NCBI GenBank assembly: GCA_902788095.1
Contig: CADAIT010000017.1
Location: 52,802-92,006, forward strand
Source of the DNA: an uncultured Bacteroidia bacterium
GTDB lineage: Bacteria > Bacteroidota > Bacteroidia > Bacteroidales > UBA932
Length of the DNA stretch: 39,205 nt
Direction: 5' to 3'
Shown: piece after piece, positions 1 through 39,205 of the stretch
Layout: every line of letters starts with the position of its first letter
Numbering within the stretch: position 1 is the stretch's first letter
The notes under the pieces: model-generated
What the model was told of the DNA's origin: nothing
Database searches by the model: none
The model's input: the letters and a program-made list of their open reading frames with translations, nothing else
Position numbers and translations under genes: made by a program

Positions 1-99
1 CCCCGAGGGGAGGGGTTTCGGGAGGGGGTAACGTAAAATAGTCCCTGGACCCGCAGGGTCCCTCCCCCGAGGGGAGGGGTTTCGGGAGGGGGTAACGTA
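1..99. repeat. Direct repeat pair of a GC-rich intergenic element
   Basis: A 35-base unit at 1-35 recurs without change at 65-99, so the period is 64 bases. Between the copies lies a small hairpin (GGACCC, loop GCA, GGGTCC). The unit is rich in C4-5 and G4-5 runs that can pair with each other. It ends 20 bases before the ricT start. It looks like a dispersed intergenic repeat; the first copy may be cut by the window edge. Confidence 0.75.
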
Positions 100-119
100 T
101 AACATTTTATGTTCATGAG

Positions 120-1271
120 ATGAACGATTTTACCAACGAAACCATCCAGTTCGACTGTTTCCGCGGCTGCACGGTCGTGACAGATGACGCCACCGGCGAA
201 CTGGACATCAAATATCGGCAGGGATGCTGCAAACTGGAGGTTTACGATACGCTGAAAGGTATCGCCCAGGAGCAGTTCGACAACTATTTCGAGGTGCGTT
301 TCAAGAATACCCGCAAGGGCATTTACCAGAACGCGTCGGGCCAGAGCATCAAGACCGGAGACCTGGTGGTGGTGGAAGCCGCCACAGGGTACGATTTGGG
401 GATTGTGACGCTGGAAGGCGCCATCGTGGGCCGGCAGATGAAGTGCAAAGGCGTGGACCCCGCCAAGTCGGAGCTCAGGAAAATTTACCGCAAGGCGCGT
501 CCCTTCGACATCCAGCGCTGGCAGGAGGCCATCGCCCGTGAGCAGGAAACCATGATTCGCGCCCGCGTGCTGGCTAACAACCTGGGCCTGGAGATGAAAA
601 TCGGCGACGTGGAATTCCAGGGAGACGGCACCAAAGCCATCTTCTACTACATTGCCGACGGCCGCGTGGACTTCCGCCAGCTCATCAAGGACTTCGCGGA
701 GGAGTTCCATATCCGCGTGGAGATGAAGCAGATCGGCGCCCGTCAGGAGGCCGGTCTCATCGGCGGTCTGGGTATCTGCGGCCGCGAGCTCTGCTGTGCC
801 AACTATATCACTGAATTCAAGTCGATTACCACTTCTGCCGCCCGCGTGCAGGACCTGTCGCTGAACCCGCAGAAACTGGCGGGACAGTGCGGCAAGCTCA
901 AGTGCTGCCTGAACTACGAGGTGGCGGCGTACTTGGACGCGCATTCCCGCATTCCGCGTGTGCAGGAGCCGCTGGAGTTTCAGGACGGGCAGGCGTGGCT
1001 GGTGAAGACGGACATCCTCTCGGAAACCCTGTATTTCTCCTACGAGAAGGGTTCCCTGGCGCAGACGTTCCCGCTTCCGGCCGCCGAGGTGCGCGAAATC
1101 CAGGCCATGAACCGGCGCGGGGAAAAGCCGGCTACGCTGCATGAGGAGCAGGTGGTGGCTCCGGAGTTTGTATCGGCCGTCGGGGACGATGCCATCAACC
1201 GCTTCGACCCGGAAAAGAAAAAGCGCCGCCGCAAGGGCCGCGGCAAGAAGCCCGCGAAGAAGGAGGCATAG
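120..1271 (+). CDS. ricT: PSP1 C-terminal domain protein, RicT/YaaT-like
   Basis: A 383-residue protein of the PSP1/RicT family. In Bacillus RicT (YaaT) is part of a Ric complex with Fe-S clusters that affects RNA processing; the role in Bacteroidetes is unknown. The PSP1 core covers roughly residues 90-270. It carries the two conserved cysteine blocks, GLGICGRELCC (about 215-226) and CGKLKCC (about 257-263), which are likely cluster or metal ligands. The last 20 residues are strongly basic (KKKRRRKGRGKK), suggesting nucleic-acid contact. An ATG five bases upstream (115) is closed at once by TGA, so 120 is the start. trmB follows after 56 bases in the same direction. Confidence 0.9.
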   Translation: MNDFTNETIQFDCFRGCTVVTDDATGELDIKYRQGCCKLEVYDTLKGIAQEQFDNYFEVRFKNTRKGIYQNASGQSIKTGDLVVVEAATGYDLGIVTLEGAIVGRQMKCKGVDPAKSELRKIYRKARPFDIQRWQEAIAREQETMIRARVLANNLGLEMKIGDVEFQGDGTKAIFYYIADGRVDFRQLIKDFAEEFHIRVEMKQIGARQEAGLIGGLGICGRELCCANYITEFKSITTSAARVQDLSLNPQKLAGQCGKLKCCLNYEVAAYLDAHSRIPRVQEPLEFQDGQAWLVKTDILSETLYFSYEKGSLAQTFPLPAAEVREIQAMNRRGEKPATLHEEQVVAPEFVSAVGDDAINRFDPEKKKRRRKGRGKKPAKKEA

Positions 1272-1294
1272 CCTTTTCGGTCATTTTGCAAGCT

Positions 1295-1325
1295 TTTTTG
1301 TCATTCTGAACGAAGTGAAGAATCT
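1295..1325. repeat. Dispersed GTCATTCTGARCGAAGYGAAGAATCT element, copy 1
   Basis: The intergenic element GTCATTCTGAAC..GAAGAATCT fills most of the gap between ricT and trmB and ends two bases before the trmB ATG. Related copies lie at 24209-24234 and 38904-38932. The motif is self-similar (GAACGAAGTGAAGAA). It supplies the untranslated region directly upstream of trmB. Confidence 0.6.
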
Positions 1326-1327
1326 CT

Positions 1328-2263
1328 ATGGGACACGGTAAACTGAAGAAATTCGCCGAGAACGAGACGTTCCGTTGCCTGTTGCAGCCGGACGCCTCCC
1401 AGGTGCTGGACAAGGAGCCCGGCAGCAAGGAGTTGCGTCTCAGGGACCATGCCATCAAGGGGAACTGGGGCCGGGAGATGTTCGGCAATGACCATCCCAT
1501 CGTGCTGGAGCTCGGGTGCGGCAAGGGGGATTATACCATCGCCCTGGCGCTCCGTCATCCGGAAATCAATTACATCGGGGTCGATATCAAGGGCGCCCGC
1601 CTGTGGAAGGGGGCCAAGTATGCCACGGAACAGGCGCTGCCCAACGTGGCTTTTCTCAGGACGCGGATTGAGTTTATCGACGCGTTCTTCGGCCCGGAGG
1701 AGGTGAGCGAAATCTGGCTGACCTTTTCGGACCCGCAGCTGCGCGGCAGCGAAAATGCGCGCTTGAGTTCTCCGCTTTTCCTTGAGCGCTACCGCAAGTT
1801 CCTGCGACCCGGCGGTATCGTCCATCTCAAAACGGACTCCCGCTATCTCTACGAATACACGCAGGCTGTTGTCAAAGTCAATGGTTTACAGGTACTTGCA
1901 TGTGGGACAGACATTTACCGGGAAGGTATGTATATCCCCGAATCGTCACTTCGCAACCCATCTCATCCTGACGGATGGGTCTCTCCCTCTTATGTGGCCG
2001 AGGGTGGCCACAGATTCGGAGATATACATACCATCCTGACAGACATGGAATCGGTCCTGCAGGTGCAGACCTTCTACGAGAAGATGTTCCTGGAGATGGG
2101 CTTGCCCATTACGTACCTGGCGTTTTGCATCGGCCATGAAGGCCCGTACGCTTTCCCGGGCGAGGCCTTCGACCACGATTTCTGGCTGGAGGCCGAGGGC
2201 CCCCGCCGCTCCTTCTCGCATCAGCCCGCACAGAGGCATTCCGGGACCACTCAGGGGCAGTAA
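1328..2263 (+). CDS. trmB: tRNA (guanine-N7-)-methyltransferase carrying an in-frame palindromic insertion
   Basis: TrmB uses S-adenosylmethionine to make m7G46 in the variable loop of tRNAs. The SAM motif VLELGCGKG is at about residues 58-66, followed by the family motifs NYIGVDIKGAR, LTFSDPQ (usual form FPDPW) and HLKTDSRYLYEY, and late in the protein VQTFYEKMFL. At 311 residues it is longer than the usual 200-260. Part of the excess is a 44-codon block (about residues 194-238) that coincides with a three-stem palindromic element at 1925-2032. The open frame is intact through the block, so the enzyme may still work, with a loop between the last beta strands. The final 13 residues come from a dispersed intergenic repeat. 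The N-terminus MGHGKLKKFAE matches the usual family start. Confidence 0.88.
   Translation: MGHGKLKKFAENETFRCLLQPDASQVLDKEPGSKELRLRDHAIKGNWGREMFGNDHPIVLELGCGKGDYTIALALRHPEINYIGVDIKGARLWKGAKYATEQALPNVAFLRTRIEFIDAFFGPEEVSEIWLTFSDPQLRGSENARLSSPLFLERYRKFLRPGGIVHLKTDSRYLYEYTQAVVKVNGLQVLACGTDIYREGMYIPESSLRNPSHPDGWVSPSYVAEGGHRFGDIHTILTDMESVLQVQTFYEKMFLEMGLPITYLAFCIGHEGPYAFPGEAFDHDFWLEAEGPRRSFSHQPAQRHSGTTQGQ
1906..2046. mobile_element. Palindromic element inserted in frame in trmB
   Basis: A nearly perfect 20-bp inverted repeat (1925-1944 against 2013-2032, one mismatch) encloses two further hairpins: 1956-1962 with 1974-1980 (7 bp) and 1993-1999 with 2006-2012 (7 bp). This gives a three-way junction. 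The element is bracketed by a 9-base direct repeat, GACAGACAT, at 1906-1914 and 2038-2046. The distance between the direct repeats is 132 bases, exactly 44 codons, and there is no stop in the trmB frame. This resembles a small non-autonomous inverted-repeat element with target duplication, comparable in effect to the palindromic elements inside Rickettsia genes. No second copy is seen in the window. Confidence 0.7.
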
Positions 2264-2326
2264 AGTCCGATTTTGCCCCGCATGTAGGCATGCCGGGACC
2301 GCTCAAAAGTCCGATTTTTGCCCTGC
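2235..2326. repeat. Imperfect direct repeat covering the trmB stop codon
   Basis: Two diverged copies, about 2235-2282 and 2287-2326, share CCGGGACC, AAGTCCGATTTT and GCCCYGC. The first copy encodes the last residues and stop codon of trmB, so the tail of the protein is repeat-derived. The second copy is intergenic. Confidence 0.6.
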
Positions 2327-2361
2327 GCGGCCAAAGGCTTTGGATTGTCCGCGGATTTTGC

Positions 2362-2369
2362 TAAATTTG
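2362..2369 (+). promoter_or_regulatory. Promoter -7 element of the MerR-type gene
   Basis: TAAATTTG fits the Bacteroidetes TAnnTTTG consensus. It ends six bases before the start codon at 2376, so the mRNA would be leaderless or nearly so. Confidence 0.5.
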
Positions 2370-2375
2370 TACGTT

Positions 2376-2693
2376 ATGGCAAAGTTGGTTTATACAATGG
2401 GTGAGGTGGCGCAGATGCTGGGAGAAAATGCCTCGGCGGTGCGCTACTGGAGCAATTACTTTGAGAAGTTCATCCATCCGCAGCGGAACGCCAAGGGGAA
2501 CCGCTTGTTTCATCCGGAGGATATCGATACGCTCAAGCAGATTCAGTTTCTGGTGAAGAACCAGGGGCTCACGCTGGAAGGTGCGGGGCAGCGGCTCACG
2601 GAGGACCGCCGCAGCGTGGACCGTCGCGTGAAGGCCATTGAGAAACTCAAGGACATCCGGGCCCGGCTGGTCGCCGTCCGCAAGGGGATGTAA
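2376..2693 (+). CDS. MerR-family transcriptional regulator (short)
   Basis: A 105-residue DNA-binding protein. The N-terminus (YTMGEVAQMLGENASAVRYW, residues 5-24) is the MerR winged-helix recognition region, followed by RLFHPEDIDTLKQIQFLVKNQG and LTLEGA, the second half of the MerR_1 fold. A short helical tail (about 75-105) may serve for dimerisation. There is no sensor domain and no cysteine cluster for metals, so an inducer cannot be named; such short MerR proteins are common in Bacteroidetes. An in-frame ATG exists at 2136 inside trmB, but that segment is repeat and trmB shadow, and a promoter-like TAAATTTG lies just upstream of 2376. Confidence 0.85.
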   Translation: MAKLVYTMGEVAQMLGENASAVRYWSNYFEKFIHPQRNAKGNRLFHPEDIDTLKQIQFLVKNQGLTLEGAGQRLTEDRRSVDRRVKAIEKLKDIRARLVAVRKGM

Positions 2694-2781
2694 ACCGCCA
2701 TACTGCTTGTCACCAATCCAATATCGTTTCGCGTTCTCCGTCATGCCCGGCTCCGACCGGGCATCTCCTCCTGGCCCTTCA

Positions 2782-2873
2782 GTGCGAGTGGGTGGTTAAA
2801 AATTTGCCAGCTACCAGCAAAATCGGCCTTTTTTGATTGTAGGTGGTTATTTTTTCGCCAGTTACTCGCACTC
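2782..2873. repeat. Palindromic intergenic element, family B copy 1
   Basis: The ends GTGCGAGT and ACTCGCAC are inverted. Inside are GGTGGTTA, CCAGCTACC, a central CCTTTTTT and GGTGGTTATTTTTTCGCCAG. A second, diverged copy with the same order of motifs lies at about 16374-16473. It probably forms a long hairpin in RNA or single-stranded DNA. Confidence 0.6.
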
Positions 2874-2960
2874 GCCACCCGGTTTTCTTTGCGCGAAGGT
2901 CCACGGTCTGAATCCTGGCGCCCGGTGATTGCTAACATGTTGGACATCATGCTCTTCCGT

Positions 2961-2995
2961 AATAATCCTCGTTCAGATTTTGAACGAGGATTGTA
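2961..2995. repeat. AATCCTCGTTC hairpin, family A copy 1
   Basis: An inverted repeat of AATCCTCGTTCA with TGAACGAGGATT and a three-base centre. It is in the opposite orientation to the copy at 13205-13239, judging by the flanking TATAG and TTACG motifs. No T-run follows, so a simple intrinsic terminator is unlikely. Confidence 0.65.
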
Positions 2996-3082
2996 TAGGA
3001 ATGATATGAAAATCAAACAATTAGCCGTCACATGCCGCAGTGATGTGTGGCGATTATTTTGCTGAATATCAGTAGGTTCCAT

Positions 3083-3117
3083 ACTAATCCTCGTTCAAAA
3101 AGCGAACGAGGATTAGT
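3083..3117. repeat. AATCCTCGTTC hairpin, family A copy 2
   Basis: A perfect 14-bp stem (3083-3096 with 3104-3117) around a seven-base loop, followed by GCGTAAT as in the copy at 13205. It lies about 120 bases from copy 1 and in inverse orientation to it. Confidence 0.65.
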
Positions 3118-3187
3118 GCGTAATGTGTTATGGTTATTCGGCCTTGTTGATTACCGTCGCACTTGGTTTGGTGCGGCGGTTCACGGG

Positions 3188-3500
3188 CCGCGTTTGCAGC
3201 TGGAAGGCGGTGTAAGGGCGATTTTGTGCAATCGCGGCAGGGAAATGCGGGCACAAGCGGTGAAACCGTTGCCGCGTTTGCAGCTGGAGGGCGGTAGAAG
3301 GGCGATTTTGTGCAATCGCGGCGGGAAAGCGGGCACAAGTGGTGAAATCGTGGCCGCGTTTGCAGCTGGAAGGCGGTGTAAGGGCGATTTTGTGCAATCG
3401 CGGCAGGGGAAGCGGGCACAAGTGGTGAAATCGTGGCCGCGTTTGCAGCTGGAAGGCGGTAAAAGGGCGATTTTGTGCAATCGCGGCCGGGCAAGGGGGC
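3188..3500. repeat. Tandem repeat, four copies of about 83 bases
   Basis: Copies start at 3188, 3272, 3354 and 3437, giving periods of 84, 82 and 83 bases. Each has CCGCGTTTGCAGCTGG, then GGCGATTTTGTGCAATCGCGGC, which folds as GCGATT, loop TTGTGC, AATCGC, then GCGGGCACAAG and GGTGAAA. The last copy is truncated. Because the period is not a multiple of three and varies, the repeat does not look coding. Confidence 0.85.
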
Positions 3501-3525
3501 GGCCGGGCAGGGGACTGGCACGATA

Positions 3526-3556
3526 TTGGATTTATCCCAAAGGATTTTTATCTTTG
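3526..3556 (+). promoter_or_regulatory. Promoter of the Nif3-like gene
   Basis: TTGG at 3526-3529, a 19-base spacer and TATCTTTG at 3549-3556 form a full Bacteroidetes-type promoter. Transcription should begin around 3561-3564, leaving a leader of about 15 bases. Confidence 0.7.
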
Positions 3557-3576
3557 CATGAATAAGGAAATGCATT

Positions 3577-4365
3577 ATGAAAGTAGGGGATATCACTGCG
3601 GCGCTGGAGGTGTTTGCACCGCTGCGCATTCAAGAAGAGTGGGACAACAGCGGCCTCATCATCGGCAGCGCGGAGGATGAGGTGCATGGTGTGCTGGTCG
3701 GGTTCGACTGCACGCCGGAACTCATTGACGAGGCTGTGGAAAAAGGCTGCAACATGGTGGTGACGCACCATCCGCTTATCTTCAAGGGCATCCGGCGCAT
3801 CAATGCGCAGGACCCGGTGGGAGCGGCGGTGATGCGCGCCGTGCAGCACGGGGTGGCGGTATATGCCGCCCACACCACGGCGGACAAGGTGATTACCGGC
3901 GTGAGCGGCGCCATGGCCCGCAGACTGGAACTTCAGAACGTGAGCATCATGGTCCCGGAAGAGGACGGGACCGTGGGACTGGGCTGCATTGGCGATTTTC
4001 CCAAACCCATGACGGGCCGGGAAGCCCTCAGGTACGTGCAGGAGAAGTTTGGCGTAAAGATGATCCGCAGTTCCAAGCCGCTGGAGACGCCTATCACCCG
4101 GGTGGCGCTCCTGGGCGGCAGCGGCGGCGGCGAACTGGGCCTGGCCCAGGCCAAGGGTGCCCAGCTGTACATTACCGCGGACGTTTCCTACCATCAGTTC
4201 TTCACAAAAAGCGGCTTCATGGTCATGGATATCGGCCATTTTGAGAGCGAAGTGGAGATTGTGGACATTTTCTTGTCAGAGATACGGAAAAATTTTCCTA
4301 CCTTTGCAAGCTACAAAAGTGCCGTGCTGGACAGGAGCAATCCGGTCCACTACTTTGTAGTGTAG
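3577..4365 (+). CDS. Nif3-like dinuclear metal centre protein (DUF34/YbgI family)
   Basis: A 262-residue member of the NIF3/DUF34 family. Family members form hexameric rings with two metal ions per subunit; their biochemical role is unsettled (some have GTP cyclohydrolase I-type or metal-insertion annotations). Metal-site motifs are visible: VTHHPLIF (His64, His65), HTTADKV (His99, Asp103) and the C-terminal DIGHFESE. The N-terminal EEWDNSGLIIG is also typical. This is the short form without the central PII-like insert found in some homologues. A zinc-ribbon coiled-coil gene follows, an arrangement I recall from other Bacteroidetes. A promoter lies at 3526-3556. Confidence 0.92.
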   Translation: MKVGDITAALEVFAPLRIQEEWDNSGLIIGSAEDEVHGVLVGFDCTPELIDEAVEKGCNMVVTHHPLIFKGIRRINAQDPVGAAVMRAVQHGVAVYAAHTTADKVITGVSGAMARRLELQNVSIMVPEEDGTVGLGCIGDFPKPMTGREALRYVQEKFGVKMIRSSKPLETPITRVALLGGSGGGELGLAQAKGAQLYITADVSYHQFFTKSGFMVMDIGHFESEVEIVDIFLSEIRKNFPTFASYKSAVLDRSNPVHYFVV

Positions 4366-4386
4366 GAGATGCTTCGGCAGGCCCGG

Positions 4387-4494
4387 CATGACAAAGAGCC
4401 AAGCTCAGCATGACAAAGAGCCAAGCTCAGCATGACAAAGGCCAGGCCCTGCATGACAAAGCGCCAAGCTCGGTATGACAAAGAGCCCGGCAAG
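4387..4494. repeat. Tandem repeat, five copies of about 22 bases
   Basis: Units start at 4387, 4409, 4431, 4452 and 4474 (22, 22, 21, 22 and 21 bases) with the pattern CATGACAAAGAGCCAAGCTCAG. Read on the minus strand the unit contains TTTGTCATGCTGAGCTTGG, a relative of the GTCATTCTGAGCGAAGCG element found elsewhere in the window. It sits between the Nif3 and zinc-ribbon genes. Confidence 0.85.
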
Positions 4495-4529
4495 ATGAAC
4501 AGAAAAATATAAATCGATTTATAATTTTT

Positions 4530-5360
4530 ATGGCTACACCCAAGAAAACCACCGCCGCCAAGAAAGTGGAGGCTCCTATCGACAACAGGGAAACTTTTGT
4601 ATCCCTGCAGAAAAATTTCGCCGATTCCGACATGCCCGTCGAGGAGAAACTGAAGACTCTCTACCAGCTGCAGGCCGCGGATTCCGAGATTGACAAGATT
4701 ATCCAGCTGCGTGGCGAACTTCCCGAGGAAGTGGCTGCCCTGGAGGCGGAGATTGCCACCCTCAAGGAGCGCAGCGCCGCCATTTCCGCCGTTGTGGACC
4801 AGTTCAACCGCAACATTGCAGACGCCAAACTGTCCATCGCGGAACACGAGAGCATCATCGAAAAATACCAGCGTCAGCTGGAGACCATCCAGAACTCCCG
4901 CGAGTACGATTCCCTGAACAAGGAAATCGAAAATCAGGAGCTGCTGCGCCAGATTGACGAAAAGACCATCAGCGACACCCGCTATGAGATCGGTGCCAAG
5001 AAGGCGGAACTGGACGACATCAAAGACCGTCTGAACATCCGCACGGAGGACCTCAAGGCCAAGAAGGAAGAGCTGGCCACCATCGTGGAGGAAACCGCGA
5101 AGGAAGAAACCGTCCTGCGCGAGCGCCGCGACGAGTGCGCCGCCAAGATAGACGCCCGTACCATGAGCGCTTACGAGCGCATCCGCGCCAGCGTGCACAA
5201 CCACCTGGCCGTGGTGGGTATCTACAACGGCGACTCCTGCGGAGGCTGCTTCAACACCATCACGCCCCAGCGCCGCGTAGAAATTGCGTCCAACCGCAAG
5301 CTCATCATCTGCGAGCACTGCGGACGCATCATCATCAACCCGGATTTCGACCAGCAGTAG
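4530..5360 (+). CDS. C4-type zinc-ribbon coiled-coil protein
   Basis: A 276-residue cytoplasmic protein. After a Lys/Ala-rich N-terminus (1-15), residues about 35-205 form a long heptad-like coiled coil rich in Glu, Leu and Lys. Residues about 230-270 hold a zinc ribbon with two cysteine pairs (SCGGCF and CEHCG). It matches the family often annotated as zinc-ribbon domain protein (COG1579-like), whose exact role is unknown; a scaffold or nucleic-acid role is only inference. The start at 4530 follows an A/T-rich stretch. dnaB begins one base after the stop codon, so the two are almost certainly cotranscribed. Confidence 0.88.
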   Translation: MATPKKTTAAKKVEAPIDNRETFVSLQKNFADSDMPVEEKLKTLYQLQAADSEIDKIIQLRGELPEEVAALEAEIATLKERSAAISAVVDQFNRNIADAKLSIAEHESIIEKYQRQLETIQNSREYDSLNKEIENQELLRQIDEKTISDTRYEIGAKKAELDDIKDRLNIRTEDLKAKKEELATIVEETAKEETVLRERRDECAAKIDARTMSAYERIRASVHNHLAVVGIYNGDSCGGCFNTITPQRRVEIASNRKLIICEHCGRIIINPDFDQQ

Positions 5361-5361
5361 T

Positions 5362-6849
5362 ATGCCCGAAGCCAGCCGCAAACGGTCCCGCCCGCAGGAG
5401 CCCGAGAACCTGGAGACCCTGATGGGGAACAAGCCCCCGCAGGCCCTGGATGTCGAGGAAGCTGTATTGGGCGCCATGCTCGTAGAGCCCGCCACCATCG
5501 ACGAGTCGATGGAGGAGCTCTCCGCGTCGTGCTTCTATGACCCCCAGCACCGCATGATTTTCGAGGCCATGAGCGAGCTGGTGAACGAGCACGTGAGCAT
5601 CGACCTGGTGACCGTAAGCGAAAAACTGCGTGCAAAAGGGAACCTGGAGGCCATCGGCGGACCGGTGGTGCTGGCAGGCCTGTCGCAGAACATCGGCGCC
5701 GCGGCCCACATTGAGTACTACATAAAAATCCTCAAGCAGAAGACCATCCAGCGGGACCTCATCAGTGCCTCATACGAGATTCTGAAGCAGTCGTTCGACG
5801 AGTCCACAAACGTGGACGAGCTCATCGACAACGCGCAGACCAAGGTGTTTGCCGCTATCCAGAACAATGTGAAGCGCGATGTCCAGGACATTGGTTCCAT
5901 CATCAATTCCGTGCTGGACAACCTGCAGGAGCTGCAGGGCATCACCGGCCCGTCCGGCGTTCCTTCGGGCTATCCTTCCATAGACCGCGTAACCCAGGGC
6001 TGGCAAAAGAGCGACCTCATTATCCTGGCGGCGCGTCCGTCCGTGGGTAAGACGGCTTTCGCCCTGAACATCGCCCGCAATGCCGCCGTCGAGGCCAATA
6101 TGCCCGTCGCGGTATTCTCCTTGGAAATGAGCGCGGATCAGCTGGGTAAACGTCTCATTACCACCGAGTCCGGCTTGTCGGGAGAAAAAATCAAGGGCGG
6201 CGTGAAGCTGGAGCCCTTCGAGTGGGTGCAGCTGGAAGACACCCTCAAGCGCCTGGCCAAGGCGCCGCTGTATATTGACGATACGCCCGGCATCCCCATC
6301 ATGGAATTCCGCACCAAGGCCAAGCGGCTGGTGAAGCAGAAAGGGGTGCGGCTCATCGTGGTGGACTATCTGCAGCTGATGCAGGGCCCGGTGGAACTGC
6401 GCGGACTGCGTGAGCAGGAAGTGGCGGCCATCTCCCGTACCCTCAAGGCTACCGCCAAGGAACTGAACATTCCCATCATTGCCCTGTCCCAGCTTTCCCG
6501 TAATGCCGTGCAGCGTACGGGCGGTACCGGAAAACCGCAGCTGAGCGACCTCCGCGAGTCCGGTTCCATCGAGCAGGATGCGGATATGGTCATTTTCATC
6601 CATCGTCCGGACTTCGTGGGCATGAGCGACAATCCGGAAGACAAGGAAAAAGCCATCATCGTCATTGCCAAGCACCGTAACGGAGAGGTCTGCGACATTG
6701 AAATGAAGTACAAGGCCGGTCAAGTGAAATTCGTCGAGCCGGACCAGAGCCTGGACATGTATGCCCAGCGGGGACCGGTGGCCAGTGCGGCCAACCAACC
6801 TGCTGCGGGAGATTCCAATTACGACTTCGACGCCCAAAGTGAATTCTAA
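5362..6849 (+). CDS. dnaB: Replicative DNA helicase DnaB
   Basis: A 495-residue hexameric 5'-3' helicase of the replication fork. The N-terminal DnaB domain is at about residues 25-130 (DVEEAVLGAMLVEP). The RecA-like core has Walker A ARPSVGKT at 224-231, FSLEMSADQL, Walker B LIVVDYLQLM, the LSQLSRNAVQRT loop and LSDLRESGSIEQDAD, followed by the arginine-finger region. Length and domain order are normal. I chose ATG 5362, one base after the zinc-ribbon stop, rather than the in-frame ATG at 5284, because the extra residues would be a low-complexity shadow of the upstream gene. DUF3108 starts two bases after its stop. Confidence 0.97.
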   Translation: MPEASRKRSRPQEPENLETLMGNKPPQALDVEEAVLGAMLVEPATIDESMEELSASCFYDPQHRMIFEAMSELVNEHVSIDLVTVSEKLRAKGNLEAIGGPVVLAGLSQNIGAAAHIEYYIKILKQKTIQRDLISASYEILKQSFDESTNVDELIDNAQTKVFAAIQNNVKRDVQDIGSIINSVLDNLQELQGITGPSGVPSGYPSIDRVTQGWQKSDLIILAARPSVGKTAFALNIARNAAVEANMPVAVFSLEMSADQLGKRLITTESGLSGEKIKGGVKLEPFEWVQLEDTLKRLAKAPLYIDDTPGIPIMEFRTKAKRLVKQKGVRLIVVDYLQLMQGPVELRGLREQEVAAISRTLKATAKELNIPIIALSQLSRNAVQRTGGTGKPQLSDLRESGSIEQDADMVIFIHRPDFVGMSDNPEDKEKAIIVIAKHRNGEVCDIEMKYKAGQVKFVEPDQSLDMYAQRGPVASAANQPAAGDSNYDFDAQSEF

Positions 6850-6851
6850 GC

Positions 6852-7640
6852 ATGCGCTGGAAACTATTTATACTGAGTTTATTCATATCTGCAACTGTTT
6901 ACGGACAAGGAAGAGGTTGTCTCCCCACCCGACAAGACCATCCGTTCAAAGACGGAGAGCACATTACCCTCAGCCTCATGTACAAGTGGGGCGCCGTGAA
7001 TACGGAAGTGGGCCTGGCCACCATCGACCTGGACACCCTGCAGTACAACGGAGAACCGACGTTCCATGTGAATTTCAAGGTGCGTTCGGCACCGTTCTTC
7101 GACCTTTTCTTCAAGATGCGGGAAGACTTTCACAGCTGGTTTTCCATGCTTGACATGAAACCGCGGAAGTTCACCCGCGACACGTACGAGGGCGGTTATA
7201 CAGCCACCAACCTGTACCACTACGACTGGCCCAACAAGGTGATTCACGCGGACATCAATCTCAACAAAAGGGGAGACACGCATTTTGAGATTCCCCTGCA
7301 TGACTGCGCGTACGACCTGCCTGCCCTCATCTTCTACCTCCGCACCATGGACTTGTCCAGGATGCATAAGGGGGACAAGTACAAGCTGAGTTTTGCCATT
7401 GACGACTCCATATTTGACGTCGTTCTCACCTTTCATGGAAAGGAAAAACTGAATGTGCGCAGGATGGGAAAACGGGACGCCCTGCTCTTTACCTGCTCGG
7501 TGGTGTCGGGTGCCATGTTCGAAGGGGATCAGGAACTCAAGTTCTGGTTTTCTGACGACGGACGCTATGTTCCCCTCGGCGTGATGGCGCCGCTTCGCGT
7601 GGGTGCCGTATGGTGCTGGCTGAAGCAGTACAAACCATGA
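6852..7640 (+). CDS. DUF3108 domain protein, exported
   Basis: A 262-residue protein with an N-terminal signal peptide (MRWKLFILSLFISATVYGQ, cleavage probably after residue 18-19). The rest is a beta-rich domain like DUF3108: FKDGEHITLSLMYKWG, then TFHVNFKVRSAPFFD, then LPALIFYLRTMD, and a C-terminal ELKFWFSDDGRYVPLGV. It is probably periplasmic; no enzyme function is known. It ends in an ATGA overlap with rseC (7637-7640). Confidence 0.85.
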   Translation: MRWKLFILSLFISATVYGQGRGCLPTRQDHPFKDGEHITLSLMYKWGAVNTEVGLATIDLDTLQYNGEPTFHVNFKVRSAPFFDLFFKMREDFHSWFSMLDMKPRKFTRDTYEGGYTATNLYHYDWPNKVIHADINLNKRGDTHFEIPLHDCAYDLPALIFYLRTMDLSRMHKGDKYKLSFAIDDSIFDVVLTFHGKEKLNVRRMGKRDALLFTCSVVSGAMFEGDQELKFWFSDDGRYVPLGVMAPLRVGAVWCWLKQYKP

Positions 7641-8050
7641 AGGAAGAGGTAGCGCATAAGGGGAAAGTCGTGAAAATGACCCCGCAGGTGACTACGGTGG
7701 CCATTTTGCAGCATGGTGCCTGCTCGCAGTGTCATGCCGCGGGCCTGTGCGGCATGGCGGACATTGCGGAAAAGATGGTGGAGGTCCCTACGGACCCGTA
7801 CGCTTTCTATGGCGTCGGCGACGAAGTGGAAGTAGTGCTCAAGGCCTCCATGGGCCTGAAAGCCGTGTGGCTGGCCTATTGTATTCCGCTGCTGGTGCTC
7901 ATGGCCGTGGTGCTGCCCCTGTCGGCCCTGAAGGTGGGCGAGGTGATTACCGGAATCAGCGCTTTGGCGGCTGTCGGCCTGTATTACCTGCTGCTGTACC
8001 TTTTTAGGGACGTTCTCAGGAATGAATATGTATTTACAATAAAAGGATAA
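7637..8050 (+). CDS. rseC: RseC/MucC family membrane protein
   Basis: A 137-residue protein of the RseC/MucC (SoxR-reducing) family. The N-terminal half has a conserved cysteine set, GACSQCHAAGLCG. Two hydrophobic segments follow at about 71-93 and 98-117 (AVWLAYCIPLLVLMAVVLPL and ITGISALAAVGLYYLLLYLF). RseC-type proteins accompany Rnf-type complexes (Rsx in Escherichia coli) and may help reduce or mature their redox centres. An ATG at 7610 in the same frame would add nine residues inside the upstream gene; the ATGA start at 7637 is more likely. rnfB follows after three bases. Confidence 0.88.
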   Translation: MKEEVAHKGKVVKMTPQVTTVAILQHGACSQCHAAGLCGMADIAEKMVEVPTDPYAFYGVGDEVEVVLKASMGLKAVWLAYCIPLLVLMAVVLPLSALKVGEVITGISALAAVGLYYLLLYLFRDVLRNEYVFTIKG

Positions 8051-8053
8051 GTT

Positions 8054-9007
8054 ATGAACGCATTTATTTGGACAATCGCAGTGGTGACCGTCCTCGGACT
8101 GGTGCTCTCGCTCGTCCTGTACCTGGTGGCCAGGCGCTTCAGGGTAGAGGAGGATCCCCGCATCGACGAGGTGGAGAAGGCCATGCCGGGCGCCAACTGC
8201 GGCGGTTGTGGCTTTGCCGGATGCCGTGCATTCGCAGAGGCTGCGGTCAAGGCTCCCAACCTGGACAACAATTATTGTCCGGTGGGCGGCAATGACACCA
8301 TGGCAAAAGTGGCGGCTATCCTGGGGTATGAGGTAAAAGCCAAGGCTCCCATGGTGGCTGTCGTCCGTTGTAACGGAGCCTGCGAGGCCCGCCCCAAGGT
8401 GAATGAATATGACGGCTTCGCTTCCTGTTATGTGAAGTCCCTGCTGTACACCGGCGACACGGGATGTGCCTATGGCTGCCTGGGTTGTGGCGACTGCGTG
8501 TCGGCCTGCCAGTTCGGCGCCCTTTCCATGGACCCCGTTACCGGGCTTCCGGTGGTGGACCAGGAAAAGTGCACGGCCTGCGGCGCTTGTGTCAAAGCCT
8601 GTCCCAAGCGCATCATAGAATTGCGGCCGATGGGCCCGCGTGGCATGCGCGAGTTCGTCTCCTGCGTGAACAAGGACAAGGGACCCGTCGCCAAGAAGGC
8701 CTGTGCCAACGCCTGTATCGGCTGCGGCATCTGCGCCAAAACCTGTACGCACGAAGCCATCACCGTGGAGGCCAATGTGGCCTATATCGACCCGGCCAAG
8801 TGCAAACTGTGCCGTGAATGCGAGGCCATGTGCCCCACCGGCGCCATCCACGGGGTGAATTTCCCCAAACCGCTGGACAAGGATGCCGTCAAGGAGCGCA
8901 TCAAAATGCGTCAGCAGAAGGCCCGGGAAGCCGCCGAGGCCGCCAAGGCTGCGGAAGCGCCCAAGCCGGCTGCAGAACCCGTAAAGAAGGAGGCTACCCA
9001 TGAGTAA
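8054..9007 (+). CDS. rnfB: Rnf electron transport complex subunit B
   Basis: A 317-residue ferredoxin-like entry subunit of Rnf, which moves electrons from reduced ferredoxin to NAD+ and pumps Na+ or H+. One N-terminal membrane helix (5-27) is followed by the [4Fe-4S] domain ANCGGCGFAGC. Then come four cysteine sets: CAYGCLGCGDC, CTACGACVKACP, CIGCGICAKTC and CKLCRECEAMCP. The C-terminus is an Ala/Lys/Glu-rich helical tail. It overlaps rnfC by eight bases. Confidence 0.97.
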   Translation: MNAFIWTIAVVTVLGLVLSLVLYLVARRFRVEEDPRIDEVEKAMPGANCGGCGFAGCRAFAEAAVKAPNLDNNYCPVGGNDTMAKVAAILGYEVKAKAPMVAVVRCNGACEARPKVNEYDGFASCYVKSLLYTGDTGCAYGCLGCGDCVSACQFGALSMDPVTGLPVVDQEKCTACGACVKACPKRIIELRPMGPRGMREFVSCVNKDKGPVAKKACANACIGCGICAKTCTHEAITVEANVAYIDPAKCKLCRECEAMCPTGAIHGVNFPKPLDKDAVKERIKMRQQKAREAAEAAKAAEAPKPAAEPVKKEATHE

Positions 9008-10373
9008 GCATACATTCAGTATCGGCGGTGTACATCCGCACGACAGCAAAATATCCCGGGAATGCGCCATTCAGCCGCTTCCCATTCCCCCCACCGTGTA
9101 CATTTCCGTGGCCCAGCACATCGGCGCTCCGTCGGTGCCCTGCGTGGCCGTGGGGGACAAAGTGAAAGTGGGCCAGGTGATTGCGGAGCCCGGCGGCTTC
9201 GTGGGCGCCTTCATCCACTCCTCGGTGTCCGGTACCGTCAAGTCCATCGCCCCGCGCGCAGACCTCGCCGGACGCGCCTCCACGCACATCGAGATTGCCG
9301 TGGAAGGTGACGAGTGGCTGGAGAGCATCGACCGCAGCGAGACCCTCGTAACCGCCATTCCGGAGGACGCCAAGGCCATTATCGACAAAGTCCGTCTGGG
9401 CGGCGTCGTGGGTCTGGGCGGCGCTACCTTCCCCACGCACGTGAAACTGAGCCCGCCTCCGGGTTCCAAATGCGAGCGCGTGATTATCAACGGCTGCGAA
9501 TGTGAGCCGTACCTTACTTCGGACTTCCGCACCCTGCTGGAGAAAGGGGAGCAGGTGGTGGTAGGTGCCGCCCTGCTGCAGAAAGCCATGGGCGGCGTGC
9601 CTTGCACCATCGCCATCGAGGAGAACAAGCCCGAGGCCATCGCCCATATCCGTGAAGTCATCGCCAAACTGGGCTATAAGGACATGGACGTGATGGTGAT
9701 GAAGATGATGTATCCGCAGGGCGGTGAAAAGCAGCTGATCGATGCCGTGATGCACCGTCAGGTAGGTTCAGGGGCCCTTCCCATCAGCGTGGGTGCCGTG
9801 GTGCAGAACGTCGCCACCGCCCTGGCCGTGTACGATGCCGTGCAGAAGAACAAGCCCATCGTGGACAATTCCGTCACCGTGACGGGCGAGTGCTTCCCCA
9901 AGCAGGCCAATCTGCTGGTGCGTGTGGGCACGCCGCTGCAGTATATCATCGACTTCCTGGGCGGGGTTCCGGCCGATGCCGCCAAAATCATCAGCGGCGG
10001 TCCCATGATGGGCCGTGCCGTCGCCAACCTGGATGCCGCCACGGTGAAGGGAACCGGCGCCCTGCTCTTCCTCACGGAAAAGCAGACCCGCCGTGCTCCG
10101 GAAACCAACTGTATCCGCTGTGGCAAGTGTGCCGACGCCTGCCCCATGGGCCTGGAACCGTTCCTGCTGAACAAACTCTCCAAGGCCAAGGACTGGGATG
10201 CCTGCGAGGCCAATGCCGCGCAGGACTGTATCGAGTGCGGCTGCTGCCTGTATTCCTGTCCCGCCCACATCCCGCTGCTGGACAACATCCGCGTGGGCAA
10301 AGGCTTTGTGTTAAATGCTATCCGCGCCCGTGCCGCTGCCGCCAAGGCTGCAGCAGAAGCTGCTAAAAAGTAA
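9000..10373 (+). CDS. rnfC: Rnf electron transport complex subunit C
   Basis: A 457-residue NADH-binding, peripheral subunit of Rnf. It has the Rnf-Nqr N-terminal barrel-like domain (1-110), the glycine-rich nucleotide/FMN segment GGVVGLGGATFPTHVK (about 137-152) with INGCECEPYLTSDFR, an SLBB region, and two [4Fe-4S] motifs, CIRCGKCADACP and CIECGCCLYSCP. The Ala/Lys tail is short compared with proteobacterial RnfC. Translation is probably coupled to rnfB by the overlap; rnfD begins six bases after its stop. Confidence 0.97.
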   Translation: MSKHTFSIGGVHPHDSKISRECAIQPLPIPPTVYISVAQHIGAPSVPCVAVGDKVKVGQVIAEPGGFVGAFIHSSVSGTVKSIAPRADLAGRASTHIEIAVEGDEWLESIDRSETLVTAIPEDAKAIIDKVRLGGVVGLGGATFPTHVKLSPPPGSKCERVIINGCECEPYLTSDFRTLLEKGEQVVVGAALLQKAMGGVPCTIAIEENKPEAIAHIREVIAKLGYKDMDVMVMKMMYPQGGEKQLIDAVMHRQVGSGALPISVGAVVQNVATALAVYDAVQKNKPIVDNSVTVTGECFPKQANLLVRVGTPLQYIIDFLGGVPADAAKIISGGPMMGRAVANLDAATVKGTGALLFLTEKQTRRAPETNCIRCGKCADACPMGLEPFLLNKLSKAKDWDACEANAAQDCIECGCCLYSCPAHIPLLDNIRVGKGFVLNAIRARAAAAKAAAEAAKK

Positions 10374-10379
10374 CAGACT

Positions 10380-11357
10380 ATGAGCAAGTTATTAGTATCT
10401 CCTTCTCCCCATATCCATTCCAAGGTCTCTACCAGGTCCTTGATGCTGGATGTGGTGATTGCACTCATTCCGGCCGTTATCTGCTCCGTTGTCTTCTACG
10501 GCTGGCAGGAACTGCTGGTACTGGGCGTGAGTGTGGCTTCCTGCGTGCTGCTGGAATGGGCCATCACCAAGTATATGCTTAAACAGCCGTCCACCATCGG
10601 CGACTGGTCGGCCGTCATTACGGGTATTCTGCTGGCGCTGAACGTGCCATATACCACGCCCTGGTGGGTGATTTTCATCGGCGCCGTGGTCGCTGTCGGC
10701 GTTGCCAAAATGACCTTCGGCGGACTGGGACAGAATATTTGGAACCCCGCCCTGGTGGGCCGTGTGTTCCTGCTGGTTTCTTTCCCTACTTACATGACCA
10801 CCTGGAGCCAGCCGCAGGGCCTGTTCGGCGTAGATGCCGTTTCCGGCCCCACCCCGCTGGGCGCCATCCAGGAAGGCCTGCTGCAGGGAGCTTCCGTGCA
10901 GGACCTCACCGCAGCCTATAACTATAAGGACCTGCTGTTCGCCAATCTGGGCGGCAGCGCCGGCGAAGTGTGCGCCCTGGCGCTGCTGGCCGGTTTCGTG
11001 TACCTGTGCTGCCGCAAGGTCATCAAGCCTTGGATTACCCTGAGCATCCTGTGCACCGTGGCGCTGACGTCCCTCATCTTCTGGAGCGTGGACCCTGCCC
11101 GTTTCACGGACCCCGCCTTCAACCTGCTCACCGGCGGTCTCATCCTCGGCGCCTGCTTCATGGCTACGGACTATGTAACCTCGCCCATGAGCACCTGGGG
11201 CGGCGTTGTCTTTGGTGTCGGCATCGGCTTCCTTACCATGATGATTCGTTACTTCGGCTCCTATCCGGAGGGCGTTTCCTTCGCCATCCTCATCATGAAC
11301 TCGGTGGTTCCGCTGCTGAATATGTGGTTTAAACAGAAAAAATTCGGGAGGAAATAG
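10380..11357 (+). CDS. rnfD: Rnf electron transport complex subunit D
   Basis: A 325-residue integral membrane subunit of Rnf with about nine hydrophobic segments. RnfD carries FMN bound to a threonine of an SGAT-type motif; here the corresponding site reads VSGPTPLGA, with Thr158 as the probable attachment residue and Pro in place of the usual Ala before it. FGGLGQNIWNPALVGRVFL is the conserved family segment. rnfG begins three bases after the stop. Confidence 0.96.
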   Translation: MSKLLVSPSPHIHSKVSTRSLMLDVVIALIPAVICSVVFYGWQELLVLGVSVASCVLLEWAITKYMLKQPSTIGDWSAVITGILLALNVPYTTPWWVIFIGAVVAVGVAKMTFGGLGQNIWNPALVGRVFLLVSFPTYMTTWSQPQGLFGVDAVSGPTPLGAIQEGLLQGASVQDLTAAYNYKDLLFANLGGSAGEVCALALLAGFVYLCCRKVIKPWITLSILCTVALTSLIFWSVDPARFTDPAFNLLTGGLILGACFMATDYVTSPMSTWGGVVFGVGIGFLTMMIRYFGSYPEGVSFAILIMNSVVPLLNMWFKQKKFGRK

Positions 11358-11360
11358 ACC

Positions 11361-11978
11361 ATGGCTGCAAAATCCAATTTAACCAATATGGTATTGGCCC
11401 TGGGTGTCACCTGCCTGCTGTGCTCGGCCATCCTGGGCGGGGCCTTCGTGCTCACCAAAGAGCCCATCGAGGCTGCTGCCGCCCAGAAGACCAACCGTGC
11501 CATCGCACAGGTGCTTCCGGCCTTTGAGACGGCATCGGAGCGTCAGTTTGTCGAGGCCCTGGGCAAGGATTTCCCTTACTATGAGGCCAAGAACGGCGAA
11601 ACGCTGGCCGGTTACGCCATCGAGTCCACCGTGGTGGGCTTCGGCGGCAATCTCACCCTCATGGTGGGCATTACGCCGGACCGCGTGGTGTACAACACCT
11701 CCGTGCTCTCCCACAGCGAAACGCCCGGTCTGGGGGCCAAGTGCACCTCGGACCCCAAGTTCGTTTCCCAATGGCAGGGCTTCGACCCGTCCGTGAAAAA
11801 GCTCATCGTCAGGAAAGACGGTGGCGATGTGGATGCCATCACCGCTTCCACCATTACTTCCCGCGCGTACGCGCTGGCCGTGGAGAACGCCCTGGTGGCC
11901 TTTGATACCCTGTATGCTCCGGATGCCACGTCCGGCGCCACCAAACCCGTAGAAGAAGGAGGACAGAGCAATGAGTAA
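11361..11978 (+). CDS. rnfG: Rnf electron transport complex subunit G
   Basis: A 205-residue membrane-anchored flavoprotein subunit of Rnf. It has one N-terminal helix (about 10-32) and an FMN-binding domain with ETPGLGAKC. The normal flavinylation site reads DAITAST (158-164), in which the usual SGAT/TGAT core is degenerate, with Thr164 as the candidate acceptor. A second, more canonical pattern, DATSGAT (188-194, Thr194), sits near the C-terminus. It overlaps rnfE by eight bases. Confidence 0.95.
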   Translation: MAAKSNLTNMVLALGVTCLLCSAILGGAFVLTKEPIEAAAAQKTNRAIAQVLPAFETASERQFVEALGKDFPYYEAKNGETLAGYAIESTVVGFGGNLTLMVGITPDRVVYNTSVLSHSETPGLGAKCTSDPKFVSQWQGFDPSVKKLIVRKDGGDVDAITASTITSRAYALAVENALVAFDTLYAPDATSGATKPVEEGGQSNE

Positions 11979-12558
11979 GTTCAAACTGATTACCGACGGA
12001 CTGGTCAAGAACAACCCTACGTTCGTCTTGTTGCTGGGTATGTGTCCTACCCTGGCCACGACCACTTCCGCCATCAACGGCCTGTCGATGGGCCTTGCCA
12101 CGCTCTTTGTGCTGGTGCTCAGCAATATGGCCATCTCAGCCATCGCTCCGGCAGTGCCTGACAAGGTGCACATTCCGGTGTATATCGTGGTGATTGCCAC
12201 CTTCGTAACCCTGCTGCAGTTCCTGATGCAGGCATACACGCCGGCCATGTACGAAACCCTGGGCCTGTTCATCCCGCTTATCGTGGTGAACTGCATCGTC
12301 CTGGGCCGTGCGGAGGCTTTCGCCAACAAGCACGGGGTGCTGGAAAGCGCCTGCGACGGCTTGGGCGTGGGCCTGGGCTTCACCTGCTCGCTTACCGTGC
12401 TGGGTCTGGTGCGTGAGATTCTCGGCTCCGGCAGCGCCTTCGGCTACAACTTCATCGGCGGTCACGACGGCATGCTGGCCTTTGTGATGGCTCCGGGCGC
12501 CTTCCTGTGCCTGGGCTACCTGATGGTTCTGTTTAACAAATACCTGAAAAAGAACTAG
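11971..12558 (+). CDS. rnfE: Rnf electron transport complex subunit E
   Basis: A 195-residue, six-helix membrane subunit of the RnfA/RnfE (NqrD/NqrE) pair. Characteristic pieces are NNPTFVLLLGMCPTLA at the N-terminus, containing the conserved LGxCP that contributes to the intramembrane iron centre, and PLIVVNCIVLGRAEAFA in the middle. The length is slightly below that of enterobacterial RsxE. rnfA starts three bases after the stop. Confidence 0.96.
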   Translation: MSKFKLITDGLVKNNPTFVLLLGMCPTLATTTSAINGLSMGLATLFVLVLSNMAISAIAPAVPDKVHIPVYIVVIATFVTLLQFLMQAYTPAMYETLGLFIPLIVVNCIVLGRAEAFANKHGVLESACDGLGVGLGFTCSLTVLGLVREILGSGSAFGYNFIGGHDGMLAFVMAPGAFLCLGYLMVLFNKYLKKN

Positions 12559-12561
12559 GCT

Positions 12562-13161
12562 ATGGAGTACTTTCTGATTATTATCTCGGCGATTTTCGTC
12601 AACAATATCGTCCTGGCGCAGTTCCTGGGCATCTGCCCGTTCCTGGGCGTGTCCAACAAACTGTCCACCGCCACGGGTATGTCCATGGCCGTATGCTTTG
12701 TGATTACGCTGGCTACGCTGGTGACGTATCTGATAAACCAGTATCTCCTGGTACCGTTCGGCATCACTTTCCTGCAGACCATCGCCTTCATCCTGGTGAT
12801 TGCCGCACTGGTGCAGATGGTGGAGATTGTGCTCAAGAAGGTGTCCCCGTCCCTGTATCAGGCCCTGGGCATCTTCCTGCCCCTGATTACCACCAACTGC
12901 GCGGTGCTGGGCGTGGCCATCAATGTGGTTACCAAGGAGTTCGCCTTCGTTCCCGGCGGCATGCTCAACCTGGGCCAGGCCCTGGTGTATGCCTTCGCCA
13001 CCTCGCTGGGTTACGGCCTGGCCATGGTGATTTTTGCCGGTATCCGTGAGCACCTGGCCCTGAATAATGTTCCCAAGGCCTTCAAGGGCGTGCCCATTGC
13101 CATCATCAGTGTGGGTATCCTGGCCCTGGCCTTCATGGGCTTCAGCGGGATGGTGAAGTAG
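12562..13161 (+). CDS. rnfA: Rnf electron transport complex subunit A
   Basis: A 199-residue, six-helix membrane subunit, the partner of RnfE. Conserved segments include [18 protein letters not shown] near the N-terminus and [14 protein letters not shown] in the middle; these half-helices carry the cysteines of the iron centre between A and E. It is the last gene of a BCDGEA operon. The next gene (deoD) is convergent. Confidence 0.97.
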
Positions 13162-13204
13162 TTTTTTAGTGGCGGCTAATCGGCTGTCACTGAGATGTTT
13201 ATAG

Positions 13205-13239
13205 AATAATCCTCGTTCAAATTTTGAACGAGGATTATT
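13205..13239. repeat. AATCCTCGTTC hairpin, family A copy 3
   Basis: A perfect 17-bp inverted repeat around a single central base, between the convergent rnfA and deoD genes. Flanks (GCGTAAT after, TATAG before) match those of the copies at 2961 and 3083. It could stop transcription from both sides, but no T-run is present, and its recurrence suggests a dispersed palindromic family. Confidence 0.7.
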
Positions 13240-13306
13240 GCGTAATATGCTGTGCTACAGATGGTTGGCGATCACGAAGAGTGGCGTGCAACAGCGGCCA
13301 GACGGG

Positions 13307-14014
13307 TTACACCAGCGACAACGCCACATCCATCATATTGGTGAAGGTGGTTTGTCTTTGTTCGGCGGTGGTCGCCTCGCCGGTGATGATGTGGTCCGAC
13401 ACGGTGAACATGGCCAGGGCCTTGTTTCCGGAGTAGGCGGCGTTCATGTACAGGGCGGCGGCTTCCATCTCCACGGCCAGCACGCCCATCTTCATCCATT
13501 TGTCCGTCTGCGGGTTGGCGGAGTAGAAGACATCGGATGACACCACGTTGCCCACCATATAGTCGTACCCGAAATTTTCACAGTTGTTTACGGCTTTCTG
13601 CAGCAGGCCGAAATCGGCAATGGGACAGTAGGTGCCCGGAAGCTGGAACTGGGCGGCGTAGTTGGAATCCGTGCAGGCGCCCATCGCCAGCACCAGGTCG
13701 CCAATTTTCAGGTCTTTGTGGCAGGCGCCCGCGGAGCCGATACGGATGATGGTCTTGACATCGTAGAAATTGAACAGCTCGTAGGTGTAGATGGAAATGG
13801 AGGGGATGCCCATGCCATGTCCCATTACGCTCACGGGCTTTCCTTTGTAGGTGCCGGTGTAGCCCAGCATACCGCGGACTTTATTGAACAGGACGGGATT
13901 CTCCAGGTAGTGCTCGGCCATGAACTGGACGCGCAGCGGATCACCGGCCATGATGACGAAGGGTGCAATCTCGCCTTTCTTGGCGCCGATATGCGGTGTA
14001 GGTGTAGTATTCAT
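13307..14014 (-). CDS. deoD: Purine-nucleoside phosphorylase, DeoD type
   Basis: A 235-residue cytoplasmic enzyme that splits purine nucleosides with phosphate into base and (deoxy)ribose-1-phosphate in salvage. DeoD family marks are [23 protein letters not shown] near the N-terminus (in parts), [34 protein letters not shown] (ribose binding) and FTVSDHI with the catalytic Asp. The start at 14014 ([18 protein letters not shown]) is the normal family start; the frame runs further upstream only as a shadow of the transporter gene. It starts five bases after the Dcu stop codon. Confidence 0.95.
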
Positions 14015-14019
14015 GTTTT

Positions 14020-15396
14020 TTACTGGATGAAAGCGGCAAAGTAGCCGGCAAAAAATACATTGGTTATCAGATAAGCCACGATGGTGGACACAATGACGCT
14101 GATAAGGCCCGGCATCATGAAACTGTGGTTGAGCAGGTACTTGCCGATAACGGTGGTGCCGCTCCGGTCGAAGTTCACGGTGGCGATGTCGGACGGGTAG
14201 TTGGGGATGAAGAAGTAGCCGTAAACGCTCGGCAGCACGCCCAGCAGTACGGGACCGGCAATGCCCAGCTCGTATGCCAGCGGCAGCATGGCCACCACGA
14301 CGGCGCCCTGGGAGTTGATGAGCACGCTCACCAGGAAGAACACGAAGGCGATGCTCCAGGGATAGTTGGTCACCAAGTCCGTGAGCATGAGCTTCATCTG
14401 GTCCATGTAGTTGCCGAAATACGTATCGGCCAGCCAGGCGATGCCGTAAATGGCCACCACGGCCACCATGCCGCTCTGCCAGACGGCGCCGGCTACGGCC
14501 TTCTTGGGCTGGGCCTTGCAGAACATGATGTTGCAGGCGGCAGCGGCAAGCATGATAATCTGGATGCAGATGTTCATCTTGGGCAACTTGATGGCCTGGG
14601 CGAGGGTGTTGCCGTCGGCCACGTGAATCATCTGGCAGAAAGCAAAGCCTACAATCACCAGCAGGGCGCCCAGGAACACATATACGGAGGCCTTGGCTTC
14701 CTTGGTAATCACTTTGTCCAGGGTGGTGGCGGAGTTGCCGTACATGTACTGGTACAGTTCGGGGTCGGCCTTTCTCTTCAGGAATTCGGGATCCTTGTCC
14801 AGGTCCTTGCCGCGCTTGTAGGAAGCGGCTGCGGCGCACATGAGGCCTATCACGCAGGCCGGGATGGTAACCATGAGCACCTGCGGAATGCTCACCATGT
14901 AGCCGTTGGCGTTGGAAATGGTGACGAAGGCCACTACGGCCGCTGCGATGGGGGAGCAGGTGATGCCTACCTGGGAGGCTACGGAAGCCACTCCGCAGGG
15001 ACGCTCCGGGCGGATGTTCTTTTTAAGGGCGATGTCGCAGATGATGGGCATGATGGTGTACACCACGTGGCCGGTACCTACAAGCACGGTGAGGAAGAAG
15101 GTCACCAGGGGCCCCAGAAAGGTGATGTGCTCCGGATGCTTGCGCAGCATCTTTTCCGCTATCTGAATCATCCAGTCCATGCCGCCGGATGCCTGGAGGG
15201 TGCCCGCGCAGGTGACGGCGGCGATGATGATGTAAATAACGTCCGTGGGCGGGGTGCCGGGTTTGAGGCCGAAACCGAAGACCAGGATGGCCAGGCCGAT
15301 GCCGGAAATGGCGCCCAGCGCCAGAGAGCCGTAACGGGACCCTACATACAGTGCTGCCAGGACAATGAGCAGCTCCACAATCATGGTAAAAGTCAT
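14020..15396 (-). CDS. dcuB: Anaerobic C4-dicarboxylate transporter, DcuA/DcuB family
   Basis: A 458-residue inner-membrane carrier with about 11-12 hydrophobic helices. The Dcu family exchanges fumarate, malate or aspartate for succinate under anaerobic conditions. Diagnostic segments are [45 protein letters not shown] and [19 protein letters not shown]. It fits fumarate respiration in Bacteroidales. DcuA and DcuB cannot be told apart reliably here. It lies between the lipoprotein hydrolase (21 bases upstream) and deoD (five bases downstream) in one leftward operon. Confidence 0.93.
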
Positions 15397-15417
15397 AGCG
15401 TTATTGTTGCAGTTAGT

Positions 15418-16317
15418 TTACAGGACGGTCGGGAACCACTTCTGCAGGACGGCCGTGGCTTCACGGATTCCCCGGTCGTCAAAGTTGTGGCCCTGGCCCT
15501 TGATTACGTCCAGGCGGACGTTCTGATAGGTCTTCATGGCCTCGTGCGTGTACTCAATAGGCACAATGAGGTCCTCGTCTCCGTGGATGATGTGGACGGG
15601 GCCTTTGTAATTGTCGATAACTTCGTAGGGCTGGATGTCATAGGCGTCCCGGACGTACCTTTTGGAGAAGGTGTAGTTTACTACGCCCAGGTTCAGGCCG
15701 ACGCCCTCCTCCGGGATATTGTCCAGGTCGCCGTCGAACAGTGTGTTTACGGCGGTACGCACATATTCCGGGATGTTGAAGGCAGGGAAGAAGAGCCCCA
15801 GCGCCTTTACGCGGGAAGGGTACTTGGCCGCAAACAGGGCGGAGACCAGGCCGCCCTGACTGGCTCCCATCACTACAATGCGGGAAGGATCCACATCGGC
15901 GCGGCTGGCGATGGCGTCGTAAACGGCCGTGACGTCTTCTACTTCCGTGAGGACGGAATTGTCCTTGGCGATGTCGCCGTCGCTCAGGCTTTCACCGGGC
16001 GAGCCGCCGCAGAAGTCAAAGCAGACGGCCACAATGCCCATTTGGGCGGCAGCCTTGGCGTAAGGTTCCATCTTCACGTAAGATGCAAAGAGGCCGTGGC
16101 ACAGGATGACGGCCGGTTTGCGGCCTTCCAGGCCATAGGGCATGTAAAGTTTTCCGCCGATGCGGGATGTGCCCTTCGTGGTGGAAAAATCCAGCACGGA
16201 TACCTCATAGGTGTCCGGTGCGGCAACGGGAGTGGGATTGTCCTTCTTGCAGGAGAAAGTCAGCGTGGCGGCCAGCAGGGACAGGACCGCCCATTTGAGG
16301 GATATGGGAAATTTCAT
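15418..16317 (-). CDS. Alpha/beta hydrolase lipoprotein
   Basis: A 299-residue secreted hydrolase. A lipoprotein signal (residues 1-23, LTFSC with Cys23) is followed by an alpha/beta-hydrolase fold: oxyanion region ILCHGLFAS, nucleophile elbow GASQG with Ser153, acid GDEDLIVP (Asp247 or Asp249) and His277 in GQGHNF. It resembles the BAAT/dienelactone-hydrolase and feruloyl-esterase-like group; the substrate is unknown but is probably an ester on a glycan or peptide outside the inner membrane. I chose 16317 because the signal peptide starts there and a promoter lies 20 bases upstream; the open frame reaching 16524 runs through a palindromic repeat. It is first in the operon with dcuB and deoD. 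Confidence 0.88.
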   Translation of the reverse strand: MKFPISLKWAVLSLLAATLTFSCKKDNPTPVAAPDTYEVSVLDFSTTKGTSRIGGKLYMPYGLEGRKPAVILCHGLFASYVKMEPYAKAAAQMGIVAVCFDFCGGSPGESLSDGDIAKDNSVLTEVEDVTAVYDAIASRADVDPSRIVVMGASQGGLVSALFAAKYPSRVKALGLFFPAFNIPEYVRTAVNTLFDGDLDNIPEEGVGLNLGVVNYTFSKRYVRDAYDIQPYEVIDNYKGPVHIIHGDEDLIVPIEYTHEAMKTYQNVRLDVIKGQGHNFDDRGIREATAVLQKWFPTVL

Positions 16318-16336
16318 GGTTACTGTGTTATGTATG

Positions 16337-16344
16337 CAAAGATA
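16337..16344 (-). promoter_or_regulatory. Promoter -7 element of the hydrolase-dcuB-deoD operon
   Basis: On the minus strand this reads TATCTTTG, preceded by a T-rich tract. It gives a leader of about 12-14 bases before the start codon at 16317. Confidence 0.65.
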
Positions 16345-16373
16345 ATAAAAAAAGACACAGGCGCCCCGATTCG

Positions 16374-16473
16374 GGTGCGGGTAGGTGGCCATTATTTTTC
16401 CACTTACCGTCAAAAATGCCCTTTTTTGCAGGAGACTGGTTATTATTTCACCAGCTACCTGCACTTGTCGGGC
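16374..16473. repeat. Palindromic intergenic element, family B copy 2
   Basis: The ends GTGCGGGTAGGTGG and CCAGCTACCTGCAC are inverted (12 of 14 positions pair). The interior repeats the motif order seen at 2782-2873: CCACTTACC, a central CCCTTTTTT, then CTGGTTATTATTTCACCAG. It lies directly upstream of the hydrolase promoter. Confidence 0.65.
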
Positions 16474-16502
16474 TGGACGGTAGTGAGGTCGGGGATTTGT
16501 CA

Positions 16503-16543
16503 CAAAAATAGACCGTTCAAGCAAGCTTGACGGCCTATTTTTA
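16503..16543. terminator. Bidirectional hairpin terminator
   Basis: AAATAGACCGTTCAAGC and GCTTGACGGCCTATTT pair with one bulge and a G-T pair, leaving T-runs on both strands. On the minus strand it lies about 45 bases past the tRNA-Arg 3' end. Confidence 0.65.
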
Positions 16544-16546
16544 TGC

Positions 16547-16570
16547 CAAACGCCACGGCCTGCCCGTGGC
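16547..16570. terminator. Hairpin downstream of tRNA-Arg
   Basis: ACGCCACGG and CCGTGGCGT form a 9-bp stem with a short loop, about 15 bases beyond the 3' end of tRNA-Arg on the minus strand. There is no T-run, so it may be a processing stem or the first half of a double terminator with 16503-16543. Confidence 0.5.
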
Positions 16571-16584
16571 GTCTGTGCCTTTCG

Positions 16585-16658
16585 TGATTCCGTCGGGATT
16601 CGAACCCGAGACCCACAGCTTAGAAGGCTGTTGCTCTATCCAGCTGAGCTACGGAACC
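16585..16658 (-). tRNA. tRNA-Arg(TCT)
   Basis: 74 bases on the minus strand. The acceptor stem pairs GGTTCCG with CGGAATC (one G-T pair) with discriminator A. The D arm is GCTCAGCTGGATAGAGC, the anticodon stem ACAGC/GCTGT has loop CTTCTAA (anticodon TCT, reading AGA) and the T arm is TCGGGTTCGAATCCCGA. CCA is not encoded. Confidence 0.96.
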
Positions 16659-16676
16659 ATCCTCAAAATGGGGATG

Positions 16677-16684
16677 CAAAGTTA
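16677..16684 (-). promoter_or_regulatory. Promoter -7 element of tRNA-Arg
   Basis: TAACTTTG on the minus strand, about 18 bases upstream of the mature tRNA 5' end, with a TTG about 18 bases further upstream. Confidence 0.55.
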
Positions 16685-16706
16685 GTCAAATTTTGCCAAT
16701 AAACAA

Positions 16707-17693
16707 CTACCTGGGGCTGGCGGAGAGGAGAAGCTGAAGTTCCTGGTTGACCGCGTCCGAGAAGCCGTTCTTTTGCTCGTCGGGGGTGAAGGTATCGGCC
16801 AGGACGCCTCCTTCGTATTCGATGGACAGGGCGCTGATTCCCAGGGCGCTGATGCGGTACATGTCTTCCATGGTGGGGTACAGGTACACGAAGTTGACAT
16901 CGTCGCGGGCCTGGAGCAGGTCGATGGTGGATCCGTCCGTCAGGGTGATGCAGACGGGAGAATCTACCGGGATATGGTACTTGTCTTGCGTGCCGATGAC
17001 GAATGCAAGGTCCATGTCCTCCTCATTGTTGCCTTTATAGTAAAGGTGGGTGAGCAGGATGTTGTAGTCATAGTTGGTGCCGCGGGCCACGACGGGATTG
17101 GCGGTGGACAGGATGCTGTTCACGTTTTCCGTGTAACCGGACATGGTGGCCTGCAGGTCGATGGTGTTGTCCGACGCTTTCAGGATGGCCTGGCAGTGCT
17201 TGGCCAGCAATTCCGCAAATTCGTTCTTGGAGAAGGTGACGCTGACGAAATCGTCCGGCGACCAGCCGGTAACGATGTCCACGGACTTGATGCCGCGCAC
17301 CAGTTTCTCCATATCGGCCGATTCGATGGCGTATTTGAGGCGATTGAGGAAGTTGCCGTCATCCATGCGGCGCGGCGTGGCGGAAGCCTGGCCGATTTGT
17401 TCGGCACGGATGAGTTTCCCGTTGGACAGCGTGAATGCCATCTTCACCCCCTTGGGCACTACCGTGGATGTATTCTGTACCAAATTGATGTACATCAGGT
17501 ACAGCGACGAGCCGTCCGGGAACCCTACCAGCTCCACACGGACCTGGGCGGGAATGTTGTCCAATTGCAACGCCTCATAGTCCGTGGCGATATGAGTCAT
17601 GCCTTCCGAACGGTAATTGGTCCGGACAGTCTGGGCGGACAGGATGCCTCCAAAAACAGTGGCGATTGCCAAAAAAGCCAGTTTCTTTATCAT
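16707..17693 (-). CDS. Secreted protein of unknown function
   Basis: A 328-residue protein with a clear signal peptide (MIKKLAFLAIATVFGGILSAQ, residues 1-21). The mature part has alternating hydrophobic strands such as VRVELVGFPDGSSLYLMYIN and FVYLYPTMEDMYRISALG, and no recognisable catalytic motif or cysteine pattern. It is probably periplasmic or outer-membrane associated. I do not recognise a family. The start at 17693 places the signal peptide at the N-terminus; the ATG at 17717 overlaps the -7 promoter element. It is divergent from the SLBB export gene, and the stop lies about 50 bases before tRNA-Arg. Confidence 0.8.
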   Translation of the reverse strand: MIKKLAFLAIATVFGGILSAQTVRTNYRSEGMTHIATDYEALQLDNIPAQVRVELVGFPDGSSLYLMYINLVQNTSTVVPKGVKMAFTLSNGKLIRAEQIGQASATPRRMDDGNFLNRLKYAIESADMEKLVRGIKSVDIVTGWSPDDFVSVTFSKNEFAELLAKHCQAILKASDNTIDLQATMSGYTENVNSILSTANPVVARGTNYDYNILLTHLYYKGNNEEDMDLAFVIGTQDKYHIPVDSPVCITLTDGSTIDLLQARDDVNFVYLYPTMEDMYRISALGISALSIEYEGGVLADTFTPDEQKNGFSDAVNQELQLLLSASPR

Positions 17694-17714
17694 GGTATAA
17701 ATGTTTTCAATGTG

Positions 17715-17722
17715 CAAATATA
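17715..17722 (-). promoter_or_regulatory. Promoter -7 element of the secreted-protein gene
   Basis: TATATTTG on the minus strand, 21 bases upstream of the start codon at 17693. It lies back to back with the SLBB gene promoter at 17769. Confidence 0.6.
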
Positions 17723-17768
17723 CATTTTCTGGGCCAAATCCACGCTATTTTTATTTATAAAAAAATCG

Positions 17769-17776
17769 TATCTTTG
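17769..17776 (+). promoter_or_regulatory. Promoter -7 element of the SLBB-Wzz operon
   Basis: TATCTTTG, 26 bases upstream of the start codon at 17803. The upstream 30 bases are A/T rich. Confidence 0.65.
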
Positions 17777-17802
17777 TGCGATTGTATTATAACGTATCGA
17801 TT

Positions 17803-20208
17803 ATGCAAAAATCTCGGTTATTTGCAGCGGCTGTTTTGCTGAGCCTCTCGCTGACGACTGTTCCCGTATGGGCACAAGGTTCCATGACTGACGAACAGGT
17901 GACGGAATATGTGAAAAAGGGATTGGAGGAAGGGAAAAGCAAGGAGACGCTGATGAAGGAACTTACGCTCCGGGGCGTCACCCGTGCCCAGGCTATGCGT
18001 ATTTATGCCGACTATCAAGGCGGCGGAGGCGGCGCAGTCGTGCCGGTTGTGAAGGAACTCAGCCGCGCCCATTCCATCAACGAGGAATTCACGGCCGCTG
18101 TGGAGGAGGCTTCGACCACCACTACCGCCGTCGTCGATGAAGGGGGTGTGTACGGACGGAACATTTTCCGGAACAAAAACCTCAATTTCGCTCCCAGCGA
18201 AAACCTGGCTACGCCCCGCAATTACAAGCTGGGGCCCGGCGACGAAGTCATCATTGACGTGTTCGGCCGCAACCAGACAACACTTCGCAGCACCATATCT
18301 CCGGAAGGAAGCATCAATGTGGATGTTTTGGGCCCGCTGTACCTGAACGGCATGACGGTGGAGGAAGCCAATACCTACCTGAAAAAGCGCCTGTCGCAGA
18401 TTTATGGCGGTCTGAGCGGCGGTTCGGGAACGGACATGCGTCTTAGCCTGGGCCAAATCCGCAGCATCCAGATCAATGTGATGGGCGATGTCACGAATCC
18501 CGGTACTTATGTGCTGTCCGCTTTCTCTTCGGCCTTCCATGCCCTTTATCGCGCCGGCGGTGTCAGCGGCCCTGGTACGCTGCGCGACATCAAGGTGGTC
18601 CGCGGAGACAAGGTGGTCGGAAAACTGGATGTATATGAATTCCTGAGAAAAGGCTCGCTCAGCAACGACATCCGTCTGGAAGAAGGAGACGTCATCCTGG
18701 TGTCCCCTTACAAATGCAGGGTGAGCATAGCCGGCGGTGTCAAGCGTGCCATGACTTTCGAAATGAAAGAAGGGGAGACGCTCGCAGACCTCATCGAGTA
18801 CAGCGGTGGTTTCCTGAACGGCTACAATTCCGCCGCGGTTACGGTGTACCGCCAAAATCCCAAAGGATTTGAGGTCCGTACGGTGGAGGAAGGGGAGTAT
18901 GGCTTGTTCAAACTCAAGGACGGAGACCGTATTGAAGTAGGCTTGCTGCAGTCGCTGTACGAGAATCGTCTTACGGTCCAGGGTGCCGTGTATTTCCCGG
19001 GAACCTATGAACTCAACGCGCAGGTGCACACTGCCAAGCAGCTTATCGAAAAGGCCGGCGGACTGCTTCCGGAAGCCTTCACGGACCGCGTGGTGGTGCA
19101 TCGTGAGCACGAGGACAAGAGCATGGAGGTGTTTTCCCTGAACATGACGGAAATCCTTGCGGGCAAGCGGCCGGATTTTGCCCTGGAGAACAACGACGAA
19201 ATTTATATTTCCAGCAATTACGACCTCAAGGAACAGGGCACCATGCGCATTTCCGGCATGGTGAAGAATCCGGGCCAGTATCCCTTTGCGGAGAATACCA
19301 CCGTTGAGGACTTCATCATCATGGCCGGCGGTCTGCTGGATGGCGCTTCCACTTCCCGTGTGGATGTGACCCGCCGCAAGAAAGACTCGGACGGCATGGC
19401 CGCCACGGAGGAGATAGGCGTGCTCTATTCTTTCTCTCTCGACAAAGGGCTGGCCAATACCGGCGAAAGCGGTTTTATCCTGGAGCCCTACGACGAAGTC
19501 GTCATTCACCGGAGCCCTTCTTACAACGTCCAGCGCCACTTTTCGGTAAGCGGCGAAGTGAACTTCCCCGGCGGTTATTCCCTGACCCACCGTGAAGAAC
19601 GCGTTACGGACCTGCTGTCCAAAGCCGGCGGCCTTACTCCTTTTGCCTATATGAAGGGAGCCCGTCTGGTGCGCCGCATAACGGACGAGGAACGTCGGCA
19701 GAGCAATGAAATGGTGGAAATCATCGAATCCCGCGTGGATACCACAGACACAGGTGCCCGCAAGGCCCTGCGGACCACTTACAGCGTTGCCATCGACCTG
19801 GAGAAGGCGCTTGCCAATCCGGGCGGAGACGAAGACGTAGTTTTGCGGGAGGGCGATGAACTGATTATCCCCGGCAAGAGCGGCGTGGTGCGTGTGCATG
19901 GTTCCGTCATGTATCCTACCGCGGTAAGCTACGATGCAAGCATGCGCGGACGGGATTATATCGAAGCGGCCGGCGGGTATGCCCAGAATGCTGCCCGCTC
20001 CAAGGCATATGTAGTGAATATGGGTGGCCGTGCCAAGCGCCTTCGCGGCGGCACCAAGGTGGATCCCGGGGCCGAGATTTACGTCCCTCAGAAGGAGGAG
20101 AAGAAACACCGGGTGGACCCGTCTTTCATTGTGGCTTTGGGTACGGCGGCTTCTTCGCTGTCAACGATGGCCATCGTCATATACAATATCGTACGTAATT
20201 CCAAGTAA
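17803..20208 (+). CDS. SLBB-domain polysaccharide export protein (Wza-like)
   Basis: An 801-residue exported protein for capsule or exopolysaccharide export. After the signal peptide (1-25, cleavage near VWAQG) comes a Bacteroidetes-type N-terminal segment with MTDEQVTEYVKKGLEEGKS. The Poly_export domain covers about 140-215 (YKLGPGDEVIIDVFGRNQ). At least six SLBB beta-grasp repeats follow, each with the pattern of an initial GxVxxPGxY strand and a final AGG: GDVTNPGTY, AGGVKRAMTF, GAVYFPGTY, GMVKNPGQY, GEVNFPGGY, GSVMYPTAV. A C-terminal hydrophobic helix (about 780-797) may span a membrane. The Wzz-like gene follows seven bases on, so they form one export unit. Confidence 0.93.
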   Translation: MQKSRLFAAAVLLSLSLTTVPVWAQGSMTDEQVTEYVKKGLEEGKSKETLMKELTLRGVTRAQAMRIYADYQGGGGGAVVPVVKELSRAHSINEEFTAAVEEASTTTTAVVDEGGVYGRNIFRNKNLNFAPSENLATPRNYKLGPGDEVIIDVFGRNQTTLRSTISPEGSINVDVLGPLYLNGMTVEEANTYLKKRLSQIYGGLSGGSGTDMRLSLGQIRSIQINVMGDVTNPGTYVLSAFSSAFHALYRAGGVSGPGTLRDIKVVRGDKVVGKLDVYEFLRKGSLSNDIRLEEGDVILVSPYKCRVSIAGGVKRAMTFEMKEGETLADLIEYSGGFLNGYNSAAVTVYRQNPKGFEVRTVEEGEYGLFKLKDGDRIEVGLLQSLYENRLTVQGAVYFPGTYELNAQVHTAKQLIEKAGGLLPEAFTDRVVVHREHEDKSMEVFSLNMTEILAGKRPDFALENNDEIYISSNYDLKEQGTMRISGMVKNPGQYPFAENTTVEDFIIMAGGLLDGASTSRVDVTRRKKDSDGMAATEEIGVLYSFSLDKGLANTGESGFILEPYDEVVIHRSPSYNVQRHFSVSGEVNFPGGYSLTHREERVTDLLSKAGGLTPFAYMKGARLVRRITDEERRQSNEMVEIIESRVDTTDTGARKALRTTYSVAIDLEKALANPGGDEDVVLREGDELIIPGKSGVVRVHGSVMYPTAVSYDASMRGRDYIEAAGGYAQNAARSKAYVVNMGGRAKRLRGGTKVDPGAEIYVPQKEEKKHRVDPSFIVALGTAASSLSTMAIVIYNIVRNSK

Positions 20209-20215
20209 AAGCGCT

Positions 20216-21343
20216 ATGGAGGAGAATCAGAACAAGCAGCCTCAAGTCCAGGAGAATGACGAAGTCCAGATAGACTGGGCTGGCATTTTGACCAAACTGC
20301 TCAAGCACTGGAAACAGATTTTCATCATTGCTTTTGTATTCGGCGTAATGGGCATTTTCAGCGCCCTTACCATGAAACGCTTTTACGGCGTGAAACTTAC
20401 CCTGGCTCCGGAAATCCAGTCCCGGTCCGGCAATGCTCTGAGCAACATGGCTTCCATGCTGGGCCTTGGCGGCATCAACATGAGCGCCGCCACCGATGCC
20501 ATGAACATCACCCTGTTCCCGGAAATTTGCAAAAGCACGCCTTTTTTGACTGCCCTGCTGGATGTCCCGCTGGAATCTTACGTTTCCGAGGAGATGAAAG
20601 AAGAAGGCATGAAATCCATCCATACCACGGTGTACAAGCATTTAACAGGCGAGGACAGGGAGAAAAGCGCCTTTGCCAAGTGGATGGCGTCGCTCCGCAA
20701 CAACGAGCCGGAAAAGCCCTATACCGGCGTGCAGGATCCCACGGAACTCACCCGCAAGGAGGCGGATGTCGTAAAGGCCCTTTCCAACATCATTTCCTGC
20801 GATGTGGATCAGAAAACAGGGATTACCACCGTGAGCGTGGTCATGGATGATCGCTTGATGGTGAAGCAACTGGCCGACACCGTGTGTACCCGTCTGCAGC
20901 TATATGTGTCCGACTATCGTACCAAAAAGGCCAAGGCGGACTATGACTATTACTGCATGCTGGCTGACGAAGCCAAGGAAGAGTACAAGAAAGCCCAGGC
21001 GGCCTATGCCCGGTCCGTGGACTATGACCGCAGCGTGATTCTTCAGAGCGCCCAGTCGGAACGCGACCGGCTTCGCGAGGAAGCTAACCTCGCCAGCCAG
21101 ATTTACAGTCAGATGGCCCAGCAGCGGGAACTGACCCGTGCCAAAATTCAGGAAGAAAAGCCCGTATATGCCGTCGTTCAGCCTGCCGTGCTGCCGCAGG
21201 TCCCCATGAACAGCCGTGCCAAGCGCGTGCTTGCCTGGGGCTTTATCGGTGGCTTCCTGGCCCTGCTTTGGTATGGCTTCGGCGCTGATTTCTTCAAGAA
21301 AACACGGGTTGTACTGGAAGAGAAAATGCAAGAGGAGGAGTAA
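20216..21343 (+). CDS. Wzz-type chain-length determinant / polysaccharide copolymerase
   Basis: A 375-residue inner-membrane protein. It has a cytoplasmic N-terminus, a first helix at about 33-52 (WKQIFIIAFVFGVMGIFSAL), a periplasmic domain with coiled-coil helices at about 225-315, and a second helix near the C-terminus (VLAWGFIGGFLALLWYGFG). This is the Wzz layout; no kinase domain is attached. ATG 20216, seven bases after the SLBB stop, gives the normal N-terminus; the frame upstream of it is only the shadow of the SLBB gene. It probably sets polymer length together with the SLBB exporter. Confidence 0.92.
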   Translation: MEENQNKQPQVQENDEVQIDWAGILTKLLKHWKQIFIIAFVFGVMGIFSALTMKRFYGVKLTLAPEIQSRSGNALSNMASMLGLGGINMSAATDAMNITLFPEICKSTPFLTALLDVPLESYVSEEMKEEGMKSIHTTVYKHLTGEDREKSAFAKWMASLRNNEPEKPYTGVQDPTELTRKEADVVKALSNIISCDVDQKTGITTVSVVMDDRLMVKQLADTVCTRLQLYVSDYRTKKAKADYDYYCMLADEAKEEYKKAQAAYARSVDYDRSVILQSAQSERDRLREEANLASQIYSQMAQQRELTRAKIQEEKPVYAVVQPAVLPQVPMNSRAKRVLAWGFIGGFLALLWYGFGADFFKKTRVVLEEKMQEEE

Positions 21344-21366
21344 TGCTCCCTAATCCCTGAACCATT

Positions 21367-23055
21367 ATGTTCATTGTCCTGAAGCTTCTGGGCAGCATCG
21401 CTCTCCTGATTTATGGCATGAAAGTCATGAGCGAGGCCCTGCAGAAAATGGCGGGCCCGCAGCTGCGGCACATGCTGGGCGCCATGACGACCAACCGTCT
21501 TTCCGGCGTCCTTACCGGAGCCATGGTCACGGTGGCGGTCCAGTCCTCTGCGGCAACTACCGTCATGACGGTTTCGTTCGTAAATGCTGCCCTGCTCACC
21601 CTCGCTCAAGCCATTTCCATTATCATGGGGGCCAATATCGGCACCACCATGAGCGCCTGGATTATGAGCGCAGGTTTTTCGTTCAACGTAACCATGCTGG
21701 TGTGGCCGGCCTTTCTGATTGGCATTATCCTTATCCAGACCGGCAAGCACCGTTATGTAGGCGATTTTCTTTTCGGCCTTTCTTTCCTCCTGTTTGCCCT
21801 GGGCATGCTCAAGGATACGGGCGTGGAGATGGATTTGGCCAGCAAGCCGGCCGTTGTCAACTTTTTTGCCAGTTTCAAAACCAATTACGGGACCATCCTG
21901 CTGTTCCTGCTCATCGGCTCCGTTCTTACGGCCCTTGTCCAGTCTTCGGCGGCCCTGATGGCCATTACCATGGTTTTGTGCTCCACCGGCGCCATCACCA
22001 TTTACCAGGGTATTGCGCTGGTCATGGGTGAAAACATCGGCACAACCGTTACGGCCAATCTGGCGGCCATGTCGGCCAATACGCAGGCGCGGCGCACGGC
22101 AATGGCGCACCTGGTATTCAATGTGTTCGGCGTGCTGTGGGTGCTGATGTTCTTCTTCCCCTTCGTGCGTTTCGTGTGCGGCCTCGTCGGCTTGGACCCC
22201 ACGGCGGAGAGCCAATCGCCCACCCAGCTTTCTTTCGCCCTGGCCGCCTTCCATACGGCGTTCAACGTAATCAATACCTCCATCCTTATCTGGTTCATTC
22301 CGCAGATTGAAAAACTGGTGTGCTGGATTATCAAGCCGCGCAAGGCGGAGCAGGAAGATGAGTTCCGTCTGCAGTTTATCAATGCCGGTATCATGAAGAC
22401 GCCGGAAATCTCCGTACTGCAGGCCCAGAAGGAAATAGCGGTCTTCGGCAATCAGATGCAGAAGATGCTGGATATGGTGAAGGAACTCTGGGAGACGGAG
22501 GGCGAGGAGGCTTTTGCCAAACTGTTCGAACGCATCAGGAAGTACGAGGACGAGAGCGACAAGATGGAGAACGAGATCGGCCGTTACCTGGGGCAGGTGA
22601 GCGACGCCCACCTCTCCGATGAAACCAAGGAGAAGATTCGCGGCATGATTCGCGAGATCGGCGAGCTGGAATCCATCGGCGACAGCTGTTTCAACCTGGC
22701 CCGCATCCTGCAGCGCAAGCGGGACAAGAAGGTGCATTTTGACGATGAGCAGTGGGACGGCGTGGTAAAGATGCACGCGTTGGTGAGCACCGCCATGGCG
22801 CGGATGAACGAGATGCTGGACGGCCGGAAGGAGGACTTCGACATCGAGGTCTCGGCCCAGTTGGAGCAGCGCATCAATGCCCAGCGCAACAACCTTAAAC
22901 AACAGAGTCTTACCGACGTGGACAACCACGTTTACACCTATGACAACGGTACGGTGTATATGGATTTGGTAAACGAAATGGAGAAAGTGGGCGACTATGT
23001 GCTCAATGTGGCCGAAGCCCGTCTGGGCGAAGAAGCCGTCACCCACGTGGAATAA
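21367..23055 (+). CDS. Na/Pi cotransporter family protein with PhoU-like domain
   Basis: A 562-residue membrane protein. Residues 1-320 carry the two inverted Na/Pi-cotransporter repeats, each with the QSSAA signature (VAVQSSAATTVMT near 57-69 and ALVQSSAALMAIT near 193-205) and GANIGTT/GENIGTT. Residues about 350-550 form a PhoU-like helical domain. It probably imports phosphate with Na+. It starts 23 bases after the Wzz gene; the CobW gene starts four bases after its stop, so it sits inside a likely operon of unrelated functions. Confidence 0.93.
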   Translation: MFIVLKLLGSIALLIYGMKVMSEALQKMAGPQLRHMLGAMTTNRLSGVLTGAMVTVAVQSSAATTVMTVSFVNAALLTLAQAISIIMGANIGTTMSAWIMSAGFSFNVTMLVWPAFLIGIILIQTGKHRYVGDFLFGLSFLLFALGMLKDTGVEMDLASKPAVVNFFASFKTNYGTILLFLLIGSVLTALVQSSAALMAITMVLCSTGAITIYQGIALVMGENIGTTVTANLAAMSANTQARRTAMAHLVFNVFGVLWVLMFFFPFVRFVCGLVGLDPTAESQSPTQLSFALAAFHTAFNVINTSILIWFIPQIEKLVCWIIKPRKAEQEDEFRLQFINAGIMKTPEISVLQAQKEIAVFGNQMQKMLDMVKELWETEGEEAFAKLFERIRKYEDESDKMENEIGRYLGQVSDAHLSDETKEKIRGMIREIGELESIGDSCFNLARILQRKRDKKVHFDDEQWDGVVKMHALVSTAMARMNEMLDGRKEDFDIEVSAQLEQRINAQRNNLKQQSLTDVDNHVYTYDNGTVYMDLVNEMEKVGDYVLNVAEARLGEEAVTHVE

Positions 23056-23059
23056 TATC

Positions 23060-24205
23060 ATGGAAATACAGATGAACAGAAAAGAAGTCCCGGTGCTTCT
23101 GCTTACCGGGTATCTTGGAAGCGGCAAAACGACGCTTTTGAACCGTATTCTTTCCAACAGGAAGGGAATCAAGTTTGCCGTGATCGTGAACGATATCGGC
23201 GAGGTGAATATCGACGAAGGCCTTATCGAAAAAGGAGGCGTCGTAGGCAAGACGGACGACAGCCTGGTAGCCCTGCAGAACGGCTGTATCTGCTGCACCC
23301 TCAAGATGGACCTGGTGGCCCAGCTGGCGGACCTTACCGCCATGGGCCGCTTCGACTACATTGTCATCGAGGCCAGCGGCATCTGCGAGCCGGCGCCCAT
23401 CGCCCAGACCATCAGCACCATGCCGGCGCTGGCGCCCCAGTACACCCAGGGCGCGTTGCCGTATGTGGATTGCATTTGCACGGTGGTGGATGCCCTGCGC
23501 ATGAAGGACGAGTTTGAAAACGGCTCCGCCCTGGAAAAGGAAGATATCGGCGAGGACGATTTGGAACGCCTGGTCATCGAGCAAATCGAGTTCTGCAACA
23601 TCGTCCTGCTGAACAAGGCCGCCGAGGTGACGCCGGAGGAGCTGGGCAAGCTCAAAGGCATCGTCAAGAGCATCAATCCCGGCGCCAAGGTGCTGGAATG
23701 CAATTATGGCGACGTGGACCTGGACGAACTCATCTACACCGGCATGTTCAATTTTGACGAGGTGGCCACGTCGGCTGCCTGGATTGCCGCCATCGAGGGA
23801 GAGGAGGACGAGGACGAAGAGGCTGAGGGCGAGGCGCTGGAATATGGTATCGACACGTATGTGTACACGCGCCGTCCGGCCCTGGACCTGAACAAGTTCG
23901 ACCACATGGTCGCCACCAAGTGGCCGGCCAACATCATTCGCGCGAAGGGCCTGTGCTACTTCTCCGACGATATTGACAAGTGCTATCTCTTCGAGCAGGC
24001 CGGCAGGCAGAAGAGCATCCGCGACGCCGGGCTGTGGTTCGCCACCATGGAAGCGGACGAGCTGGCAGAGATGATGAACCGGGACCGTAAACTCCGTGCC
24101 GACTGGGACCCCGAATACGGCGACCGCATGCAGAAGATTGTGTTTATCGGCCAGCATCTGGACAAGCCTGCCCTGGAAAAGCTGATGGACAGCTGCCTGG
24201 CGTAA
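23060..24205 (+). CDS. CobW/COG0523-family GTP-binding metal chaperone
   Basis: A 381-residue G3E-family GTPase. GYLGSGKTT (17-25) is Walker A, CICC (76-79) is the metal-binding CxCC motif, EASGICEP is the switch II-like motif and LLNKAAE is a variant of NKxD. An acidic linker (EGEEDEDEEAEGEALE) leads to a CobW C-terminal domain (about 270-381). Such proteins deliver Zn or Co to client enzymes; the client is not evident here, and no Zur site was recognised. Start 23060 follows the Na/Pi gene by four bases; 23072 (MNRKEV) is an alternative. Confidence 0.9.
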   Translation: MEIQMNRKEVPVLLLTGYLGSGKTTLLNRILSNRKGIKFAVIVNDIGEVNIDEGLIEKGGVVGKTDDSLVALQNGCICCTLKMDLVAQLADLTAMGRFDYIVIEASGICEPAPIAQTISTMPALAPQYTQGALPYVDCICTVVDALRMKDEFENGSALEKEDIGEDDLERLVIEQIEFCNIVLLNKAAEVTPEELGKLKGIVKSINPGAKVLECNYGDVDLDELIYTGMFNFDEVATSAAWIAAIEGEEDEDEEAEGEALEYGIDTYVYTRRPALDLNKFDHMVATKWPANIIRAKGLCYFSDDIDKCYLFEQAGRQKSIRDAGLWFATMEADELAEMMNRDRKLRADWDPEYGDRMQKIVFIGQHLDKPALEKLMDSCLA

Positions 24206-24208
24206 CTG

Positions 24209-24234
24209 CCGTTCTGAGCAAAGCGAAGAATCTT
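24209..24234. repeat. Dispersed GTCATTCTGAGCGAAGCGAAGAATCT element, copy 2
   Basis: GTTCTGAGCAAAGCGAAGAATCT right after the CobW gene is a diverged copy of the element at 1295-1325 and 38904-38932. Here, as at 38904, it lies just upstream of a stable-RNA promoter. Confidence 0.5.
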
Positions 24235-24236
24235 TT

Positions 24237-24266
24237 TTGCAAACTCAAAAAAAATTCCTATCTTTG
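24237..24266 (+). promoter_or_regulatory. Promoter of tRNA-Ser
   Basis: TTG at 24237-24239, a 19-base spacer and TATCTTTG at 24259-24266. It is followed by CAGTCCCGTTT and a 7-bp hairpin (AGTCCCG, loop of T, CGGGACT, 24268-24286). The first 11 bases after the -7 element are the same as after the promoter at 38977-39007. Confidence 0.75.
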
Positions 24267-24293
24267 CAGTCCCGTTTTTCGGGACTAAAGTCT

Positions 24294-24381
24294 GGAGAGA
24301 TGCTCGAGTGGCTTAAGAGGCACGCCTGGAAAGCGTGTATACTCCAAAAGGGTATCCCGAGTTCGAATCTCGGTCTCTCCG
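24294..24381 (+). tRNA. tRNA-Ser(GGA)
   Basis: 88 bases with a long variable arm. The acceptor stem pairs GGAGAGA with TCTCTCC, discriminator G. The anticodon stem CACGC/GCGTG holds loop CTGGAAA (anticodon GGA). The variable arm is TATACTCCAAAAGGGTAT and the T arm is CCGAGTTCGAATCTCGG. CCA is not encoded. The last 19 bases through the flank (24365-24383) are repeated at 24555-24573. Confidence 0.96.
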
Positions 24382-24573
24382 CAAATCAAGGAATGGCATC
24401 GCAGTGCAGCTGCGGTGCTTTTTTGTTGGCCAGCCCGTCGAAAACTTGTTTTCGTAAGGGGTGGGCAGCGGAAAAGCACAGAGGGAACGCAGTGACCGAA
24501 TGCCATTCCTGATTTCAGCGCCCCCGCGGGAGCGCATCGAGATGCCGCGCAGCGGAATCTCGGTCTCTCCGCA
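24365..24573. repeat. Duplicated tRNA-Ser 3' end enclosing a long hairpin
   Basis: A 19-base direct repeat (GAATCTCGGTCTCTCCGCA) occurs at 24365-24383, as the tRNA 3' end, and at 24555-24573. Between them lies an imperfect long stem: 24389-24399 with 24500-24510 (11 bp, GGAATGGCAT/ATGCCATTCC), GTGCTTTT with AAAAGCAC (24415-24422, 24472-24479) and CGAAAAC with GTTTTCG (24439-24454). This looks like an attachment-site duplication or a small inserted element, and may be a remnant of integration at the tRNA gene. Confidence 0.65.
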
Positions 24574-24580
24574 CAAAAAG

Positions 24581-24603
24581 ACAGCCTGACCGGCTGTTTT
24601 TTT
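24581..24603 (+). terminator. Intrinsic terminator
   Basis: ACAGCC TGAC CGGCTGT followed by seven T. It would stop transcripts leaving tRNA-Ser and the hairpin cassette. Confidence 0.65.
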
Positions 24604-24628
24604 GTGGAGAGACTTGCGGTCTACGTTT

Positions 24629-24973
24629 AATTGGCGTTTTGCCCTATGTGGCAGGTATTACGGCAATCGTCTTAAAAAAGGACTTCGAAAGAGTGTAGAG
24701 TTTTCGTCCTTTGAAGTTCCACTTTTTGTCGGAGGAGATAAATACATCGCACTCCACATCCTTGCTGCCACCCAACTGGACTGCGGCAAGGAAATAACAA
24801 ATGTCAGTGCCATGACTATGGACCACATAGTCCCGAAAACCCTTGGAGGAAGCAGCAAATATAGCAACCTGGGGTATTCTACCGAACTAAAGCGACGCCA
24901 ATTCCGTCTCCGGCTCCCGTTTCTGCGGCTCCACTGTGAGGCGGAGATACGGTGGGATGAGGATCCGCTATGA
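24629..24973 (+). pseudogene. Probable remnant of an HNH-type gene
   Basis: An open stretch without a convincing start codon encodes MTMDHIVPKTLGG followed by SSKYSNL, the typical DHIxPxxxGGxxxxxNL core of HNH endonucleases. Upstream, VPLFVGGDKYIALHIL and a conserved-looking helix precede it. The zinc-binding CxxCN region that should follow the NL is missing: the frame goes into a different, Arg-rich sequence and stops at 24973. A frameshift after the HNH core would explain this. It lies inside the accessory region. Confidence 0.35.
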
Positions 24974-25002
24974 CCATTTTGCAAACTATTTCTTTTATAA
25001 TA

Positions 25003-25032
25003 TTGCAATTTGATATAAAATTGATATCTTTG
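25003..25032 (+). promoter_or_regulatory. Promoter and possible operator of the toxin-antitoxin operon
   Basis: TTG at 25003-25005, a 19-base spacer and TATCTTTG at 25025-25032. Between and over these elements TTGATAT is repeated directly 11 bases apart (25010-25016 and 25021-25027), about one helical turn, as expected for a ribbon-helix-helix antitoxin operator. The operator role is inference. Confidence 0.6.
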
Positions 25033-25051
25033 CAAAAAGTAATTGTTAATT

Positions 25052-25351
25052 ATGGGACAGACAGCTACATCCATCCACCTGGATTCGGAAATCAAGCCTC
25101 AGTTCGACGCCATCTGCAAACAGATTGGCGTTAGCGTCAATTCGGCCATCAATATCTTCGCCCGCGCTGTTGTGCGGGAGAAGGGCTTCCCCTTCCCCGT
25201 TACAGTTACTAAAAGCGGAAGCGAGAAGCGATCGGCCAAGGCCCAACTTGCATTGCAGGAATTGCAGAGCGCATCGGCCCAAAGTGGAAAAGAGTGGACG
25301 AATGAGGAGATAGACAATCTGATCAGCGAATACAGAAGAGGCAAGAAATGA
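25052..25351 (+). CDS. RelB/DinJ-type antitoxin
   Basis: A 99-residue protein. Residues 5-45 (TSIHLDSEIKPQF, then IGVSVNSAINIFARAVV) match the ribbon-helix-helix DNA-binding fold of RelB/DinJ antitoxins; FPFPV after it is typical of the family. The C-terminal half is polar and probably wraps the toxin. The ATGA overlap with the PIN gene (25348-25351) indicates translational coupling. The family usually represses its own operon; a direct repeat in the promoter is a candidate site. Confidence 0.88.
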   Translation: MGQTATSIHLDSEIKPQFDAICKQIGVSVNSAINIFARAVVREKGFPFPVTVTKSGSEKRSAKAQLALQELQSASAQSGKEWTNEEIDNLISEYRRGKK

Positions 25352-25761
25352 TTTACGCCGTCATCGATACAAATGTGCTTGTGGCTGCCGTAAAGACTTC
25401 CAAACTGGACTCTTCTACCTCTCAAGTGCTATCATTGGTATTCGCTGGGATTATCAAGCCTCTGGTGAGTGAAGAGATTCTCTCTGAGTACAATGACATC
25501 CTTAACCTTCCTGTCCTGAATTTGGATTCAGAGAAAGTTGCCGATGTCCTGGAGAAATTCCGGGAGGACGGTTTGTATCCCGGTCGTACGCCCTCGAATG
25601 AGATCTTCCCGGACGAAACCGACAGAATCTTTTACGAGATATCGCTCTCGGTAGAAAATTCTCATGTGGTCACAAACAACGTCAAGCATTTCCCTAAAGT
25701 ACTGCGTGTAGTTACGCCAAGTGAAATGCTTGTGTTGCTACGCTCGACAGGAGAAATTTAA
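25348..25761 (+). CDS. PIN-domain toxin (COG1569-like ribonuclease)
   Basis: A 137-residue PIN-fold protein. Asp7 in VIDTNVLV, Glu43/Glu47 in SEEILSEY, Asp89/Asp92 in FPDETDR and Asn110/Asn111 near the C-terminal strand occupy the positions of the metal-binding acidic quartet. PIN toxins are Mg-dependent ribonucleases, often cutting tRNA, rRNA or mRNA. This one belongs to the putative toxin component, PIN family. It is translationally coupled to the RelB/DinJ-type antitoxin in front. The last acidic position is Asn, as in many members. Confidence 0.88.
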   Translation: MIYAVIDTNVLVAAVKTSKLDSSTSQVLSLVFAGIIKPLVSEEILSEYNDILNLPVLNLDSEKVADVLEKFREDGLYPGRTPSNEIFPDETDRIFYEISLSVENSHVVTNNVKHFPKVLRVVTPSEMLVLLRSTGEI

Positions 25762-25862
25762 TCTTGCTCGCAAATAGCTCGCAAGGTCTGTTATAGTCAA
25801 ATCAGAAAGTATCACGAAGGGTACAATGCGGCCAAGGGCCATCTTTTGCTGCAGGGTTCGTT

Positions 25863-25910
25863 CAATCTTCCAAGATTGTTTTTTTTAAGAATTTCAATCT
25901 TCCAAGATTG
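25863..25910. promoter_or_regulatory. Twin palindrome, candidate operator of the ATPase gene
   Basis: CAATCTTCCAAGATTG occurs twice, at 25863-25878 and 25895-25910, exactly 32 bases apart (three helical turns). Each is a 7-bp inverted repeat around CC. The second copy overlaps the expected -33 region of the promoter with -7 element at 25916-25923, so a bound protein would block polymerase. Confidence 0.6.
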
Positions 25911-25915
25911 TTTTG

Positions 25916-25923
25916 TATATTTG
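25916..25923 (+). promoter_or_regulatory. Promoter -7 element of the ATPase gene
   Basis: TATATTTG, 22 bases before the start codon at 25946, directly after the second palindrome. Confidence 0.6.
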
Positions 25924-25945
25924 CATTGATTTAAAGCACAAAGAT

Positions 25946-27148
25946 ATGGAACTGAATCCGGACGTACTTTACAGAAACTCGCACAGACTGGTGTCGCAAG
26001 TCAGCCTTGACTTCAAACGGGAGATATATGACCACATCAACTGGAGCCCCAGGATAATCGGCATCAAAGGTCCGAAAGGTGTGGGAAAAACCACGCTCCT
26101 CAAGCAGCATATCAAGGAGTCGTTCACTGATGACAGCAAGATTCTTTATGCTTCACTAGACCATATTTGGTTCAACGGGCACAGCCTGGACGACCTGGTT
26201 GAGTACCATTATATCCACGGTGGTACCCACCTCTTCCTGGATGAAGTGCATAAATACAAAAATTGGGAGTGGGGTATCAAGAATATCTATGACAACTATC
26301 CTACGATGAATGTCGTTTTCACTGGAAGCTCTATGCTCCAGATTGGCGAGGGCAACGTGGATCTCTCCAGAAGAACTTCCATGAACACGGTCCACGGAAT
26401 GTCTTTCCGCGAATACCTTGCCTTTGAAGGCATCATGTCCTGGGAAAAGGTCAGTTTGGAGGATATCCTAACCCATCACGTGGAAATAGCTACGGAAATC
26501 ACTGACAAAATCCATGTCCTAAACTATTTCAACGATTACCTCAAGCACGGCTATTACCCCTTTTATATGGAAGATCCGGAAGGATTCAACGACCGCCTGG
26601 CCGAGGTCTGCCGTCAGGTGATTGAGCAGGATATCCCGGCTGTTACCGAAGTGGAGTATGCTACTATACAAAAACTTAAGAAGTTGCTCTATATCATAGC
26701 AGCCCAGGTTCCTTTTATCCCCAATATGGAAGAGATTTATAATCAGTTGGAGACCAATCGGGAGCAAGGGCTTAAACTGATTGACCTTCTCGAGCGGGCA
26801 GCCCTTATTGGTCAACTCAAAACCAAACCCAAATCCGTGAAGAAACTGTCCTCCCCTGACAAACTCTTCCTGGATAATTCCAATCTCATGTATGCCCTAT
26901 CCGACAACCCGGAGATTGGAACCATCCGGGAGTCCTTCTTCTACAATCAGCTGAGCAGAGTCTGCAACGTATATTATCCATCCAAAGGCGATTTTCTGGT
27001 GGACGAAAAGTACCTGTTTGAAGTAGGAGGTCCCGGAAAGAGCTTTGAACAAATAAAGGATATAGATAATAGTTTTTTAGCCATTGACGGCGTAGAATTC
27101 GGCCGTGGAAAAAAGATTCCCCTTTGGCTGTTCGGATTTTTGTATTAA
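25946..27148 (+). CDS. AAA_14/DUF4143-type ATPase
   Basis: A 400-residue protein of the AAA_14 plus DUF4143 family. Walker A GPKGVGKT is at 42-49, Walker B HLFLDEVHK with Asp99/Glu100, and sensor VVFTGSSML at about 120-128. A winged-helix-like region follows the ATPase, and a PD-(D/E)xK-like C-terminus has GDFLVDEKYLFEVGG and KSFEQIK. The family is abundant in Bacteroidetes and archaea and its function is not known; links to mobile elements, defence or toxin-like roles have been suggested. I chose ATG 25946 because the -7 promoter element lies between it and the earlier ATG (25913). It stands alone, with twin palindromes upstream. Confidence 0.9.
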   Translation: MELNPDVLYRNSHRLVSQVSLDFKREIYDHINWSPRIIGIKGPKGVGKTTLLKQHIKESFTDDSKILYASLDHIWFNGHSLDDLVEYHYIHGGTHLFLDEVHKYKNWEWGIKNIYDNYPTMNVVFTGSSMLQIGEGNVDLSRRTSMNTVHGMSFREYLAFEGIMSWEKVSLEDILTHHVEIATEITDKIHVLNYFNDYLKHGYYPFYMEDPEGFNDRLAEVCRQVIEQDIPAVTEVEYATIQKLKKLLYIIAAQVPFIPNMEEIYNQLETNREQGLKLIDLLERAALIGQLKTKPKSVKKLSSPDKLFLDNSNLMYALSDNPEIGTIRESFFYNQLSRVCNVYYPSKGDFLVDEKYLFEVGGPGKSFEQIKDIDNSFLAIDGVEFGRGKKIPLWLFGFLY

Positions 27149-27247
27149 CCGCCTCTCACATACGCCAATGGCAGAAAAATCAGTAACTTCCCACGGCTGT
27201 TTTATTTTTAAGGCCCATTATTTTAATCTGCCATAGCAAACAATTCC

Positions 27248-27274
27248 GCCGACCGGTATTCCCGGCCGGCGGGA
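27248..27274 (+). terminator. Hairpin downstream of the ATPase gene
   Basis: CCGCCGACCGG, loop TATTC, CCGGCCGGCGG forms an 11-bp stem with one mismatch. A weak T-containing stretch (ATTTCATTTC) follows. Probable terminator of the ATPase transcript. Confidence 0.55.
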
Positions 27275-27395
27275 TTTCATTTCAACCAACTGTCCAGCTT
27301 ACTGACGGCACGCCGTCTTGTGCTCCCTCTTGAGAATCTTGGGATCCGAAGACCTCGCCGTAACGGCACTACCGAAGGCCGTTGAATCCTTTAGA

Positions 27396-27425
27396 AAGCC
27401 TGCAGATTTCACGCTGCGGGCTTTT
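27396..27425. terminator. Terminator between convergent genes
   Basis: AAGCCTGCAG and CTGCGGGCTT pair with one mismatch around ATTTCACG and are followed by TTTT on the plus strand. On the minus strand it lies about 25 bases past the recombinase stop codon and would serve as its terminator. Confidence 0.55.
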
Positions 27426-27448
27426 CGCGAACCCTAGGCGGAGACCAT

Positions 27449-28156
27449 TTATCCCTCTTTCTTCTCCGAGTCCAGTCGAAGCCACATAAGGTCTCGTTTC
27501 CCACCGTGCATATCCGGCCAAATGGACACCAGGTTCTTTTTAACTTTCTTAACGGTGGACTCAGATTTCCCTTCCAGCTGCGCAATATCCTTGATGGTCT
27601 GACCTTTCTTGAGTCTCCGAACAATCCCGGGATATTCCTGCAGAAGAACCTCTGGAGTCTTTCCTGTCCCTTTGGGGCGTCCCAGCTGGCCGCCGGCCTC
27701 CTTGTATCTCTTGCGTCCGGATTCCAATCGCTCCTTAATCTGTTCCCTCTCGATGCGTGCCACCTCTGAAAGAAGAGGAATCAGGATAGAAGCGACATAG
27801 TTAGGTGTTCCGTCTTCCTGGAGTGTCTGAATCCCCATGTTCTGGATGAAGAGGGAAACGCCGGATTCATTGAGCTGCCTGACGGCTGTCAGAATCTCCG
27901 TCGTATCACGGCCGAGGCGGGATAGCTCGGAGACCAGCAACATATCCGGATGATTATGTTCACAGAACGCCAGGCACTCAGTCAGAACCGGACGTGCCTG
28001 GTTCCGGACCGCACCGGAAACCTTTTCGGTGAAGGTACGGAGGATACGTATATCGTTGCGGGAGGCAAAAGCCTCCAGGTCGGCCACCTGCCTGTCGGTG
28101 GACTGCCGGTCTCCCTGGGAGGAAACGCGTGCATATACGATTGCTGACTTATTCAT
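27449..28156 (-). CDS. Serine recombinase (resolvase/invertase type)
   Basis: A 235-residue small serine recombinase. The N-terminal catalytic domain has YARVSSQGDRQS (Arg10, nucleophile Ser12), LLVSELSRLGRDT with the RLxR pattern, and the long E helix with REQIKERLESGRKRYKEAGGQLGRPKGT. A DNA-binding helix-turn-helix follows (TIKDIAQLEGKSESTVKKV, about 188-206). It carries a longer tail than Tn3-type resolvases. The start overlaps the end of the HAD gene by eight bases, so it belongs to the phosphoesterase operon. It could resolve or invert a DNA site; a 38-bp palindrome at the operon promoter (30051-30088) is a candidate target. Confidence 0.92.
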   Translation of the reverse strand: MNKSAIVYARVSSQGDRQSTDRQVADLEAFASRNDIRILRTFTEKVSGAVRNQARPVLTECLAFCEHNHPDMLLVSELSRLGRDTTEILTAVRQLNESGVSLFIQNMGIQTLQEDGTPNYVASILIPLLSEVARIEREQIKERLESGRKRYKEAGGQLGRPKGTGKTPEVLLQEYPGIVRRLKKGQTIKDIAQLEGKSESTVKKVKKNLVSIWPDMHGGKRDLMWLRLDSEKKEG

Positions 28157-28601
28157 TAGAATTCAATATTTCAATAGCTTTTTCGCTGTTCTCTGGGGCT
28201 AGACCAATCTGAGGATTTGTTTTAACCAAGTTGGGTACATCTAGGCTATCATCGTCCAGAACGACGAATCTGTCTCCTTCATGCTCCGCAATCCAGTGCT
28301 TTATAGCATCCATTTTCATTAGTATGTATTCAGGTGTCGTGGGTGTGGTATCATCGAGACAGCCTGGCATCCGGTTGTATTCCCACAACTTTCTGAGCCG
28401 ATATTCCCCAAGTTCTCTCCAAGACGAGGAAACGACTATTCTCGCTGCCGTCTCTTCTACGATGTGCTTGAGTGCATCAATGCAGGTGGGGGCGAACCAA
28501 TCAACGCCAAAAAGATTCTCCTGGCGGTGCTCAAAGACGCACTGCCTGGTGAAAGCGTCAGAGGTTAGGACCCCGTCAAAATCCAACAAAATGTACTTCA
28601 T
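28149..28601 (-). CDS. HAD-fold phosphatase, HAD_SAK type
   Basis: A 150-residue HAD-superfamily protein. Motif I LLDFDGVL (Asp7, Asp9), motif II IVVSSSWRE (Ser58-60) and motif IV VVLDDDS (Asp116-118) are intact. SSSWR is characteristic of the HAD group named from Swiss Army Knife RNA-repair proteins. Likely activity is removal of a phosphate from nucleic-acid ends or from a small molecule; the substrate is unknown. The start overlaps the end of the upstream metallophosphoesterase by four bases (ATGA-type) and the stop overlaps the recombinase start by eight bases. Confidence 0.82.
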   Translation of the reverse strand: MKYILLDFDGVLTSDAFTRQCVFEHRQENLFGVDWFAPTCIDALKHIVEETAARIVVSSSWRELGEYRLRKLWEYNRMPGCLDDTTPTTPEYILMKMDAIKHWIAEHEGDRFVVLDDDSLDVPNLVKTNPQIGLAPENSEKAIEILNSNE

Positions 28602-29371
28602 GATGGGATTTCCTTGAATTCCTCTATATCGAGCATTGAAAACAGCACTCCTTCCCTCTGTCCGTTCCAGGAACGGTGGAAGTGGCCATAGATCCAGCGT
28701 TTTATTGGGTGTTCCTGCTCACGGAGACGGTTGAAGATTTTATCTACGGTTCGGCGCTCATCGTCTATATCCCTAATGAGCGCCGGATCCATCGCAGACC
28801 AGGACTTTAAGCCCTGCTTATGCTGCAGCTCACAGAACGACGGAGCCGTGTGGGTGATGACGGTATCAATAGAGTATTCCACAGGGATGAAGTCAATGGC
28901 ATCCTCGTCATATACCGGGGCTTCGTCCGGCCACCAGACTGCAGTCTGCAGATGTCCTCTCTCCCGTCGGCGTGCATTCTCTTCCTGTCGCTGCAAACGG
29001 TCGATGCTGACTGCTCCTCCCACACATAAGATATTGTGGCTGCAAGCCTGAATAATGGAGTAGTCCGGCACGCAGCGCCACCGGACGAAAGCAACCATTT
29101 CCTCGTTAAAATACGACGGATCATCGTGGTTTCCCCTGACAAACACAATCCAGTTGTTAGCCTTCTTGAGTCTGTCGGCGACCAGGTTGTAAATGGACTC
29201 GTAATAGCCGGGCTTTTCGAATCCGAAACCGCAGTCTCCTGCGACGATGAGAAGGGTATCCGTCAGGCCGTACTGGACGCACAGCTTGAAAACAATCCCC
29301 CTGAAATCGCCGTGGATATCCCCGGAGACAAGGACTTGTTTGGCATCAGGATATTTGAAAAACTTGTTCAC
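28598..29371 (-). CDS. Calcineurin-like metallophosphoesterase (257 residues)
   Basis: A two-metal phosphoesterase. Motifs in order are SGDIHGD (Asp18, His20), AGDCGFG (Asp46), RGNHDDP (Asn81, His82), ITHTAPSF and GHFHRSW. All metal ligands of the family are present. The Cys after the second Asp and the insert around 130-165 (RRRERGHLQTAVWWPDEAP) are typical of phage- and island-borne members. It may act on RNA or DNA phosphodiesters or on 2',3'-cyclic ends; this is inference from the neighbours. It overlaps the first phosphoesterase gene by four bases. Confidence 0.87.
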   Translation of the reverse strand: MNKFFKYPDAKQVLVSGDIHGDFRGIVFKLCVQYGLTDTLLIVAGDCGFGFEKPGYYESIYNLVADRLKKANNWIVFVRGNHDDPSYFNEEMVAFVRWRCVPDYSIIQACSHNILCVGGAVSIDRLQRQEENARRRERGHLQTAVWWPDEAPVYDEDAIDFIPVEYSIDTVITHTAPSFCELQHKQGLKSWSAMDPALIRDIDDERRTVDKIFNRLREQEHPIKRWIYGHFHRSWNGQREGVLFSMLDIEEFKEIPS

Positions 29372-29961
29372 TTTTCCGCTTTCCTTATCTGTTCTTCAAT
29401 TTTGGTCTTCACTTGTAGAAAAGACACAGGTCTGTAGTCGTTGTTGTCGACGCCGACATCGTATTGTCTTGGGAACAGCACCTGCAGCCTTGTAAGGTCC
29501 TTGCCTTGATCCGACAGCGGTCCGGAATGCACGTGCCCAAACAGTTGCCATGTATTCCTGTAGCACCCTCCGTAGGTCAGAAAAGGGTTATGATTCAGGA
29601 TGATGCTCTGCCCTCCTACCCGGATGGTCATTTGCTGTGTCACGTGTTCGAAGCGTTGCATGAAGCCCTGTTTCATCTGCTTCATGTCGTGGTTCCCAAG
29701 AATAAGGTAGATTTTCCCGTTAAGTCGGAACATCACTTCATTCCACTCCTTTGCCCTTCCGAAAGCGAAATCTCCGAGATGAAACACAACTCCTTCTTCC
29801 GGCACGGTCTCATTCCAGCGGCGGATGAGTTCTTCGTTCATCTCCTGGATGGAGCTAAAGGGGCGGTTGCAAAACCTGATGATATTCTCATGCCAGAAAT
29901 GAGTGTCGGACGTGAACCATACGTCCTCCGGATTGAATATTCTCAGTTCTTCATTAAACAT
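29368..29961 (-). CDS. Calcineurin-like metallophosphoesterase (197 residues)
   Basis: First gene of the leftward operon. Motifs are TSDTHFWHENII (Asp19, His21), HLGDFAFG (Asp64), LGNHD (Asn90, His91), LNHNPFLTY (His124) and FGHVHSG (His143, His145), the set of small phage-type phosphoesterases with the TSDxHFxHxNII signature. It is of a different subfamily from the second enzyme, so the pair is not a recent duplication. A promoter and a tRNA-like element lie in its leader (29996-30111). Confidence 0.88.
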   Translation of the reverse strand: MFNEELRIFNPEDVWFTSDTHFWHENIIRFCNRPFSSIQEMNEELIRRWNETVPEEGVVFHLGDFAFGRAKEWNEVMFRLNGKIYLILGNHDMKQMKQGFMQRFEHVTQQMTIRVGGQSIILNHNPFLTYGGCYRNTWQLFGHVHSGPLSDQGKDLTRLQVLFPRQYDVGVDNNDYRPVSFLQVKTKIEEQIRKAEK

Positions 29962-30039
29962 ATCAATAGTCTGTTGATGCGTCGATTGTTTTGAGTGGAT
30001 GCATCAGGATTCGAACCTGAGCCTTCGCGGCTTACCCTG

Positions 30040-30047
30040 CAAAGATA
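30040..30047 (-). promoter_or_regulatory. Promoter -7 element of the phosphoesterase-HAD-recombinase operon
   Basis: TATCTTTG on the minus strand. The transcript would begin near 30032-30034 and carry about 70 bases of leader, including the complete T-arm hairpin, before the start codon at 29961. Confidence 0.6.
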
Positions 30048-30050
30048 AAT

Positions 30051-30088
30051 AAATAGTTGCGAAAATTCTAGAATTTCTGCAACTATTT
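30051..30088. promoter_or_regulatory. 38-bp palindrome over the operon promoter
   Basis: AAATAGTTGC at one end and GCAACTATTT at the other, with AATTCTAGAATT at the centre; 17 of 19 positions pair and there is no loop. It covers the -33 region of the leftward promoter, so it may be an operator or the binding site of the serine recombinase encoded by the same operon (inference). Confidence 0.6.
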
Positions 30089-30242
30089 TAATGGGCTATT
30101 TATTGCATCCAATCAGCTTTCCGCGAGCCAATACGCTAGCCCTATTTGTGGTTGGGCCGGTCAGCACATGGATGGCGGTGAGCCGTTAGAGTTTCGCCCC
30201 TCCCGCATCGTGGGAAGGGAGGGAAAAGAATTGTCGGGGAAA

Positions 30243-30476
30243 CTATCGTTCCTTCATTTCCCGCACCTTTACCGGAATGGCAAGGGCGGTTTCGACGAAC
30301 ATGAGGAAGCCGGAAAGGACGATAAAGGCAATCAGCCCCACGCCCAGGAGTCCCAGTTTCCAGATAATGTTCATGGCGGTACCCCCTACGTCGGACTCGG
30401 TTTCGAGGTGGCCGTCGGAGTACTTCCAGACAATGTCGTCGTCGGCATTCCAGGCCCGGGCAAGGAGCGCCCGCAT
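30243..30476 (-). CDS. Small single-pass membrane protein of unknown function
   Basis: 77 residues with one strong hydrophobic helix (about 36-62, IIWKLGLLGVGLIAFIVLSGFLMFV) and a short basic C-terminus (VKVREMKER). The N-terminal part is polar. The frame stays open upstream of the ATG through a KESTINSQAEKEQLK-like segment up to the terminator region, so a longer form from a non-ATG start cannot be excluded. I do not recognise a family. It follows the terminator of the cyclophilin gene and precedes the accessory operon on the same strand. Confidence 0.5.
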   Translation of the reverse strand: MRALLARAWNADDDIVWKYSDGHLETESDVGGTAMNIIWKLGLLGVGLIAFIVLSGFLMFVETALAIPVKVREMKER

Positions 30477-30546
30477 CTTCAGCTGCTCCTTTTCAGCCTG
30501 AGAATTAATCGTTGACTCTTTGTATGGACGCGTGAGCCGTCGGTCG

Positions 30547-30587
30547 AAAAAAGTTGAGCCCCCGGTGCTTCACAGCAACGGGGGCTC
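30547..30587 (-). terminator. Intrinsic terminator of the cyclophilin gene
   Basis: GAGCCCCCG (30556-30564) pairs with CGGGGGCTC (30579-30587), with an inner TGCT/AGCA extension. On the minus strand it is followed by AAC and six T. It lies about 35 bases past the stop codon at 30623. Confidence 0.85.
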
Positions 30588-30622
30588 TCATTCTAACCTA
30601 AAAACTTAACCTATTAAAAAAA

Positions 30623-31357
30623 CTATTCGTCTGTCTTTACTGCCAAATCCGTGCCAAACTCTTCTTTTTTGATAGCTTCGTTCAATTCTTTGTTGGGACG
30701 GATGGACAGGATGCGGACATCCTGGACAGGGCGGTCCAGGCGGTCCGTGCGTACGGCGGCAATTTTGTCGATGACGTTGAGCCCGGCCACAGTCTCACCG
30801 AAAACAGTATATTCGCCGTCCAGGTGTACGCAGTTGTCCGGATTCTGCACCAGATAGAACTGGGAACCGCTGGAAGCCTTGAAGGGATTGGCCAGGTCTC
30901 CCACGCGGGCCGCAGCCAGCGCGCCTTTTTTGTGCCGATGCAGGGGATTACCATCCGCATCCCGCATCTCCGCGGGAATGGTGTACTTGGGGCCGCCTTC
31001 CCCGTAATGCGCCACCATGGCGGTGTCCTTGGTGAACGGGTCGCCGCCCTGAATCATGAACCCGTAAATGACGCGGTGGAACAGCAGGCTGTCGTAGTAG
31101 CCGGAGAGGGCCAGCTTTTCGAAATTGTCCCTGTGCAGCGGCGTGTCCTTGTACAGTTTGACGCGGATGGTGCCCAGGTTGGTGACGATGTCGAATACGG
31201 GCTCCGCCGGCAGGACTTCCGCGGCCTTCATGGCTGCGAGGGTGTCCACAGGTTCAACGGTGACTTCTTCCTGTACGGGGAGTTGTTCTTCCTTATACTT
31301 GTTTTTGCATCCGGCCAGCAGGGCCAGCGCCAGCACGACATACAGATACTTCTTCAT
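30623..31357 (-). CDS. Cyclophilin-type peptidyl-prolyl isomerase, lipoprotein
   Basis: 244 residues. A lipoprotein signal (LALLAGC, Cys17) is followed by a linker rich in Glu and Val and a cyclophilin domain from about residue 56 to the C-terminal region: TNLGTIRVKLYKDTPLHRDNF, then FHRVIYGFMIQGGDP with the catalytic Arg, SGSQFYLVQ and YTVFGETVAGLNVIDKI. It helps folding of exported proteins in the periplasm. The start at 31357 places the signal peptide first; a longer open frame upstream is the shadow of the flippase gene. The promoter lies 20 bases upstream. Confidence 0.93.
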   Translation of the reverse strand: MKKYLYVVLALALLAGCKNKYKEEQLPVQEEVTVEPVDTLAAMKAAEVLPAEPVFDIVTNLGTIRVKLYKDTPLHRDNFEKLALSGYYDSLLFHRVIYGFMIQGGDPFTKDTAMVAHYGEGGPKYTIPAEMRDADGNPLHRHKKGALAAARVGDLANPFKASSGSQFYLVQNPDNCVHLDGEYTVFGETVAGLNVIDKIAAVRTDRLDRPVQDVRILSIRPNKELNEAIKKEEFGTDLAVKTDE

Positions 31358-31377
31358 ATTCTTGACTTTTGTTTCCG

Positions 31378-31385
31378 CAAAATTA
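31378..31385 (-). promoter_or_regulatory. Promoter -7 element of the cyclophilin gene
   Basis: TAATTTTG on the minus strand. It is separated by only two bases from the rightward -7 element at 31388-31395, so the two divergent promoters share their DNA. Confidence 0.55.
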
Positions 31386-31387
31386 GT

Positions 31388-31395
31388 TATTTTTG
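31388..31395 (+). promoter_or_regulatory. Promoter -7 element of the flippase gene
   Basis: TATTTTTG, ending seven bases before the ATG at 31403, which predicts a leaderless or nearly leaderless mRNA. Confidence 0.5.
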
Positions 31396-31402
31396 TGCAA
31401 CT

Positions 31403-32869
31403 ATGGCAAAAAATCCTTTGAAACAGCTCGCAGGGGAGACTGCGATTTACGGCTTCAGTTCCATTCTGGCCCGGGTGCTCAACTTTCTTTTCGTGCCCAT
31501 TTATACGCGCATGCTCACCCAGGTGCAGTACGGCGTGGTGACGGAGTTCATGGCCTACATCGCCATCCTGCAGGTAGTGCTGGTACTGGGCCTGGAGACC
31601 GGCTGTTTCCGATTTGCCAACAAGGAAGGGGAGGACCCGCGCAAGGTGTACTCGGGGGCGCTGCTCACGGTCTTCGGCCTTAATCTGGCGTTCCTGGCCT
31701 GCATGGTGGCCTTTTCGGCCCCCATCTCGTCGGCCCTGGGCTACGAAGGCTACCGTTCGCTCGTCATTTATGTGGCGGCCATCCTGTTCTGCGACAGCAT
31801 TACGGCCATCCTGTTCGCCAAGTTGAGGCAGGAGCACAAGGCCGTGAAGTTCGCGGTGTTCAAAACGGTGAAAATCCTCACGGAAACGGCAGCGAACCTT
31901 GTCCTTTTCTTCTGGTATCCCGCCCATGCCTTCCTCGGCGGCCTGCTGTCCCCGGCGCCGGATTTCACCTATCCCATCTTCGCCATCCTTGTCAGCTGCG
32001 TGCTGTGCCTGCTGCTGTTTATTCCGGACATCCTGCACCTGAGGCTCGTTTGGGACGGCCCTGTCGTGAAACGGATGCTGCTTTACAGTCTGCCGCTCAT
32101 GGTCGCGGCGCTTCCGGGTGTCGCCAACGACCTGGTGGATCGTGTGCTGTTCCGCTACTTCGACACTTCTTCCGAGGCCTGGCGTGCCTCCCTGGGCGTT
32201 TATCAGGCGGCCGTGAAGCTTGCGGTCATCATGAACCTGTTCATCCAGATGTTCCGCTATGCGGCCGAGCCGTTTTTCTTCCAACGCGCCCGGGACAAGG
32301 GTTCCAAGGAGCTCTATGCCGTGGTGATGGAGTACTTTACGGCTTTCTGCGGGCTGGTTTTCGTGGGTGTCATCGCCTACATCGACGTCATTTCCCTGCT
32401 GCTGGGCCGGGACTTCCGGGTGGGCATCGGCATTGTGCCGATTATGCTGCTGAGCTACATGCTTCTCGGAATGCTCTTCAACGTGTCCATGTGGTACAAG
32501 CTCTCCGGAAAGACCAACATGGCGGTGTGGATTACCCTCGCCGGGCTGGTGGTCACCATCGTGGTAAACGTGCTCTTCATGCCGCGCTACTCCTACTGGG
32601 CATCGGCCTTTGCACACCTGGCCAGCTACCTTGTGATGTTTATCCTGAGTGCCGCGCTGGGCGCCAAGTATTACCCCATCCACTATAATTGGAAGCGGCT
32701 GGGCGCCTTTTTCCTCCTGATGGGTTTGACCTATGCGGCCATTTATTTCATCGACCTCCGGGCGGGAGAAGCCACGCTTGTGAAGCTGGCGGTCAATACC
32801 TTGCTTGTCGGCGCGTATGGCGCTTCCGCGTGGCTGCTCCTTCGCCGCAGGCCCATTCCTGCCGTGTAG
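31403..32869 (+). CDS. Polysaccharide flippase, Wzx/MATE-like
   Basis: A 488-residue membrane protein with about 14 hydrophobic helices. The N-terminus (LAGETAIYGFSSILARVLNFLFVPIYTRML, in parts) is the typical start of polysaccharide-biosynthesis flippases of the MOP superfamily; these move lipid-linked sugar units across the inner membrane. The length is normal. The in-frame region upstream of 31403 is the shadow of the cyclophilin gene. It may serve the same surface polymer as the SLBB/Wzz pair, though no glycosyltransferases are near. Confidence 0.9.
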   Translation: MAKNPLKQLAGETAIYGFSSILARVLNFLFVPIYTRMLTQVQYGVVTEFMAYIAILQVVLVLGLETGCFRFANKEGEDPRKVYSGALLTVFGLNLAFLACMVAFSAPISSALGYEGYRSLVIYVAAILFCDSITAILFAKLRQEHKAVKFAVFKTVKILTETAANLVLFFWYPAHAFLGGLLSPAPDFTYPIFAILVSCVLCLLLFIPDILHLRLVWDGPVVKRMLLYSLPLMVAALPGVANDLVDRVLFRYFDTSSEAWRASLGVYQAAVKLAVIMNLFIQMFRYAAEPFFFQRARDKGSKELYAVVMEYFTAFCGLVFVGVIAYIDVISLLLGRDFRVGIGIVPIMLLSYMLLGMLFNVSMWYKLSGKTNMAVWITLAGLVVTIVVNVLFMPRYSYWASAFAHLASYLVMFILSAALGAKYYPIHYNWKRLGAFFLLMGLTYAAIYFIDLRAGEATLVKLAVNTLLVGAYGASAWLLLRRRPIPAV

Positions 32870-32875
32870 GCCGCT

Positions 32876-34576
32876 CTACCACTCCCAATCCTTCTTGGCG
32901 AGATATTCTTCCAGCTCAGCGGCATTGCGTGCGGGCTTGCGGTCCAGACCCACAAGGCCGCGGCAGTCCAGCGAGTAGTTTACGCCCATCTGGTCCAGTA
33001 TGGCGAAGGTGTGGTCGAGGGAGGCGTCGAAGCGGGTGTAGTCCTTCCTGTCGCGCTTGCACCACTGGATTTCGGAGAGGGCGCACATGCGGGGAAGAAG
33101 CATGTAATAAAGGTGCTCGGGCGTGGCGATATACTCCGTCCACAGGTTGGCCTGTACCCCCCGGATGTGCTGTTCGGCACCGGGGGCGATGCCGTCGAGG
33201 GGCTCATAGGAATAGACCGTCTCCAGCGGGAGGTTTCCGCCGATGGCGAGGGGTTCTTTGTCGCGTTCGGAGCCCTGGTAATAGTCGAAATAGGCATAGT
33301 TGTAAGGCGTCATGACGGCGTCGAAGCCCTTGGCCGCGGCCTTGATGCCGCCCTCGGTGCCGCGCCAGGACATGATGGCGCTGCCTTCGGCCAGGTCTCC
33401 GTCAAGAATTTCGTCCCAGCCGATGATATTCCGGCCCTTGCTGTTGACGAACTGCTGTACGCGCGCGGTCACGTAATGCTGGAGCTGATGCTTGGCTTCC
33501 GGTCCTTTCGGGAGCCCGAGCCGGCGCATTCTGGCGGCGCACTTGGGGCAGGTGTCCCAGGGGAAGACCGCCTCTTTGTCAAAGGGGTCGAAGCACTCGT
33601 CGCCGCCGATGTGGATGTACTGGGAAGGGAAGATGTCCATCACTTCGGCCAGGACCTCCTCGATGAAGGTGAATACCGCTTCGTTTCCCGCGCAGAGGAT
33701 ATCCTTGGCGATGCCCCAGCGCTCCCAGACCTTGTAGGGGCCGCCGGTGCAGCCGAGTTCCGGATAAGCGGCGAGGGCCGCCACCATGTGTCCGGGCAGG
33801 TCCACCTCCGGAATCACCGTAATGCCGCGTTCGGCCGCGTATGCCACGACTTCGCGGAGCTGTTCCTGGGTGTAGAAACCGCCGTAGCGGATGCCGTCGC
33901 TGCTTTCCATGTCTTTGCCGATGCAGGTGCCGTCGCGCCAGGCGGCCACCTCCGTAAGGCGGGGATAGGACTTGATTTCAATCCGCCAGCCCTGGTCGTC
34001 CGTCAGGTGCCAGTGCAGGCGGTTGAGCTTGTAGGTGGTCATGATGTCGATGTAGCGTTTGGTCTCCTCCACGCTCCAGAAGTGGCGGCTGCAGTCCAGG
34101 TGCATGCCGCGGTAGGCGAAGCGGGGCTGGTCGGCAATCCGGACGCAGGGGAGCACCCAGTCGGCCTTTGCCTTCTTGCCTCCGTAAATGGCCGCAGGAA
34201 GCATCTGCTTCAGGGTTTCGCAGGCATAGACAAAGCCGTTCAGGGCCGATGCTTCCACCACCACGCCATCGGCACTGACGCTGATGGTGTACTGCTCGGC
34301 GGCCAGGTCCGGATTCACCAGGAACTGGAGTTCGCCTTTCCCCAGCGGGCTCTCCCTGCCGGTAGCCGTCTCAAGGGCTTTTTTGAAGCGCCAGACAGCC
34401 GCGGACGACGCGTTGTCCATGCGGGGGTCCAGAAAGAATGCTTTCCCGGCCACGGCGTAAGTGCCCTCCGAGAGGGTGACGTCATTGGGCATGGGAATCA
34501 CGGAGAAGGCCTCCGGTTTGTGCTGACAGGCGGCAAGGATGGCCAGACCTGTGAGGATAAGGGCTAATCGTTTCAT
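32876..34576 (-). CDS. Beta-N-acetylhexosaminidase, GH20, lipoprotein
   Basis: 566 residues. A lipoprotein signal (LAILAAC, Cys16) is followed by a GH20b-like N-terminal domain (about 25-140) and the GH20 TIM barrel (about 150-500). Key motifs are YRGMHLDCSRHFW, LNRLHWHLTDDQGWRIEI, HIGGDECF with the catalytic Asp326-Glu327 pair, and WDEILDG. It releases terminal GlcNAc or GalNAc from glycans such as mucin or host N-glycans by substrate-assisted catalysis. It starts six bases after the end of the chromate transporter pair on the same strand, an unexpected operon partner. Confidence 0.95.
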   Translation of the reverse strand: MKRLALILTGLAILAACQHKPEAFSVIPMPNDVTLSEGTYAVAGKAFFLDPRMDNASSAAVWRFKKALETATGRESPLGKGELQFLVNPDLAAEQYTISVSADGVVVEASALNGFVYACETLKQMLPAAIYGGKKAKADWVLPCVRIADQPRFAYRGMHLDCSRHFWSVEETKRYIDIMTTYKLNRLHWHLTDDQGWRIEIKSYPRLTEVAAWRDGTCIGKDMESSDGIRYGGFYTQEQLREVVAYAAERGITVIPEVDLPGHMVAALAAYPELGCTGGPYKVWERWGIAKDILCAGNEAVFTFIEEVLAEVMDIFPSQYIHIGGDECFDPFDKEAVFPWDTCPKCAARMRRLGLPKGPEAKHQLQHYVTARVQQFVNSKGRNIIGWDEILDGDLAEGSAIMSWRGTEGGIKAAAKGFDAVMTPYNYAYFDYYQGSERDKEPLAIGGNLPLETVYSYEPLDGIAPGAEQHIRGVQANLWTEYIATPEHLYYMLLPRMCALSEIQWCKRDRKDYTRFDASLDHTFAILDQMGVNYSLDCRGLVGLDRKPARNAAELEEYLAKKDWEW

Positions 34577-34582
34577 ATTGTG

Positions 34583-35188
34583 TCAGTAAAGGATAATTCC
34601 AAGTACGGCTCCGGCGATAATCAGCCAGAGGGGGTTCGCTTTCCCCCAGTATCCGGCGGCAAAGGCCGACGCCAGGAGCAGCCAGCTTTTCCAGTCCGGA
34701 AAGTTTTCCGTCACGATGGTCACCTCGGGCGAAAATCCCGTCCATGTAACCTTGAGGATGAGGATGACGGCGGCGGCGCCGATGAGCCCCACCACGACCG
34801 GTTTCACGAAGCGCATGGTGCCGGCGTAAAGGGTGCTGGTCTTGAACTTCTCGTAAAAACGCACGATGAGGAGCATGATCACGAAGGAAGGCAGCATGAT
34901 GGCGAGCGTTGCGGTAAGCGAGCCGCAAATGCCGAGGAAATGGCTTCCCGTGGCGTTTTGAAGGACCTCATACCCCACATACGTCGCGCTGTTTATGCCG
35001 ATAGGCCCCGGCGTCATCTGGCTCACCGCCACGATGTCCGTGAAAACGCTCTCGGATATCCAGGTATGTTCCACCACCACCTGGTTCTGGATGAGGGACA
35101 GCATGGCATACCCTCCGCCGAAGGTGAAGGCTCCGATTACGAAGAAGGTCCAGGCCAGCTGGCCAAACAGTAGCAGAATATCCATCAC
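34583..35188 (-). CDS. Chromate transporter half, second gene of pair
   Basis: A 201-residue, short-chain CHR-family protein with about six hydrophobic helices. The family motifs FGGGYAM (about 23-29) and QMTPGPIGIN are present. Short CHR proteins work as pairs; the partner is the gene just upstream, overlapping by four bases (ATGA). The family can export chromate, but the natural substrate in gut anaerobes is unknown. Confidence 0.92.
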   Translation of the reverse strand: MMDILLLFGQLAWTFFVIGAFTFGGGYAMLSLIQNQVVVEHTWISESVFTDIVAVSQMTPGPIGINSATYVGYEVLQNATGSHFLGICGSLTATLAIMLPSFVIMLLIVRFYEKFKTSTLYAGTMRFVKPVVVGLIGAAAVILILKVTWTGFSPEVTIVTENFPDWKSWLLLASAFAAGYWGKANPLWLIIAGAVLGIILY

Positions 35189-35730
35189 CGTTTCAATCTA
35201 TAACAGGAAATGCTGAACCCCAGCACCATCACGCATATAATTATGTATATGGGAGATACGTTGAGGAAGGCGACAAGTATCAGCGAGCCCGCGGCCAGCA
35301 GCCACGCCCACCAGGTTTTGCAGGACTTGCGGGCCATGTTGATCATGGGGACGGCAATCAGGGAAATCACAACCGGCCGAATGCCCTTGAACGCCCGTTC
35401 CACCCACGGATTGTCCTTGAAGGCGGTAAAGAACATGGCGATGGCAAGGATGATGAGGAACGACGGCGTAATGCTGCCCAGGGTGGCCGCGACGCTGCCC
35501 TTGAAACCGCGCAGCTTGTTCCCGGCAAAAATGGAAATGTTCACGGCCATCACCCCCGGAGCGCTTTGGGACAGGGCTACGATGTCCGGAAGTTCATCGT
35601 CACTGATCCATCCGCGTTTGGAGAGCTCCGCCTGGATGATGGGAATCATCGCATAACCGCCGCCGATTGTAAAAGCGCCGATTTTTGCGAATACCGTAAA
35701 TATTTGCCAGAGCGGGACGTTTTTCTCCAT
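35185..35730 (-). CDS. Chromate transporter half, first gene of pair
   Basis: 181 residues with GGGYAMIP and QSAPGVMAVN, the equivalents of the motifs in the partner gene. I start it at ATG 35730 (MEKNVPLW): the -7 promoter element at 35738-35745 implies transcription from about 35731, so the ATG at 35736 would be outside the mRNA. The message would therefore be practically leaderless. It is divergent from lacZ, with 42 bases between start codons. Confidence 0.9.
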   Translation of the reverse strand: MEKNVPLWQIFTVFAKIGAFTIGGGYAMIPIIQAELSKRGWISDDELPDIVALSQSAPGVMAVNISIFAGNKLRGFKGSVAATLGSITPSFLIILAIAMFFTAFKDNPWVERAFKGIRPVVISLIAVPMINMARKSCKTWWAWLLAAGSLILVAFLNVSPIYIIICVMVLGFSISCYRLKR

Positions 35731-35737
35731 GGTCATA

Positions 35738-35745
35738 CAAAGATA
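35738..35745 (-). promoter_or_regulatory. Promoter -7 element of the chr-chr-GH20 operon
   Basis: TATCTTTG on the minus strand, seven bases upstream of the chosen ATG at 35730. Confidence 0.65.
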
Positions 35746-35758
35746 CAAAAAGTCTTGT

Positions 35759-35766
35759 TATCTTTG
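35759..35766 (+). promoter_or_regulatory. Promoter -7 element of the GH2 gene
   Basis: TATCTTTG, ending six bases before the ATG at 35773. The two divergent -7 elements are only 13 bases apart, so their -33 regions must lie across each other's -7 region. Confidence 0.65.
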
Positions 35767-35772
35767 CATACC

Positions 35773-38700
35773 ATGAAGAAACTGATAACCGCAATACTGG
35801 CATTTTCTGCCGTATTTACCCTGCAGGCGCGCAAATTGGAGCCCTGGCAGGACCCCAATGTCTTTGAAGAAAACCGCCTGCCCATGCGGGCCACCTTCAC
35901 CACCGACCAGCAGCAGACTTTGTCGCTGAACGGCATCTGGCGCTTCCACGGCAGTCCGTCGGTGGAAAGCCGCCTGAAGGGCTTCGAAGCGGTGAATTAC
36001 AACGACGCCTCCTGGCGGGAGATGCCCGTGCCCGGCATGTGGCAGCTCAACGGCTTCGGAGACCCGGTGTACGTGAACATCGGCTATGCCTGGAAGGATA
36101 TGGCGCCCAATACGCCGCCTTTCGTCCCGGAAAAGGGGAATTACGTGGGCCAATACCGCCGTGTCTTCGATTTGGACGCTTCCTGGGCGGGCAAGCCGGT
36201 GTACCTTTGCATCGGCAGCGCCACATCCAACGTGCGTGTGTGGGTGAACGGTAAAATGGTGGGCTACAGCGAGGACAGCAAGCTGGAAGCCCGCTTCGAC
36301 GTCACCAAATTCGTGCGTCCCGGGCAGAATGTCATCGCCATGGAAGTCTTCCGCTGGTGCGACGGCACCTACCTGGAGGACCAGGATTTCTGGCGCCTGA
36401 ACGGCATCGCACGCGGCATGTTCCTTTACACGCGCGAAAAACAGCGCCTGGAGGACGTCCATATCCTTGCCGATGCCGACGGCAACTTGACGGTGGAGGC
36501 GGAGGTGACGGCCGGTATCGCCACGGTGAAAGGCGTTCTTGCCGATGCTTCCGGCGCACAGGTGGCGGCGTTCTCCGCGCCCGTGAAAAAGGGAAAGGCC
36601 CTGGCGCAGGAGACGGTAAGCGGCGTGCAGACCTGGAGCGCGGAAACGCCCCATCTGTACACGCTCAAGGTCAGCGCCTGCAATGCGGCCGGCAAGGTGG
36701 TGGAAAGCACCTCCTTCGACGTGGGTTTCCGCACCGTGGAAATCAAGGACGGCCAGTTGCGCGTGAACGGTCAGCCGGTGCTCATCAAGGGTGTCAATCG
36801 GCACGAACTGGGACCGGAAAAGGGCTACGTGGTGTCGGAGGCGGACATGATCCGCGATATCCGCGTCATGAAGGAGCTCAATGTGAATGCCGTGCGCACC
36901 TGTCACTATCCGGATGACCCGGTGTGGCTCTCGCTCTGCGATAAATTCGGCCTGTACGTGGTGGACGAAGGCAATATCGAAACCCACGGCATCGGGTATG
37001 ACGACGGCGTCACCCTGGCGCAGGACCCGCAGTACCGCGCGGCCCATCTTGCCCGCGACCAGCGCATGGTGCAGCGGGATTTCAACCATCCGTCCGTCAT
37101 TGTCTGGAGCCTGGGCAACGAGGCCGGCGGCGGTCCCAACTTCGTGGAAAGCCGCGACTGGATCAAGGCATACGACCCTTCCCGCCCCGTGCAGTATGAA
37201 CGGGCGCTGCGTACCCGCTTCGACTGCTCGGATATCATGTGCCCCATGTATGCGTCGCCGGAATGGGCCGAGAAATACCTTTCTTCCCAGCCGGAACGCC
37301 CCCTCATTCAGTGTGAATACGCCCACGCCATGGGCAATTCCATGGGCAATTTCAAGGAGTATTGGGACCTGGTGCGCAAGTATCCCTCCTACCAGGGCGG
37401 CTTCATCTGGGATTTCCAGGACCAGGCTCTCTGGAACGGCAAATTCTTTGCGTTCGGCGGCGATTACACCACGGCGGAGCCCTCCGACGGTTCGTTCAAC
37501 TGCAACGGCGTCATCGCCGCGGACCGTTCCCTGCATCCGCACGCCTATGAGGTGAAATATCAGTACAGGAACATTCTCACCGGCGGCACTCCGGAAGCGC
37601 TGCAGGTGTACAACGAGTTCTTCTTCCGCGACCTGTCGGACGTCCGGCTGCTGTGGACCCTGGAGGCCGATGGCGAGGCCGTCCGCACGGGCGTGGTGGA
37701 AGAGTTGGCCGTAAAACCGCAGGAAACCGCGACCCTCAGCCTGCCTGTCGGCCCGCTGGAGGAGTTGCAGGGGACCCTCACGCTTACGGTCCGTTATGTG
37801 CTGAAGAAGGCCTGGCCTCTGCAGGCGGCGGGTTCCGAGCTGGCCTATGACCAGTTGCTGCTCCGGGACCGGCGTCCCGCCCTGCTGGAACCCGAAGGCG
37901 GCCAAGTGGGTGTTTTCGACAGTCCCGGCTCGCTGGTGCTCAGCGGAACGGCGGATGTCTGTGGAACGACGGGGACGCGCAAGACGGTCTGGACGGCAGG
38001 CTTCGACAAAAAGACAGGTGCCCTGCGTTCTTATACGCTGGGGCGGAAGGAGCTGTTGTCGGCTCCGCTGATGCCTTGTTTCAACCGGGCTCCCGTGGAG
38101 AACGACCTGGGCGCCGGCCTGCACTACGAGCTGGGCTTGTGGCGCAAGCCTTCCTTTGAAGTGAAGGACTTTACCGTGACCCCGGAGGATGGGGCCTGCC
38201 TGGTGGAGGTGGAATATGCGCCCATCGGCGGCGTGGCGGCTGTTTCCGTATTCTATCGCGTGGCGGCCGACGGCAGCCTGAGCGTGGTGGAAAGCATGAG
38301 GGACGCAGGCGGACTGGCCGATGCGCCGGACCTCTTCCGTTTCGGCATGCGTTTCGCCATGCCCGGGGCCTACGATACCATAGATTTCTTCGGCCTGGGG
38401 CCTTGGGAAAACTATATCGACCGGAACAGCGCCGCCCTGCTGGGCCGATATCGGCAGAAGGTGGCCGACCAGTACCATCACGGGTATGTGCGTACGCAGG
38501 AGTCCGGCACCCATACGGGCCTTCGCTTCTTCCGCGTGCTGGATTTGGACGGAAACGGCTTCGAAGTGATTTCAGCGACGGATTTCTCCGCCTCGGCCTT
38601 GCCGTATTCCCTGGAGCAACTGGATGTGGCGGCGCCGGAGGGCGATACGGATGTGATGAACCGCAACAACCAGTATGGCGTTCCCCGGCATTCGCTGGAG

Positions 38701-38856
38701 CTCAAGCCTTCCGGGAACACGTTTGTGCATGTGGATGCCGTGCAGATGGGTGTGGGCGGCATCAATTCCTGGGGTGCGTGGCCGCTGGAACAGTATCGCA
38801 TTCCTGCGGCCGAGCGTGAGTTCCGCTTCGTTCTCCGGCCCGTGATCAATTTGTGA
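35773..38856 (+). CDS. lacZ: Beta-galactosidase, GH2 (LacZ type), exported
   Basis: 1027 residues, the normal size of long GH2 beta-galactosidases. A signal peptide (1-19, cleavage near LQARK) is followed by the sugar-binding jelly roll (about 40-220, WQLNGFGDPVYVNIGYAW), an immunoglobulin-like domain, the TIM barrel (about 330-620) with GVNRHELGPEKG, the acid/base Glu450 in WSLGNEAGG and the nucleophile Glu515 in PLIQCEYAHAMGNSMG, then a central domain and the C-terminal Bgal_small domain (about 750-1020). The N-terminal signal indicates a periplasmic enzyme acting on imported galactosides. It stands alone on its strand, divergent from the chromate transporter operon. Confidence 0.96.
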   Translation: MKKLITAILAFSAVFTLQARKLEPWQDPNVFEENRLPMRATFTTDQQQTLSLNGIWRFHGSPSVESRLKGFEAVNYNDASWREMPVPGMWQLNGFGDPVYVNIGYAWKDMAPNTPPFVPEKGNYVGQYRRVFDLDASWAGKPVYLCIGSATSNVRVWVNGKMVGYSEDSKLEARFDVTKFVRPGQNVIAMEVFRWCDGTYLEDQDFWRLNGIARGMFLYTREKQRLEDVHILADADGNLTVEAEVTAGIATVKGVLADASGAQVAAFSAPVKKGKALAQETVSGVQTWSAETPHLYTLKVSACNAAGKVVESTSFDVGFRTVEIKDGQLRVNGQPVLIKGVNRHELGPEKGYVVSEADMIRDIRVMKELNVNAVRTCHYPDDPVWLSLCDKFGLYVVDEGNIETHGIGYDDGVTLAQDPQYRAAHLARDQRMVQRDFNHPSVIVWSLGNEAGGGPNFVESRDWIKAYDPSRPVQYERALRTRFDCSDIMCPMYASPEWAEKYLSSQPERPLIQCEYAHAMGNSMGNFKEYWDLVRKYPSYQGGFIWDFQDQALWNGKFFAFGGDYTTAEPSDGSFNCNGVIAADRSLHPHAYEVKYQYRNILTGGTPEALQVYNEFFFRDLSDVRLLWTLEADGEAVRTGVVEELAVKPQETATLSLPVGPLEELQGTLTLTVRYVLKKAWPLQAAGSELAYDQLLLRDRRPALLEPEGGQVGVFDSPGSLVLSGTADVCGTTGTRKTVWTAGFDKKTGALRSYTLGRKELLSAPLMPCFNRAPVENDLGAGLHYELGLWRKPSFEVKDFTVTPEDGACLVEVEYAPIGGVAAVSVFYRVAADGSLSVVESMRDAGGLADAPDLFRFGMRFAMPGAYDTIDFFGLGPWENYIDRNSAALLGRYRQKVADQYHHGYVRTQESGTHTGLRFFRVLDLDGNGFEVISATDFSASALPYSLEQLDVAAPEGDTDVMNRNNQYGVPRHSLELKPSGNTFVHVDAVQMGVGGINSWGAWPLEQYRIPAAEREFRFVLRPVINL

Positions 38857-38903
38857 GTCCCCGCTTTGTGAGTCCCCGGCTTCGTTTGGAATGCCCGCCG
38901 CGT

Positions 38904-38932
38904 TTGTCATTCTGAGCGAAGCGAAGAATCTT
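38904..38932. repeat. Dispersed GTCATTCTGAGCGAAGCGAAGAATCT element, copy 3
   Basis: The best preserved copy in the window: TTGTCATTCTGAGCG followed by AAGCGAAGAATCTT. It lies about 45 bases before the promoter at 38977. Confidence 0.65.
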
Positions 38933-38976
38933 CCTGCCGGGAAAGTGATATTTTTTGAAAATTTTCCCGGAAAAAA

Positions 38977-39007
38977 TTTGTGGGTTCAAAAAAGTTTACT
39001 ACCTTTG
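38977..39007 (+). promoter_or_regulatory. Strong promoter of the terminal transcript
   Basis: TTTG at 38977-38980, a 19-base spacer and TACCTTTG at 39000-39007, an excellent fit to the Bacteroidetes consensus. The bases after it, CAGTCCCGTTT, are the same as after the tRNA-Ser promoter, which supports a stable-RNA promoter. Confidence 0.75.
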
Positions 39008-39011
39008 CAGT

Positions 39012-39038
39012 CCCGTTTGAAACGAACGGGATTTTTTT
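39012..39038 (+). terminator. Terminator-like hairpin at the very start of the transcript
   Basis: CCCGTT, loop TGAAACG, AACGGG followed by A and seven T. It begins at about the predicted first base of the RNA, so it is either an attenuator or simply a stable 5' hairpin. Confidence 0.5.
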
Positions 39039-39205
39039 ACGGCTCATTGACAATATTGAAAGACTAAAAGTACAAGCAAGTACCGGAAGTTGTAACAACA
39101 ATTTCTTAATTTAAACGAGCGTCAGTTTCTTTAGAGAAACAAAGTTTGTGATGCATTTTTAGCCGAATGCAAGGAAGGCGAACGTTGAGGACCGGAGCAA
39201 CCTAT
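39012..39205 (+). ncRNA. Probable leader of an rRNA operon, continuing outside the window
   Basis: The sequence after the promoter contains CTCATTGACAATATTGAAAG, like the boxA-containing leaders upstream of 16S genes in Bacteroidetes, then an A-rich stretch and a hairpin GTTTCT, TTA, AGAAAC (about 39126-39140). No open frame of meaningful length is present. The 16S 5' end itself is not reached, so this call is inference from promoter strength and leader style. Confidence 0.45.

What the first reader, a model, noticed from the sequence alone, without database searches (positions are those of the whole stretch)
27449..29961. Four-gene overlapping operon: two metallophosphoesterases, a HAD_SAK phosphatase and a serine recombinase
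All four genes overlap by 4-8 bases and share one promoter, which implies a joint function. The two phosphoesterases are of different subfamilies and all catalytic residues are intact. The HAD protein belongs to a group first described with RNA-repair proteins. Phosphatase plus phosphodiesterase activities are what is needed to heal nucleic-acid ends; joined to a recombinase this could be an end-processing, defence or element-maintenance module. I know of no described system with this set.
Basis: inference. Interest (0 to 1): 0.72.

Follow-up and report, generated by a model that had tools for sequence, protein, structure and literature searches.

The report
Mobile phosphoesterase operon in defence island
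A gut-type bacterium carries a tightly packed set of genes for three phosphate-cutting enzymes and a DNA recombinase, and one of these enzymes recurs next to several unrelated anti-virus and toxin systems in related bacteria, which suggests a shared helper role in bacterial immunity that remains to be tested.

Summary
In detail: four minus-strand genes (29961-27449) overlap by 4, 4 and 8 bp. They encode two metallophosphoesterases (MPE197, MPE257), a HAD_SAK_2 phosphatase and a small serine recombinase, in a low-GC segment missing between the same flanks in three congeners. It is not a chance assembly: MPE257 and HAD recur together in three other genomes, HAD and the recombinase in two. The genes also shuffle freely. 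The main result concerns MPE257. In 80 Bacteroidales loci its upstream same-strand neighbour belongs to listed defence or toxin families in 38 of 65 cases, against 16 of 429 for other genes there; the families were chosen after seeing the neighbours, and Pfam alone gives 18 of 56 against 2 of 70. Partners include AbiE, RhuM/Fic, SMODS-SLATT, type I restriction and nuclease-like genes; 41 of 80 loci have none recognised. Close MPE257 copies sit behind different partners, with homology mostly limited to the gene. Its model is nearest to Dbr1. Complete RNA repair is not supported here: no Rnl2-type ligase or RtcB in this 83%-complete genome. Most likely this is an accessory nucleic-acid or nucleotide phosphoesterase module of a defence island; the substrate is unknown.

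The parts
29368..29961 (-). MPE197, COG4186-like (recalled name) calcineurin-type metallophosphoesterase, first gene of the operon
   Evidence: PF00149 33.1 bits, PHROG 547 176.8 bits; profile matches PDB 1xm7 E 1.2e-18
28598..29371 (-). MPE257, Dbr1/Rv0805-like metallophosphoesterase, GTG start, overlaps MPE197 by 4 bp
   Evidence: PF00149 42.7 bits, PHROG 1649; AlphaFold pLDDT 95.4; Foldseek best PDB match Dbr1 4peh E 9.8e-9
28149..28601 (-). HAD_SAK_2 phosphatase, overlaps MPE257 by 4 bp
   Evidence: PF18143 83 bits against a cut-off of 27.5, PHROG 1818
27449..28156 (-). small serine recombinase (resolvase/invertase type) with C-terminal HTH, overlaps the HAD gene by 8 bp
   Evidence: PF00239 117.1 bits, HTH_23, PHROG 125; below the Mpi equivalog cut-off (74.5 against 272 bits)
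30040..30047 (-). TATCTTTG, Bacteroidetes -7-type promoter box, putative
   Evidence: read from sequence; consensus recalled, not tested
30051..30088 (.). palindrome with 19-bp arms just upstream of the putative promoter box, possible operator or recombination site
   Evidence: I5, 89% complementary; its 28-base core, up to 3 mismatches, occurs once, here, in 61 genomes searched
29996..30040 (-). tRNA-3'-half-like sequence (T arm, variable arm, acceptor strand) in the presumed leader
   Evidence: read by eye; fold; a 20-base core occurs once in the own genome (up to 2 mismatches) and in none of 100 congeners (up to 1 mismatch); not called by ARAGORN or Rfam
25913..27148 (+). AAA_14/DUF4143 ATPase, convergent neighbour; a relative in L119 lies just downstream of the recombinase
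   Evidence: PF13173 94.5 bits; PADLOC candidate PDC-S01 E 4.6e-29; L119 map
25043..25351 (+). RelB-like antitoxin (named by eye)
   Evidence: ORF; family not tested
25348..25761 (+). PIN-domain protein, overlaps the RelB-like ORF
   Evidence: PF13470 48.3 bits
24383..30553 (.). variable low-GC segment between tRNA-Ser(gga) and the terminator region of the PPIase-like gene
   Evidence: the two flanking genes are 108-149 bp apart in L378, L379 and L380; GC mostly 0.45-0.52 against 0.57-0.59 in the flanks

Best explanation
The operon is an accessory phosphoesterase module of a small defence/toxin island. Shown: the four genes form a coupled set that recurs in part in relatives, and MPE257 is an accessory gene that sits, with borders of homology close to the gene itself, on the 3' side of several unrelated kinds of defence or toxin operon in Bacteroidales. 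Inferred: MPE257 is a phosphodiesterase acting on nucleic acid or nucleotide products that such systems make or damage (RNA ends, nucleotidyl adducts, signalling nucleotides), so that it limits, resets or cleans up after them. In the window's branch it is paired with the HAD phosphatase, which would remove the phosphate that the diesterase leaves; MPE197 would add a second diesterase specificity. The serine recombinase most likely serves mobility or rearrangement of the module and not the chemistry.
For: Tight overlaps. Recurrence: MPE257-HAD with 4-bp overlap in L159 and L160, through an 87-aa gene in L158; MPE197 follows in L159 and L160; L158/L119 also carries the recombinase and AAA_14; L140 has MPE197, two small genes, HAD-recombinase (4-bp overlap), HAD. 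In the genus MPE257 and MPE197 lie within 5 kb in 8 of the 13 genomes that I count as having both. Defence link: 38 of 65 upstream neighbours of MPE257 against 16 of 429 for other genes in the same loci; Pfam alone 18 of 56 against 2 of 70 control genes for four families. Partner switching: at least 30 label changes on a tree of 78. Homology close to the gene borders in most of 16 pairs with different partners. Model nearest to Dbr1, then Rv0805, LpxH, GpdQ, Mre11.
Against: 41 of 80 MPE257 loci have no recognised partner next to them, the window's own branch included, and no toxin lies inside the window operon. The partner families were picked after looking at the neighbours, so the largest enrichment is biased; two NTase modules and most nuclease-like genes were named by eye. 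Control genes in the same loci also include defence-type domains (AAA_14 3, RhuM 2, ResIII 2, HipA, TOTE primase and two DNA methylases 1 each of 70), so the islands as a whole are rich in them. Gene-limited homology is not special to changed partners: 25 pairs with the same label give nearly the same medians. None of the four proteins matches a PADLOC model. Partners as different as type I restriction and AbiE give no single obvious substrate. TM-scores to Dbr1 are 0.53-0.57 at 14-17% identity. No activity has been measured. The HAD model was too weak to place.
Confidence: 0.5

Rival explanations
1. RNA repair: MPE257 (and MPE197) open 2',3'-cyclic phosphates or remove adducts and the HAD phosphatase removes the terminal phosphate, so that a host ligase can reseal tRNAs cut by toxins or phage-triggered nucleases.
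For: HAD_SAK_2 is named after RNA repair proteins; PMC9503650 section 3.7.3 (read in full) predicts phage RNA-end clean-up neighbourhoods with a Swiss-army-knife HAD and, in others, a calcineurin-like phosphoesterase; of 14 PF09414 RNA ligase loci in the genus, four lie near phosphoesterases of the pool (L154 in one strand run, L147 and L148 2-4 kb away, L390 within 1.5 kb); Dbr1-like model.
Against: No PF09414 and no RtcB in the own genome, which is 83% complete; no kinase or ligase in the operon; only 14 of 250 genomes of the genus have PF09414, and for ten of these no pool gene was seen (only 1.5 kb on each side examined); L147 and L148 are near-copies; several MPE257 partners (type I restriction, SMODS) have no RNA-break logic.
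Confidence: 0.22
2. Counter-counter-defence or extra effector: the phosphoesterases degrade phage nucleic acid or phage-made nucleotides and add to the killing or restriction by the neighbouring system.
For: The superfamily includes nucleases such as Mre11; MPE257 lies between hsdS and hsdR in L192 and L218 and beside type I genes in L200 and L205; a phage MPE with phosphodiesterase activity is reported to disrupt host DNA (PMC12287305, abstract and section 10 read).
Against: MPE257 also follows AbiE and Fic-type modules, where a nuclease adds nothing obvious; the window operon has no partner effector.
Confidence: 0.15
3. Passive cargo: phage- or element-type accessory phosphatases collected by a mobile element, with neighbours that only reflect hypervariable islands.
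For: Relatives of MPE197 in 1504, of HAD in 67 and of MPE257 in 21 of 50,697 phage records; broken copies in the own genome and congeners; MPE257 in L135 lies near a relaxase-like and an integrase-like ORF (by eye); control genes in the loci are also rich in defence-type domains.
Against: Position-specific enrichment directly upstream; exact 4-bp overlap with the upstream gene in 9 of 66 loci that have a same-strand upstream gene; catalytic residues invariant in 44 MPE257 proteins.
Confidence: 0.13

Closest known systems
Swiss-army-knife / phage RNA-end clean-up neighbourhoods (predicted, PMC9503650)
   Same: HAD_SAK-type phosphatase or calcineurin-like phosphoesterase as accessory conflict genes
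   Different: no sirtuin, 2H enzyme or ligase among the four genes; two phosphoesterases of other subfamilies; a serine recombinase; chromosomal island
CapW, CapH-CapP, CapK-CapS controllers of immune operons (PMC13373217)
   Same: one gene unit shared by many unrelated immune operons
   Different: those control transcription and sit next to promoters; MPE257 is a predicted enzyme placed mostly downstream of the partner genes
Phage metallophosphoesterase Gp48 (PMC12287305)
   Same: metallophosphoesterase in a phage-host conflict, with phosphodiesterase activity
   Different: anti-defence protein of a mycobacteriophage; no sequence comparison was made here
Dbr1 lariat debranching enzyme and Rv0805/GpdQ phosphodiesterases
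   Same: closest solved folds of MPE257
   Different: 14-17% identity for the Dbr1 chains; MPE257 keeps the GDxHG aspartate that Dbr1 replaces by cysteine (recalled)
AbiE type IV toxin-antitoxin system
   Same: AbiEi-AbiEii directly upstream of MPE257 in 6 of 80 loci, an AbiEi-like gene alone in 3 more
   Different: described AbiE operons are two-gene (abstract of PMC3985639 in search listing); no AbiE in the window segment by the families tested

Membership tests
RNA heal-and-seal repair operon | end-healing phosphoesterase/phosphatase genes | tested here: met
   family level only: PF00149 twice and PF18143; activity unknown
RNA heal-and-seal repair operon | RNA ligase in operon or genome | tested here: not met
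   none among the four genes; PF09414 and RtcB PF01139 absent from the 83%-complete genome; the T4 Rnl1 family was not searched
RNA heal-and-seal repair operon | activity on 2',3'-cyclic or terminal phosphates | not testable with these tools
   needs purified enzymes
Known or candidate defence system (PADLOC) | profile match of at least one of the four proteins | tested here: not met
   only the neighbouring AAA_14 ATPase matches candidate PDC-S01
Accessory unit shared by immune operons (CapW/CapHP/CapKS-like) | same gene adjacent to many unrelated immune operons | tested here: met
   MPE257: seven partner classes in 39 of 80 loci, three of the classes being AbiE or NTase-like modules
Accessory unit shared by immune operons (CapW/CapHP/CapKS-like) | placed next to the promoter and controlling transcription | tested here: not met
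   position: recognised partners lie mostly upstream of MPE257; control of transcription was not testable
Mpi-type master DNA invertase | NCBIfam equivalog cut-off 272 bits | tested here: not met
   74.5 bits
COG4186-like phosphoesterase (MPE197) | sequence match to solved member aq_1665 with metal ligands kept | tested here: met
   1xm7 E 1.2e-18; ligands invariant in 12 sequences; the COG number is recalled
HAD_SAK_2 | Pfam gathering score and HAD motifs | tested here: met
   83 against 27.5 bits; DxD and DD invariant in 7 sequences

The most novel reading that the evidence does not exclude
MPE257 is a general eraser or safety enzyme of bacterial immunity: a single-gene cassette that swaps, nearly gene by gene, onto the end of at least five unrelated kinds of defence and toxin system (AbiE/nucleotidyltransferase, RhuM/Fic, SMODS-SLATT, type I restriction, nuclease-like) and removes phosphoester products common to their action. 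The window operon would be its stand-alone form, equipped with a partner HAD phosphatase and a recombinase that helps the cassette to move.
Probability: 0.25. Interest if true: 0.85.

Novelty: new variant of a known kind. Interest (0 to 1): 0.6.

Why it matters
Shared accessory genes show which steps different immune systems have in common. The accessory units named in the section of PMC13373217 that I read are regulators; an enzyme that joins AbiE, Fic-type, SMODS-SLATT, restriction and nuclease-like operons would point to a common chemical product that must be removed. Close MPE257 genes behind different partners (L228/L229 against L202/L220/L234; L185/L206 against L182-L184) give ready-made comparisons for experiments.

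Tried and rejected
Chance assembly was rejected: the pairings recur. A complete RNA repair operon was not supported: no Rnl2-type ligase or RtcB in the own genome. An integrase-driven tRNA island was not shown: 19 bases of the tRNA-Ser 3' end are repeated 190 bp downstream (24555-24573), but no integrase was recognised in the segment; in G037 the same place holds 57 kb of ORFs that look chromosomal by eye. The empty sites are not clean: in L378 and L380 no tRNA-Ser was found, and in L379 it lies on the other side of the GTPase gene; in other congeners the two flanking genes are 1-6 kb apart or differently oriented. A multi-copy recombination site was not supported: the palindrome core is single in 61 genomes. 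A phage origin of the tRNA-like piece was not supported: no exact hit in viral contigs. The first clustering wrongly put GatB/YqeY-like proteins (by eye) of L042 and L054 into the HAD group; I left them out from then on. The HAD fold search gave nothing at E 0.001. Single-sequence scans of viral contigs gave one weak relative and none; the alignment scan gave 80, of which nine went into A11 and the neighbourhoods were not read. PADLOC on A8 lists models and not members, so I did not use it as a count. Papers: PMC9503650 passages and section 3.7.3 read; PMC12287305 abstract and section 10; PMC13373217 abstract and one results section; PMC3985639 and the rest only in listings. That I saw no description of the MPE257 association rests on nine searches of an open-access library only.
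Full report
1. What is there. Four ORFs on the minus strand at 29368-29961, 28598-29371, 28149-28601 and 27449-28156 overlap by 4, 4 and 8 bp. They encode a 197-aa and a 257-aa calcineurin-type metallophosphoesterase, a HAD_SAK_2 phosphatase and a serine recombinase with a C-terminal helix-turn-helix. Catalytic motifs are kept in all three phosphoesterases. None of the four matches a PADLOC model; the neighbouring AAA_14 ATPase (25913-27148) matches candidate PDC-S01.

2. Where it lies. The window belongs to a draft genome of 2.16 Mb, 83% complete; the named relatives of MPE257 are Bacteroidales and kin. The segment 24383-30553 has a GC content mostly of 0.45-0.52 against 0.57-0.59 in the flanks. 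The flanking GTPase and PPIase-like genes, 6.4 kb apart here, are 108-149 bp apart in three congeners (G019, G076, G028) and 57 kb apart in G037. In two of the three no tRNA-Ser was found in the fetched stretch and in the third it lies elsewhere, so the site was also rearranged. The segment holds a RelB-like (by eye)/PIN pair, the AAA_14 gene and the operon. It looks like a small toxin/defence island.

3. Is the set chance? With single sequences, relatives of MPE197 were found in 15 of 150 and of the HAD protein in 8 of 150 genomes, own genome counted. With alignments, MPE257 was found in 30 of 250 and MPE197 in 37 of 250 genomes of the genus, weak and fragmentary matches included. I count 13 genomes that have MPE197 and a clear MPE257 match; in 8 of them the two lie within 5 kb (one of these MPE197 is a fragment and two are distant members). 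Pairings recur: MPE257-HAD with 4-bp overlap in L159 (=L031) and L160 (=L118), each with MPE197 about 185 bp further; MPE257, 87-aa gene, HAD, two small genes, recombinase, AAA_14 in L158 (=L119), all on one strand; MPE197, two small genes, HAD-recombinase (4-bp overlap), HAD in L140. The order differs between loci. The own genome holds a second, decaying array with an MPE197 relative in two pieces, remnants of other phosphoesterases and an intact HAD frame (L030). So the set belongs to a recurring but shuffling pool, which also contains further phosphoesterase families and a 390-560-aa family of which one member was tested and had no Pfam match.

4. MPE257 and defence. A scan of 84,980 species genomes found 151 loci that encode relatives; the best 80 were returned and read. 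In 56 of 80 a same-strand gene lies within 60 bp upstream. Pfam finds among these 56 Virulence_RhuM in 7, AbiEii in 6, Fic in 5, SLATT_4 in 3 and type I specificity domains in 2. The control is one gene of at least 100 aa, five or more positions away, from 70 of the 80 loci. It shows RhuM in 2 and none of AbiEii, SLATT_4 or type I specificity among the 25 families printed of 113 (single hits further down would not be seen). It also shows AAA_14 in 3, ResIII in 2, and HipA, a TOTE primase and two DNA methylases once each, so the surroundings in general are rich in defence-type genes. RhuM, AbiEii, SLATT_4 and Methylase_S together give 18 of 56 against 2 of 70, Fisher p 8e-6. With profiles made from the neighbours themselves, which biases the figure upwards, 38 of 65 upstream genes within 150 bp belong to listed defence/toxin families, against 16 of 429 for other genes in the same loci (genes of at least 90 aa that are not members of those families). 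By position, effector families occupy 33 of 58 places at -1, 7 of 64 at -2 and 5 of 49 at +1 (same bias). Recognised partners next to MPE257 occur in 39 of 80 loci: AbiE 9, RhuM 9, a regulator-NTase-like module 6, nuclease-like genes 6, type I restriction 4, SMODS-SLATT 3, another NTase-like module 2. The two NTase-like modules and most nuclease-like genes are named by eye; one NTase-like protein reached Pfam AbiEii only below the cut-off. In 41 of 80 none was recognised, among them the window's own branch and loci whose neighbour is another phosphoesterase.

5. Partner exchange. On a tree of 78 MPE257 proteins with nine labels (29 rows labelled other) the partner label needs 30 changes (least possible 8; shuffled mean 45.4), so it is clustered but has switched many times. 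In 16 pairs with different partners and 76-91% DNA identity the local homology begins about at the start codon (median 58 bp before the GDxHG motif, which lies 45-81 bp after the start codon in 10 of 12 loci printed, 150 and 177 bp in the other two) and ends about at the stop codon (median 0). Seven of the 16 run 110-126 bp past the stop, and two also reach 106-129 bp upstream of the motif. L228 against L220 matches from one base before the start codon to the stop codon. The 25 pairs with the same label give nearly the same medians (55 and 4), because the partner alleles and flanks often differ there too, so the gene-sized homology shows independence of MPE257 from its surroundings in general; only the label changes show exchange of partner kind.

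6. Structure and mechanism. The AlphaFold model of MPE257 has pLDDT 95.4. The nearest solved folds are Dbr1 RNA debranching enzyme (E 1e-8 to 1.5e-7, TM 0.53-0.57), then Rv0805, LpxH, GpdQ and Mre11. MPE197 is closest to 1xm7, a hypothetical protein. For the HAD protein nothing significant was found; its model has pLDDT 77 from four sequences. Rnl2-type RNA ligases occur in 14 of 250 genomes of the genus; four of the 14 loci lie near phosphoesterases of the pool (L154 in one strand run; L147 and L148, near-copies, 2-4 kb away; L390), for the other ten only 1.5 kb on each side was examined. The window's genome has neither PF09414 nor RtcB. I therefore commit to an accessory phosphodiesterase-phosphatase module that undoes or cleans up products of defence or toxin action, with RNA or nucleotides as the likely substrate; the enzymatic step is inferred throughout.

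7. Comparison with what is known. PMC9503650, section 3.7.3, predicts phage neighbourhoods for cleaning RNA ends that contain a Swiss-army-knife HAD or a calcineurin-like phosphoesterase. PMC13373217 describes controller genes shared by unrelated immune operons, which MPE257 resembles in distribution but not in position or chemistry. PMC12287305 describes a phage phosphoesterase that counters defence. In nine searches of an open-access library I saw no description of this association.

8. Limits. The loci come mostly from draft metagenome genomes; gene calls are plain ORFs; families were partly chosen after seeing the neighbours; only the best 80 of 151 loci were read; no activity is known.

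Noticed in passing
L030 8519-11324 (own genome, contig C3): A second, decaying array with MPE197 in two pieces (one stop inside), remnants of two other phosphoesterases and an intact HAD_SAK_2-type frame.
   Followed up: partly
window 29996-30130, minus strand: Leader of the operon holds a tRNA-3'-half-like piece whose acceptor strand can pair with GGATGCA about 100 bases upstream, around a palindrome with 19-bp arms; relic of a foreign tRNA or a regulatory mimic.
   Followed up: partly
window 24365-24383 and 24555-24573: 19 bases of the 3' end of tRNA-Ser(gga) are repeated 190 bp downstream, as after loss of an integrated element.
   Followed up: no
L154 3607-7429: One-strand gene run in a congener: T4 Rnl2-type RNA ligase, 146-aa protein, metallophosphoesterase, RhuM-Fic-like gene, truncated MPE197-like gene.
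   Followed up: partly
L192 6762-12018 and L218 2518-8031: MPE257 sits between hsdS and hsdR of type I restriction operons in two Prevotella-type genomes, 0 bp from and 8 bp overlapping with hsdS.
   Followed up: partly
L185, L197, L206: SMODS nucleotidyltransferase, SLATT_4 membrane protein, then MPE257; in Bacteroides xylanisolvens XB1A (L197) the MPE257 frame is split in two.
   Followed up: partly
L049 4059-5630, L035 10319-11494 and relatives: A 390-560-aa family (one member tested, no Pfam match) travels with the phosphoesterases in several congeners and one gut virome contig (L053).
   Followed up: no
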